Position numbers and translations under genes: made by a program. The notes below the pieces were generated by a model, which searched no databases, was not told the origin of the DNA, and saw only the letters and a program-made list of their open reading frames with translations. A stretch of DNA of 64,000 bases from an uncultured Sphingobacteriales bacterium (GTDB lineage Bacteria; Bacteroidota; Bacteroidia; Chitinophagales; Chitinophagaceae). This document shows positions 1 to 64,000 of this stretch, one piece after another. How positions within the stretch are numbered: position 1 is the first letter of the stretch; each line of letters opens with the position of its first letter. The stretch covers positions 1-64,000 of the forward strand of contig CALMQS010000014.1 of NCBI GenBank assembly GCA_937871285.1, given 5' to 3'.

Positions 1-65
1 ATTATATCCAGGCCAGCAGCAATGAAATACCCGAACGCTGGCTGAGAGCGCAGGAAAGGAGCTAA
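1..65 (+). CDS. C-terminal end of an unidentified protein
   Basis: In frame 3 the first 65 bases read through about 20 codons to a TAA at 63-65; the peptide ends in ERWLRAQERS. The gene starts outside the window. A long hairpin follows 6 bases after the stop, which fits a gene end. The product cannot be recognised from so short a tail. Confidence 0.4.
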   Translation, partial: YIQASSNEIPERWLRAQERS

Positions 66-71
66 TTTGGC

Positions 72-122
72 AACCTGTCAGGACTGCCGCGATAGCTCGA
101 AGCTAAGCAGTCCTAACAGGTT
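72..122. repeat. Long imperfect inverted repeat after a gene end
   Basis: A 16-base arm at 72-87 (AACCTGTCAGGACTGC) pairs with 107-122 with a single mismatch, around a 19-base loop. It starts a few bases after the TAA at 63-65 and could end that transcript. No T-run follows on the plus strand, so it may equally be a dispersed palindromic repeat. Confidence 0.6.
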
Positions 123-138
123 TGCCTCCCAGGCTATG

Positions 139-186
139 TAAATGTGGAAACATGAAAATCTGAGAAATGTGGAAATGTAAAAACTC
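139..186. repeat. Short AT-rich degenerate tandem repeat
   Basis: The stretch repeats units such as AAATGTGGAAA, with GAAATGTGGAAATG near 166. It resembles the ATTTGAAAATTTG-type repeats found after other genes in this window. It has no coding potential that I can see. Confidence 0.4.
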
Positions 187-206
187 ACTGCTTACCCCTT
201 GCCAAC

Positions 207-1550
207 ATGCATCATTTAAGCTCCTTTTCGCGACCAATCATCTTCTTCCTCACCGGAATGTTTTTTCTTTCTTCCTGTAGCGTTTCAAAAAAGATAAATA
301 AGATTGTAAGGAATAATTTATTTAACGATTCCGTACTGGCAGATGCACATACAGGCATTGCTGTTTTTGATGCGGATGCAAATAAATTCATTTACAGTTA
401 CCAGGCTGATAAATATTTTGTACCGGCCAGCAATACCAAGATCATCTCTTTATATGCAGGCATGAAATACCTGCAGGATAGCCTGGTGGGGCTGCGATAC
501 AAAGAAATGGCTGATACCCTGTTTATTGTGCCTTCAGGAGACCCTGCTTTTTTGCATCCTGACTTTAGCAGCCAACGGGTATTTGATTTTTTAAAAAGGC
601 AATCCAAACCTATAACTATTACTACAAATAGCTGGAAAGCGGAAGCATGGGGTGAAGGCTGGATGTGGGATGATTATAACGATGCGTATATGACGGAACG
701 CAGCCCCTTTCCTGTGTACGGGAATGTGATCAGGTGGATGCAGGTGCGCGATTCGGGTAGCATTGCGGCAATGGCAAGGGAAGAAGCATTCATTTATTCG
801 GAACCCGATATTAGCTGGAAAGTGAATTTTAGCGGGGATACCGCGTCAAAAATATTTTCCGTACAGCGGGCATTAGCCGAAAATAAATTTTTCATCACCC
901 AGGGCAGGGAGGTCAATGCTGAACGAAGTGTGCCTTTTATTACTAACCGGTTTCAATCAGCACTGGAACTACTGAAGGATACCCTGAGCAGAACTATTGA
1001 TTCAACCACAACCGTAATTCAGCCTGACGGCATTATTCATTCCCAACCATCCGATTCGCTTTTTAAGATCATGATGTACCGGAGCGATAATTTTTTTGCG
1101 GAGCAGGTGTTGTTAATGACCGCTAATGAAAAGCTGGGTGTAATGGATGACAGGCGGATGATACAATACCTGCTGGCCAATGACCTGGCAGGGTTTCCCC
1201 AAACCCCGCGGTGGGCCGACGGCAGCGGGCTGAGCCGGTATAATTTATTTACACCGCAGGACTTTGTGTGGATACTCCATAAAATGAAAAATGAATTTGG
1301 AATGGAAAGGTTGAAAACAATTTTTCCAACGGGAGGAACAGGCACATTGCGCCATTACTATCAAAGCGATAGCAGCTTCATATACGCTAAAACGGGCAGC
1401 ATGTCGGGTGTGTTGAGTCTTAGCGGTTATGTATATACAAAGTCAGGCAGGTTGCTCATCTTTTCCGTACTGGTAAACAATCACAGGCAGCCCGCATGGA
1501 TGATCCGGAAGAAAGTGGAATCGTTTTTACACGCACTGAGAGGGAAGTAA
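207..1550 (+). CDS. dacB: D-alanyl-D-alanine carboxypeptidase/endopeptidase (PBP4 type, peptidase S13)
   Basis: This enzyme trims or cleaves peptidoglycan stem peptides and cross-links in the periplasm. All three penicillin-binding motifs are visible: SNTK at residues 75-78 with the nucleophile Ser75, SDN at 293-295, and KTG at 395-397. The N-terminus is hydrophobic and ends in a lipobox-like LSSC with Cys24, so the protein may be an outer-membrane lipoprotein. At 447 residues it is close to family length. It stands alone, between a repeat-bearing leader and a repeat-filled gap. The ATG at 207 gives a good signal peptide, so I kept it. Confidence 0.92.
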   Translation: MHHLSSFSRPIIFFLTGMFFLSSCSVSKKINKIVRNNLFNDSVLADAHTGIAVFDADANKFIYSYQADKYFVPASNTKIISLYAGMKYLQDSLVGLRYKEMADTLFIVPSGDPAFLHPDFSSQRVFDFLKRQSKPITITTNSWKAEAWGEGWMWDDYNDAYMTERSPFPVYGNVIRWMQVRDSGSIAAMAREEAFIYSEPDISWKVNFSGDTASKIFSVQRALAENKFFITQGREVNAERSVPFITNRFQSALELLKDTLSRTIDSTTTVIQPDGIIHSQPSDSLFKIMMYRSDNFFAEQVLLMTANEKLGVMDDRRMIQYLLANDLAGFPQTPRWADGSGLSRYNLFTPQDFVWILHKMKNEFGMERLKTIFPTGGTGTLRHYYQSDSSFIYAKTGSMSGVLSLSGYVYTKSGRLLIFSVLVNNHRQPAWMIRKKVESFLHALRGK

Positions 1551-1786
1551 ATACAAAGCACCGGGAACCAAAAAACAAGAACCAAATAAATTTCAAATTT
1601 AAAATCCTAAGCCTGAATTTCGAAATCCGAAGGAAGCCGGCTGTGAGCTATCAGCTTTGAGCGGTGCAACGAAGGTATATACAGCCTGTTATTAGCACTA
1701 ACTCACTGATAGCTGACTGCTGGTTGCTGACACCTGATCGCCCCGGATGCAATTTCAAATCTTAAATCTCAAATTTCAAATATCAT
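1551..1786. repeat. Intergenic dispersed repeat (copy 1)
   Basis: This gap between converging genes holds no gene. It carries a 22-base block at 1577-1598 that recurs exactly at 7544-7565, and nearby CGAAATCCGAAG. It also has GCTATCAGC/GATAGCTGAC-like pieces at 1645-1735, and ends at 1749-1784 in ATTTCAAATCTTAAATC-type units directly against the stop codon of the leftward peptidase gene. Confidence 0.65.
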
Positions 1787-3997
1787 CTACCTTGCTCCCG
1801 ACGGACAGTACTTCAATAAATAATCAGTGAATAAGGTTCGTAAATGCAGGGTTGTTCCTTCTCCTTCACTAATGCCGTGTGTTCTGTTCGGGTACGACAT
1901 AAACTGGAATTGTTTATTGTATTTAATCAGTTCATTCAGCAGCATTTCTGCATTCTGGTAATGTACATTATCATCTCCCGTACCATGTATATACAATAAA
2001 TTACCACGGAGGTTTTTGGCGTAAGTAACAGGCGACCCTTTGATATAATCTGCCTTGGTTTCCTGTGGCGGACCCATATACCGTTCCTGGTAAATGTTGT
2101 CGTACGTAAGCTGGTTGGCTACTGCAGCAACAGCAATGCCCGTTTTGAAAATATCGGGGTATTGAAACAGTAAATTTAAAGTAGAAGAGCCGCCGCCGCT
2201 CCATCCCCAGCTTGCCACGCGCGCCGTATCTAAATAAGGGCGTTGCTGCAATAGTTTTTTCATAGCCATCGCCTGGTCGCGGATATTGATGCCGCCTATA
2301 TCGCGGTAAATAGCTTTACGCCATGCCGACCCTTTTAAAGTTGGTGTGCCACGGTTATTGAAGGATACATAGAAGTAGCCGCTTTTTGCCATATCGCCGT
2401 TAAATAAACGGTTGCCACCGGTTGAAAATTTATCTTCAACTGTAGTGTTACCGGGTTCTCCATACACATACAGCAGTACAGGATATTTTTTTGAAGAATC
2501 AAAATTTTCGGGTGTTACTATCCACCCGTCCATGGTAACATTATCGTCTGTGGTGATCGTAAAAAATTCCAGGTTTTTTCTTTCTGCCGTTTTAATGCGG
2601 TTGGCCATGCTTTGATTATCCTGCAAAGGCTTATGTTCCGGTAATTTGATCCATTCGCTTACGAAAGGAGTATAGCGGTTAGTAAAGGTATGCAACGCTA
2701 ACCGGGCGCCGGGAGAAATCTCATAACCGTGTGTTCCCTTTAAATTGCCGGGCGATACCAGTTCCAGCCTGCCTTTACCGTCCATTTTGGTGCGGTACAG
2801 GTAACGCTGGATAGCGCTTTCGGGAGAGGCGATAAAATATACATAATTGTTTTTTTCATCAATAGCGCTGATGGTTTCTATATCGTAATTGCCTTTGGTG
2901 AGCAATGTTTCTTTTTTCCCATCGCTGCTAACGTGGTAAATATGCCGCCAGCCATCTTTTTCACTCACCCATAAAAAAGCCGTGCCATTGCTTATCCATT
3001 CCCAGCCGCGTGGATCATCATCATTCCAGCGCGATTTAATATCAATCCATGCTTTGTCTGTTTCGGTATATATGTTCTTTACCGTTGCGTCTGATATATC
3101 GCATACGTATAATTTACTTTCATTTTGTTTTCTGTTCAATTGCTGTACAATGAGCGATTGATTATTGGCAGCCCATTCCATGCGGGGCAGGTAATGCTGT
3201 TTGGGATCGCCGGGAATATTCATCCACCTGGTATTGCCTCCTGCCGCGCTAACCACGCCAATACGAACGGCGGATGGGGATTGTCCTACTTTTGGATATT
3301 CAACAGGAACAACGAATGAATAAATGGAGTCTGTTGTGTTAAGCATTAAATAATCGCGGGTACCGTGTGCATCAACCTGCCAGTAGGCTATATGCCTGCT
3401 GTCGCTGCTCCATCTGAAACCGTCCCTGCAACCAAACTCTTCTTCATATACCCAGTCAAATGTGCCATTGATCAACTGGCGCGAGCCATCCGTAGTTAAC
3501 GCGGTGGTTTGGCCGGAAGCAATGTTTTCCACATAAATATTCTGCCCGCTTACATAGGCTACCCTGGTTCCATCGGGAGAAAGCTTTGCGTACATTAAAG
3601 ACTGACCGGGCTTATCTTTTCCAATTTGCTTTAATTCTCCTGTACCCTTGTTCAGTACCCAGTAATCGCCTCTTGTATTATAACGCCATACCTTTGCAGT
3701 ATTGGTAAAAATAAGCAGTGTATTTTCATCGGGGCTGATCTCAAAATCCGCTATTGTCAGCGGCTTATCCTTTCCGCCGGGTGTTAGTTGGGCAGCGGTG
3801 GCCAATACCGTAACCTGCTGCGCGGATAACGGATTAACACGAAGGAGCATATTGTCCTGTATTTCATACAACCCTGTTCCATCCGTGGTCCAGTTTACCT
3901 TCCCGGCTTTAAACTGAGCCAGTCCGGCAGAAGCAGTACAAATAAAATAGATAATGATAATGCTTCTTTTGAGGTAAGCGCCATATTGCATAATCAA
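1787..3997 (-). CDS. Dipeptidyl peptidase IV (S9B prolyl peptidase)
   Basis: The enzyme removes N-terminal X-Pro dipeptides, normally outside the cytoplasm, and is a usual Bacteroidota peptide-scavenging enzyme. An N-terminal signal peptide (about residues 1-27) is followed by the DPPIV beta-propeller domain, containing the WVYEEEF stretch whose glutamates bind the substrate N-terminus. A C-terminal alpha/beta hydrolase domain follows. The catalytic triad is visible as Ser in GWSGGG, Asp in GTGDDNVH and His in NRTHG. The length of 736 residues is typical. The start could be the first or the third codon (both ATG); either keeps the signal peptide. Confidence 0.93.
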   Translation of the reverse strand: MIMQYGAYLKRSIIIIYFICTASAGLAQFKAGKVNWTTDGTGLYEIQDNMLLRVNPLSAQQVTVLATAAQLTPGGKDKPLTIADFEISPDENTLLIFTNTAKVWRYNTRGDYWVLNKGTGELKQIGKDKPGQSLMYAKLSPDGTRVAYVSGQNIYVENIASGQTTALTTDGSRQLINGTFDWVYEEEFGCRDGFRWSSDSRHIAYWQVDAHGTRDYLMLNTTDSIYSFVVPVEYPKVGQSPSAVRIGVVSAAGGNTRWMNIPGDPKQHYLPRMEWAANNQSLIVQQLNRKQNESKLYVCDISDATVKNIYTETDKAWIDIKSRWNDDDPRGWEWISNGTAFLWVSEKDGWRHIYHVSSDGKKETLLTKGNYDIETISAIDEKNNYVYFIASPESAIQRYLYRTKMDGKGRLELVSPGNLKGTHGYEISPGARLALHTFTNRYTPFVSEWIKLPEHKPLQDNQSMANRIKTAERKNLEFFTITTDDNVTMDGWIVTPENFDSSKKYPVLLYVYGEPGNTTVEDKFSTGGNRLFNGDMAKSGYFYVSFNNRGTPTLKGSAWRKAIYRDIGGINIRDQAMAMKKLLQQRPYLDTARVASWGWSGGGSSTLNLLFQYPDIFKTGIAVAAVANQLTYDNIYQERYMGPPQETKADYIKGSPVTYAKNLRGNLLYIHGTGDDNVHYQNAEMLLNELIKYNKQFQFMSYPNRTHGISEGEGTTLHLRTLFTDYLLKYCPSGAR

Positions 3998-4117
3998 AAA
4001 TAATTTAATAGTAAATTTATAAGAGAAACTGTTATGATGAATAAAGATTTGATAAATGGTGAAAGATAATGCATGCTGTTATCAAACCATCTTAAATTGC
4101 GATAATGAAATTGTTTA

Positions 4118-4519
4118 ATGTATATCGTTATGAATGACGTGAAAGAAAAACTTCGGATAGATAAGTATCTCTGGGCCATCCGTATCTTTAAAACGAGAAG
4201 CATAGCTTCGGAAGCCTGTGATAAAGGGAAGGTAAAATATCATGGAGACAACGTTAAAGCTTCCCGGAATGTGCATATAGATGACGAGTATGAAATCAAA
4301 ACCGAAGCGAAACGCTGGCGTATTAAAGTAAGCGGCTTACTGCACAACCGGGTGCAATACAGCGAGGCGGTTAAATATTATATAGATATTACCCCCGCGG
4401 AAGAAATAGAAAGACTGGAATACCAGGCGTCCAGCTTTCATACGGGTAAGCGATTGAGCAAAGTAGGAAGACCCACAAAAAAAGAGCGCAGGGATATAGA
4501 TGATTTCCTGGAGGAATGA
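4118..4519 (+). CDS. S4-domain RNA-binding protein (Hsp15/HslR-like)
   Basis: This small basic protein has an N-terminal S4 domain, beginning RIDKYLWAIRIFKTRS and continuing through about residue 75, and a lysine/arginine-rich tail. This is the layout of the Hsp15 family, which binds stalled 50S ribosomal subunits carrying peptidyl-tRNA. A second ATG lies four codons in, at 4130, and starts a product closer to the usual N-terminus; I cannot decide between them. The gene converges on fabI, and a shared hairpin terminator separates the two. Confidence 0.85.
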   Translation: MYIVMNDVKEKLRIDKYLWAIRIFKTRSIASEACDKGKVKYHGDNVKASRNVHIDDEYEIKTEAKRWRIKVSGLLHNRVQYSEAVKYYIDITPAEEIERLEYQASSFHTGKRLSKVGRPTKKERRDIDDFLEE

Positions 4520-4531
4520 TGGGTGCAAAAT

Positions 4532-4563
4532 ATCCGGAGGGCTTTAAGCTTTGCCCGCCGGAT
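4532..4563. terminator. Bidirectional hairpin terminator between converging genes
   Basis: ATCCGGAGGGC at 4532-4542 pairs with GCCCGCCGGAT at 4553-4563 with one mismatch and a 10-base loop. It lies between the stops of the S4-domain gene and fabI. T-rich sequence follows on the plus strand (4571-4581). Confidence 0.7.
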
Positions 4564-4574
4564 TGTTACTGATT

Positions 4575-5387
4575 TTATTTTTCCATTTCGTTAAGTACTT
4601 CCTGTGTAACGCCCATAAGCGAAAATCCGCCGTCATGGAAAAGATTCTGCATGGTTACCATGCGGGTGAGATCGCTGAACAACGACACACAATAATTAGC
4701 GCAATCATCGCCGGAAGCATTGCCCAAAGGACTCATTTTTTCCGCATAATTTATGAACCCGTCAAAGCCTTTAACGCCGCTGCCGGCAGTAGTGCGTGTG
4801 GGAGATTGTGAAACGGTATTTATTCTTACCTTCTTTTTAATGGCATAATGATAACCAAAGCTGCGGGCAACACTTTCTAATAATGCTTTGGCGTCGGCCA
4901 TTTCGCTGTAATGCGGAAATACTCTCTGCGCGGCTATATAGGTAAGCGCCACCACGCTGCCCCATTCATTCAGGGCGTCCATATCCCATGCCGTACGTAA
5001 TACCCGGTGAAGCGACATGGCAGAAATATCCAGTGTTTTTTGATTGAATCCATAATCCAGCTCAGTATAGGATTTTCCTTTTCTTACGTTAAGGCTCATT
5101 CCTATGGAATGTAATATAAAATCAATTTTACCACCAAAGTGAGCAGTGGATTCCTCAAACAATTTCTTCAGGTCATCCATATTGGTTACATCGGCGCCTA
5201 TAACCGGAGCGTTTATTGCTTCAGACAGTTTGCTGATCTCGCCCATCCTTAAGGCAACCGGTGCATTGGTAAGCACTAACCGGGCGCCTTCTTCATGACA
5301 TTTTAACGCTGTTCTCCACGCAATGGATTTTTCATCCAGCGCGCCAAAAATAATTCCCTTCTTTCCCTGCAAAAGGTTATAAGCCAT
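4575..5387 (-). CDS. fabI: Enoyl-[acyl-carrier-protein] reductase [NADH]
   Basis: FabI reduces the enoyl-ACP double bond in the last step of each fatty-acid elongation cycle. The protein opens with the FabI-type nucleotide-binding segment (KGIIFGALDEKSIAW). The catalytic Tyr-x6-Lys appears in YSEMADAK, with the preceding active-site Tyr in LTYIAAQRV. The open frame extends to 5498, but the extra 37 residues are hydrophobic and unlike the family. I therefore start at the ATG at 5387, giving 270 residues, the normal length. A TATATTTG promoter box lies about 50 bases upstream. Confidence 0.94.
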   Translation of the reverse strand: MAYNLLQGKKGIIFGALDEKSIAWRTALKCHEEGARLVLTNAPVALRMGEISKLSEAINAPVIGADVTNMDDLKKLFEESTAHFGGKIDFILHSIGMSLNVRKGKSYTELDYGFNQKTLDISAMSLHRVLRTAWDMDALNEWGSVVALTYIAAQRVFPHYSEMADAKALLESVARSFGYHYAIKKKVRINTVSQSPTRTTAGSGVKGFDGFINYAEKMSPLGNASGDDCANYCVSLFSDLTRMVTMQNLFHDGGFSLMGVTQEVLNEMEK

Positions 5388-5436
5388 ATTATGATATTTA
5401 AATTGAGCGTAAAAATAGGTATTCAAAAGCAAGCAA

Positions 5437-5444
5437 CAAATATA
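5437..5444 (-). promoter_or_regulatory. Candidate -7 box of the fabI promoter
   Basis: On the minus strand the sequence reads TATATTTG, matching the Bacteroidota -7 consensus TAnnTTTG. It sits about 50 bases before the chosen fabI start and inside the hydrophobic extension of the longer frame, which supports the shorter start. No clear -33 box was found. Confidence 0.45.
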
Positions 5445-5484
5445 ATGCAAAGTCTGAAGCAGGAAATCCGCGAAAAATGCAAAG

Positions 5485-5584
5485 AATCCCAAAACCAAAT
5501 AACAGGCAACAAATAAATTTGAAGCCTAAAACGCTAAATCCGAAACGAATACAATCTCAAATCTTAAATCTCAAATTTCAAATC
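5485..5584. repeat. Intergenic dispersed repeat (copy 2)
   Basis: The stretch contains AACCAAATAACAGGCAAC, AAATAAATTTGAAGCC and CTAAATCCGAAACG. It ends in CTCAAATCTTAAATC-type units that touch the recN stop codon. It is a diverged relative of the repeats at 1551-1786 and 7320-7632. Confidence 0.55.
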
Positions 5585-7240
5585 TCATCGTTCCATCATC
5601 TCCCTTGCATTTTCAAGCGCTGAAGCGGTGGGCTTTTCACCGCTCAGCATTTGTGCAATGGTGTCTACTCTTTCCTCCGCCGATAACAGTTTTATACGTG
5701 TATTTATTTTTTCACCTTTTTCTTTTTTGTATACAAAAAAATGAGCGTCTGCTTTAGCGGCTATCTGCGGCTGGTGTGTAATGGCAATTACCTGGTGCGA
5801 TTCACCGAGGTCTTTCATAATGATACCCACCTGCCGGGCGGCTTCGCCGCTGATGCCCGTATCTATTTCATCAAAAATGAGGGTGGGTAACTGAACGGAT
5901 GCGGCTACCAGTGATTTAATACAGAGCATTAAGCGGCTGAGCTCACCCCCACTGGCTACTTTTCGTAAGGGTTCAAACTTGTTGCTTTTATTGGCGTCAA
6001 ATAAAAACGCAATGGCATCGCCGCCTGTAATGTTCAAGGCCGCCGGGTTGATAGCTATTTTTATCCGGGCATTGGGCATACCTACCTGGGTAAGTAATTT
6101 ATCGGTCTTCTTCTCAAAAGGAGCTACCTGTTTTTGGCGGTTAACCGTTAGGGTTTGGGCCAGTTGCTGTGCCTGCGCTAATTGTATTGCCGCTTCCTTT
6201 TCTAACTGAGCGATCGCTGCATCAAGATTCAGCACTTTATCTAATTGTTGCTGCAGGTTGCTTTGTATATCTAATAATTCGCCGGTGGTTTGCACGCCGT
6301 GCTTTTTCAGTAATTTATATCCCAGCGAAAGCCTGTCGCTTACCATCTGTATTCTTTCTTCATCAAACCGGATCTCATGGTTTAAATTTTCTATGTCGCC
6401 GGCTATATCACGTAATTCTATCTGGGCCGATTGAAACCTTTGCACCAGCGCCGGAATAGCGGTATGGAAATCGTGGAGCGAATGCAGTTGATTGATCAGT
6501 GCCTTCAATTGCTGAACCAGCGGCTGCTCTCCTTCATTAAGCTCATAATTAATTTTACCCAGGGCCGATTTAATATTTTCGGCATTGCCTAATAGTTTCA
6601 GTTCAGCGTCTAATTCTTCAATTTCGTTTGCTTTCCATTGCGCTTCTTCCAGCTCATTATATAAAAATTTATGGTAATCCAGCTCTTTGTTGGCAGCCGC
6701 CTGCTGTTCTTTGGCGGTGGCAAGCGCTTTTTGAGTGTTGCTGTATACTGTATAAGCTTCCTGGTATTGCTTCAGCACGGTTTGATGACCCGCCAGCGCG
6801 TCAATTACTGCCCGCTGAAAATCACTGTCTCCAAGTTCTAATGTATCAAACTGCTGATGGAGGTCTACTAACAGTGACGCGAATTGTTTGAGCTGGGACA
6901 GGTTTACGGGCGTGTCGTTAATAAAAGCTCTTGATTTTCCGGTTGACGCTACTTCTCTTCTTATTACAATCTCTTCTTCGGCATCCAGGTCGCTTTCCTG
7001 CAGCGTTTTTAAAATATCATTTCGGCCCTGAATGGAAAAGCTTCCCTCCACTATACATTTCCGGGCGGCATTAAATAATACGGAACTGTCGGCTCTTTCG
7101 CCCAGTATGAGCCCCAGGGCGCCAACCAGAATGCTTTTACCTGCACCGGTTTCACCGGTAATGATATTGAGCTTGCTGGAAAACTCAATATCAACCGATT
7201 CAATAATGGCGTAATTCTGTATAAATAGTTTTTGAAGCAT
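5585..7240 (-). CDS. recN: DNA repair protein RecN
   Basis: RecN is an SMC-like ATPase acting early in double-strand break repair in the cytoplasm. The N-terminal half-ATPase has the Walker A GETGAGKS at about residues 29-36. A central region of about 300 residues rich in Glu, Gln and Leu forms the coiled-coil arms. The C-terminal half carries the ABC signature-like SGGELSRLMLCIK and the Walker B LIFDEIDTGISG. The length of 551 residues is normal. It is transcribed leftward alone, with a dispersed repeat directly after its TGA. Confidence 0.95.
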   Translation of the reverse strand: MLQKLFIQNYAIIESVDIEFSSKLNIITGETGAGKSILVGALGLILGERADSSVLFNAARKCIVEGSFSIQGRNDILKTLQESDLDAEEEIVIRREVASTGKSRAFINDTPVNLSQLKQFASLLVDLHQQFDTLELGDSDFQRAVIDALAGHQTVLKQYQEAYTVYSNTQKALATAKEQQAAANKELDYHKFLYNELEEAQWKANEIEELDAELKLLGNAENIKSALGKINYELNEGEQPLVQQLKALINQLHSLHDFHTAIPALVQRFQSAQIELRDIAGDIENLNHEIRFDEERIQMVSDRLSLGYKLLKKHGVQTTGELLDIQSNLQQQLDKVLNLDAAIAQLEKEAAIQLAQAQQLAQTLTVNRQKQVAPFEKKTDKLLTQVGMPNARIKIAINPAALNITGGDAIAFLFDANKSNKFEPLRKVASGGELSRLMLCIKSLVAASVQLPTLIFDEIDTGISGEAARQVGIIMKDLGESHQVIAITHQPQIAAKADAHFFVYKKEKGEKINTRIKLLSAEERVDTIAQMLSGEKPTASALENAREMMER

Positions 7241-7632
7241 AAACTGCCTGTTACCGCTGCAAGTTAACAGATAGCCTATTTCAGTCCAAGAAAACTATAG
7301 CTCCATATCCGGAACGGGAATGTAAGGAAGAATTAAAGAAAATTCAAATCCGAAGCCGGGAAATCCGAAATCCGAAGGAAATGCAATCTGAAAAGCACCA
7401 AGAACCAAATAAATACCAAAGCCCGAATATTTAAAATTCGAAATTCGAAGGAAAAGGGAGAGGTGAGAAGTGAGAGGGGTGCATTCTATCGTTAGTAGCT
7501 ACTCACCTGCTACCTGACGGCTGAGCGCTGATCGCAAAGCACTAAGAACCAAATAAATTTCAAATAAGAAATCCGAAGCCGAAAGTTTGAAATTCGAAGC
7601 GAAATGCAACTATAAACTACAAACTACAAATT
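7241..7632. repeat. Gene-free gap filled with two dispersed repeat copies (copies 3 and 4)
   Basis: I see no gene in these 392 bases. Two head-to-tail copies are present. One covers about 7325-7450, with AAATCCGAAATCCGAAGG and AAGAACCAAATAAAT at 7400-7414. The other covers about 7535-7632, with the 22-base block at 7544-7565 that is identical to 1577-1598. A TACCTGACGGCTGAGCGCTG-like stretch lies between them. The second copy runs through the stop codon of the nitrite channel gene: the TGA at 7633-7635 is part of the repeat unit GATTTGAAATTTG. Confidence 0.65.
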
Positions 7633-8499
7633 TCAAATCTCCAATCGTTCATAGCCGGCTTTTTCCATCAAAACGGCTTTGCTGCCGGTCATTTCGATCT
7701 CTTTCGCGGGAATTACTTTTTCTTTATAAGTAAGGTATAAGGCCAATGCGGTAAATATTACGCCTCCCACTATATTGCCGAGTGTTACAGGCAATTGATT
7801 ATAGATCCACCAATCACCGAAGTTTACCTTGGCGCCAAGCATCATACCTGCCGGGATTACGAACATATTTACTACGGCGTGTTCAAATCCCTGTGCGAAA
7901 AAAATAAATATGGGCAGCCATGCGGCTATTATTTTTCCTGAAGCGGAAGTAGAGGTAAGAAACAATACTACACCCAGTGTTACCATCCAGTTACATAATA
8001 TGCCTTTAGTAAACACCGTTATCATGCCTGCTGCACCATACTGTGCATAGCCCGTTGTTTTTGCTTCTGCAATTTTTATGATCGCCGGAATAAGCGCATG
8101 CGTATCTGAGCTTCCCATATTGGTGAGCGATATCCAGAAGAGTACGGCATATAATAATGCACCCAGAAGGTTACCTGCAAAAACAAATAGCAGGTTTTTG
8201 ATCATTGCACTCATTGTTATTTTCCTGTCGAAATAAGCTGCCGGAAGTATGGCGAAGCTGCCGGTTACCAGCTCAAGTCCGAGTAATACTACTATTATAA
8301 AGCATGCAGGAAAAATTGCTGCGCCGAGGATGCCGGAGCCGGTTTGAACAGTGGCTGTAACCGCCAGGGTGGTGCCAAAGCCAAGGATAGCACCCGATAA
8401 GGCGGAGCGGATTAAAAGATCAGAAGGCGATAGTTGTATTTTGGCTTTGCCAGCCTGTATCATTAAGTTAATAACTTCTGCCGGTTTGGTATAGCTCAT
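7633..8499 (-). CDS. Formate/nitrite transporter family channel
   Basis: This inner-membrane channel of the FocA/NirC family has about six hydrophobic segments over 288 residues. The family signature region GILCNWMV is present, along with the conserved VTGSFAILPA region. It is the last of four leftward genes with NirB, NirD and an outer-membrane channel, 9 bases after the latter. Its substrate is therefore most likely nitrite. The last codons and the stop overlap a dispersed repeat, so the extreme C-terminus may have been set by the repeat insertion. Confidence 0.9.
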   Translation of the reverse strand: MSYTKPAEVINLMIQAGKAKIQLSPSDLLIRSALSGAILGFGTTLAVTATVQTGSGILGAAIFPACFIIVVLLGLELVTGSFAILPAAYFDRKITMSAMIKNLLFVFAGNLLGALLYAVLFWISLTNMGSSDTHALIPAIIKIAEAKTTGYAQYGAAGMITVFTKGILCNWMVTLGVVLFLTSTSASGKIIAAWLPIFIFFAQGFEHAVVNMFVIPAGMMLGAKVNFGDWWIYNQLPVTLGNIVGGVIFTALALYLTYKEKVIPAKEIEMTGSKAVLMEKAGYERLEI

Positions 8500-8508
8500 A
8501 CTGCGGAT

Positions 8509-9879
8509 TTAAAATTTGAAAAAATATTCAGGTTTAATATTGATCATAATGTAAGCCCAGTTGGCGCCGGGCTGTGGATGGGAAATGTTTTTAACAGCGG
8601 GGGAGGAGAGCAGGGAAGTAGTAAAAAAATGACTGTACCCGCCTTCAAGCGTAATGTCTTTGCTCCAGTTCAATACAGCAACCACATCTATCTCCTGTCC
8701 AAAATTGCTGTTCGCGCTGCCGGGATGCAAAGGATCAGCTATTTTACTATCGCTGAAAAACTGGTGTATATCTGCGCTTAATGCATATTTGTCGGTTAGC
8801 TTCCATTTCCCTTTCACATAATAATCGTTAAGCCCTCCGTTGCCAAAGCCGCTTCCGGCATAGAAATAATCCATCAGTCCCCAAAACTTATGCGGTGTTC
8901 CATACAAAGGATCAAATGCATGGCTTGTTGTTCCGGTTATTCCGCCTGATGTATGATCCATGCCCGCGCCTATCGCTATTTTTTTAGTTACTGCATATTG
9001 AGCATACAGATTCGACATCCATGCATCTATTTGCTGCCCTGATGCATTTTTCCCAAATTGATGATACAGCCCTGCAGTAATGCTCAGCGCATCAAAAAAG
9101 CGGTTATTAAAATAAGCGCCGGTAGTCATTCTTGTCCATGCGCCTTTTTGAAATTGTTTGGCATCCGTATTGTTCACGCTATCGTGATAATATTTATTAA
9201 ACTGATCTGCGAAGAACAGAAACGAAACGCTACCGTTTTTTAATTTTTTACCGGTATATAAAAATTCCATGCTTTTATACATGGCGCCGCCATTGGTAGA
9301 AGCCGCATAATTTCCCGGAGGTTCACTATTGTAAATGGTGCCGCTTGCCGCTTCTTTATTCTGGTTGAATGCAAAGCCGCTGTGTAATGTCCATGACTGC
9401 TTTTCATATTTCAGTAAGGCCAGGTCATGCCGCCTGCCCTGCTGCAGCCAGTCTAAGTTGCCAATCAGCCGCTGGTCGTCATATGCCAGTTCCTGCCTGC
9501 CTGTTTTTAGCGATAAAGCATATTGTTTGGCAGATGAGTCCGATAATAATATTTCTGCCCATGCTTCATGCAGCATTACGCCGTTATTTTGTTGCGTGGA
9601 AATTTTATTAATGGTGGAAACGTCCTGCCCCCATACCCGCACATCGCGCAGTGCCAAACCAAATTTGAGTCGTTGCGTATTATAGGAAACCTGCAAGCCT
9701 GTTCGCTGCGAAATAAAGAAAGCGGGTGGAGCATTTTCAGGTAACGGGGCGCCCTGTCCTGATCTGAACTCCGCCCTGTTGCGCAATTGCCATGATATAT
9801 TGAATTGTGCCTGCAAGGGAGAAGAAAAAGCTAACGGTAAAAGAATATATGCGGTCGCATACCAGCTCTTTTTTTTCAT
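8509..9879 (-). CDS. Alginate-export-type outer-membrane beta-barrel porin
   Basis: A signal peptide (MKKKSWYATAYILL to SPLQAQ) is followed by a barrel-like protein rich in alternating aromatic and polar residues, with LRNRAEFRSGQG near the N-terminus and TGRQELAYDDQRLIG in the first third. These features recall the alginate export porin family. Lying between nirD and the nitrite channel gene, it is probably the outer-membrane entry route for nitrate or nitrite rather than an alginate exporter. The start is placed at the ATG before KKKSW; an in-frame ATG two codons earlier is possible. Confidence 0.75.
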   Translation of the reverse strand: MKKKSWYATAYILLPLAFSSPLQAQFNISWQLRNRAEFRSGQGAPLPENAPPAFFISQRTGLQVSYNTQRLKFGLALRDVRVWGQDVSTINKISTQQNNGVMLHEAWAEILLSDSSAKQYALSLKTGRQELAYDDQRLIGNLDWLQQGRRHDLALLKYEKQSWTLHSGFAFNQNKEAASGTIYNSEPPGNYAASTNGGAMYKSMEFLYTGKKLKNGSVSFLFFADQFNKYYHDSVNNTDAKQFQKGAWTRMTTGAYFNNRFFDALSITAGLYHQFGKNASGQQIDAWMSNLYAQYAVTKKIAIGAGMDHTSGGITGTTSHAFDPLYGTPHKFWGLMDYFYAGSGFGNGGLNDYYVKGKWKLTDKYALSADIHQFFSDSKIADPLHPGSANSNFGQEIDVVAVLNWSKDITLEGGYSHFFTTSLLSSPAVKNISHPQPGANWAYIMINIKPEYFFKF

Positions 9880-9957
9880 GTACATTTGACTGGTTTTAAA
9901 TGAGTGTGTCTTATTTACAAACTAAAAGCCTGGAAGGGTGCCACCTTCCGGGCTTAT

Positions 9958-10344
9958 CTATGCGCAAATGGCTTGGCTGCTATCCTTGTCATCAACAATT
10001 CCGATATATACATACTGATCTATTACTTTAACGGGGTATGTTTTAATACCACAACCCTCTTCATCGCTGAGGCAACGGCCGTCAATAAGCGAAAACGTTT
10101 TTTTATGCAGTGGGCAGGCTACTTTGGGTTCACCGCCCTGCGAGCCGATCATTCCCCGGCTAATGGTCATTTGACGGCGATGAGGGCAAAGATTCTGGGA
10201 AGCATACCACTCTCCGCGCCGTGCAAAATGAAACAAAGCGATCTGTTCGTCTTTATATTTCACGCATACGCCCCCGTTTTCGGGCACGTCTGTGATCATG
10301 CAGGCCCGATACCATTGAATATCTTCTGTGATACTGTAATTCAT
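9958..10344 (-). CDS. nirD: Nitrite reductase small subunit NirD (Rieske-type)
   Basis: NirD partners NirB in NADH-dependent reduction of nitrite to ammonium. At 128 residues it has the family size and a Rieske fold. Possible [2Fe-2S] ligands are kept: Cys53 and His55 in CPHR, Cys77 and His80 in CPLH. Some enteric NirD proteins lack these, so this one may carry a cluster. It is downstream of nirB (95-base gap) and upstream of the porin gene (about 80 bases) on the same strand. Confidence 0.9.
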   Translation of the reverse strand: MNYSITEDIQWYRACMITDVPENGGVCVKYKDEQIALFHFARRGEWYASQNLCPHRRQMTISRGMIGSQGGEPKVACPLHKKTFSLIDGRCLSDEEGCGIKTYPVKVIDQYVYIGIVDDKDSSQAICA

Positions 10345-10439
10345 GTGCTTGATTTTAAGTGGTTATTTGATTCCGAATCAATATTGTTTTATTTTTTGCC
10401 AGGCAGTATTTTTTCACCCTTCACCTCTCTCCTTCTTCC

Positions 10440-12935
10440 TCATTTCCAGTCAACTGCTTTTTTCTGTCCCCGTAGTGCTTCGAACTGTACATTAGGATCT
10501 TTTTCACCGGGCAAATTGACGAAGTGATTGAAATGTTTTCTGAGCTCCGGTGATTCCACCACTTCTTTCCACTCGCATTTATAATGATCCACGAGGTTTT
10601 GCATTTCTTTTTCCAACTGTTTGCCTATACCCAGGCTGTCGTTTACGATCACGTTTTGCAGGTATGTTATTCCTCCTTCCATTTTGTTCATCCATGTGGC
10701 GGTACGGGTTAAGGGGTCGGCTGTTTTAATATAGAACATCAGGAAACGGTCAATATAGCGGATACAGGTTTCTTCATCAATATCCGAAGCCAGCAGCACG
10801 GCATGCTGGGGTTTGGATCCCCCGTTGCCGCCCACAAAAAGATTCCACCCTTTTTCCGTGGCAATAATGCCGAAGTCTTTCGATTGTGCTTCGGCGCATT
10901 CCCGAACGCATCCTGAAACAGCAGATTTAATTTTATGCGGCGCCCTCAATCCCCGGTATCGTTCTTCTATGCGAATGGCGAAGCTTACGCTGTCGTGTAA
11001 ACCAAAGCGGCACCAGGTAGAACCTACGCAGCTTTTAACGGTACGCAGGGCCTTTCCATAGGCATGCCCGCTTTCAAAGCCGGCAGCAACCAACTCTTCC
11101 CATATCAGTGGCAATTCACTTACATGTGCGCCAAACATGTCTATCCGTTGCGCTCCTGTTATTTTTGTATAGAGATTGTATTTTTTGGCGATCCGGCCAA
11201 TGACGATCAGCTTATCCGGCGTTATTTCTCCTCCGGGGATGCGGGGTACTACAGAATAGGTTCCTCCTTTTTGAATATTGGCTAAGTAGCGGTCGTTGGT
11301 ATCCTGGATAGCAGGTTGCTTTAATATGGAATCATTCCAGGCGCTGGCTAAAATAGATGCCATAACGGGTTTACAAACTTCACATCCGGCGCCATTGCCA
11401 AACTTATCCAATGCCTCATCAAAGGTTTTAATACCATGTACTTTAACCAGGTCGAATAATTCCTGGCGGCGGTAAGCAAAATGTTCACAAATAGCAGGCT
11501 TTACCTTTTTACCAAGTTCCTTTAATGTTTCGCTTATGATATCTTTTATCATAGGAACACAGCCACCGCAGCCGGTTCCGGCTTTTGTTATTTTTTTAAC
11601 TCCATCCAGATCTTCAATGCCATAGTCTTTCACTGTACAGCAGATGGCGCCTTTGGATACCCCTTCACAGGAGCAGATAAGCGCGGCATCCGGTAATGCA
11701 GCGATTCCGCTTCCTGCATTCATTTTACCGGCAGCGCCCGATTTCATAAATACGTCTTCCGCATTCTGTGGAAGGGGTAACCCGTTTTTATAAGTTTGTA
11801 ACAATATATTATAGGCAGACGCATCGCCAACGAGGATGCCTCCCAGCAAATATTTTCCGTCGGTAGAAACGTTCAGGCGCTTATATATCCCCCAAACCCT
11901 GTCCTCAAATACAATGGTACTGCATTCATTTTCTATAGCCAGCGCGTCTCCAAAACTTGCCACATCCACTCCGAGCAATTTCAATTTGGTTGACATATCA
12001 AAATCTGCAAACACTTTATCCGTGCCTGTTAATTGTGAAGCAACAATATCCGCCATTTCATAACCGGGCGCAACCAGGCCGTATACCATACCTTCAAACA
12101 AAGCGCATTCTCCAATTGCGTAAATGCATGGATCGTTTGTTTGCAACTTATTATTTACAATGATACCTCCCCGGGGGCCGGTTCTTAAGCCACAATCTTT
12201 GGCTAATTCATCCCTGGGTTTGATTCCTGCAGAAATTACCACCATATCTACTTCAAGCCTGCTGTTATCCTTAAATTCCAGGGCTTCCACTTTCTCCTTT
12301 CCGGAAACAGATGAAGTAGCTTTATTAAGATGCACATGTATTCCCATGTGCTCTAATTTACTTTTAAGAAATTCAGCGCCGCTCTCATCTAATTGACGTG
12401 GCATTAAGCGGGGGGCAAATTCCACCACATGCGTTTCAAGATCAAGGTCTTTCAACGCTTTGGTTGCTTCTAATCCTAATAAGCCTCCTCCAATCACTAC
12501 TGCTTTTTTGGCCCTGAAAGCATAGGAAGTGATCAATTCCGGGTCATCAATTGTGCGATAAACAAATACCCCATGCTTATCTGTACCGGGCACATTTGGT
12601 ACAAAGGGAGCAGAGCCGGTTGCCAGTACCAGGTAGTCGTATGATAATTCCCGGCCCTTAGAAGATATTATTTTTTTATTGTATTTATCTATTTCTACCA
12701 CCGGGTCGTCTAAATACAGGTCTATTTTATTAGCAACATACCAGTTCTGATCAACCAACGATAGATCTTCAGCAGTTTTACCGGAAAAGTAGTCTGTAAG
12801 ATGCACTCTGTCGTACGCGCGATGGGCTTCTTCGCCAAACACAGTAATTTGAAATACTTGCTTTTTGTCCCTAGCCAATAATTTCTCACAAAATTTGTGG
12901 CCAACCATGCCATTTCCAATTACAATTACCTTCAT
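10440..12935 (-). CDS. nirB: Nitrite reductase [NAD(P)H] large subunit NirB
   Basis: NirB transfers electrons from NADH through FAD and iron-sulfur clusters to siroheme, reducing nitrite to ammonium in the cytoplasm. The domains in order are an FAD/NAD-binding reductase (about 1-320, VIGNGMVGHKF and VVIGGGLLGLE), two BFD-type [2Fe-2S] regions (CSCEGVSKG to GTGCGGC, then GAGCEVC, about 410-530), and a C-terminal sulfite/nitrite reductase part. In that last part CVGSTWC and CVREC supply the [4Fe-4S]-siroheme cysteines. The 831 residues match the family. It is the first gene of the leftward nitrite operon, divergent from the siroheme gene cobA. Confidence 0.95.
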   Translation of the reverse strand: MKVIVIGNGMVGHKFCEKLLARDKKQVFQITVFGEEAHRAYDRVHLTDYFSGKTAEDLSLVDQNWYVANKIDLYLDDPVVEIDKYNKKIISSKGRELSYDYLVLATGSAPFVPNVPGTDKHGVFVYRTIDDPELITSYAFRAKKAVVIGGGLLGLEATKALKDLDLETHVVEFAPRLMPRQLDESGAEFLKSKLEHMGIHVHLNKATSSVSGKEKVEALEFKDNSRLEVDMVVISAGIKPRDELAKDCGLRTGPRGGIIVNNKLQTNDPCIYAIGECALFEGMVYGLVAPGYEMADIVASQLTGTDKVFADFDMSTKLKLLGVDVASFGDALAIENECSTIVFEDRVWGIYKRLNVSTDGKYLLGGILVGDASAYNILLQTYKNGLPLPQNAEDVFMKSGAAGKMNAGSGIAALPDAALICSCEGVSKGAICCTVKDYGIEDLDGVKKITKAGTGCGGCVPMIKDIISETLKELGKKVKPAICEHFAYRRQELFDLVKVHGIKTFDEALDKFGNGAGCEVCKPVMASILASAWNDSILKQPAIQDTNDRYLANIQKGGTYSVVPRIPGGEITPDKLIVIGRIAKKYNLYTKITGAQRIDMFGAHVSELPLIWEELVAAGFESGHAYGKALRTVKSCVGSTWCRFGLHDSVSFAIRIEERYRGLRAPHKIKSAVSGCVRECAEAQSKDFGIIATEKGWNLFVGGNGGSKPQHAVLLASDIDEETCIRYIDRFLMFYIKTADPLTRTATWMNKMEGGITYLQNVIVNDSLGIGKQLEKEMQNLVDHYKCEWKEVVESPELRKHFNHFVNLPGEKDPNVQFEALRGQKKAVDWK

Positions 12936-13160
12936 AGTAGTCTGGTTTTAATCTATACTATTTTAAAAAAAGGCAGGTAATCGTTAAAAGGAAAGAGAGT
13001 AAATATTATATTATTGCAAATAATATGTAATACTATTCATTAATTATATCAACAAATAACTATAAAAATATTATTTATATCATAAAATTAATGATCAATA
13101 TTTAATATTCAGTAGTTTTGGTTAAAATATATTATATATTTATATTCATAATTTGATAAA
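12936..13160. promoter_or_regulatory. Divergent nirB/cobA promoter region with a 19-base inverted repeat
   Basis: This very AT-rich 225-base region must hold the promoters of both the leftward nitrite operon and the rightward cobA-regulator pair. ATATTATT at 13008-13015 and AATAATAT at 13019-13026 form a perfect inverted repeat around GCA. An FNR/CRP dimer would bind a site of this general shape, and an FNR-like gene lies nearby. In DNA this AT-rich a chance palindrome is quite possible. No classical TTGAT-N4-ATCAA site was seen. Confidence 0.4.
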
Positions 13161-13967
13161 ATGAAATCAAAAGCATCACTCTTATCTCTCATAGGCGCCG
13201 GTCCCGGCGACCCTGAACTGATTACTGTAAAAGCAATCCGGGCAATTGCATCTGCCCATGTGGTTTTATACGATGCTTTAATAAATACAGCATTGCTTTC
13301 CTATATGTCTCCGGGCGCTAAAGCGGTATTTGTAGGAAAACGCTTTGGATGCCATGCCCTTTCGCAGCAGGAAATTAACCATCTTATTGTAAACTATGCA
13401 TTATTATACGGACATGTGGCAAGGCTGAAAGGCGGCGATCCCTTTGTTTTTGGAAGGGCGCAGGAAGAAATGGAGGCAGCGCGCAGCAATGGCATTGCCG
13501 TAGAAGTGATACCTGGTATTTCCAGTGCCGTGGCGGTACCGGCTGCGCAGGGTATTCCTTTAACCTGCAGGGGGATGGCAGAAAGTTTTTGGGTTACTAC
13601 CGGCACTACCCGTTCCGGAGATATATCGGCCGATATTTGCCTTGCGGCACAGTCTACGGCAACGGTTGTTATACTAATGGCAATGAATAAGCTGGAAGCC
13701 ATAATGGATATTTTCAGAGGCAATGGAAAAAGTGAAACGCCGGTTGCCGTTATACAAAACGGTACCACCGAAAAGGAAAAAATAATAACCGGTACGGTAA
13801 AAGATATTTTTTTCAGGGTGCAGTGTGAAGGTATGAGCAACCCTTCGGTTATAGTAGTGGGTGAGGTGGTAAAATTACATCACAACTGGCTGCAACAATT
13901 GAGCAATATAACTGTTGCTAATACAATCGTTGCTCCGCAAATGATTGCCTGTACCGGGAATCAGTAA
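13161..13967 (+). CDS. cobA: Uroporphyrinogen-III C-methyltransferase
   Basis: The enzyme adds two methyl groups from S-adenosylmethionine to uroporphyrinogen III to make precorrin-2, the precursor of siroheme. The N-terminal SAM-binding loop GAGPGDPELITVKA, the DALI segment, the conserved RLKGGDPFVFGR and the VIPGISSA motif are all present. At 268 residues it is a stand-alone SUMT, without the CysG dehydrogenase/chelatase domain. It diverges from nirB, whose siroheme it helps to supply, and precedes the FNR-like gene by 32 bases. Confidence 0.93.
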   Translation: MKSKASLLSLIGAGPGDPELITVKAIRAIASAHVVLYDALINTALLSYMSPGAKAVFVGKRFGCHALSQQEINHLIVNYALLYGHVARLKGGDPFVFGRAQEEMEAARSNGIAVEVIPGISSAVAVPAAQGIPLTCRGMAESFWVTTGTTRSGDISADICLAAQSTATVVILMAMNKLEAIMDIFRGNGKSETPVAVIQNGTTEKEKIITGTVKDIFFRVQCEGMSNPSVIVVGEVVKLHHNWLQQLSNITVANTIVAPQMIACTGNQ

Positions 13968-13999
13968 TTAAATCCTATTTTCACGGTATAAGCGTTAAA

Positions 14000-14692
14000 A
14001 TGAAGCACCCCAAAAAAGATTGTGATCTTCAGTGTTGTTTGATGTGCCGCATGTGTTTACCCGAGTGGCTCCCGGCCATTAAAGCACATCGCCGAAATTT
14101 TCAGTATAAAAAAGGAGAGCTTGTTTTTAGAGAAGGCGATCCGGTAAACGGTATATATTTCGTGTACAGGGGTTCCGTAAAGATCCATAAACATTGGGGT
14201 GAAGAAAAGGAACTGATCGTACGGTTTGCGCAGCAGGGTGATATTTTCGGTCACCGCGGATTTGGAACAGATGCGTTGTACCCGATCTCTGCCACAGCTT
14301 TAGAGCCACTTGAAGTATGCTATATTGATCAAAGTTTTTTTTATGCCACGCTGCGTACCAATACAGAATTACTGTTTAAGCTGATGTTGTTTTATGCGCA
14401 GGAGCTGCAGGAATCCGAAAAGAACATGCGTAACCTGGCCCATATGCCGGTAAAAGGCAGGCTGGCCTATGCTTTGCTGAAGCTGAAAGAAAAATTTGGC
14501 GTAAATGACAAGGGGTTTACCGGCATCACGCTCAGCCGCCAGGATATTGCCGCTTATGCCGGCACTACATATGAAACGGTATTCCGGCTGATGACAGCAT
14601 TTACCCGGGAGGGTATGGTAACCCTGTCGGGTAAAAATATCAGGATCATTAATGATGAAAAATTAAGGATGCTTACAGAGGAAGGGAGCTAA
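14000..14692 (+). CDS. FNR-like Crp/Fnr-family regulator with a cysteine-rich N-terminus
   Basis: This protein has a cyclic-nucleotide-binding-type domain (about 30-145) and a C-terminal winged helix with LSRQDIAAYAGTTYETVFRL at 178-197. The N-terminus has Cys8, Cys12, Cys13, Cys16 and Cys19, and Cys107 sits in EVCYID, where E. coli FNR has its fourth cluster ligand, Cys122. A [4Fe-4S] oxygen or NO sensor is therefore plausible (inference). In the recognition helix E-T-V-F-R replaces the ETISR of FNR, so Phe195 stands in place of the specificity serine and the operator may differ. Position 32 bases after cobA suggests that it controls the nitrite genes. Confidence 0.85.
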   Translation: MKHPKKDCDLQCCLMCRMCLPEWLPAIKAHRRNFQYKKGELVFREGDPVNGIYFVYRGSVKIHKHWGEEKELIVRFAQQGDIFGHRGFGTDALYPISATALEPLEVCYIDQSFFYATLRTNTELLFKLMLFYAQELQESEKNMRNLAHMPVKGRLAYALLKLKEKFGVNDKGFTGITLSRQDIAAYAGTTYETVFRLMTAFTREGMVTLSGKNIRIINDEKLRMLTEEGS

Positions 14693-14856
14693 TGGTTTTG
14701 TAAAGGAATACATCTCCTGTTTTCGGCAACAGTTGCGTTCCCCGATCCGGTTTGTGTAATGGTTTTTGGATGAACGGTATAAGTAGTTACAGGCTTACAA
14801 CGCATTTTTGTAAAGCGAACGGTTATCACGAACAATTACATTCCTGTTAACAATAT

Positions 14857-15285
14857 TTGCTGAAACCTTGCAGTAGCAGGGATGTCGCTGCTGCGCTTGA
14901 TACATATGCAGGATGGTGCCTGAAAAAAGAGAGCGGAGCTAAAAATGTTGCTGCTGCTTATCCCGGCAAAATGCTGGTGGAAAACGGCAGGCGTTTAAAA
15001 AGCATCGTGGTATCAGATATCACACATTTTAAAGCCGCCAGAGATTATACCCGCATATATACCATTAATAATGAAGTATACCTGAGCTCGTATGGCATCA
15101 GCTTTATTGAAAAAAAGATTAATCCTGCCATGTTTCTGCGCATACACCGCTCTTATATCGTTAACACGGCGCATATCAGGGAATTATACCGGCGTATTTC
15201 CGGAACATTTATTGCCCTGCACAATGATGTGGAAATTAGTATTGGGAGGCATTATCTTCCTTCGGTTAAACAAATGTTGTTATAA
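14857..15285 (+). CDS. LytTR DNA-binding protein, apparently a response regulator without its receiver domain
   Basis: Residues about 39-142 form a LytTR DNA-binding domain (DITHFKAARDYTRIYT, FLRIHRSYIVN). The reading frame begins at a TTG, and only two codons upstream is a TAA. The codons around this start spell Q-Y-L-L-K-P, the usual last strand and conserved lysine of a receiver domain, followed by a typical linker helix. The receiver proper is missing; the upstream 160 bases do not encode one. The gene is either a 5'-truncated response regulator or starts at the internal ATG at about 14971 as a bare LytTR protein. Confidence 0.65.
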   Translation: MLKPCSSRDVAAALDTYAGWCLKKESGAKNVAAAYPGKMLVENGRRLKSIVVSDITHFKAARDYTRIYTINNEVYLSSYGISFIEKKINPAMFLRIHRSYIVNTAHIRELYRRISGTFIALHNDVEISIGRHYLPSVKQMLL

Positions 15286-15402
15286 ACACTGGTTACGCTT
15301 TCCATAGCACAGGTTGAATGGAGTGCAGCATTTATCTTCGCATCAGAATATACAGTAAATACTTTTAATGTCAGGCACAAATATTTGCTGCTATACTGAT
15401 AT

Positions 15403-15906
15403 ATGAAACGGAGAAAAAATAGTACAGTATTATTTATCGGAGCGATCATGATTGCAGGTGGTTGTAATGCATTGACGCCAGGCCGCGATCAGCCTCACAC
15501 ACTACAGGCAGATACCATTACTGTTGCAGATAGTACTCCTGGTTATTCCGTAAAATTTGGCACGGATGATACAATAGCACTAAAGGAAAACATCACTGTG
15601 CAACCTGATTTACTGCTTACAGATGAACCGCCGTTGCCCTCTGCGAGAATGCTCAGCGAAGCCGATAAAACCTATATTGACTGGATCATTCCGGATTACC
15701 CGGATGTTATTTTATTGCATGAAGGCAGTGCTGAAACGCTGGAGTATACGGAAGCGGTATACGGGTATCTTAAATTAAAGAAGGGCAGTGTGCAAAGAAA
15801 GATCATCACTCAAAAGTATACAGACAAAGCAAAGGATAAAAGATTCTATATAGCTGACGTGGGAGAGAACTGGTATGAAGTGTATGTTTTTGATGAGTGG
15901 AAATAA
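15403..15906 (+). CDS. Hypothetical lipoprotein
   Basis: I do not recognise this 167-residue protein. A short basic n-region (MKRRKN), a hydrophobic stretch and IAGGC with Cys21 make a good lipoprotein signal. The rest is soluble and mixed in charge, and ends in ENWYEVYVFDEWK. It lies alone between the LytTR gene and the exonuclease-ligase pair, on the same strand as both but about 195 bases before the latter. Confidence 0.6.
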   Translation: MKRRKNSTVLFIGAIMIAGGCNALTPGRDQPHTLQADTITVADSTPGYSVKFGTDDTIALKENITVQPDLLLTDEPPLPSARMLSEADKTYIDWIIPDYPDVILLHEGSAETLEYTEAVYGYLKLKKGSVQRKIITQKYTDKAKDKRFYIADVGENWYEVYVFDEWK

Positions 15907-16100
15907 GGAAGGAGACCTCCGGCAAATGCTGCCGGGATGGATTGGCATATGCTTTGCAAATCTTAGAGTGATAACAAAAGTGAATGAATATTACTGCTGC
16001 TGAGGCAGACAGTAAATAATTTTTAATTGATGCAGGCGGAAGATTATGGAGAACCAATACTTCAGGTTTAAGCCCCTGCATTGTAAATGGGTAATTCATT

Positions 16101-17144
16101 ATGCGCCCTGATCTTCTCCGGTTTAATGGCAGCAGCATTTACTGTCCTATTGCGGATGTACATATTGATCCTTCCATTCCTGTTGACCGTGCAATTATTA
16201 CACATGCCCATAGCGATCATGCAAAGGCTGGCAGCCGGCATTATCTTGCACATAAGGATAGTGAAGCTGTTTTACGCCAACGCCTGGGAGAAGACATTTC
16301 TTTACAAACAGTTCAATATGGGGAACGATTTACTATTAACGGGGTAAATTTTTCATTGCACCCGGCAGGACATATCATTGGTTCTGCACAGGTAAGCGTT
16401 GCTCACCATGATATGGTTTGGGTGGTAAGCGGGGATTATAAGTTGGAGGATGATCATTTTTCAACACCCTTTGAGCCGGTAAAGTGCAATGTGTTTATAT
16501 CTGAATCCACTTTTGGCCTGCCCATATACAAATGGGAACCGCAGGAAAAAGTATTCGACAGCATACGGGCATGGCACAGCAAAAATAAACAGGAAGGAAA
16601 GGTGAGCCTGCTTTTAGGATACGCGCTGGGGAAGATGCAACGGATATTGAAAAATATCCGAACAGAGAATGAAACAATATTTGCGCATGGTGCGGTATAC
16701 TATTGCAATGAAAGGCTGCGGCAGGCGGGATTTGATTTGCCCCGGCTCACACTTGTAACAAAAGACATAGATAAGAAACTTTTTAAAAATGCGCTGGTAT
16801 TAGCCCCTCCCTCGGCAAGTGGTTCACCCTGGCTTAAAAAATTTGCCCCGTTTTCTATGGGTTATTGCTCCGGATGGATGCGGGTGCGCGGTGCAAAGAA
16901 CAGGAGAGCTGTTGACCAGGGTTTTGTGTTAAGCGATCATGCCGATTGGAATGGATTAAATGCAGCTATAAAAAGTACAGGTGCCGAAAAGGTATTTGTA
17001 ACGCATGGGTTTACCAGTGTTTTTTCGCGTTGGCTGAATGAAAACAATATAGAAGCAACCGAAGTAATAACCAGGTATGGAAAAGAGGATGAAAGTGAGC
17101 AACCCATTCCTGGTGAACAGGATTCAATCAAACCGGAGGTTTAA
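16101..17144 (+). CDS. Ligase-associated DNA exonuclease (metallo-beta-lactamase/beta-CASP type)
   Basis: The N-terminus has the metallo-beta-lactamase metal motif THAHSDH (His35, His37, Asp39, His40). Further metal-site signals are the GHIIGSAQV and SGDYKLEDD segments, and the C-terminal LSDHADW plus VTHG. This arrangement matches the exonucleases encoded next to bacterial ATP-dependent DNA ligases and related to mRNA 3'-end processing factors. The stop is only two bases before the ligase ATG, so the two are co-transcribed and probably process and seal DNA breaks together. Confidence 0.88.
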   Translation: MRPDLLRFNGSSIYCPIADVHIDPSIPVDRAIITHAHSDHAKAGSRHYLAHKDSEAVLRQRLGEDISLQTVQYGERFTINGVNFSLHPAGHIIGSAQVSVAHHDMVWVVSGDYKLEDDHFSTPFEPVKCNVFISESTFGLPIYKWEPQEKVFDSIRAWHSKNKQEGKVSLLLGYALGKMQRILKNIRTENETIFAHGAVYYCNERLRQAGFDLPRLTLVTKDIDKKLFKNALVLAPPSASGSPWLKKFAPFSMGYCSGWMRVRGAKNRRAVDQGFVLSDHADWNGLNAAIKSTGAEKVFVTHGFTSVFSRWLNENNIEATEVITRYGKEDESEQPIPGEQDSIKPEV

Positions 17145-17146
17145 CC

Positions 17147-18745
17147 ATGAAGGCGTTCGCAGCATTATTTTTAGATCTTGACCGTACCAATAAAACCAAT
17201 GAAAAGGTTGAATTGCTGAAACAATATTTTTCATCTGCACCGGATAAGGATAAAATATGGGCACTCGCTTTGTTTACAGGACGACGTCCTTCATTTAAAG
17301 TAAACAGTACGCAAATGCAGCAATGGGCTGCCGGGGAAGCGCAGATACCGGACTGGCTTTTCAGGGAAAGTTACAACAGTGTTGGCGACCTGGGCGAAAC
17401 CATATCGCTGGTACTGCCTCCGCATAATAACACTTTAACGGAAAAGTCGTTAAGCGACTGGTTTGACTACTTAAGGGTGTTGCCCTCATTGACAGATGAA
17501 GAAAAGAAAATAAAAATCCTGGAGGCATGGCAGCAATTAACACAGCACGAAATATTCGTGTTTAATAAATTGCTGATGGGAAGCTTTCGTATCGGCGTTT
17601 CTCAAACTTTAGTGATTCGTGCTATAGGGGAAGCTACAAAAATGGAGCCGGCCATTATTGCACATCGTATAATGGGCAATTGGAAGCCTGCTGAAATAAG
17701 TTTTGATGAACTGATCTTTAAAGAAGGGGAGAACGATAATGATTCAAGACCTTATCCTTTTTATCTTGCTTATTCCGTGGAAGGAGATATTTCAGGGTTG
17801 GGAGACCCCGCGGCTTGGTACGCTGAATGGAAATGGGATGGCATACGCTCACAAATTATTTTTCGTAACAATGAATTGTATATATGGACGAGAGGAGAAG
17901 AATTAGCTACAGATAAATTTCCGGAGCTGCATATTTTGAAAAATTTGTTAGCCGATGGCACTGTATTAGACGGAGAGATAGTGAGTTTCAGAGATGGCAA
18001 ACCACTGCCTTTTAATATGCTGCAAACACGTATAAGCAGGAAAAACCTGACGAAGAAAATTTTGCAGGATGCACCGCTAGCATTCATTGCATACGATATA
18101 CTGGAAGCCGGTGGAATTGATATCCGGCCATTACCACAGCAGCAGAGAAGAGAAAATCTGGAACAGCTCTTTAATACCATGCAGGCAACTCCTGTGGCTC
18201 ATCTTTCCCCATTACTTGTATTTGCCGGTTGGGAGGATCTGAAAACACTGCACACACAATCCAGGGAGCATGCCGCAGAAGGCTTTATGCTAAAAAACAA
18301 AACGGGTGCTTACCAGGCAGGCAGAAAAAAAGGGGAGTGGTGGAAATGGAAAGTAAATCCTTTAAGCATTGATGCGGTATTGATCTATGCGCAAAAAGGC
18401 CATGGCCGCAGAACAGAGCTGTATACGGATTATACTTTTGCTGTATGGGATGCAGACAATACGTTAATTCCGTTTGCCAAAGCGTATTCAGGACTCACTG
18501 ATAAGGAAATTACTGAAGTAGACAGGTTCATCAAACAACATACCATTGAAAAGTTCGGGCCCGTGCGTACGGTTAAGCCTGAACTGGTTTTTGAAATTGG
18601 TTTTGAAGGTATTAATAAGTCTGCCCGGCATAAATCGGGGATCGCTGTACGGTTTCCGCGTATCCTGAGCTGGCGCAAGGATAAAAAACCAACGGAAGCA
18701 GATACACTGGAAAATTTGAAAAATATTCTGGAACTGTATAAATGA
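17147..18745 (+). CDS. ATP-dependent DNA ligase
   Basis: The 532-residue protein has an N-terminal DNA-binding domain (about 1-200). A nucleotidyltransferase domain follows, with motif I as KWDGIR and the adenylated Lys229. The conserved LDGEIV follows, then AEGFMLKN and WWKWK (motifs IV-V). A C-terminal OB domain runs from about 415. It joins DNA ends using ATP and works beside the cellular NAD-dependent ligase. It follows the exonuclease with a two-base gap. The helicase and PdeM phosphoesterase often found in this cluster are not adjacent. Confidence 0.93.
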   Translation: MKAFAALFLDLDRTNKTNEKVELLKQYFSSAPDKDKIWALALFTGRRPSFKVNSTQMQQWAAGEAQIPDWLFRESYNSVGDLGETISLVLPPHNNTLTEKSLSDWFDYLRVLPSLTDEEKKIKILEAWQQLTQHEIFVFNKLLMGSFRIGVSQTLVIRAIGEATKMEPAIIAHRIMGNWKPAEISFDELIFKEGENDNDSRPYPFYLAYSVEGDISGLGDPAAWYAEWKWDGIRSQIIFRNNELYIWTRGEELATDKFPELHILKNLLADGTVLDGEIVSFRDGKPLPFNMLQTRISRKNLTKKILQDAPLAFIAYDILEAGGIDIRPLPQQQRRENLEQLFNTMQATPVAHLSPLLVFAGWEDLKTLHTQSREHAAEGFMLKNKTGAYQAGRKKGEWWKWKVNPLSIDAVLIYAQKGHGRRTELYTDYTFAVWDADNTLIPFAKAYSGLTDKEITEVDRFIKQHTIEKFGPVRTVKPELVFEIGFEGINKSARHKSGIAVRFPRILSWRKDKKPTEADTLENLKNILELYK

Positions 18746-18866
18746 TCTCCCCTCTATTTATAAAAATACACAGGTAGCCGTTGGTTTCTGATTTTCTTGT
18801 GTGGTAAAAGATACACCTATAGCATATTTTATTGGAGTAAGATAAAATTCATCTATTTTTTTTAAA

Positions 18867-18887
18867 TGTACGTATATTTTCCGTACA
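18867..18887. promoter_or_regulatory. Candidate operator of the toxin-antitoxin pair
   Basis: TGTACG at 18867-18872 and CGTACA at 18882-18887 form a perfect inverted repeat with a 9-base spacer, 24 bases before the antitoxin ATG. Antitoxins of this class usually repress their own promoter by binding such palindromes, so this is a likely autoregulatory site (inference). Confidence 0.45.
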
Positions 18888-18910
18888 CTTGTTATAAAAA
18901 AACATAGATT

Positions 18911-19189
18911 ATGGAATCAGGGATAGCCAGATTTGACACAAGACTTTCCAAAGCTCAGAAAGAATTTTTCGAATACGCGGCAAATTTAGGCGGCTATAGA
19001 ACGTTGACCGAATTTGTTATTAACTCTGTGCAGAGTAAGGCGGATGAAATTGTAGAAAAACATACTTCTATTATTGCATCGAAGCGGGATCAGGAAATTT
19101 TCTTCGAGGCCATAATGAATCCGGCCGTGCCCGGTAAAAAACTCAGTGTTGCTGCCAAAAAATACAATAAACTGGTGAAGCAGAAATGA
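18911..19189 (+). CDS. TacA-like antitoxin (DUF1778 family)
   Basis: The 92-residue protein has an N-terminal ribbon-helix-helix-like region (IARFDTRLSKAQKEFFEYAANLGG, then a TEFVI helix) and a charged C-terminal helix that would wrap the toxin. That is the DUF1778/TacA layout. Its TGA overlaps the toxin ATG by four bases, the usual translational coupling of such pairs. A palindrome 24 bases upstream is the likely site for self-repression. Confidence 0.85.
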   Translation: MESGIARFDTRLSKAQKEFFEYAANLGGYRTLTEFVINSVQSKADEIVEKHTSIIASKRDQEIFFEAIMNPAVPGKKLSVAAKKYNKLVKQK

Positions 19190-19689
19190 GTTACATAACA
19201 GTTCCTTTAGATACTTCTCACAATAAAGAAAATTTTAATTGTGGGAAACCGCTGCTTAATTCCTGTTTACATAAACAGGCAAAGCAAGCAGTGAAAAGGA
19301 GGCTTTCCGCTTGTTTTATTCTTCGTGATGGAAAAGAAATAAAAGGGTATTATACGCTTTCTACCGCTTCTGTTGAAAAAAGGATGCTGCCGCAGGAAAT
19401 TATCAAAAAATTGCCTCCCTCATACAATGACCTGCCAGCGATATTATTAGGCAGATTAGCTATTAATAGAAGCTATCAGGGCCAGGGATTGGGAGAACTG
19501 ATTTTAATGGATGCCTTAAAAAGAAGTTATTTCGCTTCAATGCAAGTTGGATCAATGGCAGTAATAGTAGACCCGCTGGATGAGGAAGCGGTAAGATTTT
19601 ATAAGCAATATGATTTTATTCTTCTTAGTGATAGCGGTAAGATGTTTTTGCCGATGGCTACAATTGTTTCGCTATTCCCCGATGTGTAA
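19186..19689 (+). CDS. TacT-like GNAT acetyltransferase toxin
   Basis: Known TacT toxins acetylate the amino group of charged tRNAs and stop translation. This 167-residue GNAT protein has the acetyl-CoA loop Q98-G-Q-G-L-G103 after LLGRLAINRSY. It has a C-terminal tyrosine in FYKQYDF (Tyr139 or nearby) at the position of the catalytic residue in the family. It is preceded by, and overlaps, the DUF1778 antitoxin gene. It would be inactive while bound to the antitoxin. Confidence 0.87.
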   Translation: MSYITVPLDTSHNKENFNCGKPLLNSCLHKQAKQAVKRRLSACFILRDGKEIKGYYTLSTASVEKRMLPQEIIKKLPPSYNDLPAILLGRLAINRSYQGQGLGELILMDALKRSYFASMQVGSMAVIVDPLDEEAVRFYKQYDFILLSDSGKMFLPMATIVSLFPDV

Positions 19690-19752
19690 ATAATTTCTTA
19701 TTGTATAAGGGAATGCTGCTGTCGAAATACATCTGTCGGACATATCAAATCG

Positions 19753-19788
19753 AAAAAGAGGTTGTCTCAATGTAAATGAAACAACCTC
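19753..19788 (-). terminator. Rho-independent terminator of tRNA-Pro
   Basis: GAGGTTGT at 19758-19765 pairs perfectly with ACAACCTC at 19781-19788. Read leftward, the stem is followed by a run of T (19753-19757). It starts about 9 bases beyond the tRNA 3' end. Confidence 0.85.
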
Positions 19789-19796
19789 CTAAAGAG

Positions 19797-19870
19797 TCGG
19801 GACGACAAGATTCGAACTTGCGACCCCTAGCACCCCATGCTAGTGCGCTACCGGGCTGCGCTACGTCCCG
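19797..19870 (-). tRNA. tRNA-Pro (anticodon GGG)
   Basis: The minus strand folds as a full cloverleaf: acceptor CGGGACG pairing with CGTCCCG, D-stem GCGC/GCGC, anticodon stem CTAGC/GCTAG around the loop ATGGGGT, and T-arm with TTCGAAT. The loop places GGG as the anticodon, which reads CCC and CCU proline codons. The 3' CCA is not encoded. Terminator-like sequence follows. Confidence 0.96.
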
Positions 19871-19903
19871 AACACTATGCAAGATGATTATCCTGCAAGT
19901 ATC

Positions 19904-19990
19904 TTTGTATATCCTTCTTTCAACATTTTCTGTACTGCCAACATAATACTTTTGTAAAGAACTGCTGTATATAATATACACCCAAAACAT
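19904..19990 (-). pseudogene. Remnant of a GIY-YIG nuclease gene
   Basis: The 29 codons from the ATG at 19990 encode [20 protein letters not shown] followed by VERRIYK. This is the first part of a GIY-YIG domain, with VYII for the first motif and YYVG for the YIG motif. The rest of the domain, including the catalytic Arg/Glu region, is absent: the frame runs into the tRNA-Pro gene and its terminator. It is best read as the truncated 5' end of a former nuclease gene. Confidence 0.65.
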
Positions 19991-20007
19991 GTTCCATATA
20001 GTTTAGC

Positions 20008-20068
20008 AACTTGCGACCCTCCCGCCCTCAGGCGGGATGCGCTTACAGAGGGACGCTACGTCCCGAAC
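20008..20068 (-). pseudogene. Degenerate partial copy of tRNA-Pro
   Basis: On the plus strand 20008-20019 (AACTTGCGACCC) and 20054-20068 (CGCTACGTCCCGAAC) are identical to parts of the intact tRNA-Pro and its leader. The order and spacing are the same. Between them the anticodon arm is replaced by a perfect hairpin, TCCCGCC-CTCA-GGCGGGA (20020-20037). The T-arm 3' half and the acceptor 3' strand are missing, so it cannot work as a tRNA. Confidence 0.6.
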
Positions 20069-20152
20069 TGTGTTAACGGGCTGCAAAAGTAGCTTAAAAT
20101 TCCAATTTCAAAAAATCAATAAATAGCATTTATCTTCGCTGAACTTTTCACA

Positions 20153-21412
20153 ATGACTATCCTCATTCGCAAAGCCATTATTACGCAGCCCGGTTCTCCA
20201 TTTAACGGACAGCAAAAGGATATTTTAATTACCGGTGGCGTCATCGTTCGCATAGCAGATGATATTACAGAAAAAGCAGATACTGTTATTGAACGCGCAG
20301 GGCTACAGGTTTCGCCGGGCTGGGTAGATATTTTCGCGCATTTCTGCGACCCCGGCTATGAATTTAAAGAAACGCTCCAAACAGGTGCAAAAGCGGCGGC
20401 TGCAGGCGGGTATACCCATGTGCTGGTATTGCCTAACACCAATCCTGTAGTACACAGCAAATCGCAGGTAGAATATATTAAAGAAAAAAGCAGGTCCTTA
20501 CCGGTGAACATTCATCCCATAGGCGCCATTTCAAAAAATGCAGAAGGAAAAGACCTTGCCGAAATGTACGATATGTTCGCCAGCGGGGCCATAGCCTTCA
20601 GCGATGGTACCCATGCGGTGCAGTCGGCCGGCGTTCTGTTAAAAGCGTTGCAATATGTAAAAGCTTTTGATGGAGTGCTCATACAAATACCACAGGATAA
20701 GAGTATCGGAACGCATGGACTAATGAATGAAGGGATTATTTCTACCCGGCTGGGCCTGCCCGGGAAACCGGTTATCGCGGAGGAAATGATGGTGGCAAGA
20801 GATATTGAACTGGCAGAGTATGCGGCATCCAAACTGCATTTTACAGGCATCAGCACCCAACGATCGGTTGATCATATTAAAATGGCTAAGGAAAAGGGTT
20901 TGCAGGTAACCTGTTCCGTTACGCCTTACCATCTTTTTTTCAGTGATGAAGACCTGGTGAATTACGATACTAACCTTAAAGTAAACCCTCCTTTGCGCAC
21001 CCCCGAAAACAGGCAGGCATTACGCGAAGCTGTAAACAACGGCTGGATTGACTGCATCGCGTCTCATCATTTTCCACAGGAATGGGATAGCAAAACCTGC
21101 GAGTTTGAATATGCAGGGTATGGTATGATAGGGCTGGAAACGGCTTTTGGCGTGGCAGGCGCCGTAGGCATTGGTACCGAACGCTGGGTAGAATTGTGTA
21201 GCACTAACCCGCGTAAAATTTTTGGATTACCCGCTGCTGCTATACAGGAAGGGCATCCTGCAGACCTTACCTTGTTTAACCCGGGAGTAACGTACCGCTT
21301 TGAAGAAAGACAAATTCAGTCAAAGTCAAAAAATTCTCCTTTCACAGGAAAAGAACTTAAGGGACAGGTAATTGGGATAATTAACGGAGAGAAGGTATTT
21401 TTGAACACCTGA
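20153..21412 (+). CDS. Dihydroorotase-like protein lacking the catalytic metal ligands
   Basis: The 419-residue protein aligns by motif along the whole length of class I dihydroorotase (amidohydrolase fold), for example the KVNPPLR and MIGLETAFG segments. The metal site is lost: HxH is F61-A-H63, the following Arg is Cys65, the CED region reads PQDKS, TPHHL is TPYHL, and TDHAPH is SHHFPQ. It probably cannot make dihydroorotate. Inactive homologues (PyrC' of Pseudomonas) serve as structural partners of aspartate carbamoyltransferase, which is one possible role. It is followed 21 bases later by the DUF4199 gene. Confidence 0.8.
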   Translation: MTILIRKAIITQPGSPFNGQQKDILITGGVIVRIADDITEKADTVIERAGLQVSPGWVDIFAHFCDPGYEFKETLQTGAKAAAAGGYTHVLVLPNTNPVVHSKSQVEYIKEKSRSLPVNIHPIGAISKNAEGKDLAEMYDMFASGAIAFSDGTHAVQSAGVLLKALQYVKAFDGVLIQIPQDKSIGTHGLMNEGIISTRLGLPGKPVIAEEMMVARDIELAEYAASKLHFTGISTQRSVDHIKMAKEKGLQVTCSVTPYHLFFSDEDLVNYDTNLKVNPPLRTPENRQALREAVNNGWIDCIASHHFPQEWDSKTCEFEYAGYGMIGLETAFGVAGAVGIGTERWVELCSTNPRKIFGLPAAAIQEGHPADLTLFNPGVTYRFEERQIQSKSKNSPFTGKELKGQVIGIINGEKVFLNT

Positions 21413-21433
21413 TTTTTTACCAAAACAATAATT

Positions 21434-21973
21434 ATGGAAAAAAAGCGAACAGACGTGGGACTTACCTACGGACTAATATCCGGATTGGCATCTGTTATTT
21501 TTAGCCTCTTGCTATATTTGGGAGGTGTACAATGGTTTGTAAACCCCTTAGCCTATGCCGGTATTATAATACCTGTAATTATTGCTGTGCTTGCGGGGTT
21601 AAAACAAAAAAAGCTGAATGAAGGTTATCTTGATTTCGCTGCTGCCCTGAAAGTGGTTTTTACAACCTTTGTCATTGGCACGATAATCAGTACTTTATTT
21701 AGTTATGTGCTGTTTAACTTTATTGATGTGCCATTCCGCGAAGCACTCATGCAGGAAACGGCAGAAAAGACGCAGCAGATGATGCAAAAATTTGGCGCAT
21801 CACAGGATCAGATAGATAAAGCAACAGAAGATATGATGAAGGGCAATAATTACACTTTCGGAAAGCAAATGCTTGGCGCGGCATTCTTTTGCATTTTCTG
21901 GTTTATAATAAGTGTCATTATAGCTGCCATTATTAAAAAGAAAAAGCCGGAATTTCCAACGGCTGTTCAATAA
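21434..21973 (+). CDS. DUF4199 family membrane protein
   Basis: The 179 residues carry four hydrophobic segments: about 13-33, 37-56, 70-98 and 148-168. A glutamine/methionine-rich stretch lies between the third and fourth. The pattern and the start (KRTDVGLTYGLISG) recall DUF4199, a Bacteroidota family of unknown function. The gene sits between the dihydroorotase-like gene and a GT2 glycosyltransferase, with about 20-base gaps, so the three are probably one transcript. Confidence 0.75.
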   Translation: MEKKRTDVGLTYGLISGLASVIFSLLLYLGGVQWFVNPLAYAGIIIPVIIAVLAGLKQKKLNEGYLDFAAALKVVFTTFVIGTIISTLFSYVLFNFIDVPFREALMQETAEKTQQMMQKFGASQDQIDKATEDMMKGNNYTFGKQMLGAAFFCIFWFIISVIIAAIIKKKKPEFPTAVQ

Positions 21974-21990
21974 TACTGTAATATTTCTGC

Positions 21991-22932
21991 ATGAACATCA
22001 GCGTTGTTATCCCATTATTTAATGAAGAGGAGTCGTTGTCTGAATTGTGTGTCTGGATACAGAAGATAATGGATGAAAACGGGTTTTCATATGAGATCAT
22101 TTTGGTAGATGACGGAAGCACAGACCGCTCATGGTGTGTTGTTGAGCAATTGCGCACAGGGCATTCGTGCATAAAGGGCATTAAGTTCCAGCGTAATTAT
22201 GGTAAAAGCGCGGCGCTTAATGAAGGCTTCAGGGCGGCGCAGGGCGAAGTGGTGATTACTATGGATGCGGATCTGCAGGACAGTCCTGATGAAATACCCG
22301 AACTGAGAAAAATGATCGTGGAAGACGGATATGATATGGTAAGCGGGTGGAAGAAGAAAAGATATGACAGTACGCTCACTAAAAATATTCCTTCCAGGTT
22401 TTTTAATGCCGTTACCCGCCGCATGTCTAAAATACCTTTGCATGATTTTAATTGCGGGTTAAAAGCCTATAAAAACAAGGTAATAAAAAGCATTGAGGTA
22501 TACGGAGAAATGCATCGCTACATTCCTGTGCTGGCCAAGTGGGCAGGGTTTAAAAAGATTGGTGAAAAAGTAGTAGAGCACCGCCCGCGCAAATATGGTG
22601 TTACCAAGTTTGGCTGGGAACGCTTCATTAACGGTTTTTTGGATCTTGCCTCCATTATGTTCGTAGGCAGGTTTGGAAAAAAGCCTATGCATTTTTTTGG
22701 ATTATGGGGAACCCTGAGTTTTTTTATCGGGCTATTGCTCAGTATTTATCTTATTATCAGCAAATTTGTTGACCCCGAATACGCGTTAACCAACCGTCCT
22801 GCTTTTTTTATTGCGCTAACCCTGCTTTTGCTGGGGTCGCAGCTTTTTTTAGCAGGATTTACAGGTGAGCTTATTGCCCGCAATTCTGCGGAACGCAATA
22901 CTTACCTGGTAGAAAAGAAGCTGGGCGTTTGA
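21991..22932 (+). CDS. GT2 family glycosyltransferase, polyprenyl-phosphate sugar synthase type
   Basis: The enzyme probably moves a sugar from a nucleotide donor to polyprenyl phosphate at the inner membrane. Residues about 1-220 form a GT-A domain: SVVIPLFNEEESL, DDGSTDRSW and the DxD-like MDADLQDSPDE. Two membrane helices follow at about 233-256 and 270-293. This is the architecture of DPM1/GtrB-type enzymes. It lies 17 bases after the DUF4199 gene and 18 before the next glycosyltransferase. Confidence 0.88.
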   Translation: MNISVVIPLFNEEESLSELCVWIQKIMDENGFSYEIILVDDGSTDRSWCVVEQLRTGHSCIKGIKFQRNYGKSAALNEGFRAAQGEVVITMDADLQDSPDEIPELRKMIVEDGYDMVSGWKKKRYDSTLTKNIPSRFFNAVTRRMSKIPLHDFNCGLKAYKNKVIKSIEVYGEMHRYIPVLAKWAGFKKIGEKVVEHRPRKYGVTKFGWERFINGFLDLASIMFVGRFGKKPMHFFGLWGTLSFFIGLLLSIYLIISKFVDPEYALTNRPAFFIALTLLLLGSQLFLAGFTGELIARNSAERNTYLVEKKLGV

Positions 22933-22950
22933 TCGTATATATAAGTGCTA

Positions 22951-24093
22951 ATGAAAAGAAAGATTGTCATCATTGGTCCCGCACATCCTTTGCGCGGAGG
23001 ATTAGCTTCATACGATGAACGACTGGCGAAGGAATTTCAGCAGCAGGGATGGGATACACATATTTATACCTTTTCATTACAGTACCCCGGTTTTCTTTTT
23101 CCCGGCACAACACAATATTCATCTGAGCCGCCACCTGCCGGGCTGGATATACATGTTCGTATTAATTCGGTTAATCCCTTTAACTGGTATAGCGTTGGCA
23201 GGGAGCTGCAAAAGCTTTCACCGGATATTATTGTAGTTCGGTATTGGCTGCCTTTTATGGGGCCATGCCTGGGAACAATATTGAGGGTCGCTAAAAAAAA
23301 TAAGCGGAGTAAAATAGTATGTATTGCCGATAATATTATACCCCACGAAAAAAGGCCGGGCGACACTGCTTTTACCCGCTATTTTTTAAAAGCGGTGGAC
23401 GCATTTATTACGATGAGCGAAAAAGTGCTGGCCGACCTGCGCATGATTGAATTTAAAAAAACCGCACGGTTTGTTCCTCATCCCCTGTATGATAATTTCG
23501 GGGAGAAGATCAGCAAAGAAGCAGCACGCCATAAGCTGGGTTTAAACAAAAATGACAGGATCGTATTATTTTTTGGGTTTATCCGCAAATACAAAGGGTT
23601 TGATATTTTGTTAGATGCGATGAAAATAGTGAAGGAAAAAGTTTCGGTGCAAATAGCTCCGCCTGTGAAGCTGCTGGTAGCAGGTGAGTTTTATGAAGAT
23701 AGTAAACCCTATCTCCGGCAAATTAAGGATAATGACATTGAAGATGTATTGATACTAAAAACGGATTTTGTTCCCGACAGTGAGGTGAAATACTACCTGT
23801 GTGCCGCTGATGTGGTAATACAACCCTACCGCAATGCTACTCAAAGCGGTGTAACACCGTTGGCTTATCACTTTGAAACGCCCATGATTATAACTAATGT
23901 AGGAGGGTTAACTGCTATGGTGCCGGATGGTAAAGCCGGTTTGGTTGCGGAGCCTGATGCCGGTTCCATAGCTGTAAAGATATTTCGGTTCTATGAAATG
24001 GGAGAAGATCATTTTATTCCGGGCCTGATTGAAGAAAAAAAGAAATATACCTGGGATAATATGGTAAAAGCGATTGAGGAGGTGAGTGGGTGA
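22951..24093 (+). CDS. GT4 family glycosyltransferase
   Basis: The 380-residue protein has a GT-B fold. An N-terminal acceptor domain opens with KIVIIGPAHPLRGGLASYDE. A C-terminal donor-binding domain contains LFFGFIRKYKGFDIL and the later TQSGVTPLAYHFETPMI, near the usual EX7E region. It probably extends a cell-surface oligosaccharide. I start at the ATG at 22951, because the codons before it begin with GTG and add only two residues. It precedes the heptose genes with a 240-base gap containing a new promoter-like box. Confidence 0.85.
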   Translation: MKRKIVIIGPAHPLRGGLASYDERLAKEFQQQGWDTHIYTFSLQYPGFLFPGTTQYSSEPPPAGLDIHVRINSVNPFNWYSVGRELQKLSPDIIVVRYWLPFMGPCLGTILRVAKKNKRSKIVCIADNIIPHEKRPGDTAFTRYFLKAVDAFITMSEKVLADLRMIEFKKTARFVPHPLYDNFGEKISKEAARHKLGLNKNDRIVLFFGFIRKYKGFDILLDAMKIVKEKVSVQIAPPVKLLVAGEFYEDSKPYLRQIKDNDIEDVLILKTDFVPDSEVKYYLCAADVVIQPYRNATQSGVTPLAYHFETPMIITNVGGLTAMVPDGKAGLVAEPDAGSIAVKIFRFYEMGEDHFIPGLIEEKKKYTWDNMVKAIEEVSG

Positions 24094-24251
24094 GTAGTGA
24101 ATGGTGCGTGTATTCAAAAGATAGGGAAAGCGGTGAGCCGGTTGGAATGCGGTTTATGTCCGGAGCTGTGTTGTTTATGCTGTTATGGCATATTGGGATA
24201 TATAAAGATGATATAGCAGAACATAAGGCCCGGAATTGCATTTCAGCGCAG

Positions 24252-24276
24252 TCCCTCTCCACAGCGGGGAGAGGGA
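24252..24276. repeat. Hairpin of the CCCTCTCC/GGAGAGGG type
   Basis: TCCCTCTCC at 24252-24260 pairs perfectly with GGAGAGGGA at 24268-24276 around a 7-base loop, followed by the purine-rich AAGAGGGTGAGGGGG. It could end the upstream glycosyltransferase transcript, although no T-run follows. Repeats of this form occur in many unrelated bacterial genomes. Confidence 0.5.
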
Positions 24277-24302
24277 AAGAGGGTGAGGGGGAAAATTCGG
24301 CT

Positions 24303-24310
24303 TACATTTG
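24303..24310 (+). promoter_or_regulatory. Candidate -7 box for the heptose operon
   Basis: TACATTTG matches TAnnTTTG and lies 25 bases before the hddA ATG, downstream of a hairpin. This is where a promoter for the four following genes would be expected. No -33 TTTG is seen at the usual distance. Confidence 0.45.
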
Positions 24311-24334
24311 TACATAAATTAAGTATTATTAATA

Positions 24335-25357
24335 ATGATCTACAGGAGCAAGGCGCCATTGCGGATAGGTTTAGCGGGGGGAGGAACGGATGTAAGTCCG
24401 TATTGCGACTTGTACGGAGGCGCCATTCTTAATGCAACGGTTTCCTTATACGCATATGCCAATATTGAACCGTTGAATGAGGAGATCATTATTCTGGAAG
24501 CCGCAGACAGAAGAGAAATATTGCAATATCAATGTAATAAAATTCTGCCGGTAAATGGTGAGCTTGACCTGTTAAAGGGTGTGTATAACCGTATACAGGA
24601 AGATTATGGCGTACCCACCATCGGTTTCAAATTACAAACTTTTGTAGATGCACCTGCCGGTTCCGGTCTGGGCACTTCGTCTACCCTGGTGGTAGCTATT
24701 ATAGGTGCATTTGCAGAAATGCTGAAGCTGCCCTTAGGCGAATATGATATTGCACATTATGCTTATCATATAGAGCGTAATGATCTGAACCTGGCCGGAG
24801 GAAGGCAGGATCAGTATGCGGCCACATTTGGCGGTGTTAACTATATGGAATTTTATGAAGAAGATAAAGTGATCGTTAACCCGCTGCGCATCAAGTATGA
24901 ATACCTCAGCGAACTCGAAAATAATTTAGTATTGTTTTATACCGCTTCCAGCAGGGAATCGGCCGCCATCATTAAAGAACAGCAAAAAAATGTACAGCAA
25001 AAAAAGGAAGGCTCTATAGAAGCGATGCACCAGCTGAAAGAACAAAGCCGGATGATGAAAGAAGCATTGCTGAAAGGGAGGCTTAACGAGATCGGTGAAA
25101 TATTAGATTTCGGATTCCAACAAAAGCGGAAAATGGCAGCTAATATTTCCAACCCGTTTATTGAAGAAATATACTATACTGCAAAAAAAGCAGGTGCTTC
25201 CGGAGGAAAAATATCAGGAGCAGGCGGCGGCGGGTTTATGATATTTTATTGTCCGGGAAATACCCGGTATAAGGTAATTGAAACCCTGCAGCAGTTTGGA
25301 GGAGAAGTAAAACAATATACGTTCACCAAAAACGGGTTGAGCACCTGGGCTGTATGA
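24335..25357 (+). CDS. hddA: D-glycero-alpha-D-manno-heptose 7-phosphate kinase (GHMP kinase)
   Basis: HddA phosphorylates heptose 7-phosphate at O-1 to give the 1,7-bisphosphate. The protein is a GHMP kinase: N-terminal APLRIGLAGGGTDVSPY, ATP-loop PAGSGLGTSST (about residues 107-117), and the C-terminal SGAGGGGFM glycine-rich motif. The 340 residues fit the family. The assignment to heptose rather than fucose or galactose kinase rests mainly on the three neighbouring genes of the same pathway. Confidence 0.88.
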   Translation: MIYRSKAPLRIGLAGGGTDVSPYCDLYGGAILNATVSLYAYANIEPLNEEIIILEAADRREILQYQCNKILPVNGELDLLKGVYNRIQEDYGVPTIGFKLQTFVDAPAGSGLGTSSTLVVAIIGAFAEMLKLPLGEYDIAHYAYHIERNDLNLAGGRQDQYAATFGGVNYMEFYEEDKVIVNPLRIKYEYLSELENNLVLFYTASSRESAAIIKEQQKNVQQKKEGSIEAMHQLKEQSRMMKEALLKGRLNEIGEILDFGFQQKRKMAANISNPFIEEIYYTAKKAGASGGKISGAGGGGFMIFYCPGNTRYKVIETLQQFGGEVKQYTFTKNGLSTWAV

Positions 25358-25406
25358 TGAACAGGTGATGCCGGTTCCGGGGTTGACAATTTATTAAACA
25401 AAAAAT

Positions 25407-25988
25407 ATGCTGGGTAAAATAAAAGATATTGTTGCCGCATCAATAGCAGTAAAGCAGCAGGTATGGGCTGATGAAACATTATTGCAAACGGTGGAAGCTG
25501 TAACGGAAGTAATAACGAAAGCTTTTCAGCAGGGCAATAAGGTATTGTTCTGCGGCAACGGTGGCAGCGCTGCCGATGCACAGCATTTAGCTGCAGAATT
25601 CAGTGGTCGTTTTTATATTGACAGGGATGCGCTTCCTGCGGAAGCCCTGCATGCCAATACGTCTTATCTTACAGCCGTAGCCAACGATTACAGCTACGAT
25701 GTAATTTATTCCCGGCTAATAAAGGGATTGGGAAATAAAGGCGATATACTGGTGGGATTATCCACCTCCGGCAATTCCAGAAATATTGTGCTGGCCTTTG
25801 AGCAGGCTAAGGCCAATGGCATGATTACCGTGGGTTTTACCGGAGAAAGCGGCGGTGAAATGAAAGCACTCAGCGATTATCTCATTAATGTGCCGTCGGC
25901 AGATACACCCCGCATACAGGAATCGCACATTTTGCTGGGACATATTATTTGCCAGTTGGTAGAGGAAAAATATTTCAACGGTCAGTAA
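25407..25988 (+). CDS. gmhA: D-sedoheptulose 7-phosphate isomerase
   Basis: GmhA converts sedoheptulose 7-phosphate to D-glycero-D-manno-heptose 7-phosphate, the first step of heptose synthesis. The SIS-domain motifs are clear: FCGNGGSAADAQHLAAEFSG, LVGLSTSGNSRNI, and the C-terminal RIQESHILLGHIICQLVE that carries metal-binding and catalytic His/Glu. It has 193 residues, like the family. It lies 49 bases after hddA. Confidence 0.93.
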   Translation: MLGKIKDIVAASIAVKQQVWADETLLQTVEAVTEVITKAFQQGNKVLFCGNGGSAADAQHLAAEFSGRFYIDRDALPAEALHANTSYLTAVANDYSYDVIYSRLIKGLGNKGDILVGLSTSGNSRNIVLAFEQAKANGMITVGFTGESGGEMKALSDYLINVPSADTPRIQESHILLGHIICQLVEEKYFNGQ

Positions 25989-26015
25989 TTTGTTCATTGA
26001 TTCTATTAACGGGGT

Positions 26016-26732
26016 ATGTCTGTCAGCATTACAAAAGCTATTATTCTTGCGGGAGGATTAGGTACGCGTTTGCGGAGTGCAGTACCCAACCTGCCTAAAT
26101 GTATGGCTCCCGTAAACGGCGTGCCGTTCATTGATTATGTAATTGCACATTTCCGGGAGCAGGGTATCCGGAATTTTATATTTGCGTTAGGATATAAAAG
26201 TGAGGTGTTTGAATCCTATCTTCAAACAGTGCTTCCGGCAGATAGTTACCGGCTTTCCATCGAAAAGGAGCCATTGGGCACGGGAGGCGCCATCCGGTTA
26301 GCATGCTCAAAAGCGGTTGAAAAAGACGTACTGGTAGTGAACGGGGATACTTTGTTCCGCATCAAGGTGCAGGATATAGCTGCTGTTCACTATCAGCAAA
26401 AAGCGCATTGTACACTGGCGCTGAAACCTATGAAAGCGTTTAGCCGTTACGGTATGGTAGAGCTGAATAAAGACCTTTCTGTTCATAGGTTTAAAGAGAA
26501 ACAATATTTTGCAGAAGGGCTTATTAACGGAGGCGTTTACGCTTTACATGTGCCTGCGTTTATGAGCAGGCAGTTGTCTGTGAAATTTTCTTTTGAGAAA
26601 GATTACCTGGAACGGTTTTATACGGAAGGAACAATATTTGGTGTGGCGGAGGATGCTTATTTTATTGATATAGGTATACCCGAAGATTATGAAAGGGCCC
26701 TGATTGAATTACGTCCTGACAGCAGAAGTTGA
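26016..26732 (+). CDS. hddC: D-glycero-alpha-D-manno-heptose 1-phosphate guanylyltransferase
   Basis: HddC makes GDP-heptose from heptose 1-phosphate and GTP. The protein is a sugar nucleotidyltransferase with the N-terminal LAGGLGTRLRSAVPNLPKCM, the sugar-binding KEPLGTGGAI and the metal-site LVVNGDTLF (about residues 106-114). The GDP specificity is inferred from its place between gmhA and gmhB beside hddA, since ADP-heptose synthesis would use a different protein. It has 238 residues. Confidence 0.88.
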   Translation: MSVSITKAIILAGGLGTRLRSAVPNLPKCMAPVNGVPFIDYVIAHFREQGIRNFIFALGYKSEVFESYLQTVLPADSYRLSIEKEPLGTGGAIRLACSKAVEKDVLVVNGDTLFRIKVQDIAAVHYQQKAHCTLALKPMKAFSRYGMVELNKDLSVHRFKEKQYFAEGLINGGVYALHVPAFMSRQLSVKFSFEKDYLERFYTEGTIFGVAEDAYFIDIGIPEDYERALIELRPDSRS

Positions 26733-26804
26733 GAACTGTAAACCAGTCTTTTGGTATTTGATTGGGTAGATTTAAGAAAGCGGATTGTCAGAAATTTTTA
26801 ATAT

Positions 26805-27359
26805 ATGATTGATCTTACAAAAATTGATAAAAGCTGGACATTGTTCCTGGATCGTGACGGAGTGATCAATTATGAAACGGTGGGTTCCTATATTACGCGT
26901 TGGGAAGATTTTAAATTTTATGACGGAGTACTGAAAGCGCTGAGCGTTTTTTCTGAAAGGTTCGGCCGCATTTTTATTGTTACGAATCAACGGGGGGTGA
27001 GTAAGCGATTAATGACGGAGCAGGATTTAAAAAACATCCACCTCAATATGCTGGAAATGATTAAGTTGAATGGCGGAAGGGTAGATGAAATTTATTATTG
27101 TATTGATATGGAAGCGGAAAGCCCATGCAGGAAACCCAATGCCGGAATGGGTTTACAGGCTAAAAAGGATTTTCCTGAAATTGAATTTAAGCGGTCTTTA
27201 ATGATCGGCAATACGATAAATGATATGATATTTGGTAAAAAATTAGGAATGTATACTTTTTTTATATCGTCTAACCGGCCTGCACCCGTATTGCCGGATG
27301 CAACGACTGACGCTGTTTTTTCGTCACTGGAAGATGTAGCTGATCTGATAATGCAATAA
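26805..27359 (+). CDS. gmhB: D-glycero-D-manno-heptose 1,7-bisphosphate 7-phosphatase (HAD type)
   Basis: GmhB removes the 7-phosphate, leaving heptose 1-phosphate for HddC. The HAD motifs are visible: FLDRDGVIN with the nucleophile Asp (about residue 17), IVTNQRGVSK, KPNAGM and the late MIGNTINDMIFG. A zinc-binding loop of the classic GmhB type is only partly recognisable (YYC... SPC). It is 184 residues, the last gene of the heptose set, 72 bases after hddC. Confidence 0.85.
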   Translation: MIDLTKIDKSWTLFLDRDGVINYETVGSYITRWEDFKFYDGVLKALSVFSERFGRIFIVTNQRGVSKRLMTEQDLKNIHLNMLEMIKLNGGRVDEIYYCIDMEAESPCRKPNAGMGLQAKKDFPEIEFKRSLMIGNTINDMIFGKKLGMYTFFISSNRPAPVLPDATTDAVFSSLEDVADLIMQ

Positions 27360-27436
27360 AAAGCGACTTTAATTGTTTTTGAATTGATGGTATCTCATCC
27401 ATAAAATAATCAACCCGTAACATTTTTAAATACGTA

Positions 27437-27458
27437 TAAATTTGCAAACATAAATTTG
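27437..27458 (+). promoter_or_regulatory. Two overlapping -7 boxes before the small lipoprotein gene
   Basis: TAAATTTG occurs twice, at 27437-27444 and 27451-27458, each a perfect match to TAnnTTTG. The second is only five bases from the ATG at 27464. No -33 box is obvious. This stretch marks an active gene start even though the coding frame after the ATG is broken. Confidence 0.4.
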
Positions 27459-27463
27459 TTGTA

Positions 27464-27894
27464 ATGAAAAAAATCTATTTTTTCTGCTATTTATAGTTGC
27501 ACCCTGCATCCTGGTTTTGTCGTGTAAAAAAGACAAAAATGATGGAAATAATGAAGAGGATGATGATGCTAATCTCCCACCTCTTACTACTGTTATCGGA
27601 TATTGGGTGGGGAAATATGGAGCAGGAGCTAATGAGCCTAATTTTGATTATGCTTTTATGTTAAAAGCAGATTCAACGATGACTGTTTACATGAATAGTG
27701 CTGATACCGCTAATGCGGAGAAAGCATACGGGGTATGGGAATATAATAACAATATGCTTAAAACTTATTATGCCTTTTCACAACAGGAAAGGTATTCCAC
27801 CATTAGTACACTTAAACACAGAACTTTGACTGGTACATGGGGGCCATTACTTGAAACTGTTGGAGGCGGAAAACTTAAAGTAAGGTTTAAGTAA
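27464..27894 (+). CDS. Small acidic lipoprotein with a one-base frameshift just after the start
   Basis: From 27517 a frame encodes CKKDKNDGNNEED and about 115 further residues. Reading that frame back to about 27470 gives FFLLFIVAPCILVLSC, an obvious lipoprotein signal with the lipobox at the Cys. The only ATG, at 27464, is in another frame and meets TAG after 10 codons. One more A in the A-run at 27467-27473 would join them as MKKNLFF... The gene is therefore frameshifted in a homopolymer: a real mutation, slippage-controlled expression, or a sequencing error. The mature part is not recognised. Confidence 0.6.
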
Positions 27895-27921
27895 CAATTA
27901 TCTCGTTGCTAAATAACAAAA

Positions 27922-27957
27922 CGGCTGTTCTGGAAATCAGAAACAGCCGCTTTGTTT
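27922..27957 (+). terminator. Hairpin terminator after the small lipoprotein gene
   Basis: CGGCTGTT at 27922-27929 pairs with AACAGCCG at 27942-27949 around a 12-base loop, followed by CTTTGTTTT. It lies 27 bases after the stop codon. Confidence 0.75.
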
Positions 27958-27959
27958 TC

Positions 27960-28222
27960 CGTTCCTTGCGGAAACAAACCTTCGCTTATTTATTAGTTAT
28001 TTATTAGTATAAGATGCACTTGGTGAAGTTACATAGCTAGCTGAATCTTTTAAAGGAGATTGTTTCTATTTTAAAAACTTCCTGTAAGCAATAGTGTTTT
28101 TCATATTCGGCTATTTTGTGCATTTTCTTTCCACACTCTGTACTTGTTCTTCTGTAGCTAAGGTTGTAATTACAAATAGTAGATTTCCTGCCAAACTGGC
28201 ATTTTTTTAATGCCCTTTTGGT
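27960..28222. other. Gap upstream of miaB with no clear gene
   Basis: I see no supported gene here. A short terminator-like hairpin, TGCCA-AAC-TGGCA followed by seven T, lies at 28189-28208 on the plus strand and could end a small RNA. On the minus strand a frame of about 65 codons is open from about 28243 down to a TAG at about 28040. It has protein-like composition (CQFGRKSTICNYN, ECGKKMHKIAEYEKHYC) but no good upstream start; it may be a decayed gene. Confidence 0.35.
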
Positions 28223-28230
28223 TATCTTTG
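28223..28230 (+). promoter_or_regulatory. Candidate -7 box of miaB
   Basis: TATCTTTG matches TAnnTTTG exactly and lies 25 bases before the miaB ATG, just after the T-run of a short hairpin. No -33 box is convincing. Confidence 0.5.
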
Positions 28231-28255
28231 CCTCTTCAAAAGTTCAGAACGTTAT

Positions 28256-29695
28256 ATGTTAGATGTGTTGACACAAAAAGTACATGATGGGCACAGGCAG
28301 GGAGAAGCATATGCCCCGTTTGTAAATGATCCTGCACAGTATAAAAAAAAATTTTATATAGAAAGCTATGGTTGCCAGATGAATTTCTCTGATAGTGAGA
28401 TTGTAGCTTCCATATTGAATGATTCGGGTTTTGGTGCTACCCGGAATTATGCAGAAGCAGACCTGGTGTTCCTGAATACCTGCTCAATCCGCGAAAAAGC
28501 GGAACAAACCGTTCGTAAACGGCTTACGGAATTCCGGAAAATTAAGCAGGCCAAGCCCGGCCTGCTGGTAGGCGTACTGGGTTGCATGGCCGAAAGACTG
28601 AAATCAAAACTTCTTGAAGAAGAACAGCTGGTAGATATTGTTGTTGGTCCGGATGCCTACCGGAGCCTTCCGGGCTTAATAGAAGAAGCCGAAGGAGGTC
28701 AGAAAGCCGTAAATGTATTGCTCAGCCGCGAAGAAACCTATGCCGATATTTCTCCGGTACGGCTGAACAGCAATGGCGTATCAGGTTTTGTAAGCATCAT
28801 GCGGGGCTGCAATAACATGTGCACCTTTTGCGTGGTGCCGTTTACCCGGGGAAGGGAAAGGAGCAGGGATGCATTTTCCATAATAAAAGAATGCCGGGAT
28901 CTATTTGACCGGGGGTACAGGGAGGTAACGCTGTTGGGGCAAAATGTAGACAGCTATTATTTTACACCGGAAGCAGCAGGGAACACTTCAGAAAAATACT
29001 CCGCTGCAGTAACCTTTGCCCGGCTGCTGGAAATGGTAGCAAAAATTTCGCCGCTGCTGCGTGTCCGGTTCTCTACCTCGCATCCTAAAGATATTACCGA
29101 CGACGTACTGCATGTTATAGCCCGGCATGAAAATATTTGTAAATACATACATCTTCCGGTACAGAGCGGCTCATCCCGCATATTGCAAATGATGAACCGT
29201 ACCTATACCCGGGAATGGTATATGGCTAAAATTAACCGCATCCGGGAAATGATCCCCGATTGTGGCATCAGCAGTGATATTATCGCGGGGTTTTGTACGG
29301 AAACCGAAGAAGATCATCACGATACGCTTTCGTTAATGGAATATAGCAGGTACGACCTGAGCTATATGTTCTTTTACAGCGAACGACCGGGCACACTTGC
29401 ACAAAGAAGATATAAAGACGATGTGCCGGAAGCTGATAAAAAAAGAAGGTTACAGGAAATTGTGGATCTGCAAAACCGGTTATCTAAGGAAAGCAATGAG
29501 AAAGACCTGGGCAAAACTTTTGAAGTATTAATTGAGGGCAACAGTAAAAAAAGTGATGAAGATTGGATGGGAAGAACGTCACAAAATAAAGTGATCGTTT
29601 TTTCAAAAAACGGCCATGTATATACAAAGGGTAATTACGTAAAGGTGAAGGTAACAGACTGCACAAAAGCAACCTTATTGGGAGAGATCATATAA
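28256..29695 (+). CDS. miaB: tRNA-2-methylthio-N6-dimethylallyladenosine synthase MiaB
   Basis: MiaB adds the 2-methylthio group to isopentenyl-adenosine 37 in tRNAs reading UNN codons. The N-terminal domain has cluster cysteines Cys40, Cys76 and Cys110. The radical-SAM motif is Cys185, Cys189, Cys192 in [14 protein letters not shown] domain ends the protein (about 410-479). Length and motif order are normal. A -7 promoter box lies 25 bases upstream, and the next gene begins 31 bases downstream. Confidence 0.95.
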
Positions 29696-29726
29696 CATTG
29701 CCAACTCCTTTTAACAGCCATACAAA

Positions 29727-30968
29727 ATGGATATACAATCAATAAAAAACAGGTTTGGTATAATAGGTAATTCGCCTGCATTGAGCTATGCCCTGCAAGT
29801 GGCTGCACAGGTGGCCAACACCGATCTTACCGTGCTTATTTATGGAGAAAGCGGGGTGGGTAAAGAAGTATTTTCGCAAATCATTCATGCCCTGTCATCC
29901 CGCAAACACAACCCATTTATAGCAGTAAACTGCGGGGCTATTCCGGAAGGCACTATTGATTCGGAATTGTTTGGACATGAAAAGGGATCCTTTACCGGCG
30001 CCGTTGACAGCCGGAAAGGATATTTTGAAACGGTAAACGGGGGAACCATTTTTTTAGACGAAATAGGGGAGATGCCCTTAGGCACGCAGGCTCGTTTATT
30101 GCGTGTTTTGGAAGCAGGAGAATATATCCGTGTAGGATCATCCAAAGTGCAGAAAACAGATGTGAGGGTTATAGCGGCTACCAACAAAGACCTGCTGGAA
30201 TATACACACAAAGGAAAATTCAGGCAGGATCTCTATTACCGCCTCAATACGGTTCCGATACGCGTGCCTGCATTGAAAGACCGTCAGGAAGATATCATCC
30301 TTTTATTCAGGAAATTCGCTGCCGACTTTGCAGAACGCTACAAAACACCGTCTGTACAGCTGGATGACGAAGCGAAGGAACTGTTAATTCGTTATCCCTG
30401 GCCCGGTAATGTGAGAGAATTGAAGAATATTGCAGAGCAGATATCGGTGCTTACGCAGGATAAATTGATAACGGCAAAACAGCTACGTCAATTTTTGCCC
30501 GAGCATAATACCAACAGGATGCCTGTGCTTGCTGGAAGTAACGGAAGCGTATCGCACGCTGAGTTTGCCAATGAGAGAGAAATATTGTATAAGCTTTTCT
30601 TTGACATGAAAAAAGATGTTACCGAGCTGAAAAAGATGTTTGTTGATATCCTCCAAAACCCACAGCGTGCCGGTGCCATGGCTGCTTATACCAAAGAAAC
30701 ATTACTCGGCGATTACCAGCAGGTGGAAAGAGAGAAAAATGTAACGCCGGCTTTGGTTCAGGCTTCCCAGCCTGTGCTTATTAATAATAATGATATTTAT
30801 GATCATGAGGAAATAGAAGAATCACTTAATATTATGGATAAAGAAAAGGAGTTGATCGTTAAAGCGCTGAAAAAGCATAAAGGCAAGCGCAAAGATGCTT
30901 CATCTGATCTGGGTATCAGCGAAAGAACGCTATACAGAAAGCTGAAAGAATACGATATTAATGAATAG
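29727..30968 (+). CDS. Sigma-54-dependent transcriptional activator without receiver domain
   Basis: An AAA+ sigma-54 interaction domain begins close to the N-terminus: Walker A GESGVGKE, the sigma-54 contact loop as GSFTGA, and Walker B GGTIFLDEIGEM. A linker of about 100 residues leads to a C-terminal Fis-type helix-turn-helix (SSDLGISERTLYRKLKEY). There is no N-terminal sensory or receiver domain, so its activity must be set by level or by partners. The end overlaps the upstream possible start of lptE, and it is likely co-transcribed with the envelope genes after it. Confidence 0.92.
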   Translation: MDIQSIKNRFGIIGNSPALSYALQVAAQVANTDLTVLIYGESGVGKEVFSQIIHALSSRKHNPFIAVNCGAIPEGTIDSELFGHEKGSFTGAVDSRKGYFETVNGGTIFLDEIGEMPLGTQARLLRVLEAGEYIRVGSSKVQKTDVRVIAATNKDLLEYTHKGKFRQDLYYRLNTVPIRVPALKDRQEDIILLFRKFAADFAERYKTPSVQLDDEAKELLIRYPWPGNVRELKNIAEQISVLTQDKLITAKQLRQFLPEHNTNRMPVLAGSNGSVSHAEFANEREILYKLFFDMKKDVTELKKMFVDILQNPQRAGAMAAYTKETLLGDYQQVEREKNVTPALVQASQPVLINNNDIYDHEEIEESLNIMDKEKELIVKALKKHKGKRKDASSDLGISERTLYRKLKEYDINE

Positions 30969-30972
30969 TACG

Positions 30973-31473
30973 ATGCTGAAAAGAAGCTTCTTCATATTGT
31001 TTGCCCTGGTATCGGTGCAGGCTACCTGTAATTATACTTTTAAAGATGTAAGCATACCTCCTGAAGTGAAAACGGTGAGCGTAAATTATATCGAGAACAG
31101 GGCCCGGTATATTAACCCGCAACTGAGTCCCCAGTTAACCGACAAGCTGCGACAGAAAATAACAGGACAAACCCGTTTAACCATCATCAACGGCGATGAG
31201 GCGCATTATGATATAGGAGGCTATATAACAGACTTTTCAGTAAATACTTCAGGTATTTCGGGAAAAGAAGCATCCAGTAACAACCTGAATGTAACGGTGC
31301 ATGTCATATTCAAAAACCGGCTGGATGAAAAAAAGAATTTTGAGACAGACATCACGAGGAATTTCCCTTTTTCAGCTTCACTCAGTTTTACGGATGCGCA
31401 GAACCGCCTGATGGATGATATATTAAAAAATATATCGGATGATATTTTCAATAAAATATTCTCTAACTGGTAA
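30973..31473 (+). CDS. lptE: LPS assembly protein LptE-like
   Basis: LptE plugs the LptD barrel and helps insert lipopolysaccharide into the outer membrane. The protein is about 166 residues with a hydrophobic signal (MLKRSFFILFALVSVQATC) and the YTFKDVSIPPEVKTVSV opening of the Bacteroidota LptE family. The lipobox is poor, because Gln and Thr precede the Cys, so lipidation is uncertain. The frame could begin four codons earlier, at 30961, overlapping the activator gene. Its place between the activator and secG supports the call. Confidence 0.8.
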   Translation: MLKRSFFILFALVSVQATCNYTFKDVSIPPEVKTVSVNYIENRARYINPQLSPQLTDKLRQKITGQTRLTIINGDEAHYDIGGYITDFSVNTSGISGKEASSNNLNVTVHVIFKNRLDEKKNFETDITRNFPFSASLSFTDAQNRLMDDILKNISDDIFNKIFSNW

Positions 31474-31487
31474 AGGATAGTATCTTC

Positions 31488-32933
31488 ATGCCAATGAATC
31501 CTGATTTCGATCATTTGCTGCAAAAAATCTTCTGCGCAGACACGCTGGAAGAAGCAGATGTATTGAGCATGGAACAATTAACCGGTCAGTATCCATATTT
31601 TGCCCCGCTTCAATACCTCCTTGCAAAAAAATACAGGCAGCTCGATTACGCAGCATACAAATCTCAGATTACAAAAACAGCTGTTTTTTTCAGTAACCCG
31701 CATTGGCTGAATGATTTATTACTGTCTGATCAGGAAGCTGATCTTAAAAATGAAGATGCAGGAGAGCATATTGTTGAAGAGCAACCCGTACATGTTCTGC
31801 CATCTCAACCAATCGCAACAGTATCCGTTTCAGAAGAGATACCTGAGGAAAATAATGTTGTGCTTTCGGAAGAATTTCCTGAAGAAAATACTTTATCCCG
31901 GCCTGTACAGGAAGAAGTGCCGCCGCATACTTTGATAGAGCACGGGGATAATGCCGGGTTGCCTGGCTATACAACCGGACAATCAAATGATACATACTTT
32001 GACATAGCTGTTGATAAAAACAGTTCCGCTGATGATTTTGAAAGCGCGATTTCCGTGCCCGGGACAGGGAAGGAATACCTCCCGGCGGTTCAGCCTGAAC
32101 CCCGAGATGAAGAACAAATTCCATTTCAACCTAAGCCGGAAGAGGCTCTTTCCGATATTTTGCCAGGGGAAGTTGATGCAGTGTTGCCTGAACTTTCTAC
32201 GCAGGGCGGGGAAACCATTCATTTGCAAACGAACAGTGAACCCCCGGAGAACGAAAGTATATTTCTGGAAAAGCCATCGCCTGAGGCGCCTGCAGAAGAA
32301 GCACCGCTTCCTGCTACTCAACAGGAATTCGTGGCTCAGGAAGTCATTCCTGCCGAACTACAGGAAGATATTTATTCCAATATATCCGAAACTTTCCCTG
32401 TAGCAGCAGAAACCCCACCTGCGGCTTTGCAGCAGGAGGAACCAGCGAATACGAAAAGCCCGGATATTGAAAAGCCCGCAGACGTTTCGCCGGAGAAAAC
32501 AACGCTGCCATCACAGCTCATCAAGCCCGACAGCTTGTCGTTCCCTGATGCCGGTAGTTTGCCGCTTATACCCATAGAACCCTTGTATGCTGTTGATTAC
32601 TTTGCATCACAGGGTATAAAACTGGGCAATGAGGATGGTAAGGATAAATTAAGCCAAAAATTGCGGAGTTTTACTGAATGGCTTAAAACCATGAAACGGA
32701 TTCATCCCGAGAAGCTTGAGCAGGAAATGGATACCCAAACCTCCTCGGTTATCCAGCACATAGCAGAACACTCCAATGAACTGGAAGATGTGGTAACGGA
32801 GGCTATGGCTGAAGTTTACGCCCGGCAGGGACTCCGGAATAAAGCAGCAGAGGTATACCAGAAATTAAGTTTGCTCAATCCCAATAAAAGAGCTTATTTT
32901 GCAGCCAGAATTTCCAAATTAAACGAAACCTGA
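31488..32933 (+). CDS. TPR-like protein with a long acidic proline-rich linker
   Basis: I do not know a function for this 481-residue protein. The N-terminal 80 residues look helical and carry LLAKKYRQLDYAAYKSQI. Residues about 85-350 are rich in Glu, Pro, Ser and Gln, with a small internal repeat SEEIPEEN/SEEFPEEN, and are probably disordered. The C-terminal 120 residues are helical, ending in a TPR-like AMAEVYARQGLRNKAAEVYQ unit. There is no signal peptide or membrane segment. It sits 14 bases after lptE and one base before secG, so a role in envelope or secretion work is possible. Confidence 0.7.
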   Translation: MPMNPDFDHLLQKIFCADTLEEADVLSMEQLTGQYPYFAPLQYLLAKKYRQLDYAAYKSQITKTAVFFSNPHWLNDLLLSDQEADLKNEDAGEHIVEEQPVHVLPSQPIATVSVSEEIPEENNVVLSEEFPEENTLSRPVQEEVPPHTLIEHGDNAGLPGYTTGQSNDTYFDIAVDKNSSADDFESAISVPGTGKEYLPAVQPEPRDEEQIPFQPKPEEALSDILPGEVDAVLPELSTQGGETIHLQTNSEPPENESIFLEKPSPEAPAEEAPLPATQQEFVAQEVIPAELQEDIYSNISETFPVAAETPPAALQQEEPANTKSPDIEKPADVSPEKTTLPSQLIKPDSLSFPDAGSLPLIPIEPLYAVDYFASQGIKLGNEDGKDKLSQKLRSFTEWLKTMKRIHPEKLEQEMDTQTSSVIQHIAEHSNELEDVVTEAMAEVYARQGLRNKAAEVYQKLSLLNPNKRAYFAARISKLNET

Positions 32934-32934
32934 T

Positions 32935-33285
32935 ATGACGCTTTTGTTTTTGATATTGATTATTATATGCAGTGTGGTACTGGGTCTTATCATATTAATT
33001 CAAAACCCTAAAGGGGGCGGATTGTCCGGAAGTATTGCGGGCTTTAGTAACCAGTTTATGGGTGTTAAGCAAACCACGGATGTGCTGGAAAAAGGTTCAT
33101 GGATATTCGCGGCCATAATAGGAGTGCTTTGCCTCTTTTCTACCTTTTTTATGAGCTCCGGTGACGGGGGGAGTCAGTTTATTAAAGGCATCAACACCAA
33201 CCAGCAACAGCAGCAATCTTTACCGGTAGCACCTCCGCCACAACAAACAACACCCCAGGAGATTCCTGCGCAACCTCAACCATAA
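32935..33285 (+). CDS. secG: Preprotein translocase subunit SecG
   Basis: SecG is the small stimulatory subunit of the SecYEG channel. Two membrane segments (about 2-22 and 55-76) flank the conserved IQNPKGGGLSG loop. The C-terminal 40 residues are low-complexity Gln/Pro, common in Bacteroidota SecG. It follows the TPR-like gene by one base and ends at a clear terminator. Confidence 0.92.
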   Translation: MTLLFLILIIICSVVLGLIILIQNPKGGGLSGSIAGFSNQFMGVKQTTDVLEKGSWIFAAIIGVLCLFSTFFMSSGDGGSQFIKGINTNQQQQQSLPVAPPPQQTTPQEIPAQPQP

Positions 33286-33311
33286 TTCATTATTGAAAAT
33301 AATTTTATAGT

Positions 33312-33340
33312 AACCCTGTTGTTTACCGGCAGGGTTTTTT
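33312..33340 (+). terminator. Rho-independent terminator after secG
   Basis: AACCCTG at 33312-33318 pairs with CAGGGTT at 33330-33336 and runs into TTTT. It closes the transcript containing the sigma-54 activator, lptE, the TPR protein and secG. Confidence 0.8.
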
Positions 33341-33382
33341 GTTTATTTTCAACTTACTTATTGAAACCAGCAATCACGGTAA

Positions 33383-34408
33383 ATGATGTTTAGAAAATTA
33401 TTAGTATCCCTTTTTATTTTAGTGCTTGTAGTGATCCTTTTTTTGGCATGGAAGGTAACGGGCAGCAACACCGCTTTTAAAGAAGACAAATATGCGCTCT
33501 ACATAAAAACGGGCAGCAGTTTTGAAAATGTAATGCAAACCCTCCGGGCAGACAGTGTGATCAAAGATCCGGGTCTGTTCTCATTCATCGCAAAAAAATT
33601 AAACCTGCCCCCCAAAATAAAAGCGGGCAAATATGAAATAAGGAAAGGGGCGGGTATTTGGGGCATCGTGCAAACAATTCGCCACGGCAAACAAACACCG
33701 GTAAACCTTGTGATAACCAAGCTCAGAACCAAAGAAGATTTTGCCCGTTTTGCAGGACAGCGGCTGGAATGTGATTCTCTTGCCATTATAACCTTGCTGA
33801 ACAACAATGACTCACTGCAAAGCAAAGGATTGGATACCAGTAATGTAATGACGGCCATTATACCCAATACCTACAGCTTTTTCTGGAACACCACTGCCGC
33901 GGCGTTATTTAACAGGCTTTATAACGAAGAAAAAAAATTCTGGAAAGAAGAAAGGGTGCAAAAGGCACGCAACCTGGGGCTAACACCGCAACAGGTGTAT
34001 ATTCTGGCATCTGTAATTGAAGAAGAAACCAATAAGTACGATGAAATGCCCCTGATGGCAAGCGTATATATTAACCGGCTCAATAAAGGTATGCCGCTTG
34101 GCGCCGACCCCACTATAAAGTTTGCCAGCAGGAATTTTGCTGCCAGGAGAGTTACGTTGAAAATGATCAGTGAAAGCGCTGAATCACCGTATAATACATA
34201 CAAAAATAAAGGCCTGCCACCCGGACCAATATGTACGCCTTCCGTTAAAACAATTGATGCAACGCTTGATGCGGCTGCTACCAATTATCTTTATTTCTGT
34301 GCAAAGCCCGATTTTTCGGGTTATCATGCTTTTGCGGTTACGGATACAGAGCATTTCAGAAATGCAAGAGCGTATCAGAAGGCATTGAACCGTTTAAAAA
34401 TAAAATAA
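33383..34408 (+). CDS. mltG: Endolytic murein transglycosylase MltG
   Basis: MltG cuts nascent glycan strands at the inner membrane and so limits peptidoglycan chain length. An N-terminal anchor (about residues 4-24) is followed by a LysM-like region and the YceG domain. The catalytic glutamate is in ASVIEEET (Glu213), and the late GLPPGPICTPS is a family signature. It has 341 residues. The first two codons are both ATG and either may start. It precedes a BrkB-type gene by 14 bases. Confidence 0.92.
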   Translation: MMFRKLLVSLFILVLVVILFLAWKVTGSNTAFKEDKYALYIKTGSSFENVMQTLRADSVIKDPGLFSFIAKKLNLPPKIKAGKYEIRKGAGIWGIVQTIRHGKQTPVNLVITKLRTKEDFARFAGQRLECDSLAIITLLNNNDSLQSKGLDTSNVMTAIIPNTYSFFWNTTAAALFNRLYNEEKKFWKEERVQKARNLGLTPQQVYILASVIEEETNKYDEMPLMASVYINRLNKGMPLGADPTIKFASRNFAARRVTLKMISESAESPYNTYKNKGLPPGPICTPSVKTIDATLDAAATNYLYFCAKPDFSGYHAFAVTDTEHFRNARAYQKALNRLKIK

Positions 34409-34422
34409 GTATTTTAGATGGT

Positions 34423-35385
34423 ATGACGAAGCTTGAACGCATTATTATAACATCGCGGCCTGTTGATTTTATAATAACCCGGTCAAAGCAGTTGATCTTG
34501 CCGGGTTTCCAGGGATTGCCCCTGTATGATGTTGTATTGTTTTTACTGAGGCAAATTAAAAAGGAAGGTTTGAATATAAGAGCGGCGGCCATTTCATTTA
34601 ACCTGTTAATGGCTATCCCCCCGTTTCTTATTTTTTTATTTACGCTGGTGCCTTACCTGCCCGGGCAACAGGATTTTGTAAGAGAGCTGCTTCGGCTAAT
34701 AAGAGACCTTACCCCTAACCGTGATACGTATATATGGGTAAGGGATTTTATAGTAGATTTTACAAAACCACGCAGCGGATTACTGTCCATAGGTTTTATT
34801 ACAGCAGGTTTCTTTGCATCCAATGCAATGCTGGGAATAATGAATTCCTTTAACCGCTCTTTACATGTGATGTACAGGCAAAAAAGAAATTTTTTTCAAA
34901 GCAGGGGCACTGCATTAAAACTTACCTTTTTTATCGCCACCATATTTATGGCATCTATCCTGCTGCTGATTTCACAGGGCAGTATATTAAGAAGTGTTTT
35001 ACGCTGGATGAATATAGAAAGCGACACAATCCGCTGGTGGATCAGTTCACTGCGCTGGATTGTAATTATAGCTTTAATTTATTATGCTATCGGACTGATA
35101 TACCGTTTTGCGCCCGCTATTCAGCGAAAATGGAATGTCAATTCACCCGGAACGATCCTCGCTACCTCTTTAATCATCCTGCTTACCATATTGTTCAGCT
35201 ACTGGGTTAATAATTTTGGCACCTATAACAAAGTGTATGGCTCCATAGGCACGGTAATCATCCTGATGTCCTCCTTCTTCTTTAATTCTCTCATCCTGTT
35301 AATTGGCTTTGAATTGAATGTCAGCATCAACCACCTCAAAATGGAGGCGGAGACCAGGCAGGAAAAAGAAGAAGGACAAGGGTAG
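34423..35385 (+). CDS. YihY/BrkB family inner-membrane protein
   Basis: The protein has six hydrophobic segments between residues about 58 and 305, after a cytoplasmic N-terminus. The family pattern is clear: AAAISFNLLMAIPPFLIFLF, the later FNRSLHVMYRQKRNFFQSRG, and YKVYGSIGTVIILM-like helix. The family was once called ribonuclease BN, but that role has been dropped; its function is unknown. It is 320 residues and probably co-transcribed with mltG. Confidence 0.88.
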   Translation: MTKLERIIITSRPVDFIITRSKQLILPGFQGLPLYDVVLFLLRQIKKEGLNIRAAAISFNLLMAIPPFLIFLFTLVPYLPGQQDFVRELLRLIRDLTPNRDTYIWVRDFIVDFTKPRSGLLSIGFITAGFFASNAMLGIMNSFNRSLHVMYRQKRNFFQSRGTALKLTFFIATIFMASILLLISQGSILRSVLRWMNIESDTIRWWISSLRWIVIIALIYYAIGLIYRFAPAIQRKWNVNSPGTILATSLIILLTILFSYWVNNFGTYNKVYGSIGTVIILMSSFFFNSLILLIGFELNVSINHLKMEAETRQEKEEGQG

Positions 35386-35484
35386 GGGTTAGGTGCCGTT
35401 AAAGGAGGGGAGAAGCTGATGGAAAATCCGGCCGATTTGTTTAATTTGCCTGATCGCCAGTAAATTATAAATTAAAGCCATGCT

Positions 35485-36132
35485 ATGCCGGTAATATCTC
35501 CCTCTTTATTAGCCTGTAATTTTTTAAAGCTGCAGGAAGAATGCGATATGCTGAACGAAAGCGATGCAGATTGGTTTCACCTGGATATAATGGACGGGCG
35601 TTTTGTACCCAATATCAGTTTTGGGATGCCTTTAGTTGAAAAGATCCGTAAAGCCACAAACAAACCCTGCGATGTGCACTTAATGATCGAAGAGCCCGGC
35701 AGGTACGCGGCCGATTTTAAAATAGCGGGCGCCGATCATCTTATTGTTCATTATGAAGCCTGTCCGCACCTGCATCGCAATATTCAGCAAATCAAAGACC
35801 TGGGAATGAAAGCGGGCGTAGCTATTAACCCTCATACCCCTGTCCAGTTATTGCAGGACATTCTTCAATACACTGATATTATTTGCATGATGAGCGTAAA
35901 CCCGGGTTTTGGCGGACAGGAGTTTATAGCACACACCTTAACCAAGATACAGTTGCTCCGCCAGCGCATTGATCAGTTGAAGCTCAATACGATTATTGAG
36001 GTGGATGGAGGCATTACAGTTGAAAATGCTCATGCGGTTATTGAAGCCGGAGCACATGCGCTGGTAGCCGGCACCACCATTTTTAATGCCCCGGATCCCC
36101 GGGAAGTAATACACCGGCTGAAGCATATATAA
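35485..36132 (+). CDS. rpe: Ribulose-phosphate 3-epimerase
   Basis: Rpe interconverts ribulose 5-phosphate and xylulose 5-phosphate in the pentose phosphate pathway. The TIM-barrel motifs are all present: SLLACNF, HLDIMDGRFVPN, DVHLMIEEP, MSVNPGFGGQ and EVDGGI with the catalytic Asp. It is 215 residues, as usual. It stands alone, 99 bases after the BrkB gene. Confidence 0.95.
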   Translation: MPVISPSLLACNFLKLQEECDMLNESDADWFHLDIMDGRFVPNISFGMPLVEKIRKATNKPCDVHLMIEEPGRYAADFKIAGADHLIVHYEACPHLHRNIQQIKDLGMKAGVAINPHTPVQLLQDILQYTDIICMMSVNPGFGGQEFIAHTLTKIQLLRQRIDQLKLNTIIEVDGGITVENAHAVIEAGAHALVAGTTIFNAPDPREVIHRLKHI

Positions 36133-36344
36133 AATACTGGTGTTCAATGGTAGATATGCCATAATCCGCTACGTATAACCCCGCATTCACATCATGTTTT
36201 TTTGTATGTAATGCAGATTGCTGCTGCTTTCTGTTAGCATAAGGTAATGCCGCTACAGAAAATAACAAACCTCATAATAATAGTTTTGTGTACCCGTTTA
36301 ATGTATGATAATTTCATTTTTATCGAATTTTAATTTCTACCCCC

Positions 36345-36995
36345 GTGAAAAAATTTACTTTAATTGAACCCAACACTATGGAGAAGGTTATAGCTATTTG
36401 CCAGCAGTATACTCCATTGGATGACACCAGCCAGCAGGCGCTGCAGCGTATTATTACGTTAAAGGAGTATCGCAAAAATGATCATGTATTTGAGCAGGAT
36501 CAGTTTTGTGGCGATCTTTTTGTGATTGTAAAAGGCTCTTACCGGCTTTTTCATAAAGCAACACAAAAGGAGCACACTACCTGGCTGGGATATGATGATC
36601 ATATCATATCTTCTCTTCATTGTTTATTGTTTAATACACCCGCAAGAGAAACCATGCATATCCTGGAGGATTCGGTTATTGGTGTAATACCTTATAACGA
36701 ATTGCTGAGCCTGGGCCGTCAGTATGCCGCAATAGACAAGCTGAACCGCACTATCATGAGCATCTTTATTATGGAAATGCAGGAAAACCTTTTTGCTACC
36801 CGTTTTATGGAAGCGGCAGACCGCTACCATTATTTTACACAAAAGCAGCCTGAAGCTTTGCAGCGTATACCACTAACCTATCTCGCTTCTTTTCTGGGTA
36901 TTACTAAAGAAAGCCTTAGCAGGATCCGTTCAGGATTCAGAACAAGAGATAACAGCTTTGGATTGAACAATTCTTACCTGCGAAACGCTTCATAA
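36345..36995 (+). CDS. Crp/Fnr-family transcriptional regulator
   Basis: This 216-residue protein has a cNMP-binding-like beta-roll (about 40-130) and a C-terminal winged helix with YLASFLGITKESLSRIRSGF. It is of the short Bacteroidota type and has no N-terminal cysteine cluster, unlike the FNR-like protein at 14000. The frame begins with GTG at 36345; an ATG 11 codons later is an alternative start. Its target is unknown, since the neighbours are housekeeping genes. Confidence 0.85.
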   Translation: MKKFTLIEPNTMEKVIAICQQYTPLDDTSQQALQRIITLKEYRKNDHVFEQDQFCGDLFVIVKGSYRLFHKATQKEHTTWLGYDDHIISSLHCLLFNTPARETMHILEDSVIGVIPYNELLSLGRQYAAIDKLNRTIMSIFIMEMQENLFATRFMEAADRYHYFTQKQPEALQRIPLTYLASFLGITKESLSRIRSGFRTRDNSFGLNNSYLRNAS

Positions 36996-37030
36996 CCATC
37001 GGCACAACAAGATTGAATAATAATGAGATC

Positions 37031-37066
37031 AAGGAAATTGAAATTCGTTTCAGTTTCCTTTTTTTT
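37031..37066 (+). terminator. Strong rho-independent terminator
   Basis: A 13-base stem, AAGGAAATTGAAA at 37031-37043 against TTTCAGTTTCCTT at 37048-37060 with one mismatch, is capped by a TTCG loop. It is followed by a T-run to 37066. It closes the Crp-family gene. Confidence 0.9.
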
Positions 37067-37166
37067 AGCCCATATACCGTGAGCTAACCTGACATACCCG
37101 ATTTTAACGATAGGGCAACGCGCAATAATGGCGTGAATATTGTTGATTTAGCTGATAAAACACTTT

Positions 37167-37382
37167 ATGGGAACGTATGCATTAAAACTGGAACGCCCAT
37201 GGGATTATGTAAAGGAATTGCTGAAGGAGAATGATTACAGGCTTACAGATGAAGATTTGCTATATGTGCCGGGAAAGGAAGAGGAATTGCTGGAGCGGCT
37301 GGCTATAAAAATGAGCAGAACTAAGGATGAAATAAGAATGCTGATAGAAAGTATTTCAGCTAATGACAGGCTGGCTTTTTAG
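37167..37382 (+). CDS. Small CsbD-like protein
   Basis: This is a 71-residue charged helical protein. The core W-x-x-V-K-E-L-L with LTDEDLLYVPGKEEELLERL and the following KMSRTKDEIRMLIE helix follow the pattern of the CsbD family of small stress proteins (WNxxKGKxK, LTDDDL, GKxDELxGRxQ). The N-terminal lysine-glycine part is diverged. An independent gene is supported by the terminator just upstream and the lack of any larger frame. Confidence 0.6.
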   Translation: MGTYALKLERPWDYVKELLKENDYRLTDEDLLYVPGKEEELLERLAIKMSRTKDEIRMLIESISANDRLAF

Positions 37383-37436
37383 GTACTTACGGCAATTGGT
37401 TATTACCGGCAAACGCCTACTGTTGGTGCGATACAC

Positions 37437-38651
37437 TTAACGTTGCCCGGGTTTTCGTTTATAAAATTTCCTTTGTGGTTTCCGGTCGCCGGATCTTTTA
37501 CGCGGTTGCCATGCGGGCGCCTGCCCCAGGAATTGTGGTAATACTGCTTTTTCTACTTCTTTATCAATTAAAGCTTCAATAGCGGCAAAGCTGTTTTGTT
37601 CCTTTTCGCCCACCAGCGTAAAAGCCATGCCATCGGCTTCAGCCCTTGCTGTTCGGCCAATGCGGTGCACATAATCCTCCCCGTCACGCGGCACATCGTA
37701 ATTAATAACAAGGTCAATGGTATCAATATCAATCCCACGGCTTAAAATATCGGTGGCCACCAGTATGGGTATGCGCCCGCTGGTAAAGCTGTTCACCACA
37801 TTTTCGCGTTGCGATTGCACCAGGTCGCTATGCATTTCTTCCACTACAAAACCGTTTTGTTTTAGCATTCTTGTCAGCACTTTTACATTTTGTTTACGGC
37901 TGCAAAAGATCAGTACACTTTTATAAGGCGTTTTGGTTAATAAATATTTTACCAGCGGAAGCTTCTGCTGTTCATATACTATAAAAGCCCGTTGTACAAT
38001 TTTTTCGGGTGGGCGGGAGATTGCGATATTAATTTCTACCGGGTTAACAAGGATCTGCTGCGCCAATTTCCTTATTTTGGGAGGCATGGTTGCCGAAAAC
38101 AATAAGGTCTGGCGTTTTGAGGGCAGTTGGGTAATGATCCTGTTGATTTCATCCTGGAAGCCCATATCTAACATACGGTCTGCCTCATCTAATACCAGAA
38201 ATTGTAGTCCTTTTATAGATACATAGCCCATATTAAGATGGGCTATAAAACGGCCGGGCGTACAAATAATAATATCGGCGCCCATCTGCAGGGCTTTTTT
38301 CTCACCAACAAAATTCTGTGCATCGCTGCCGCCATACACCGCCAGTGAGCTGATGGAAGTAAAATACGTGAGTCCTTCTAAGTGCTGGGCAATTTGTATT
38401 GCCAGCTCCCGTGTAGGCACAATGATCAGTGCCCGCACATCCCCGGCGGTATCTTTTTCCAGCAGGCGATGAATGATGGGGAGCAAAAATGCGGCTGTTT
38501 TACCGGTGCCGGTTTGTGCTGAAGCTATGATATCCTTTCCAGCCAGTATGGGAGGTATAACCTGTTCCTGCACCGGGGTGGCTGTTTCATAGTTCGAGGC
38601 TTCTATTCCTTCCAGCAGGTTGGGGTGAAAGTTAAATTCTGTAAAACGCAA
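37437..38651 (-). CDS. DEAD-box RNA helicase (RhlE-like)
   Basis: The protein unwinds RNA duplexes using ATP. All helicase motifs appear in order: a Q motif (ATPVQEQVIP), ASAQTGTGKTAAF, PTRELA, TPGR, DEADRMLD, SATMP and the C-terminal HRIGRTARA. A short basic tail ends the 404 residues. No ATG precedes the Q motif in this frame, so it starts with TTG at 38651. A new cold-shock or ribosome-assembly role cannot be told from sequence. Confidence 0.92.
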   Translation of the reverse strand: MRFTEFNFHPNLLEGIEASNYETATPVQEQVIPPILAGKDIIASAQTGTGKTAAFLLPIIHRLLEKDTAGDVRALIIVPTRELAIQIAQHLEGLTYFTSISSLAVYGGSDAQNFVGEKKALQMGADIIICTPGRFIAHLNMGYVSIKGLQFLVLDEADRMLDMGFQDEINRIITQLPSKRQTLLFSATMPPKIRKLAQQILVNPVEINIAISRPPEKIVQRAFIVYEQQKLPLVKYLLTKTPYKSVLIFCSRKQNVKVLTRMLKQNGFVVEEMHSDLVQSQRENVVNSFTSGRIPILVATDILSRGIDIDTIDLVINYDVPRDGEDYVHRIGRTARAEADGMAFTLVGEKEQNSFAAIEALIDKEVEKAVLPQFLGQAPAWQPRKRSGDRKPQRKFYKRKPGQR

Positions 38652-38794
38652 ATGATATAAGTATTTTATGTTATTTCAGTGAGTTCAGTTCCTTAGCAGG
38701 AACAAGTAAAGATAATTGAAAATTGCCAGTGCACCTTATCCGGCTTTTGTAAAGTGTCGTATTTTATTTTTAAGAGCAGATAAAAAATTCCTTA

Positions 38795-40108
38795 TCATTT
38801 CACTTTTGATGTATACGGCCCGAACACATCTTTTACCGGCATATCTTCCCGGCTGTCGTCTAATATGATCACGTAATATTCCCTGCCTCCCGGCAATATC
38901 CGCACTACAATATGTCCCTGCAGGCTTTTGTAAGAGCGGTCAACCAGCGTACCTATTACGTATTTGTTCGCGTCAAGCATATTGGTGGTAAACAGGTCCC
39001 GCGGGCCTTCATACAAATAGGGCGTGGTTAAACGACGCAGCACTTCTTCTCCCGGGTGATCGGACGACCAGGACTGCTGGATCCATACCCTGGGCTTAAA
39101 AGTTTTAACCTGGAACTCGTTTACCGCGTCGCGGTTGCCATGATGGTCTAATGTGGCAATATCCACTTCTCCCACGGCTTTGGCAACCGGGGTTTCCACA
39201 TCTTTCCACCATTCATCGCCATAAGATACAATGCCGCCGCAATCGCCGCCGGAATAATAGGTAAACGGCCCGTAATGCAATGTTAATACAAGGCTCAGCC
39301 CGTTTTCACTTGGCCAACTGCGGGGGTTGCCGGTATCAATGGCCGGGAAAAAGGAAACAACGCTGCTGTCCTTACCTGTCCATATCTGCCCGTTTGCTTT
39401 TACATTCCGTACATAAAAAGATGGATATTGCCGGGGATGGTATTTCATTTGTATCTGGCTGTTGCTGCCGGCTTTAAGCTGCGCTGCTTTCATTCCTTTT
39501 TGTTGCTGCGCAGCAATAAAATCAAAGTAGTTCTGCATCGTTTTACCAAAATTAATTTCGCCGCTGAACCTGTCTTTATGCTTTTTTATATCATACGGGT
39601 AATTATAGTCGGGGTATCCCCTGTCTAACAAATAATGTATAGGAATAAGCTCCCCAACTCCCGTGATGCCGCTCAGGCTGTATTTTCCGGTTGCCGACCG
39701 TTTCGCCCCGGGATACCAGCTTCCAAAATGATCATCATGAAAGTGGGAGATAGCAGCATAATCAATTACCGCTTTATCTTTTAACGGCGATACCTTCCTG
39801 ATATATTCCGCAATCCATTCATACGCTCTTTTGCTGTAATTGGGCCGCATAGCGGCGTTGCGGGGCGTAAAGGCGCGGTTACTTGTTGGGTTCATTTCTC
39901 CTGCGTCAAAAAGCAGGGTAGTGCCATCGGGGAAAATATAAAACGCGGCATCACCCCAACCGGTATTAATATGATGCAGATCGAGGTAACCTTCTTTCCA
40001 GGCAGGCAAGGGCTGACCCGGCGTGGCAATTTGCGCAAATGAAGGGAGCAATATACCGGTTAATATAGCCAAAAATGCGGCATGCCTTAACATGTTAGGT
40101 GCTTGCAT
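38795..40108 (-). CDS. Secreted metallo-beta-lactamase-fold hydrolase
   Basis: A signal peptide (AAFLAILTGILLPSFAQ) leads into a metallo-beta-lactamase domain with metal motif SHFHDDHFG, and LDHHGNRDA further on. The ordering resembles ComEC/Rec2-type hydrolase domains, but there are no membrane segments, so it is a free exported enzyme of unknown substrate. I start at the ATG at 40108; the longer frame to 40138 adds ten residues before the signal peptide, and a still shorter start at MLRHAA is possible. About 437 residues. Confidence 0.8.
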   Translation of the reverse strand: MQAPNMLRHAAFLAILTGILLPSFAQIATPGQPLPAWKEGYLDLHHINTGWGDAAFYIFPDGTTLLFDAGEMNPTSNRAFTPRNAAMRPNYSKRAYEWIAEYIRKVSPLKDKAVIDYAAISHFHDDHFGSWYPGAKRSATGKYSLSGITGVGELIPIHYLLDRGYPDYNYPYDIKKHKDRFSGEINFGKTMQNYFDFIAAQQQKGMKAAQLKAGSNSQIQMKYHPRQYPSFYVRNVKANGQIWTGKDSSVVSFFPAIDTGNPRSWPSENGLSLVLTLHYGPFTYYSGGDCGGIVSYGDEWWKDVETPVAKAVGEVDIATLDHHGNRDAVNEFQVKTFKPRVWIQQSWSSDHPGEEVLRRLTTPYLYEGPRDLFTTNMLDANKYVIGTLVDRSYKSLQGHIVVRILPGGREYYVIILDDSREDMPVKDVFGPYTSKVK

Positions 40109-40285
40109 GATGTTGAATTGATAGTGCCGAAAATACAACTAAGCCATGCTATTTGCAAAAGTTACAGGAACAATTAATAATGATTTGATCGCTCTACCGT
40201 TAACACTATTGTTTGCTAAAACGAACGAATTCCATAATCATGATGATTTATGTAATATTGTCCTGTTAAACCAGTTAATTTGCTG

Positions 40286-42793
40286 ATGCCTGCTACCAGA
40301 ACATTATTTGTCGCGTTTTGTATGCTGATATCTTCTATGCTGCAGGCACAACAAAAAGCTGCTGTTGTTTCCGGTAAAGTGGTAGATGCAGCGGAAAGAC
40401 CATTAGCTAAGGTAACGGTCACTGTCTCAGGCAGTCAAACAGGGGTATTAACCTCCGATTCGGGTAGCTTCTCTATAAAAGTACCTGCCGGAAAAGCCAT
40501 AGCGCTCACCTTTTCCTCCACTGGTTTCCATACGGTTCAGCGTAGTTTTTATCTCAGTGAAAACGAGCACGAAAAGGTTGTAATCCGTTTGGAAAGCAGT
40601 TCCAAAATGCTGCAGGAAGTAATTGTGAAAGATGATAGGGAAAGAACGGAAACCGGTCTCATACGGCTTAACCCAAAGCATGCGCTCACCATTCCTTCTG
40701 CTACCGGCGGCGTGGAAAGCCTGATCAAAATATTTGTAGGAAGCAATAATGAGCTTACGTCACAGTATACGGTGAGGGGAGGTAATTATGATGAAAACCT
40801 GGTGTATGTAAATGACTTTGAAATTTTCAGGCCTTACTTGGTACGCAGCGGCCAGCAGGAAGGATTAAGCTTTATAAACCCTGAGCTTACCGGTGGTCTC
40901 AGCTTTTACAATGGCGGCTTCCAGGCAAAGTATGGAGACAAAATGAGCAGTGTGCTTGATATTCAGTATAAAAAGCCCAAAAGCTTTGCAGGATCTGCCT
41001 ATATAAGCTTATTAGAACAGGGCTTTCATGTGGAGGGCGTTTCGCGAAATGAAAAGTTCAGCTATTTAGTGGGAGTACGCAACCGGTCGAACAGGAACCT
41101 GCTGGGCACACAGGAAACAAAAGGTAATTATATTCCTTCTTCGTCCGATATTCAGGCTTTGTTTACTTACCAGATAAACAGTAAGTGGCAATTAGAATTA
41201 CTCGGCAATTTGTCGGGCACAAAATTCACGCTTATACCTGAGGAAGCAAAACTCACTTCATCTGTTCTTTCCCCTTTATTTAGCGCTAATCTTGGGCTTG
41301 ATATTTATTTTGACGGCAAGGAGCAGGACAGGTATCTGACCAATATGCTTGGGCTAAGCGTAGTACGGCAGGTAAACAAAAAACTGAAACTGAAGTGGAT
41401 GCTGAGCCGGTTTGAAAACAGGGAGCAGGAAGCCTACGATATTACCGGCGCGTATTTGTTTGGGGAAAGAAGTTTTGATAAGTCACAACCCGATTTTGGA
41501 TCTATTATTAACCCGCTGGGTGCGGGGGTATTTATCAACCATGCCAGGAACACATTAGCTATAGAAAACTGGAATATATCTCATAAAGGCGGGTGGGATA
41601 ATAAAAAGCATTTTGTTCAATGGGGTGTAAGTGCAGAAAAGACACTGATCACTGACCGGCTGAGCGAATGGGAAGCACAGGATTCCGCAGGCTATACCCT
41701 CCCTTACCAGGCTGCGCAGTTGCAATTGTATACTGTAAGAAAATCAGCAACCGATCTTGATGTGAATAAGCTTTCGGGTTATATACAGGATAATATATCA
41801 TTTGGCGCCGCATCGCATATTACGGTGCAGGGCGGCATACGGTTTAATTATAATGAGCTGAACAAGGAGTTCCTGTTGTCGCCGCGTTTACAAATGTCGT
41901 GGATGCCCGATACAGATAAAGACTGGGTGTTGAGGCTGGCGGCGGGCGCTTATGATCAGCCGCCATTTTACAGGGAGCTGAGAAAGTACAACGGCTCCGT
42001 AAATACAGCGGTAAAAGCACAACGAAGCTGGCAGGTAGTAGCAGGCGCCGACCATAATTTTACATTATGGGAACGCCCTTCACGAATGACAATAGAAACT
42101 TATTATAAACATCTAAATCATGTTGATCCTTATGATATAGATAATGTACGGATCCGTTATTTTGGCGATAACAGCGCTAAAGCGTATGCAACGGGCATTG
42201 AGCTGCGCCTGTTCAGTGAACTGGTTAAAGACGCGGAAAGCTGGGTTAGTATAGGACTAATGCGCAGCATGGAAAAAATAAACGACTTTCATTATTACCG
42301 GTATAAAAATGCGGGTGGTGAGTTGATAACCGCGCAAACCGATGACCAGGTAATTGCCGACAGCGTTCGTTTTGATAAAGGATGGATGCGGCGTCCCACA
42401 GACCGGCTGGTTACTTTTGGGATGTTCTTCCAGGATTATTTAAGCACCAACAAGAATTTTAAGGTGCATTTAAATATGATTTACGGAAGCAATATGCCTT
42501 ATAATATCCCCGGAAGTGTGCGCTACCGGAACGGGTTAATTATTGATCCGTATATGCGGGTTGATATTGGTTTTAGCGCTTTATTATTAAGCAGCGACAA
42601 AAGTAACCGCAGAAGTCATAATCCTTTCCGGAAATTCGATAATATATGGGCAAGCCTTGAAGTGTTTAACCTGCTCGACCGCGACAATACCATATCCTAC
42701 ATGCTGATCAAAGATTTTTCCAATGCGGTATATGCTATCCCTAACCGGTTAACGCCAAGATTATTCAATTTTAAAATGCTGGCAAGGTTTTAA
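40286..42793 (+). CDS. TonB-dependent outer-membrane receptor with carboxypeptidase-regulatory-like domain
   Basis: A signal peptide ending near LQAQQ is followed by a carboxypeptidase-regulatory-like domain (about 25-110, VSGKVVDAAERPLAKVTV). A plug domain comes next (TVRGGNYDENLVYVNDFEI), then a beta-barrel of roughly 600 residues ending in an aromatic residue (KMLARF). It imports an unknown substrate with energy from TonB. No SusD partner follows, so it is not a SusC-type polysaccharide system. The ATG at 40286 is preferred to the TTG two codons earlier. Confidence 0.92.
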   Translation: MPATRTLFVAFCMLISSMLQAQQKAAVVSGKVVDAAERPLAKVTVTVSGSQTGVLTSDSGSFSIKVPAGKAIALTFSSTGFHTVQRSFYLSENEHEKVVIRLESSSKMLQEVIVKDDRERTETGLIRLNPKHALTIPSATGGVESLIKIFVGSNNELTSQYTVRGGNYDENLVYVNDFEIFRPYLVRSGQQEGLSFINPELTGGLSFYNGGFQAKYGDKMSSVLDIQYKKPKSFAGSAYISLLEQGFHVEGVSRNEKFSYLVGVRNRSNRNLLGTQETKGNYIPSSSDIQALFTYQINSKWQLELLGNLSGTKFTLIPEEAKLTSSVLSPLFSANLGLDIYFDGKEQDRYLTNMLGLSVVRQVNKKLKLKWMLSRFENREQEAYDITGAYLFGERSFDKSQPDFGSIINPLGAGVFINHARNTLAIENWNISHKGGWDNKKHFVQWGVSAEKTLITDRLSEWEAQDSAGYTLPYQAAQLQLYTVRKSATDLDVNKLSGYIQDNISFGAASHITVQGGIRFNYNELNKEFLLSPRLQMSWMPDTDKDWVLRLAAGAYDQPPFYRELRKYNGSVNTAVKAQRSWQVVAGADHNFTLWERPSRMTIETYYKHLNHVDPYDIDNVRIRYFGDNSAKAYATGIELRLFSELVKDAESWVSIGLMRSMEKINDFHYYRYKNAGGELITAQTDDQVIADSVRFDKGWMRRPTDRLVTFGMFFQDYLSTNKNFKVHLNMIYGSNMPYNIPGSVRYRNGLIIDPYMRVDIGFSALLLSSDKSNRRSHNPFRKFDNIWASLEVFNLLDRDNTISYMLIKDFSNAVYAIPNRLTPRLFNFKMLARF

Positions 42794-42818
42794 AAAAGTC
42801 TTCACAAATGTGTATAAG

Positions 42819-42826
42819 TAATTTTG
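42819..42826 (+). promoter_or_regulatory. Candidate -7 box of the phoH gene
   Basis: TAATTTTG matches TAnnTTTG and lies about 97 bases before the phoH start, just after the end of the TonB receptor gene. It would give a leader of about 90 bases. Confidence 0.35.
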
Positions 42827-42922
42827 TATTTTATATACCGCTAATCCTTAAATTTGGATATAATGGAAAAGGGTAGTCTGTAATTTTTGAACGACTATTT
42901 GTGAAAAATAAAAAGAACTGAA

Positions 42923-43915
42923 TTGACAGAAACAATCATTAACCTGGAAACCGTTAACCCTATTGAATTTTTTGGCGTTAACAATGGCAAGCTTGATCTT
43001 CTTAAAAAGAAATTCCCCCTTTTAAAAATTCTCAGCCGCGGTACACAAATTAAGCTCAGCGGCGCCCCCGAACAGATTGAATCGGCAAAGGAAAAGATCG
43101 TATTGCTTATTCAATATCTTGAACGTAACGGGCATGTAAGTGAAAATTATTTTGAGCAGATACTGGGTGGCGACGATGCGGAAACCGTAGATCATTTTGT
43201 AGAGCGCAACAGTAACGACATACTGGTGTTTGGTCCTAATGGTAAAAGTGTAAGAGCCAGAACGCCAAATCAGAAGCGGATGGTAACGGCAGTTGATAAA
43301 AATGATATTGTATTTGCTATTGGTCCTGCCGGAACTGGCAAAACTTATACCGCTGTAGCATTGGCGGTGAGGGCTTTGAAGAATAAATCGGTGAAGAAGA
43401 TCATTCTTACCCGGCCGGCTGTGGAAGCCGGGGAAAGCCTGGGTTTTTTGCCTGGTGATCTGAAAGAAAAAATTGATCCTTATCTCCGCCCGTTATACGA
43501 TGCGTTAGACGATATGATACCTGCCGATAAGCTGGGTTACTATATGAGCACCCGTGTAATTGAAATAGCGCCACTGGCATATATGCGGGGTCGTACGCTG
43601 GATAACGCGTTTATTATTTTGGATGAGGCCCAGAACGCTACCGACCTGCAGATCAAAATGTTTTTAACGCGTATAGGCGCCAATGCAAAGGCTATTATTA
43701 CGGGAGATATTACACAGGTAGATCTTCCCAAGCACCAGCGCAGCGGACTGGAAAAAGCTACCCGTATATTAAAGAATATTGACGGCATTACGCATATTGA
43801 GCTTGATGAAGATGATGTGGTGCGCCACCGCCTGGTTAAGGCTATCATTAAAGCATACGACAGGGATCATGAACGGTTGCAAAATTTGAATAAAGAACGT
43901 GATGGCAATAACTGA
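42923..43915 (+). CDS. PhoH family ATPase
   Basis: An N-terminal region of about 110 residues with a KH-like part is followed by the PhoH ATPase with Walker [16 protein letters not shown] and Walker [12 protein letters not shown]. PhoH/YbeZ proteins act with the YbeY nuclease in ribosomal RNA processing. The frame begins with TTG at 42923; a stop codon lies seven codons upstream and no ATG is closer. The product starts MTETIINLE as in relatives, so the TTG start is well supported. It converges on the M42 gene with a two-base gap. Confidence 0.92.
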
Positions 43916-43917
43916 TC

Positions 43918-45027
43918 CTAAAAATAATTCAGCTTTGTTTTAGGCGTTAAAGTAAGCAGGGTTTCATATATGAGCCTGATTGTATTTTCTATATCATCTT
44001 TGTGTAACATTTCTACTGTAGTATGCATATAGCGCAGCGGTATGGAAATGAGCACAGAAGGACAGCCATCATTGGCATATGCAAATGATTCGGTATCCGT
44101 TCCGGTACTGCGGCTTACCGCACGCAACTGAACGGGTATTTTTTTGTCTTGCGCCACCTTTTGCACCACCTCTAATAATTTGTTGTGAACCGCGGGACCA
44201 TAAGCGAGCGAGGGTCCCTTTCCGCAGGCAACATCTCCCTCAATCATTTTATTGATCATAGGCGTAGTAGTGTCGTGCGTTACATCTGTAATAACTGCCA
44301 CGTCGGGTTTTATCCTTCGGGCTATCATTTCCGCACCTCTTAATCCAATCTCTTCCTGTACGGCATTTACAATATATAAACCGAAGGGTATTTTTTTCCT
44401 GTTTTCTTTCAGCAGGCGGGCCACTTCGGCAATCATAAAGCCGCCTATACGGTTATCCATAGCCCTGCCAATGTAATAGCCGTAAGCCAGCTCATCAAAC
44501 CCCTCTTCGTAAGTAGCTACAGCGCCAATATGAATGCCTAAAGCTTCTACTTCTTTTTTATTCCTGGCGCCACAATCCAGGAAAAGATTATCCACCTTGG
44601 GCTGTGTTTCTTTTTCGCCTCCGCCCATACGGGTATGTATAGCCGGCCATCCAAACACCGCTTTTACCAATCCCTTTTTTCCCTGGATGATAACCCTTTT
44701 CCCCGGGGCGATCTGGTGATCCACGCCGCCATTGCGTTTCAGGTAAATCAGCCCGTCGTTGGTAATATAATTTACAAACCAGCTGATCTCGTCTGCATGT
44801 GCTTCTATCACCACTTTAAATTTTTCATCAGGGTTGATCACGCCTACCGCTGTACCGTAGGGGTCAACAAAATGCGTATCAATATAAGGCTTAATGTAGT
44901 TAAGCCATAGCTTTTGCCCGCTGCTTTCGAAGCCGGTGGGTGAGGCATTATTCAAATAATTCTTAAGAAAAAGAAGGGAACTGTCGTTTACTATAGATTT
45001 TTGCTTTGCCTTTGTAGTTTTTGCCAT
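43918..45027 (-). CDS. M42 family metallo-aminopeptidase
   Basis: The enzyme trims N-terminal residues from peptides in the cytoplasm. The dinuclear metal site is visible as EAHADEI, AMDNRIG, the catalytic pair in VQEEIGLRG, ITDVTHD and the late YMHTTVEM. It is 369 residues from the ATG at 45027; the frame extends seven codons further to 45048, but the shorter product MAKTTKAKQK is more natural. It lies seven bases or so from the UbiA-like gene stop if the longer start is used. Confidence 0.93.
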   Translation of the reverse strand: MAKTTKAKQKSIVNDSSLLFLKNYLNNASPTGFESSGQKLWLNYIKPYIDTHFVDPYGTAVGVINPDEKFKVVIEAHADEISWFVNYITNDGLIYLKRNGGVDHQIAPGKRVIIQGKKGLVKAVFGWPAIHTRMGGGEKETQPKVDNLFLDCGARNKKEVEALGIHIGAVATYEEGFDELAYGYYIGRAMDNRIGGFMIAEVARLLKENRKKIPFGLYIVNAVQEEIGLRGAEMIARRIKPDVAVITDVTHDTTTPMINKMIEGDVACGKGPSLAYGPAVHNKLLEVVQKVAQDKKIPVQLRAVSRSTGTDTESFAYANDGCPSVLISIPLRYMHTTVEMLHKDDIENTIRLIYETLLTLTPKTKLNYF

Positions 45028-45054
45028 TATCAATTGAATTAGTGTCAAAAATAG

Positions 45055-45912
45055 TTAAATCCTGAACAACAGGGTTAAAAGCGAAGAAAACACCATTAAC
45101 CCGTCGAGCACAAAATAATACAGGTAATCGTTGAAATGTTTCCTGGCATAATTATATAAACCCAGTACAATGCCTCCCGGTATAAGTAGCAGGATAATGG
45201 TAAAGATAGAGAATGATTTTCCATACAATGCCAATGTGCTCATTACGAACAGTGCCAGGGAGATCAGGAAAATCAGTAATATTTTTTTCTCACTCATCCA
45301 GGTGATCATACTTTTAACACCCTGTGCCCGGTCTGCATCCCTGTCGCGGTAGTCGAATAAAATGCAAATAGCATATATCAGGCAAAAACGGCTGATGCAA
45401 AAAAGCGTATGTTGGGTTGTCCAACCGGCACCGGCTACCAGCACAGGTAATGCCGTAGTAACATACATCCATACAAACGTGAGGAAAAGGGTTTTGCCTA
45501 TGGCTATTTTGGAAAGCAGCGAAAAATATTTATGCGGTATTTTTGGTGCGCTGTATAAAAAGGTAGCAAAAACGCCAATGCTTAGCGGCAGCCAGTGATC
45601 TCTTAGCTGCCAGGCAAAATAAAGCGAAAGCAGCAGCGCAGCAATATAAATGCAGAGCAGCAGCATGCGGTAACGGTGGTTCCATGCAATGCGGGGAGAA
45701 GCTGAAGGCATAAGAGGAGTAAGGAACCAGTGAAAATTATAGCTGCATAAAGTGGCGAAAAAAACAAACAGGTAAAAAACAGTGCTGTCGTACGTCAGAA
45801 AGAACAATTGATTGGTTTGTTCTACCATTAGTACAGCGCAAAAAGAGATATACAGGTTGGTATTTATAAAAAAACGAAACAGGGTGCGCACATTTACGGC
45901 AATTGCAGGCAA
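45055..45912 (-). CDS. UbiA-like polytopic membrane protein
   Basis: This 285-residue protein has eight or nine hydrophobic segments and a cytoplasmic aspartate-rich motif, DYRDRDADRAQG (Asp187-Asp194). The motif matches the second Asp-rich site of UbiA-type prenyltransferases. The first motif (NxxxDxxxD) is not seen; the equivalent place after segment two reads SYNFHW. It may be a diverged prenyltransferase or a non-catalytic relative. It ends seven bases before a possible start of the M42 gene and follows a lipoprotein gene by one base. Confidence 0.65.
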   Translation of the reverse strand: MPAIAVNVRTLFRFFINTNLYISFCAVLMVEQTNQLFFLTYDSTVFYLFVFFATLCSYNFHWFLTPLMPSASPRIAWNHRYRMLLLCIYIAALLLSLYFAWQLRDHWLPLSIGVFATFLYSAPKIPHKYFSLLSKIAIGKTLFLTFVWMYVTTALPVLVAGAGWTTQHTLFCISRFCLIYAICILFDYRDRDADRAQGVKSMITWMSEKKILLIFLISLALFVMSTLALYGKSFSIFTIILLLIPGGIVLGLYNYARKHFNDYLYYFVLDGLMVFSSLLTLLFRI

Positions 45913-45913
45913 G

Positions 45914-46396
45914 TTATTGTTTTAGAATAGTGAGGGGTTCCAGCACCAGGGTATCGCTGTGGTTACCAGCAAGGTCGGTGAGCCAGAATTTGAAAACGGC
46001 GTCCTCGGACTCCTGGGAATCATTGCATCTTTTATCTCCCGCATATTGAATAGGGGTTAACGTAATGATCAGCTCTCCTTTTTGATTAGCCGAAGGAGGT
46101 AAATTATCCGCTATTCTAAAAAAGGTAGTATCCAGAAATGATGGGTCAAGTCCCGGATTAAAACAGGGAGATAAGGAAGATAACTTCTCAATACAAACCG
46201 GCACATCCGACAGGTCGCCCTGTGCATCAGTATATTCAAAAGTAAATGTCAAAGTAGAACCGGCGGGGACAACGGGGCCGGGACTTACCGATTTAAATTT
46301 AAGTATAGGTTTGTCGCTAAACTTATCTTTGCCGCATGAAGCTGTAAAAAAGATGATAAAGCATATTGCAAAACTTATTCTCATATACCTGTTCAT
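45914..46396 (-). CDS. Hypothetical lipoprotein
   Basis: From the ATG at 46396 a signal of MNRYMRISFAICFIIFFTASC carries a clean lipobox. The mature part of about 135 residues starts GKDKFSDKP and contains a beta-rich segment (LTFTFEYTDAQGDLSDVPV). That segment resembles the Ig-like domains of Bacteroidota surface proteins. The frame opens further, to 46438, but the extra residues spoil the signal peptide and a promoter box lies inside that extension. It is divergent from the LuxE-like gene and probably shares a transcript with the UbiA-like gene. Confidence 0.72.
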   Translation of the reverse strand: MNRYMRISFAICFIIFFTASCGKDKFSDKPILKFKSVSPGPVVPAGSTLTFTFEYTDAQGDLSDVPVCIEKLSSLSPCFNPGLDPSFLDTTFFRIADNLPPSANQKGELIITLTPIQYAGDKRCNDSQESEDAVFKFWLTDLAGNHSDTLVLEPLTILKQ

Positions 46397-46401
46397 TAAA
46401 A

Positions 46402-46409
46402 CAAATGTA
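46402..46409 (-). promoter_or_regulatory. -7 box placing the lipoprotein start at or near the transcript 5' end
   Basis: The minus strand reads TACATTTG, matching TAnnTTTG, with only five bases (TTTTA) between it and the ATG at 46396. A transcript from this box would be leaderless or nearly so. The box also lies upstream of the LuxE-like gene's TTG on the other strand. Confidence 0.45.
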
Positions 46410-46419
46410 AATATTCCCT

Positions 46420-47427
46420 TTGAATAAACCCTCTCCATATAACGATACCGCCAAACGAATATTTGATTTTAACATTTCAGACTTCGATAGCCTGGCTATT
46501 GATATCTTCCGTTTCCAGTATGAAAATAACAGTATTTACCGGCAGTTTGCAGATGCATTGGGGGTTGATCCCGGGCAGGTTGAAGGGGTCGTACAGATCC
46601 CTTTCCTGCCGGTCAGCTTTTTTAAAACCCATCGCGTTCAATCCACCCCATTTGAGCCTCAAATGATCTTTGAGAGCAGCGGAACAACCCAAACTATCAA
46701 TAGCAAACATTATGTAAAAGATATTGCTATATATACGGAGAGCTTTTTAAAAGGGTTTGCGCAATTTTATGGTGATCCTGAAGGCTGGTGTATTATTGGC
46801 TTACTGCCTTCCTACTTAGAGCGGCAAAATTCATCGCTGGTAATGATGGTGGATGAACTGATCAGGCAAAGCAAACATTACAGAAGCGGCTTTTATTTAT
46901 ATGAATACGACCAGTTGGCTGATCATTTGCAGCAATTAGAGCGGCAGCAGCAAAAAACCCTGCTGATAGGCGTAACATTTGCATTGCTTGATTTTGCGGA
47001 AAAATATCCTATGCCGCTAAAGCATACTATAGTAATGGAAACCGGGGGTATGAAAGGCCGCAAAACAGAAATGACCAGGCAGGAAGTGCATAGCCTGCTG
47101 AAAACTGCGTTTCATTTGCCGTGTATTCATTCAGAATATGGGATGACCGAGCTATTGTCGCAATCTTATTCCAAAGGAGATGGCATGTTCCGCTCTCCCC
47201 CGTGGATGAAAGTGCTGCTCCGGAATGAAGACGATCCGCTGGAAATACTAAGCCCGTCGGGCAAAGGAACAAACGGCGTGGTTAATATTATTGACCTTGC
47301 CAATATCTATTCCTGTTCTTTTATTGCTACAGATGATGCAGGAAAACTATATCCCGATGGTAGCTTTGAAATACTGGGGCGTATAGATAATAGTGATATA
47401 AGAGGGTGCAGTTTGATGGCAGTTTGA
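46420..47427 (+). CDS. LuxE/PaaK-like acyl-adenylating enzyme
   Basis: Enzymes of this group activate an acyl group with ATP, in luciferase systems as acyl-protein synthetase LuxE. The 335-residue protein keeps the adenylation signatures SSGTT (residues about 85-89) and EYGMTE, plus ETGGMKGRK. No fatty-acid reductase or luciferase genes are near, so the substrate is unknown. It starts with TTG at 46420, because no ATG is available at a sensible place. It diverges from the lipoprotein gene with a 23-base gap and is followed directly by a dispersed repeat. Confidence 0.78.
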   Translation: MNKPSPYNDTAKRIFDFNISDFDSLAIDIFRFQYENNSIYRQFADALGVDPGQVEGVVQIPFLPVSFFKTHRVQSTPFEPQMIFESSGTTQTINSKHYVKDIAIYTESFLKGFAQFYGDPEGWCIIGLLPSYLERQNSSLVMMVDELIRQSKHYRSGFYLYEYDQLADHLQQLERQQQKTLLIGVTFALLDFAEKYPMPLKHTIVMETGGMKGRKTEMTRQEVHSLLKTAFHLPCIHSEYGMTELLSQSYSKGDGMFRSPPWMKVLLRNEDDPLEILSPSGKGTNGVVNIIDLANIYSCSFIATDDAGKLYPDGSFEILGRIDNSDIRGCSLMAV

Positions 47428-47638
47428 ATAATTTGAAAATGTGGGAATTTGAAAATTTGAAAATGGAAGCCGTTTCAGATTAGGATTTACGACTTCGGAT
47501 TTTATGATTTGTGGTTTATTGCTTTTGATTGTCATTTTCGCTTCGAATTTCGAAATTCCTGCTTCGGATTTAATACTTGAATCTGCCACGATGGACAGGC
47601 TTTATTTGACTTTTGTTATTTGGCTTTTGGTTCTTCTT
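47428..47638. repeat. Intergenic dispersed repeat in inverted orientation (copy 5)
   Basis: Right after the LuxE-like stop codon come AATTTGAAAATTTGAAAATGG units, followed by CTTCGGATTT- and CGAATTTCGAAATTC-type pieces. The last part, TTATTTGGCTTTTGGTTCTT, is the reverse complement of the AAGAACCAAAT(A)AA block found in copies 1-4. No gene is present. Confidence 0.6.
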
Positions 47639-48715
47639 TCAATATCCAACATCCATCAGCCCGGTGCAGTCAATTGTCCTTTTTTCGTAGTTGCTTTGTA
47701 TGGCCAGCTCAATAATGCGGATGATATTATAGCCATGCTCGGGTTTTTCTTTTACCGGCTGCCCGTTTGTTATGCTTGCATACAATTCATTATAATAATC
47801 TGCGTAGCTGCCTTTCAGTGAAGGGTATTTTTCCTTTATTATTTTTCCATCTTTTTCAGTATGGATCAGCCCAAACATTGCTTCCGGCTCCTGCCCCCAG
47901 TCTTCACCAACGGGTAGTTCCCCCGCCCTGAGCCTGGCTTCCTGGGGATCTTCGCCATATTTAATAAATGAGCCCAAAGTGCCCTGTATCATATACCGGG
48001 GTCCGGGCTCTCTTACCAGCATACCGGCGTGAAGGATCACTTTGGTAAAGCGGTAGTTGAGCCACAGGTTAAAATAATCATCCACCTTTGCATGCGGGCG
48101 TTGCATTCGGATATCGGCTGTAACGGAAGCGGGCATACCAAAGAAATACAGCGCCTGGTCAATGATGTGCGCGCCAAGGTCGTATAATATACCACTCCCC
48201 GGCAATGGCGCTTCTCTCCATGCTGTTGGACGCGCCTCCATACGGTAGCGATCGTAATGCGCTTCAAATTCATGTATATCACCCAGCAGTTTTTTGTCTA
48301 TAATGGCTTTCATGGTACGAAAGTCGCTCACATACCTGCGGTTTTGGTATACGCTCAGCACTTTTCCTGAACCTGCAGCTATATTTACCAGTTGCCTGGC
48401 TTCTTCGGTGGTATTGGTAAATGGTTTTTCCAGCACTACATGCTTACCGGCTTCCAGCGCTTTTTTTGCATAGGGGAAATGGGTATCGTTGGGCGTGGTA
48501 ATTACAATCAAATCAATTTCAGGATCAGCAACCAGCTCGTCTATATCTCTTGCTATTTTTACGGAGGGATATTTTTCATGTGCTTCATTTCCCTTCCTTT
48601 GCAATATGCTTACCAGCTCATATTTATCAGTCAGTGCATCAATAAAAGGAAGATGAAATACTTTGGCGGAAATGCCGAATCCAACTACGGCCACGCGTAT
48701 TTTTTTTTGAACCAT
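47639..48715 (-). CDS. Gfo/Idh/MocA family oxidoreductase
   Basis: The N-terminal NAD(P)-binding domain begins VAVVGFGISAKVFHLPFI and contains the conserved EKPFTNTTEEA lysine-proline motif (about residues 93-103). A C-terminal substrate domain includes the ILYDLGAHIIDQAL metal/substrate site. These enzymes oxidise or reduce sugars, inositols and related compounds; the substrate here is unknown. The 358-residue length is typical. It precedes cmk on the opposite side, with an 11-base gap downstream of cmk's stop on the same strand, suggesting co-transcription. Confidence 0.9.
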   Translation of the reverse strand: MVQKKIRVAVVGFGISAKVFHLPFIDALTDKYELVSILQRKGNEAHEKYPSVKIARDIDELVADPEIDLIVITTPNDTHFPYAKKALEAGKHVVLEKPFTNTTEEARQLVNIAAGSGKVLSVYQNRRYVSDFRTMKAIIDKKLLGDIHEFEAHYDRYRMEARPTAWREAPLPGSGILYDLGAHIIDQALYFFGMPASVTADIRMQRPHAKVDDYFNLWLNYRFTKVILHAGMLVREPGPRYMIQGTLGSFIKYGEDPQEARLRAGELPVGEDWGQEPEAMFGLIHTEKDGKIIKEKYPSLKGSYADYYNELYASITNGQPVKEKPEHGYNIIRIIELAIQSNYEKRTIDCTGLMDVGY

Positions 48716-48726
48716 GGGGTACCTGT

Positions 48727-49404
48727 TTATATTTTTTGCTTTACAAAGCCGAGCGCCAGCTCTAATTGTTGTTCGGGGGTGATATTGGAATTATCGAGCA
48801 CTACCGCGTCTTCCGCTTTTCGCAAAGGGCTTATTGCGCGGTGCGAGTCAATATAATCCCGCATCTCGAGGTTGTTCTTTACTTCTTCAATAGTAATATT
48901 GGGGTTTTGGGCGTACAGCTCCCGGAACCGCCTTTCTACCCGTATGGCATTATCAGCGGTCATAAATATTTTTAGCTCCGCTTCAGGAAAAACAACGGTG
49001 CCAATATCCCTGCCGTCCATTACTATGCCTTTTTTTTCTCCCATTTTTCTTTGCTGTGCCACGGCAAATGTTCTCACTGCTTTAATGGTTGCCACTTCAC
49101 TCACTTTTTCTGCTATGATCAGATCGCGGATAACATATTCTACATTTTCCCCGTTAAGGTATATTTCCGTTTCCCCGCTTTTTTCATTAGGTCTGAAGTC
49201 CAGCTCAATATTTTCCAGGGCTTCATTAACCTGTTTTTCTTTTGTCCAGTCTACCATGTTCCGCAAAAAATATAAGGTAATGGCGCGGTACATGGCGCCG
49301 CTGTCTACATACACGTAACGGAGCGCCTTGGCCAGTTGTTTGGCTAATGTGCTTTTTCCGCAGGAAGACCACCCGTCTATGGTAATAATAATTTTTTTCA
49401 TCAT
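48727..49404 (-). CDS. cmk: Cytidylate kinase
   Basis: Cmk phosphorylates CMP and dCMP to the diphosphates. The Walker A-like GWSSCGKSTLAKQL near the N-terminus, the YVDSGAMYRAITL nucleotide-monophosphate site and the MDGRDIGTVVFPEA motif are all clear. It has 225 residues. The first two codons are both ATG and the choice does not matter. It is probably co-transcribed with the oxidoreductase gene to its left. Confidence 0.94.
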   Translation of the reverse strand: MMKKIIITIDGWSSCGKSTLAKQLAKALRYVYVDSGAMYRAITLYFLRNMVDWTKEKQVNEALENIELDFRPNEKSGETEIYLNGENVEYVIRDLIIAEKVSEVATIKAVRTFAVAQQRKMGEKKGIVMDGRDIGTVVFPEAELKIFMTADNAIRVERRFRELYAQNPNITIEEVKNNLEMRDYIDSHRAISPLRKAEDAVVLDNSNITPEQQLELALGFVKQKI

Positions 49405-49470
49405 TAAAACAGTGCAAATTATATATACTGCATGAAAAAGAAGAACGGAAGCGGCAGTTTTTCAGTATTG

Positions 49471-49506
49471 CATAAAAAAATGCCAACCTCTGCAGGCTGG
49501 CATTTT
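49471..49506 (-). terminator. Terminator of clpC
   Basis: AAAATGCCAACC at 49477-49488 pairs with GGCTGGCATTTT at 49495-49506 with one mismatch. In the leftward direction it is followed by a T-run (49474-49480 region). It lies 18 bases after the clpC stop. Confidence 0.82.
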
Positions 49507-49523
49507 CTTGTTTTTATGATGTA

Positions 49524-52055
49524 TTAAGCTTCTGATTTTTCTTTCCTGCTTTCTTCCTTTAAGGTAAATTTCAGTAAAGATTTTTCCTTGTCCAGATCGG
49601 CAATCAGTATATCACCCGCTTTTACATTTGTATTGAGTATTTCTTCCGCCAAAGGATCTTCCAGGTATTTTTGAATAGCCCGGTGCAGCGGACGTGCGCC
49701 AAACTGCTGGTCGTATCCCTTTTCCGCTATGAAGTTTTTAGCATCCAGGGTAAGTTCTAATGAAAATCCAAGCGAGCTTAAACGTTTCATAACGCCCTTC
49801 ATTAAAATATCAATGATCTGGAAGATGTCGTCTTTGCTGAGCGAATTAAAGATCATCACATCATCTATCCTGTTTAGAAATTCAGGGCTAAATGTACGTT
49901 TCAGTGCTTTTTCAATCACAGCTTTATTATTCTCATCCGAATTTAACTGCCGTGCTGCCGTTGCAAAACCAACACCCTCACCGAAGTCCTTCAATTGACG
50001 CGCGCCAATATTGGAAGTCATGATGATCAGTGAGTTCTTAAAATCCACTTTCCTGCCCAGTCCATCCGTTAACTGCCCGTCATCTAATACCTGTAATAAA
50101 ATATTATAGATATCGGGGTGTGCTTTTTCAATTTCATCCAGCAACACAACGGAGTAAGGTTTGCGGCGTACTTTTTCGGTTAATTGTCCGCCTTCTTCAT
50201 AACCTACGTATCCCGGAGGGGCGCCAATTAAACGGCTTACGGTAAACTTCTCCATGTATTCGCTCATGTCAATACGGATCAGCGCATCGTCCGAGTCAAA
50301 CATATATCTTGCCAGGGAACGGGCAAGCTCTGTTTTCCCTACACCTGTGGGACCAAGGAAAATGAACGTGCCTATGGGTTTCTTAGGATCTTTTAAACCT
50401 ACCCGGTTACGCTGTATGGCCTTTACAACTTTTTGAATCGCCTCATCCTGTCCTACCACTGCTCCTGCCAGGTCTTCTGCCATGCGGCGGAGCTTGTCTG
50501 TTTCTGCCTGCACCATTCTTTTTACGGGAATGCCGGTCATCATGCTCACCACTTCCGCTATGGCTTCTTCGTCTATCGGGTAACGTTTGTGCTTGCTTTC
50601 TTCCTCCCACTGAGCCTTTGCTTTTTCCAGGTCTTCCTGCAGCCTTTTTTCGTTGTCGCGCAGTGATGCGGCTTCCTCAAAACGCTGGCTTTTTACTACC
50701 TTGTTCTTTTCCTGCTTGATGTCTTCTATCTTTTTTTCCAGCTCTACTATTTCGTTGGGAACATTAATATTCTTCAGGTGCACTCTTGCCCCTACTTCAT
50801 CCATCACGTCAATGGCCTTGTCGGGCAAAAGCCTGTCGGTAACATAGCGGTCGCTCAGCTTTACACAGGCGTCAATAGCGTCTTCCGCATATGTTACGTT
50901 ATGGAAATCTTCGTATTTGGATTTAATGTTCTGCAATATCTGTATGGTTTCCTCCACGCTTGGCGGCTCTACCAGCACTTTCTGGAACCGGCGGTCTAAG
51001 GCGCCATCTTTTTCAATATACATGCGGTATTCATCGAGCGTTGAAGCGCCAATGCACTGCAGTTCACCACGCGCTAACGCGGGCTTAAATATGTTGGAAG
51101 CATCTAAGGAACCACTGGCTCCGCCTGCACCCACTATGGTATGAATTTCATCAATAAAGAGAATAACATCCCTGTTTTTCTCCAGCTCATTCATGATGGC
51201 TTTCATCCTTTCCTCAAACTGTCCACGGTATTTGGTGCCTGCCACTAATGCGGCCAGGTCGAGCGAAACCACGCGTTTATCAAACAATACCCTGGAAACT
51301 TTTCTTTGCACAATGCGCAACGCCAGTCCCTCCACGATAGCGGTTTTACCAACACCGGGCTCACCGATGAGGATAGGATTGTTCTTTTTGCGGCGCGACA
51401 ATATCTGCGATACCCTTTCTATTTCTTCCTCACGGCCAACGATAGGGTCTAAAGTACCCATTTCGGCAAGCCGGGTAATATCGCGGCCGAAATTATCCAG
51501 TACAGGCGTTTTGCTTTTGGTATTTGCCGCCTGTGCTTTCGACTTCTGCTGGTAACTTTTCTTTTCGTCATCAAAGTCGTCATCAGCATCATCGGTATAT
51601 TCGCTGCGCACATCATTGCTTTTGACCATGCCCAGCTCATTTCTGAAAAGGTCGTAGTCCACGTCAAACTGATTTAAAATTTGTGTAGCAATATTTTCTT
51701 TGTTCTTCAAAATGGAAAGCATCAGGTGTTCCGTTTCCACGGTAGGGCTTTTAAGCGCCTTGGCTTCCAGCACGGTAACCCGGATTACTTTCTCGGCCTG
51801 TTTGGTGAGGGGTAAACTGTTAATATTGGCAATGTTTTTTCCTGTTTTATCTTTTACTGCCAACTCTACTTCTTTACGCAGCTCATAGAGGTCAACGTTA
51901 AGATTCTTGAGTATCTTCACCGCCATATTTTCCCCTTCCCTGATCAACCCCAGCAACAGATGCTCTGTTCCAATGAAATCATTTCCCAACCTCAGTGCTT
52001 CTTCCCTGCTGAATGAGATAATTTCTTTTACCTGGGTAGAAAAATTATTATCCAT
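49524..52055 (-). CDS. clpC: Clp protease ATPase subunit ClpC
   Basis: ClpC unfolds proteins and feeds them to ClpP. Its 843 residues comprise an N-terminal Clp-N repeat domain (about 1-145), a first AAA+ module (Walker [13 protein letters not shown], about 214), a UVR-type middle region ([18 protein letters not shown]), and a second AAA+ module (Walker [13 protein letters not shown]). The charged tail ends SRKEKSEA. A low-complexity acidic linker lies after the N-domain. It is a single gene with its own terminator, and it diverges from the STAS gene. Confidence 0.95.
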
Positions 52056-52289
52056 GTAATAGAATTTAATAGTGATCGATACAATAATAACTAATAATTT
52101 TGACTTCTAATGATTAATAGAACATTGCAGGTGTGTGAATTATTGTGTTAGAGGGCGTTACGGCATATTTATTGTCTTCCAGAACTGGAATGTATGCGTT
52201 CGATAAAACACACTTTTACGTATTCAGATAAAGCATTGAAAAGCGGTAAACTTTACCTGTAAAAATCAATCTATCAAAAGAACTCAATC

Positions 52290-52670
52290 ATGAACTTCAA
52301 AATAGATACCAAGGAAAAATTTCATGTCATATCGCTCAATGAATCTCGATTCTCTGCTAATATGACAGATAAACTACGTGAATTGTTTATTGAAGTTACA
52401 CAAAATGATGTTAAACATATCATTCTGAATTTGAAAGCTGTTCAAAATGTGGAATTGCCGGCGGCCGAATTTCTTTTAAGGCAGCAGCAGCAGTGCTATA
52501 ATGCCGGTCAGTCGTTTGTAGTATGTGAAATACAGCCGGCTGTAAAGGAAATGCTTAAAAAGCAGGATTGGTTCGATTTGCTCAATATAACCCCAACCGA
52601 AAGCGAAGCATGGGATATTGTGCAAATGGAAGAGGTGGAGAGAGAGTTGCTGGGAGGGGAAGAAAGCTGA
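52290..52670 (+). CDS. STAS-domain protein (anti-sigma-factor antagonist-like)
   Basis: The 126-residue protein has a single STAS fold: a beta strand HVISLNES, the strand IILNLKAVQNVEL, then helix and a C-terminal acidic tail. In the classic antagonists a Ser is phosphorylated within a DSSG-like motif; here the equivalent place reads VELPAAEF, with no Ser or Thr. Regulation by phosphorylation is therefore unlikely. No anti-sigma kinase gene is adjacent. Confidence 0.75.
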   Translation: MNFKIDTKEKFHVISLNESRFSANMTDKLRELFIEVTQNDVKHIILNLKAVQNVELPAAEFLLRQQQQCYNAGQSFVVCEIQPAVKEMLKKQDWFDLLNITPTESEAWDIVQMEEVERELLGGEES

Positions 52671-52739
52671 TGGTGTTTTTCCGTGGCGCTTATGCCGGTT
52701 TGATATGTAAAAAATAAATATTCAAATGCTGCTTGCGGA

Positions 52740-53807
52740 TTATTCTACATCCATGCCTTTCGCTCCTACATATCGTCTCCATTTTTCGATGACGGATTGC
52801 ATATCGGCGGGTATTTCACTGTCGAAAAGCATTTGCTTTCCTGAAGCGGGATGAATGAACCCTAATGTTTTAGCATGCAGGGCATGGCGCGGGCAAAGCG
52901 CGAAACAATTTTCAACGAACTGCCTGTATTTGGTGAAAACCGTTCCCTTAACAATTTTATCGCCCCCGTAAGTTTCATCATTAAATAAAGGGTGACCTAT
53001 GTATTTCATGTGTACCCTGATCTGGTGGGTTCGCCCGGTTTCTAAGCGGCATTCAATAAGACTTACGTAGCCGAAGCGCTCCAGTACCCTGTAATGGGTG
53101 ATGGCTTCTTTGCCATATTCGCCTTCCGGAAATACATCCATCATTTTGCGGTGGCGCTGGTGGCGGCCAACATGAACGGCAACCGTTCCGCTGTCGTCTG
53201 TAAAATCACCCCACACCAGGGCAATATACCTTCTGTGCACGGTATGTTCGGCAAACTGGCCGGCCAGGCGCATGGAAGCTGTTTCATTTTTAGCCAGTAC
53301 AAGTAATCCCGTGGTGTTTTTATCTATACGGTGTACCAACCCAAAGCGGGGAAGCTCGGATTCGGAAAGTGCCGGTTTTTGTTGTTGCAGATACCAGGAT
53401 ATACCGTTCACTATTGTTCCGGTGTAATTACCGGAACCGGGATGCACCACCATGCCCGCTGGTTTATGGAGAATGATGATATCATCGTCTTCGTACCTGA
53501 TGTCGAGCGGAAGCTGTTCCGGGATGATTTCCGTTAGTTCCGGAGCCGTATCTGCATACATAATGATGTGATCCCCCGGCCGTACCTTGTAATTGGATTT
53601 TACCGGCTGGCTATTCACCAGTACAAAACCCTTTTCAATGCCTTGCTGCAATTTGCTCCTGGTGCCGCCTTCCATCCGGTTAATGAGGAATTTATCTATA
53701 CGGATGGGTTCCTGCCCTTTGTCTACGGTAAAGGCCATCCGCTCATAGCGCGATTCGCCGTTATCGCCGTCTTCCGGCTCATTTTCCCATTCCGCTTCTT
53801 TTTGCAT
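52740..53807 (-). CDS. Ribosomal large-subunit pseudouridine synthase, RluD type
   Basis: The protein makes pseudouridine in ribosomal or transfer RNA. An N-terminal S4 domain (about 33-95, RIDKFLINRMEGGTRSKLQ) precedes the RluA catalytic domain, with the catalytic Asp162 in GLVHRIDKNTTGLLV. ILHKPAGMVVHPG and the late RTHQIRVHMKYIGHPL complete the pattern. The 25 acidic residues before the S4 domain are unusual and may be partly untranslated. The exact uridine target is not decided by sequence alone. Confidence 0.92.
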   Translation of the reverse strand: MQKEAEWENEPEDGDNGESRYERMAFTVDKGQEPIRIDKFLINRMEGGTRSKLQQGIEKGFVLVNSQPVKSNYKVRPGDHIIMYADTAPELTEIIPEQLPLDIRYEDDDIIILHKPAGMVVHPGSGNYTGTIVNGISWYLQQQKPALSESELPRFGLVHRIDKNTTGLLVLAKNETASMRLAGQFAEHTVHRRYIALVWGDFTDDSGTVAVHVGRHQRHRKMMDVFPEGEYGKEAITHYRVLERFGYVSLIECRLETGRTHQIRVHMKYIGHPLFNDETYGGDKIVKGTVFTKYRQFVENCFALCPRHALHAKTLGFIHPASGKQMLFDSEIPADMQSVIEKWRRYVGAKGMDVE

Positions 53808-53907
53808 TACCTGCTTATTTTTCGCAAAGATAACAGTTGGCAGGTACTAAGCGCTATTGCGGGTTTTGTGATATGCAAATAGCGGGGATGGCGCCCGGAA
53901 GCCTGTT

Positions 53908-55053
53908 TTATTGCCTGCGCATCAGGTCAAGGAATTTCCTGTCTAATTTATACCCGTACCAGTTTTCATAGGCTACATCCGTTCGCCCGGAGTTGAGCAC
54001 ACCAAAATCGCCGATAAAATTCCAAACCGCAAAACCGATATTGCCCACTTTAAGAATGCTGAGCACATCGGTGAACCAAGCCATGAACACATCGTGCGGT
54101 GTTTTGTTCCAGCAGCCACATTCACCGCAATGTACGCCAACGCCCTGCTGCATTAAATCGGTCCAGGGCTTGTAATAGTTTTCCAGCATGGCTTTGTTAA
54201 ACTGTTTTCCGCCTACTTCTCCCGGCCATTTGGGCTCGGGGAGATTATTAATGTCTTTATTGGCCCATGGCGCTTTGTAATGGGAGATGGCCCCGGGAAA
54301 ATATCCCCTGCAGCTTTGCCCGATATTAAGGTCTTTAATTTCCGGGATAGGCGTATTGCCTACATTGTTGCCGTCGGCAATAACAAGGTGCCCGGGATTT
54401 TCTTTACGAATGGCTTCTGCTGCGCCTTTGGCTACTTTCCGGTAAACATCGCCGGGTACGGGGCCCGACCGGGAGTGCTGGTCATTCATATCTTCCCGCA
54501 TGCTGGGCTCATTTACCAGGTCGAAACTTATTTTTTGGGATGATATATTCTTGTATTTCTTAGCCCACATATTCCAGTGAAAATAAAACGCCTGCTGCGC
54601 CGCGTCATCCTTCCATAAATTATAGGGCTCATGAAAGCCGGCGTTAATACAATACCCCGGCGCCCGGTGGAGATTAAGACTTACATGCATGCCGTAAGTA
54701 TGCGCCATGGTTACCAGCGCATCTATCCTGTCAACGGCCTCATTACTGATCCTGTACACCTCTTCCGGCGTAATATTCCTGGAGCGGTTTATATTGAGGT
54801 AATGAGGATAAGCGATAGGCAAACGAACAAAATCAAACCCCCAGTCGCGCATCCATTTAAAATGCTCTTCCGTAGTGGGGTTGCGGGATGGATGGGGACC
54901 GGGAGAAAAGAAATCAAGTAAATTAAATCCCTTCCAGCGCGGTAGCTTATTTACTGTTGTAAGCTCCTGTAATGAAGCAAACGCTTTTAGTTGTGAAAGC
55001 GCCAGTCCGGCAGTAATAACCCCGGTATGTTGTATAAAATGCTTACGGTTCAT
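53908..55053 (-). CDS. Secreted glycoside hydrolase family 5 (cellulase-like)
   Basis: The protein of 381 residues has an N-terminal signal (FIQHTGVITAGLALSQLKAFA) and a GH5 barrel starting KGFNLLDFF. The acid/base is Glu182 in DLVNEPSM, and the likely nucleophile is Glu311 in VHCGECG. It hydrolyses beta-linked glucans or mannans outside the cytoplasm. No polysaccharide-utilisation genes surround it. It converges on nothing and is followed by a 100-base spacer before the pseudouridine synthase gene. Confidence 0.88.
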   Translation of the reverse strand: MNRKHFIQHTGVITAGLALSQLKAFASLQELTTVNKLPRWKGFNLLDFFSPGPHPSRNPTTEEHFKWMRDWGFDFVRLPIAYPHYLNINRSRNITPEEVYRISNEAVDRIDALVTMAHTYGMHVSLNLHRAPGYCINAGFHEPYNLWKDDAAQQAFYFHWNMWAKKYKNISSQKISFDLVNEPSMREDMNDQHSRSGPVPGDVYRKVAKGAAEAIRKENPGHLVIADGNNVGNTPIPEIKDLNIGQSCRGYFPGAISHYKAPWANKDINNLPEPKWPGEVGGKQFNKAMLENYYKPWTDLMQQGVGVHCGECGCWNKTPHDVFMAWFTDVLSILKVGNIGFAVWNFIGDFGVLNSGRTDVAYENWYGYKLDRKFLDLMRRQ

Positions 55054-55173
55054 ATGGCAATACTGTAATTGATGTGAATCAATATATGAATGATTGTCTA
55101 AGATAGCGTATAAGCCGGGTTTAAAGAGCCAGGAGGAGGGCGTATTTCAATTTTTCGCTCCATGTACAACTTT

Positions 55174-55232
55174 CCGGTCGGTGAGACACCGACCGGTAGC
55201 GGGTTCTACAGGTGGGTGTCACCACCCACCTG
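55174..55232. repeat. Two tandem perfect hairpins
   Basis: The first is CCGGTCGGTG at 55174-55183 against CACCGACCGG at 55187-55196, with a three-base loop. The second is CAGGTGGGTG at 55209-55218 against CACCCACCTG at 55223-55232, with a four-base loop. They are separated by 12 bases and lie in the divergent spacer between the GH5 gene and lipB. No T-run follows either. Confidence 0.75.
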
Positions 55233-55268
55233 CGAAAATTTGAAATGCACCCCGGGTGGAGTGAAACG

Positions 55269-55297
55269 TTTGCATTGGGTTAAATGAAATAACTTTG
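55269..55297 (+). promoter_or_regulatory. lipB promoter with -33 and -7 boxes
   Basis: TTTG at 55269-55272, 17 bases of spacer, then TAACTTTG at 55290-55297 fit the Bacteroidota promoter consensus (TTTG and TAnnTTTG). The -7 box ends five bases before the lipB ATG at 55303, so a transcript would begin at or next to the start codon. Confidence 0.55.
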
Positions 55298-55302
55298 CAC
55301 TC

Positions 55303-56049
55303 ATGCAGGAGGTTTTTTTTGAAGATATGGGCGCCATTGCCTATAAAGACGCATGGAATTACCAGGAGGCATTGCTGAAGAAGAATGTGGAAGCAAAAGC
55401 ACTGGCTAAAACCAATGCTTCAGATTTAGCGCATATTACTCAGCACGGGCCTGCTTTTGAAACCATAGCCAATACCCGGCACCATTTGCTTTTGTGCGAG
55501 CATCCCCCCGTATATACTTTAGGCAAAAGCGGCCATGCCGAAAATGTGCTCATCAGCGAGGCCGTCCTTCGCCAGAAAGGTATTGAATATTATCAAACCA
55601 ACAGGGGGGGCGATATTACTTTTCATGGTCCGGGTCAAATAGTAGGTTATCCTATTATTGACCTGGAGAAGTATTATACCGACATTGGTAAATACCTCCG
55701 TAACCTCGAAGAAGTGATCATTCTTGCCTTGCAACAGTTTGGAATAAAGGGTGAAAGATCTCCCGGTGAAACAGGCGTATGGATCGAGCCATCCGTAAAA
55801 GGACGGGAAAGAAAAATATGCGCTATGGGCGTGCGTTGCAGCCGCTGGGTAACCATGCATGGATTTGCATTAAATGTAAATACCAGCTTAGATTATTTTA
55901 ATTATATTATTCCCTGCGGTATTGCCAACAAGCAGGTAACTTCTTTTGAAAAAGAGCTGGGATATAACCCCGGTACAGCATCGGTAAAAGCAACCCTGAA
56001 AAGCTGTTTTGAGCGGGTGTTCGATTGCGCGCTGGTTAATGAAAGGTAG
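55303..56049 (+). CDS. lipB: Octanoyl-[acyl-carrier-protein]:protein octanoyltransferase
   Basis: LipB moves an octanoyl group from acyl-carrier protein to lipoate-dependent enzymes, the first step of de novo lipoylation. The motifs RGGDITFHGPGQ, KICAMGVR with the conserved Lys171, and IIPCGI with the catalytic Cys205 are all present. The length of 248 residues is normal. The ATG at 55303 is consistent with the family; the preceding promoter box implies a leaderless mRNA. It converges on the next gene with a four-base gap. Confidence 0.95.
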   Translation: MQEVFFEDMGAIAYKDAWNYQEALLKKNVEAKALAKTNASDLAHITQHGPAFETIANTRHHLLLCEHPPVYTLGKSGHAENVLISEAVLRQKGIEYYQTNRGGDITFHGPGQIVGYPIIDLEKYYTDIGKYLRNLEEVIILALQQFGIKGERSPGETGVWIEPSVKGRERKICAMGVRCSRWVTMHGFALNVNTSLDYFNYIIPCGIANKQVTSFEKELGYNPGTASVKATLKSCFERVFDCALVNER

Positions 56050-56053
56050 TATT

Positions 56054-56887
56054 TTACGGAACCCTCACTTTGTTTTTTTCCTTTAGCATTCCATCTTCAA
56101 ATAATTCGAAACCAAACCAGCCCGCATGAAGAAAGTTGGATTTATCTACTGTAAAAATGTGTTCTTTAATTGTATTGATCTGGAATAATGTATTCCCGTT
56201 TTGTTCATAAAATTTAATTGTAAAGCTGCTTAGCTTTCCCGGGGGTAAAACGATAGTAATATCGCCATCTGCGTTGGTAAACACAAATCCTGAAGGGGTA
56301 AATGTTTCAGGCTTTACCGCATTAACAGTATGCGCTTTTAATCCATCGCTTCTTTTTTTACCGGAAGCCGCGGCGGCAGATTGTACCTCGTATGACTTTT
56401 CCGATGTTTCTTCTATAGCTGCAGCCCCGTTTCCGTCTGCTTCATTGCTGCCCGATGCTTTTGTATGAATGATTGTGTTTCCCGTGTTTTCCCTTTCTTC
56501 TTCCCGTACCGTCTGCATATTTTCTTTTTTTGCTACGGCAGGCAGATACTTTTGCGGTTTTTGCGATTTGCTGAAGGTGTATTTTCCATCATCAAGCAGA
56601 ATGTATAATTTATAATAGGAGGAAGTATCCGGTGCATTGTTGTCAAGGAATCCGTTCGTAACGGATGAAGGGTCAGGCAGTGTTAAAATAGTTTTAAAAC
56701 CTTTGAGGCTATCTGAAGAACGCTGAATGCTCAGTTGTTTTATAACAGGGAAATCGTTTACCCAGCTCAAAATAACTTTGCCATTTCTGTTGGCTACTGT
56801 AAAGCCGGGCAGTGTGTCCTGCGCCTGTACGGTACAACTGTACGAAATAAGCACACAAAAAATAATGACCCGGAAAACAATTTTCAT
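56054..56887 (-). CDS. Secreted protein of unknown function
   Basis: I do not recognise this 277-residue protein. A clear signal peptide (MKIVFRVIIFCVLISYSCTVQAQ) starts at the ATG at 56887. An N-terminal region with repeated aromatic and polar strands (LSWVNDFPVIKQLSIQRSS, SSYYKLYILLDDGKY) looks like a fibronectin type III-like beta domain. A charged, low-complexity middle region follows. The frame opens eight codons further, but the added residues precede the signal peptide. A TATCTTTG promoter box lies at 56929-56936. Confidence 0.65.
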   Translation of the reverse strand: MKIVFRVIIFCVLISYSCTVQAQDTLPGFTVANRNGKVILSWVNDFPVIKQLSIQRSSDSLKGFKTILTLPDPSSVTNGFLDNNAPDTSSYYKLYILLDDGKYTFSKSQKPQKYLPAVAKKENMQTVREEERENTGNTIIHTKASGSNEADGNGAAAIEETSEKSYEVQSAAAASGKKRSDGLKAHTVNAVKPETFTPSGFVFTNADGDITIVLPPGKLSSFTIKFYEQNGNTLFQINTIKEHIFTVDKSNFLHAGWFGFELFEDGMLKEKNKVRVP

Positions 56888-56928
56888 AGTTATGTTGTAT
56901 GTCAAAAGCATTAACGCTATAAGCGCAG

Positions 56929-56936
56929 CAAAGATA
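56929..56936 (-). promoter_or_regulatory. Candidate -7 box of the secreted-protein gene
   Basis: The minus strand reads TATCTTTG, matching TAnnTTTG. It is about 42 bases before the ATG at 56887 and lies between that gene and the stop of the PLP-enzyme gene. Confidence 0.4.
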
Positions 56937-56953
56937 ATGCTACACTAATATAT

Positions 56954-57862
56954 TTAAAATACTAAAACCCCGGGTTTAAGCGACCTGTTGCCCTGTAATC
57001 CGCCACTGTGAATGGCCAGGATACGCGACCAGGGTGGAAAAAAATCTTTCCCCATCAGGTCGAATATACCATACATCATTTTTGCCGTGTAAACAAAATC
57101 CAACGGAATGTTTGTTGTATGGTAAAATGTATTCATGAATGCCGTTAATGCGGGCGTATATTTTGCGTATCCTCCAAAATGATAATCATGTACCAGGCGA
57201 AACCTGCCGGGCAAAGGCGTGTTTAATAAGGATTGGATTTCATCATTCAGGCTAAAAGTATGCTTCATGGCGCTTATGCCGGTAATTTGCTGATGAGCAC
57301 CTGTTGCCTGTATAATGCCGGATATTGTTGTGCCTGTACCAACTGCCGCAACAATATGCGTATAGGTACTGGTATCTGTAATGCGTAATATGTTCGCTGC
57401 ACCCTGCATACCTAATGGGCCAAACCCTCCTTCAGGAATAACGTATACTTTTCCAAACTGTTGCTCCAGCTTTGAGGAGCAGGCATTTCTTTTTACAGCA
57501 TCGTATTCATTCCTGGGTAAAAAAGCAAATTGCATATGGCTGGCGGCGGCTTCCTGCAGGGTGTGCGACCATTGCTGCGGTTCTTCCCCCCTGATAACGC
57601 CAACTGTTTTAAGTCTGTATTCATTTGCAGCATATGCCGCAGCGGCTATATGGTTGGAATAGGCCCCGCCAAAAGTTAGCAATGAATGAAATCCTTTGCT
57701 CAGCGCATCCTGTATATAGTATTGCAGCTTGAACCATTTGTTGCCGGAAACAACGGGGTGCATTTTATCGAGCCGGAGAATATCGAGCTGAACTTTTTTT
57801 TGAAATGTGGCTTCGTTTTCAACAGGGTCTATGGAGATATTATTCGTTTGCATATGTTTCAT
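56954..57862 (-). CDS. PLP-dependent enzyme of the ACC deaminase/D-cysteine desulfhydrase family
   Basis: The 302-residue protein is a fold-type II PLP enzyme. VVSGNKWFKLQYYI near the N-terminus carries the PLP lysine. LLTFGGAYSNHIAAAAYAA and AVGTGTTISGIIQAT hold substrate and phosphate sites. Family members deaminate 1-aminocyclopropane-1-carboxylate or desulfhydrate D-cysteine; most bacterial ones are the latter. It starts 14 bases after sdhB and is probably co-transcribed with the succinate dehydrogenase genes. Confidence 0.88.
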   Translation of the reverse strand: MKHMQTNNISIDPVENEATFQKKVQLDILRLDKMHPVVSGNKWFKLQYYIQDALSKGFHSLLTFGGAYSNHIAAAAYAANEYRLKTVGVIRGEEPQQWSHTLQEAAASHMQFAFLPRNEYDAVKRNACSSKLEQQFGKVYVIPEGGFGPLGMQGAANILRITDTSTYTHIVAAVGTGTTISGIIQATGAHQQITGISAMKHTFSLNDEIQSLLNTPLPGRFRLVHDYHFGGYAKYTPALTAFMNTFYHTTNIPLDFVYTAKMMYGIFDLMGKDFFPPWSRILAIHSGGLQGNRSLKPGVLVF

Positions 57863-57876
57863 GCACCGGGCAGCGG

Positions 57877-58641
57877 CTATTTATCAATAGCGCCTGCGGC
57901 AGAAAGATACTCCCCGTTTAACCTGGCAATATTATCTACGGAAATTTCTTTGGGGCAAACCGCTTCACAGGCTTCCGTCATGGTGCAGGAACCAAATCCT
58001 TCCTTATCCATTTGCTCTATCATATTAAGTACGCGGTTTCTTTTCTCCGGTTCGCCCTGTGGTAATAAAGACAGGTGCGCAACTTTGGCAGATACAAAAA
58101 GCATAGCGGAACTGTTTTTACAGGCCGCCACGCAGGCGCCGCAGCCTATGCAGGCAGCAGCGGCAAAGGCTGAATCGGCATTTTCTTTTTTAACAGGTAT
58201 GGCATTGCCGTCTACCGCATTTCCCGTGTTAACCGAAATGTAGCCGCCTGCCTGTATGATCCTGTCGAAGGCATGCCGGTCAACGATCAGGTCTTTAATT
58301 ACAGGGAAAGCATTGGCACGCCAGGGTTCTACCACAATGGTGTCGCCGTCTTTAAAAGCCCGCATATGCAACTGGCAGGTAGTGGTACCGTGCCACGGCC
58401 CGTGCGGACGACCGTTGATATACATGGAGCACATGCCGCAAATGCCCTCACGGCAATCGTGGTCAAAGGCGATAGGCTCCCTGTTTTCTTCAACTAATGC
58501 TTCATTTAGTACGTCGAACATTTCAAGGAACGACATTTCCGAAGAAATATCCTTCACCTGGTAAGTTTCAAAATGTCCTCTTTCGCTTTGATTTTTTTGT
58601 TTCCACACTTTTAAAGTGAGGTTCATGGTATAGTGATCCAT
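57877..58641 (-). CDS. sdhB: Succinate dehydrogenase/fumarate reductase iron-sulfur subunit
   Basis: SdhB carries electrons from SdhA to the quinone site through three clusters. The [2Fe-2S] ligands are in [11 protein letters not shown]; the [4Fe-4S] and [3Fe-4S] ligands are in [12 protein letters not shown] and [16 protein letters not shown] start at the ATG at 58641 (254 residues), because the longer frame to 58698 translates a dispersed repeat (FKFSNFQ) into the N-terminus. It follows sdhA with a 207-base repeat-bearing gap. Confidence 0.95.
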
Positions 58642-58650
58642 AATTAATTC

Positions 58651-58848
58651 CCTAATTTGAAAATTTGAAAATTTGAAAATGCATAAAGAAATACCCACAT
58701 AAACCCTGGAATCTTTCCTTTTGCCGAAGAAATTATTTTACATTGGGTTTATCATTTCTCATTGTTGAAAATTTAAAAGCTAGCAATTTGAATTACATCA
58801 TCAAATTAACAAATTTTCAAATTGCCTCATTTTCAAATTTTCAAATTA
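58651..58848. repeat. Repeat-bearing gap between sdhA and sdhB (copies 6 and 7)
   Basis: AATTTGAAAATTTGAAAATTTG units occur at about 58654-58680, and again inverted (AAATTTTCAAATTGCC, TTTTCAAATTTTCAAATT) at about 58808-58848. The second set touches the sdhA stop codon. No gene is present. The repeats have widened the spacing inside an operon. Confidence 0.6.
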
Positions 58849-60825
58849 TTATTTATAGTTCCTTTGCGTTGGCTTGGCCAATTCAAATTCCAGTTCCTCT
58901 TTATTCAGTTTCCAATTATGTTCTCCATTGTATTCCCAGGCGGCTACATACAGGAACTGGTCATCATGGCGGAGGGCTTCTCCTTCTTCCGTCTGGCTTT
59001 CTTCCCTAAAATGACCTCCGCAGCTTTCTGTTCTTTCTAATGCGTCTATACAGATGAGTTCACCCAGTTCAATAAAATCCGCCACGCGGTTGGCTTTATC
59101 TAATTCGGGGTTCATCTCATTGATTTCACCGGGTATCCTTACGTTGCTCCAGAATTCTTTTTTCAGCGCTCTTATTTCTTCTATTGCTTCATTCAAACCT
59201 TTTTCGTTGCGCGACATGCCGCATTTTTCCCACATGATCTTTCCCAGGCGTTTATGAAAGCTCTCCACCGACTGTTTTCCTTTAATTTGCATGAGGCTGC
59301 TGATACGATCCTTTACAGCGTTTTCCGCCACTTCAAATGCTTCATGTGTAGTAGGGATGGGCTTTACAGAAATTTCATTGGCCAGGTAATTGCCGATAGT
59401 GTAGGGGATTACGAAATAGCCGTCTGCCAGTCCCTGCATCAATGCTGAGGCGCCCAGGCGGTTGGCGCCATGGTCGCTGAAATTTGCTTCTCCCAATGCG
59501 TATAAGCCGGTAATAGAAGTCATCAGCTCATAATCTACCCAAAGCCCGCCCATCGTATAATGCACAGCAGGGTAAATGCGCATAGGCACTTCATAGGGAT
59601 TTTCGCCGGTGATCTTTTCATACATATCAAAGAGATTACCGTATTCTTCTTTCACTACCTCCTTGCCGAGCCGCACCAGTGTTGCTTCATCGGGGTTTTC
59701 TATGCCGTGCTTGCTTGCTTCGGCTCTCCCGTATTTATTAATAAGATTGTAACGGAAATCCAGGTAAACCGCCTGCTTCGTGGTGCCTACGCCGTATCCG
59801 GCATCACATCTTTCTTTTGCAGCGCGTGAAGCCACATCACGGGGTACGAGGTTGCCATAGGCCGGATATCTTCTCTCCAGATAATAGTCCCTTTCTTCTT
59901 CGGGAATATCATTGGCTTTACGCGTATCGTTCTGTTTTTTGGGAACCCATATCCGCCCGTCGTTACGGAGCGATTCAGACATGAGCGTTAACTTGCTCTG
60001 GTGATCGCCGGTAACAGGTATGCAGGTAGGGTGAATTTGAGTGAAGCAGGGGTTAGCGAAGAACGCTCCCTTTTTATGCGCTTTCCATGCCGCGGTAACA
60101 TTGCTGCCCATGGCGTTGGTAGATAAATAAAATACGTTGCCATAGCCGCCGCTGCATAACAGTACGGCATGACCGAAATGTCTTTCCAGTTCGCCTGTAA
60201 CCAGATTACGGCAAATGACGCCCCTTGCTTTGCCGTCTATGACCACCACATCCAGCATTTCGTGGCGGGCATACATCGTAACATTTCCCAATGCAACCTG
60301 CCGTTCCAGCGCCTGGTAGGCGCCTATCAGCAGTTGCTGACCGGTTTGCCCGGCAGCATAAAAAGTTCTTTTTACCTGCACGCCGCCAAATGAGCGGTTA
60401 TTGAGCAACCCGCTGTATTCTCTTGCAAAAGGTACCCCCTGCGCTACACACTGGTCAATAATATTGGCGCTTACCTCCGCCAGCCGGTGTGTATTGGCTT
60501 CACGGGAGCGGTAGTCGCCTCCCTTTATCGTATCGTAAAAAAGTCGGAAAACAGAATCTCCGTCATTCTGATAGTTTTTAGCAGCGTTGATGCCGCCCTG
60601 CGCCGCAATAGAGTGCGCCCTGCGCGGGGAATCCTGGAAGCAAAAAGCTTTTACACGATATCCCAGTTCACCTAAGGAAGCGGCGGCCGAAGCGCCTGCC
60701 AGCCCCGTTCCTATAACAATAACTTCCAGCTTACGCTTATTGGCAGGGTTAACCAGTTTTACATGACCTTTATAGTCATTCCATTTGTTCTCTAACGGTC
60801 CTGCGGGTATTTTTGAATCCAACAT
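58849..60825 (-). CDS. sdhA: Succinate dehydrogenase/fumarate reductase flavoprotein subunit
   Basis: SdhA oxidises succinate to fumarate. The FAD-binding start [20 protein letters not shown], the covalent-FAD region [17 protein letters not shown], and active-site segments TQIHPTCIP and [12 protein letters not shown] are present. It has 658 residues. It is the second gene of the leftward order sdhC, sdhA, sdhB, with 131 bases after sdhC. Confidence 0.95.
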
Positions 60826-60956
60826 AATATGTAAATACGTTGATGATTTTACCAGATTTATTCCAGTTATTAATAAAGGTGAAGGATCAGCACTCCCAAT
60901 TTATCCGCTTTCCACCCTTCCCTTATCCTCCAATCCTTTCCACTTACCACTTTTCA

Positions 60957-61658
60957 CTATTTCACCCACCCCAGATATACAGACACCGGCATCATGGCAA
61001 ATGCCAGCGGTACAATTACCGAAAATGCCACGCCTGTTGCATGCACAATACGTACATAGCGTTGGTTATGCAGGCCCAGCGTTCTGAAAGCGCTGTTAAA
61101 TCCATGCATTAAATGGTAAGCCAGGGAAATGCAGGCCAGCACATATAAAATAACTATCGTAAGCGATTGAAATACGATTACCATTTCGCCATACAGGTTA
61201 TGATATGCTTTTCCATCGTAAGCAATAATACCCAGCTCATGAATATTACCGATACCGCCCAGGCGGCTTGGCGTCCAGAAATGATAGATATGCATGATCA
61301 GGAATAACAAAATTAATGTGCCCAGCAATCCCATGCTGCGGCTGTACCATTTGCTTCCGCGGTTGCCCAGCGGAACCTGGTAACCTATACTGCGCCTGCT
61401 CCTGTTTTGTGCTTCCAGGATCAATCCCTGTACAATGTGTAAAATAATGCCGATAAATAATCCTACTTCCAGAATGCGGATTACTACTGTTGCTCCCATA
61501 AAATGAGCGGCTTTATTGAACATGGCGCCGCCATCGTTTGCCCAGATGCAGGCATTAATTCCAGCATGCACCACAAGAAATGCAATAAGTGAAACACCTG
61601 TAAGCGCCATTACAAATTTTTTTCCTACAGATGAAGTGAAGAGTTGTTTCCAGGTCAT
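60957..61658 (-). CDS. sdhC: Succinate dehydrogenase cytochrome b558 subunit
   Basis: SdhC anchors SdhA and SdhB to the inner membrane and binds haem. The 233 residues hold five hydrophobic segments, with candidate haem histidines in VVHAGIN, LHIVQG, MHIYHFW, YHLMHG and VHATGVA. This is the single-subunit b558-type anchor common in Bacteroidota, so no sdhD is needed. A TATTTTTG promoter box lies at 61691-61698, about 33 bases upstream. Confidence 0.93.
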   Translation of the reverse strand: MTWKQLFTSSVGKKFVMALTGVSLIAFLVVHAGINACIWANDGGAMFNKAAHFMGATVVIRILEVGLFIGIILHIVQGLILEAQNRSRRSIGYQVPLGNRGSKWYSRSMGLLGTLILLFLIMHIYHFWTPSRLGGIGNIHELGIIAYDGKAYHNLYGEMVIVFQSLTIVILYVLACISLAYHLMHGFNSAFRTLGLHNQRYVRIVHATGVAFSVIVPLAFAMMPVSVYLGWVK

Positions 61659-61690
61659 ATTCAGAAGAAGTGGTTAGAAAAAAAGTAGGA

Positions 61691-61698
61691 CAAAAATA
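61691..61698 (-). promoter_or_regulatory. Candidate -7 box of the sdhCAB operon
   Basis: The minus strand reads TATTTTTG, matching TAnnTTTG, 33 bases before the sdhC ATG. Confidence 0.4.
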
Positions 61699-61736
61699 GC
61701 ATACAAAAGCTCATAAAAGTCAGCGTATGCTATTTT

Positions 61737-62303
61737 TTATCCATCTATGCGTTTAGACAAACGATCATGAATGACCTGAAACAGGTGCTGGGGCTGCAAT
61801 GTACGCCAATGGGGCGCCTCCAGTAATTGAACATATCTGTTCAGTTTTGCCTTTTTAAAATCGTACTGCGACTGCTCCGGGAGGTTTAAGATAACGATCC
61901 ATCCGTCTTCTTCCTCCGTTTCCTGGAACCAGTCTTCATAATAGCTGTCATCGCTGCTGTGAAAATTCAATACATTTTCCCCTATTAAAATAAATTTTGT
62001 GATGCGCTCATAAAAAAGCACGTCCGTAACTTCTCTCCGAAGGGTTTGAATATCATTTTCTATGGCGTCATTCCATTCTCCTATTAATTCAATAATAGCG
62101 TACCCGTGATCGTAATCGGCATAAAGTATCTTCATATACAGGGTACGTGATCCAAATTCATCCCATTGGGGATGGATATAGTAATTGTAAACGGTTTGCG
62201 AAAACACAAATTCACTATACTCTCTTCCCAAAAAAGGTGATCGCGGATCTTCTTCCGAAGCATATAAATGCCGCCAGTTATAAAAAGGTTCAATATCATG
62301 CAT
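61737..62303 (-). CDS. Conserved protein of unknown function downstream of thrC
   Basis: The 188-residue soluble, acidic protein begins HDIEPFYNWRHLY and contains FILIGENVLNFHSSDDSYYEDW and WRTLQPQHLF. I believe I have seen close relatives in other Chitinophagaceae, but no function is known to me. The open frame extends to 62423, inside thrC; the ATG at 62303 is 76 bases after the thrC stop and gives the likely true start. It may share the threonine operon transcript. Confidence 0.7.
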   Translation of the reverse strand: MHDIEPFYNWRHLYASEEDPRSPFLGREYSEFVFSQTVYNYYIHPQWDEFGSRTLYMKILYADYDHGYAIIELIGEWNDAIENDIQTLRREVTDVLFYERITKFILIGENVLNFHSSDDSYYEDWFQETEEEDGWIVILNLPEQSQYDFKKAKLNRYVQLLEAPHWRTLQPQHLFQVIHDRLSKRIDG

Positions 62304-62379
62304 AACTCCCGTTTCCTGCCTGCAAATATCGAAAGAATATACATAATAAAAGCCGGGTTTCACATGGCTTTCACAGCGG

Positions 62380-63678
62380 TTAATGCTGCAATAAATAATT
62401 TTTAAGTGCGGGGTAGGCGGCATCTATAACGATGCTGTGCTTAGGCAGGTGCAACAGCCTTTCAACAGATGGCGGAAGAGGCACTTTTTCTCCGGTTAAA
62501 GGTTCAACCACATCATAAAATTTTACCGGGTGTGCCGTTTCCAGGAAAATGCCTTTTTGGCCCGGATGCTGCGCTATGTAGCGTTGCAGGCTAAGATAAC
62601 CAACGGCTCCATGCGGATCGGTGAGATAGCCGGTTTTTTCCCATACTTTCTTTATGGTATCTTTTGTTTCCGCATCGGTTATCGTGTATCCCGAAAGCAT
62701 TTTTTTAAGGTTAATGAAATTGTTACCGAACAACTGCAGCACGCGAACGAAGTTGCTGGGATCGCCCACATCCATAGCATTGGAAAGGGTGGGCAGCGCC
62801 TCTTTTACTTCGTATTTGCCACTGTGTAAATACCGGGGCACCACATTATTGGCATTGCATGCGGCAATAAAATGCGCCGCGGGAAGTCCTGAAATATGGG
62901 CCAGCATCCCTGCGCAAATATTGCCAAAGTTGCCGCTGGGCACACAAAATACAGGAGGATTTTCTTTTTCACTCCATTGCTTGTAAGCGAAGAAGTAATA
63001 GAACTGTTGCGGCAACCAGCGGGCTACATTTATAGAATTGGCCGATGTAAGCACCCTTTTTTGCGTCAGGGATTCATCGGCAAATGCCTGTTTCACCATG
63101 CGCTGGCAATCATCAAATGTGCCGTTTACCTCCAGCGCGTGAATGTTCTTGCCTAAAGCGGTTAATTGCTTTTCCTGTACTGAGCTTACTTTTCCGGAGG
63201 GGTAAAGAATAACTACATCCACTCCCTCCACATCGTAAAAGCCATGGGCAACGGCGCCGCCGGTATCGCCGGACGTGGCTACCAGCACGGTTATTTTTTC
63301 ACTTCTTTCTTTTGCAAAATAACCCAGGCACCTGCTCATAAACCTGGCGCCGGTGTCTTTGAAAGCAAGCGTTGGCCCGTGAAAGAGCTCTAAAGCAAAT
63401 ATATGGTCGTTTACCTGCACAAGCGGGGACGGAAAGTTAACCGTTTCTGCCACAATGCGCCGCAATTCATCTTCGGGTATATCGTTGCCTGCATAGGGTT
63501 GTATTACATCAAAAGCAAGAGCGGCATTGCTCTTACCGTTAATGCCGGCTATCCAGTTCTTATCAAGCCGGGGCAGGCTTTCCGGAAAATATAAGCCCTT
63601 ATCCGGGGCTTGTCCTTTTATAGTGGCTTCCTTAAAACTTACTTTGGGAGACTGTTGATTGAGACTATAGTATTTCAT
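62380..63678 (-). CDS. thrC: Threonine synthase
   Basis: ThrC converts O-phosphohomoserine to threonine with PLP. The opening MKYYSLNQQSPKVSFKEA is usual, the PLP lysine is in LAFKDTGARFM (about residue 108), VATSGDTGGAVAHGF supplies the phosphate loop, and VPSGNFGNICAG follows. It is 432 residues, typical of the enteric-like form. It lies 62 bases after thrB on the same strand. Confidence 0.95.
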   Translation of the reverse strand: MKYYSLNQQSPKVSFKEATIKGQAPDKGLYFPESLPRLDKNWIAGINGKSNAALAFDVIQPYAGNDIPEDELRRIVAETVNFPSPLVQVNDHIFALELFHGPTLAFKDTGARFMSRCLGYFAKERSEKITVLVATSGDTGGAVAHGFYDVEGVDVVILYPSGKVSSVQEKQLTALGKNIHALEVNGTFDDCQRMVKQAFADESLTQKRVLTSANSINVARWLPQQFYYFFAYKQWSEKENPPVFCVPSGNFGNICAGMLAHISGLPAAHFIAACNANNVVPRYLHSGKYEVKEALPTLSNAMDVGDPSNFVRVLQLFGNNFINLKKMLSGYTITDAETKDTIKKVWEKTGYLTDPHGAVGYLSLQRYIAQHPGQKGIFLETAHPVKFYDVVEPLTGEKVPLPPSVERLLHLPKHSIVIDAAYPALKNYLLQH

Positions 63679-63740
63679 TGTAATCGTTGCTGTTCTTTAT
63701 CTGTTGCAAAGGATAACGGAGCAGTTAAATAATAAATGCA

Positions 63741-64000
63741 TCAGTTCATCTGCTTCACACCTTCCATATTTACGGTAGTAACATAGGTATGAAAGGGAAT
63801 ACCGGTGTTCGTATATATTTCCTGCATCTTTTTTTCAACTGCATATGCTGTTGCTTCATTGCGGCTCAGCATAAATATGGAAGGCCCCGACCCGGATATG
63901 CCCCCGCCTAAAGCCCCGGCTTCCAAACTCTTTGCCTTTACTTCATCAAAAGCGGGAATAAGTATACTGCGTATGGGTTCTATCAGCACATCTTCAAGAG
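63741..64000 (-). CDS. thrB: Homoserine kinase, C-terminal part (cut by window end)
   Basis: The last 85 or so codons of a GHMP kinase are visible, with GALGGGISGSGPSIFML, the C-terminal glycine-rich motif of homoserine kinase. The frame is open to the window edge (LEDVLIEPIRS), so the gene continues to the right. Its place just upstream of thrC supports the homoserine kinase call over other GHMP kinases. Confidence 0.88.
   Translation of the reverse strand, partial: LEDVLIEPIRSILIPAFDEVKAKSLEAGALGGGISGSGPSIFMLSRNEATAYAVEKKMQEIYTNTGIPFHTYVTTVNMEGVKQMN

Follow-up and report, generated by a model that had tools for sequence, protein, structure and literature searches.

GIY-YIG nuclease genes lodged beside tRNA genes in Bacteroidota: a decayed unit at tRNA-Pro and its relatives

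Introduction

The free-standing homing endonuclease SegB of phages T4 and T6 was reportedly studied by Brok-Volchanskaya in 2008. In the available portions of a later source, SegB is described as cutting within tRNA genes, adjoining them, and driving their tandem amplification; in phage T6, the SegB-dependent tandem amplification comprises tRNA-Tyr and segB, and the motif is given as RAWTSGAAC (PMC13096335). A second precedent comes from fungal mitochondria, where mORFs are found in Glomus at atp6, atp9, cox2, and nad3 and in Allomyces at atp6 (PMC3630166). In the accessible text of that source, an mORF is a free-standing endonuclease ORF at a gene whose end has been duplicated, with one copy making up the working gene and the other displaced to the far side of the ORF, and the arrangement is ascribed to endonuclease-driven insertion (PMC3630166).

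Here, we describe a locus in a 64,000-nucleotide stretch of DNA (hereafter, the window) from an uncultured Sphingobacteriales bacterium, along with related units, each comprising a small GIY-YIG gene and copies of a tRNA gene. As far as the available portions of the source allow comparison, the units resemble SegB in their GIY-YIG domain, their free-standing gene, and their position next to tRNA genes of many isotypes (PMC13096335). SegB is phage-borne, however, whereas the nucleases of the tRNA units are chromosomal, have a single domain of ~80-100 aa, and are accompanied by hairpin-broken tRNA copies on their far side. They resemble mORFs in that an endonuclease ORF lies between a working copy and a displaced partial copy (PMC3630166). 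In contrast, mORFs target mitochondrial protein genes (the Glomus atp6 example being a LAGLIDADG enzyme), while the tRNA units appear to target bacterial tRNA genes; further, the accessible mORF text mentions no hairpin, unlike the hairpin-broken copies of the tRNA units (PMC3630166). Group I introns in tRNA genes that carry GIY-YIG enzymes likewise place a GIY-YIG nuclease at a tRNA gene. Yet such introns interrupt the tRNA, whereas the intact tRNA of the units is uninterrupted and Rfam, at gathering scores, identified only tRNA and no intron in the window. By our comparison, the underlying principle is already known from SegB and mORFs, with the host, target range, size, and hairpin-disabled copies differing.

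Results and Discussion

A Truncated Nuclease Gene Between Two Copies of tRNA-Pro

On the minus strand, the locus is ordered as promoter-like element, broken tRNA-Pro copy, GIY-YIG start, intact tRNA-Pro(GGG), and terminator-like repeat (Table 1). The promoter-like element is presumably of the Bacteroidota type. ARAGORN and Rfam agree on the intact tRNA that had been called in a sequence-only reading of the window, and this tRNA-Pro(GGG) is single-copy among the 47 tRNA genes found in the window's genome. The 29 codons of a GIY-YIG start proposed in the same reading were recovered by profile search, residues 1-29 of the ORF matching Pfam PF01541 at 29.9 bits (cut-off, 22.6; E = 7e-7); the remnant and its relatives alike score above the curated cut-off for this superfamily domain. 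From an ATG at 19990 (-), about 26 of the 29 matched codons are original, after which a 126-nt in-frame deletion fuses them to the last codons of the gene, the position of the junction being ambiguous across a shared AAGG. The residue aligned with the invariant Glu (E62) of relatives was lost within this deletion and, because it sits in the deleted part, the nuclease copy of the window should be inactive.

Table 1. Features of the tRNA-Pro locus in the window.
Feature	Position	Strand	Basis or content
Intact tRNA-Pro(GGG)	19796..19870	-	ARAGORN and Rfam RF00005, 60.5 bits
Residual ORF, 81 aa	19745..19990	-	Truncated GIY-YIG start, last codons of the gene, tRNA read-through
GIY-YIG domain start, 29 codons matched to PF01541	19904..19990	-	
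Deletion junction, 126 nt in frame relative to the full orthologue of G003	19912..19917	-	Alignment to L090
Broken tRNA-Pro copy	~20008..20068	-	Leader and 5' end, altered D-arm, hairpin, variable/T-arm bases
Hairpin TCCCGCC-TGAG-GGCGGGA replacing the anticodon arm	20020..20037	-	Perfect 7-bp stem, 4-nt loop
Promoter-like element of the tRNA	20083..20116	-	TTTTTTGAAA ... TACTTTTGC; read from sequence
Terminator-like inverted repeat and T-run, 3' of the intact tRNA	19750..19788	-	

The broken copy has the same leader bases as the intact tRNA, as had been claimed, with exact blocks of 15 nt (20054-20068 = 19859-19873) and 12 nt (20008-20019 = 19815-19826), and it terminates in the T-loop. The description of its anticodon arm as replaced by a 7-base hairpin stands as to the perfect 7-bp stem, but is incomplete, as the D-arm is altered too. 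This copy scored under the threshold of 14 in a genome-wide scan for tRNA copies. A search of the 64-kb window for the motif TCCCGC(3-9 nt)GCGGGA gave a single occurrence, and no integrase-sized ORF is present between the tRNA and the neighboring genes.

Adjoining the tRNA unit on the plus strand (18911-19689) are two genes that overlap by 4 nt, one for a TacA1-like antitoxin (PF08681, E = 2e-18) and the other for a GNAT acetyltransferase; they are likely a TacA-TacT toxin-antitoxin pair.

States of the Locus Across the Genus

The pyrC/tRNA-Pro locus was compared across the genus in 12 genomes, among them the window's (G000); these represent different species rather than strains. pyrC was detected in all 12 genomes, 8 of which have tRNA-Pro beside it and 4 of which show none there. 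In G003, which encodes a PyrC protein 92 percent identical to that of the window, the locus (L090) comprises two broken copies, a full gene, and the intact tRNA; compared to it, the window lacks one broken tRNA copy and has a single 126-nt in-frame deletion in the ORF. The complete gene of this congener agrees with the proposal that the window holds a tRNA-flanked unit that has decayed. In G009, a broken copy, a full gene, and the intact tRNA are followed by hairpin- and terminator-bearing repeats of the 3' half. The decayed state was found in G000, while in G010 the intact tRNA is followed by a degraded unit and in G001 and G004 by repeats in tandem (no fewer than 3 and 2, respectively). G006 and G011 have no upstream partial copy, and none scoring above 9 in the 600 nt downstream. 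The sequence-only reading had suggested a search of sister strains for different states of the locus, and occupied, decayed, downstream-repeat, and bare states were all found, between species. Such occurrence of occupied and unoccupied states at one locus, here between species, is characteristic of homing genes.

The promoter region is kept in all eight genomes that have the tRNA at the locus. The promoter box lies 28 nt from the intact tRNA in G010, 26 nt in G001, 52 nt in G006, and 87 nt in G011; in G004 it lies at 81 nt, with a second box at 38. The corresponding distances are 220 nt in G000, 460 nt in G003, and 448 nt in G009, from which it follows that the upstream unit sits between the tRNA promoter and the intact tRNA. 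In G011 and G004, the leaders of which are longer, older events could be concealed.

Intact tRNAs are identical between occupied and bare loci (G009 = G011; L068 = G006), and a host-cassette hybrid tRNA is therefore not discernible in the pairs compared. This identity counts against homing, since it leaves a nuclease that reads only the tRNA no evident way to spare its own locus. Resistance encoded in the intact tRNA was considered and rejected, as the occupied and bare tRNAs of the pairs compared are identical.

Units Elsewhere in the Window's Genome

A PF01541 search of the window's genome returned eight places. These include a 605-aa frame that we take to be, probably, UvrC, a 456-aa frame, and a gene (L003) with a stop-broken neighbor (L002); L003 groups with another, sister GIY-YIG clade. 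Four of the eight places are standalone tRNA-unit genes, namely the window's and three others (L001, L004, and L005), which are likewise flanked by tRNA copies. L001 comprises a broken tRNA-Arg(TCT) with two palindromes, the gene, and the intact tRNA. In L005, the order is intact tRNA-Arg(CCG), gene, and a copy with two palindromes, and in L004 it is partial copy, gene, and a copy with its anticodon arm replaced by an 18-nt hairpin, followed by the contig end. Within 450 nt of 8 of the 47 tRNA genes there is an extra partial copy that reaches the threshold of the genome-wide scan, compared to 0 of 47 with one shuffle per flank.

At another locus of this genome (L305, contig C5), two tandem broken tRNA-Arg(ACG) copies, 104 nt apart, lie upstream of the intact tRNA; each carries a 20-bp palindrome, and the contig has no GIY-YIG match. 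L305 is either a unit minus its nuclease or a miniature form. Several contigs of the same assembly (C85:1, C77:2, C119:2, C27:3, C117:1, the end of C15, and the start of C81) begin or end at tRNA genes or partial copies. tRNA repeats may break assemblies, such that the true number of units may exceed the count.

Anatomy and Distribution of the Units

Unit anatomy was examined, among the matches listed, at 80 loci with small GIY-YIG genes in 26 related genomes (G011:C164, G001:C118, G009:C27, and the second match on G010:C21 were left out). The recurrent unit comprises a hairpin-broken tRNA, a GIY-YIG gene of ~80-100 aa, and an intact tRNA, or the mirror image of this order. Where the intact tRNA is downstream, the leader and 5' part of the tRNA are followed by a hairpin, sometimes by bases up to the T-loop, and then by the gene, the end of which extends into the intact tRNA or its leader. 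Where it is upstream, the tRNA and its terminator precede a gene that starts soon past the T-run, followed by a partial copy that begins near the D-arm and continues to the 3' end; a second terminator is often present. This latter flanking, an intact tRNA upstream and partial copies reaching the tRNA 3' end beyond the ORF, is of the mORF type. The intact tRNA is upstream in 26 and downstream in 18 of the 44 tRNA-labeled rows among the matches listed. Partial copies were found on both sides of the tRNA, 5' halves among them, and all tRNAs listed as adjoining a gene in the nuclease-sequence search or the phylum sample described below share its strand. ARAGORN calls three copies of one tRNA in L042 and two in L023.

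On our own reading, the SegB motif RAWTSGAAC would be the reverse complement of the tRNA T-loop sequence GTTCSAWTY; this T-loop counterpart of the motif, as given in the available part of the SegB source, is where some broken tRNA copies end. One fixed truncation site in the T-loop was rejected as a general rule, because the ends of broken copies span the T-loop and the anticodon region.

The ORFs of Asn-type nucleases (L070, L043, L060, and L073) extend into the broken tRNA and hairpin, and their C-terminus (..LAQLVRVPHVRD) is encoded by tRNA and palindrome.

Genome contigs were further searched with the nuclease sequence only, and the best 80 of at least 493 relatives, a set biased toward Arg-type nucleases, were analyzed. 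A same-strand tRNA was identified within 600 nt of the ORF at 77 of these 80 loci, most within 60 nt, and at each of the three exceptions (L129, L142, and L191) the contig ends within 60 nt of the ORF. With 47 tRNAs in the 5.3 Mb of the window's genome, we estimate that such adjacency would arise by chance in <1 percent of cases. Opposite the tRNA, a second partial copy was detected at 65 of 75 scored loci of the same best 80 and not at the other 10, using a score cut-off of >=12 that shuffled flanks reach in 3 of 1500 cases; five loci were unscored (three without a tRNA, one with the tRNA beyond 220 nt, and one with a flank of <60 nt). Complete GIY-YIG genes between two tRNA copies, which the sequence-only reading had named as the pattern to look for in other Bacteroidota, are on these counts abundant. 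The organisms belong to six Bacteroidota classes, along with a few records labeled Chlorobiota, Omnitrophota, and Patescibacteria; most of these records are metagenome bins, and the odd phylum labels are provisional. At least three loci occur both in this set and among those of the 26 related genomes (L119 = L040, L121 = L015, and L187 overlaps L019).

In an even sample of Bacteroidota, 63 of 99 genomes, as tallied, had a nuclease-profile match at E = 1e-6 or better. Among the 29 strongest genomes (the window's excluded, one best match each), 24 best matches lie no more than 450 nt from a same-strand tRNA; of the five that do not, three are close to a contig edge (133 nt or less). Adjoining tRNA genes is a trait of the SegB family that the units display in the nuclease-sequence search and the phylum sample alike. 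Being phage-encoded is another trait of that family, which the units do not share as far as a single query extends: tblastn of one relative matched 1 of the 50,697 phage records searched. That match is distant (40 percent identity), and a phage vehicle was rejected on this basis. PHROG homing-endonuclease families match weakly, with a best E of 1.2e-7.

Nuclease Lineages and Their tRNA Targets

Phylogenetic reconstruction of 87 GIY-YIG proteins over 86 columns, from the matches listed, yielded a tree with many weak forks (5 of 92 rows, of <60 aa, were left out, the window remnant included). Among the matches listed, the tRNA-type group holds 63 rows, 44 of which have a tRNA within 200 nt of the gene, compared to 0 of the 24 rows in its sister clade; several of the 19 tRNA-less rows in the former are at contig ends or in tandem arrays. 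The sister clade (L030, L045, L048, L061, and L078, among others), putatively of the UPF0213 type, is common in the same and related genomes, and UPF0213/Slx1-type proteins share their fold with the tRNA-unit nuclease. Mapped onto the tree, the 18 states of tRNA species require 20 changes, compared to a mean of 34 and a minimum of 30 in 300 shuffles. One Met clade has labeled rows from three host families and an unlabeled member from a fourth, the Asn clade spans two host families with an unlabeled member from a third, and the Val and Arg(TCT) clades span two each. Nuclease lineages accordingly retain their target across hosts, as homing genes do.

AlphaFold2 predicts a confident single GIY-YIG domain (pLDDT 92.6). 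Among solved structures, this fold comes closest to UPF0213 BH0048, Slx1, and At-HIGLE; I-TevI ranks tenth and has a poor E-value. Y5, Y16, G18, R26, and E62, which we take to be the catalytic positions, are invariant in 18 of 18 relatives. A match to NCBIfam grpIintron_endo was obtained for 11 of 18 members, in the one case given at a score far under the cut-off (24.5 versus 56.05 bits).

Hairpins and Palindromes in Broken Copies

A perfect stem of >=6 bp was detected in 82 of 121 interruptions, compared to 98 of 2420 length-matched windows drawn at random from these loci, and at least one stem-bearing interruption occurs at 63 of 81 loci. When two loci common to both surveys were dropped and identical interruptions were counted once per locus, the values were 73 of 112 interruptions and 61 of 79 loci, although rows remain non-independent given that relatives recur. 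Thirty-nine of the 121 interruptions have no 6-bp stem. Copies of one tRNA usually have the hairpin at the same position, whichever side they are on and across genomes: between 25 and 36 in Asn, 41 and 51 in Asp, ~28 and 46 in Val, ~38 and 49 in Met, and ~27 and 45 in Pro, while in Arg(TCT) a 20-mer is inserted between 22 and 23 with no bases lost. Extra sites lie between ~12 and 20 in Met, between 17 and 18 and between 50 and 51 in Arg(CCG), at two positions in Leu, and between 14 and 18 in one Asp copy.

An identical 20-bp palindrome, CCTGCCTGCCGGCAGGCAGG, occurs in broken tRNAs of records assigned to Bacteroidota, Chlorobiota, Omnitrophota, and Patescibacteria. It is present in the broken copies of L194 (Chlorobiota) and L175 (Omnitrophota) and within the units of L188, L171, and L196 (Patescibacteria). 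In the window's genome, the 20-mer is found at eight places, three in broken tRNA copies and five away from tRNAs, and TCCCGC..GCGGGA at 13 places, four of them in or beside tRNA copies. The exact 20-mer was found in only 9 of 99 phylum genomes, as tallied, and lies beside a tRNA at 2 of 12 loci read outside the window's genome. The palindromes are concentrated at tRNAs, yet not exclusive to them. GC-rich stems of >=8 bp number 5 in the window, compared to 1.4 in shuffles. An origin of the hairpin as a dispersed repeat was rejected, as such hairpins are rare in the window and palindromes concentrate at tRNAs.

Palindromes away from tRNAs in G000 were recorded at L202-L206, L209-L215, L218, and L219, and those of L204 and L206 lie within similar flanks (...cacgaa[palindrome]a.cacgaag...). 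The palindromes may be mobile in their own right. In the open-licence literature searched, the palindrome core is absent as a word.

Homing Into tRNA Genes as the Best Reading

We consider the window locus to be, probably, a dead copy of a tRNA-targeting homing cassette. More broadly, the units are best read as free-standing GIY-YIG homing cassettes in tRNA genes that leave the tRNA intact, with cleavage and homing being steps that we infer. Homing is the best explanation because the arrangement is mORF-like, occupied and bare alleles exist, and nuclease lineages are faithful to their targets. Also in its favor are the other units in the window's genome, the tRNA adjacency, second partial copies, and recurrent hairpins in the surveys, the confident GIY-YIG fold, the low dN/dS of the nuclease genes and the tandem arrays (both described below), and the precedent of SegB. 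The earlier proposal of a homing-type nuclease using tRNA genes as sites gains support in that its codons match GIY-YIG and full relatives are abundant, so that neither of the two outcomes it had named as refuting was seen; cleavage of the tRNA gene and biased inheritance are what this reading would predict.

A complete cassette would comprise a single-domain GIY-YIG gene, the adjoining intact tRNA, and a hairpin-disabled partial copy opposite. The nuclease would cut the same tRNA gene in a cassette-free allele, and repair of the break from the cassette-bearing copy would bring the cassette in while an intact tRNA is retained. Part of the old tRNA would remain outside the cassette as a partial copy, in the arrangement seen at the loci described above. 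The hairpin, which recurs in such leftover copies, might render them uncuttable, useless as tRNAs, or non-recombining. Further breaks and repair could multiply units in tandem, giving arrays of the kind described below, and the nuclease would in time decay by mutation, as in the window. In the upstream type, in which the cassette lies between promoter and tRNA, the nuclease and a single-copy tRNA may share a transcript.

Several observations count against homing. The nuclease has one catalytic domain and no separate DNA-binding domain, and I-TevI ranks only tenth among related folds. Truncation points vary, and 10 of the 75 scored loci (of the best 80 of at least 493) lack a second copy. The 39 stemless interruptions and the extra hairpin sites in Met, Arg(CCG), Leu, and Asp also fit poorly, and some flanking copies still score as tRNAs (L023 and L042).

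A stronger version of the homing reading, which we hold tentatively and consider possible rather than probable, is that the nuclease reaction itself installs stock palindromes (TCCCGC..GCGGGA and the 20-mer) at preferred positions of the displaced copy. Hairpin capture would then be a part of homing and not later decay, and the units would form a pervasive, undescribed class of chromosomal selfish DNA. If so, the 20-mer shared by records of Bacteroidota, Chlorobiota, Omnitrophota, and Patescibacteria would be the trace of one mechanism.

Alternative Explanations

The nearest folds of the nuclease, with I-TevI only in tenth place, together with its single domain and the recurrence of hairpins in broken copies (the same 20-mer under four phylum labels), would also be expected of a Slx1/UPF0213-like structure-specific nuclease that acts on cruciforms or hairpins in tRNA genes, in which case the palindromes would be substrates or products rather than a lock. 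However, the nuclease clade tracks tRNA species, which points to sequence recognition, and the 20-mer lies away from tRNAs at five of its eight places in the window's genome. We regard this explanation as unlikely.

The units also form tandem arrays. L250 (in G089) has 7.9 copies of a 364-bp unit that comprises a nuclease gene, a hairpin-broken tRNA-Met piece (in the stretch examined), and a terminator; at other loci there are two or three nuclease genes in a row, or short gene-less repeats. Such arrays resemble the SegB-dependent amplification in phage T6, as far as the available text describes it (PMC13096335). The nuclease genes, in turn, look constrained at the sequence level, with dN/dS of 0.06-0.28 in the 17 of 21 hand-chosen pairs for which it was computable, values that are rough, with dS above 1 in several pairs. 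Arrays and low dN/dS are what might be expected of a gene that serves the host by amplifying or repairing tRNA loci, for example to raise tRNA dosage under a tRNA-cleaving toxin or defense system. SegB does so for phage T6, in the portions of the source available (PMC13096335), and three copies in L042 and two in L023 are still called as tRNAs. Nevertheless, the tRNA copies added in L250, in the stretch examined, carry hairpins and should yield no working tRNA, units are absent, decayed, or reduced between congeners, and many different tRNA species are involved. A host-serving role is accordingly improbable, more so than a structure-specific nuclease.

Integrative elements commonly use tRNA genes as attachment sites. 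The partial tRNA copies resemble att repeats, and the nuclease could be leftover cargo at an ordinary integration hotspot that uses tRNA 3' ends. This is very unlikely, as the units are only a few hundred bp long and those examined could not accommodate an integrase, copies occur on both sides of the tRNA with 5' halves included, adjoining tRNAs are on the strand of the gene, and the target tracks the nuclease clade. A chance tandem duplication of a tRNA with an unrelated GIY-YIG fragment in between, to which the short matches in the window alone would lend themselves, is refuted by the survey, since the unit recurs in many genomes, and can be set aside almost entirely.

Implications

The homing reading and the recurrence of the units suggest that tRNA genes host a class of selfish DNA that has received little notice. 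This class is undescribed in the open-licence literature searched, in which no paper was found that combines GIY-YIG, tRNA gene, Bacteroidetes, and homing endonuclease, and in which most related titles concern fungal mitochondria, phages, or other topics; it may have been described elsewhere. If the homing reading is correct, many Bacteroidota genomes would house small nuclease genes at tRNA genes, some of them single-copy, which would account for the orphan GIY-YIG proteins and the partial copies of tRNAs that these genomes contain. The units would give phage SegB a chromosomal counterpart, and they would form a naturally occurring panel of nucleases, covering many tRNA species, with a specificity that would be directly testable.
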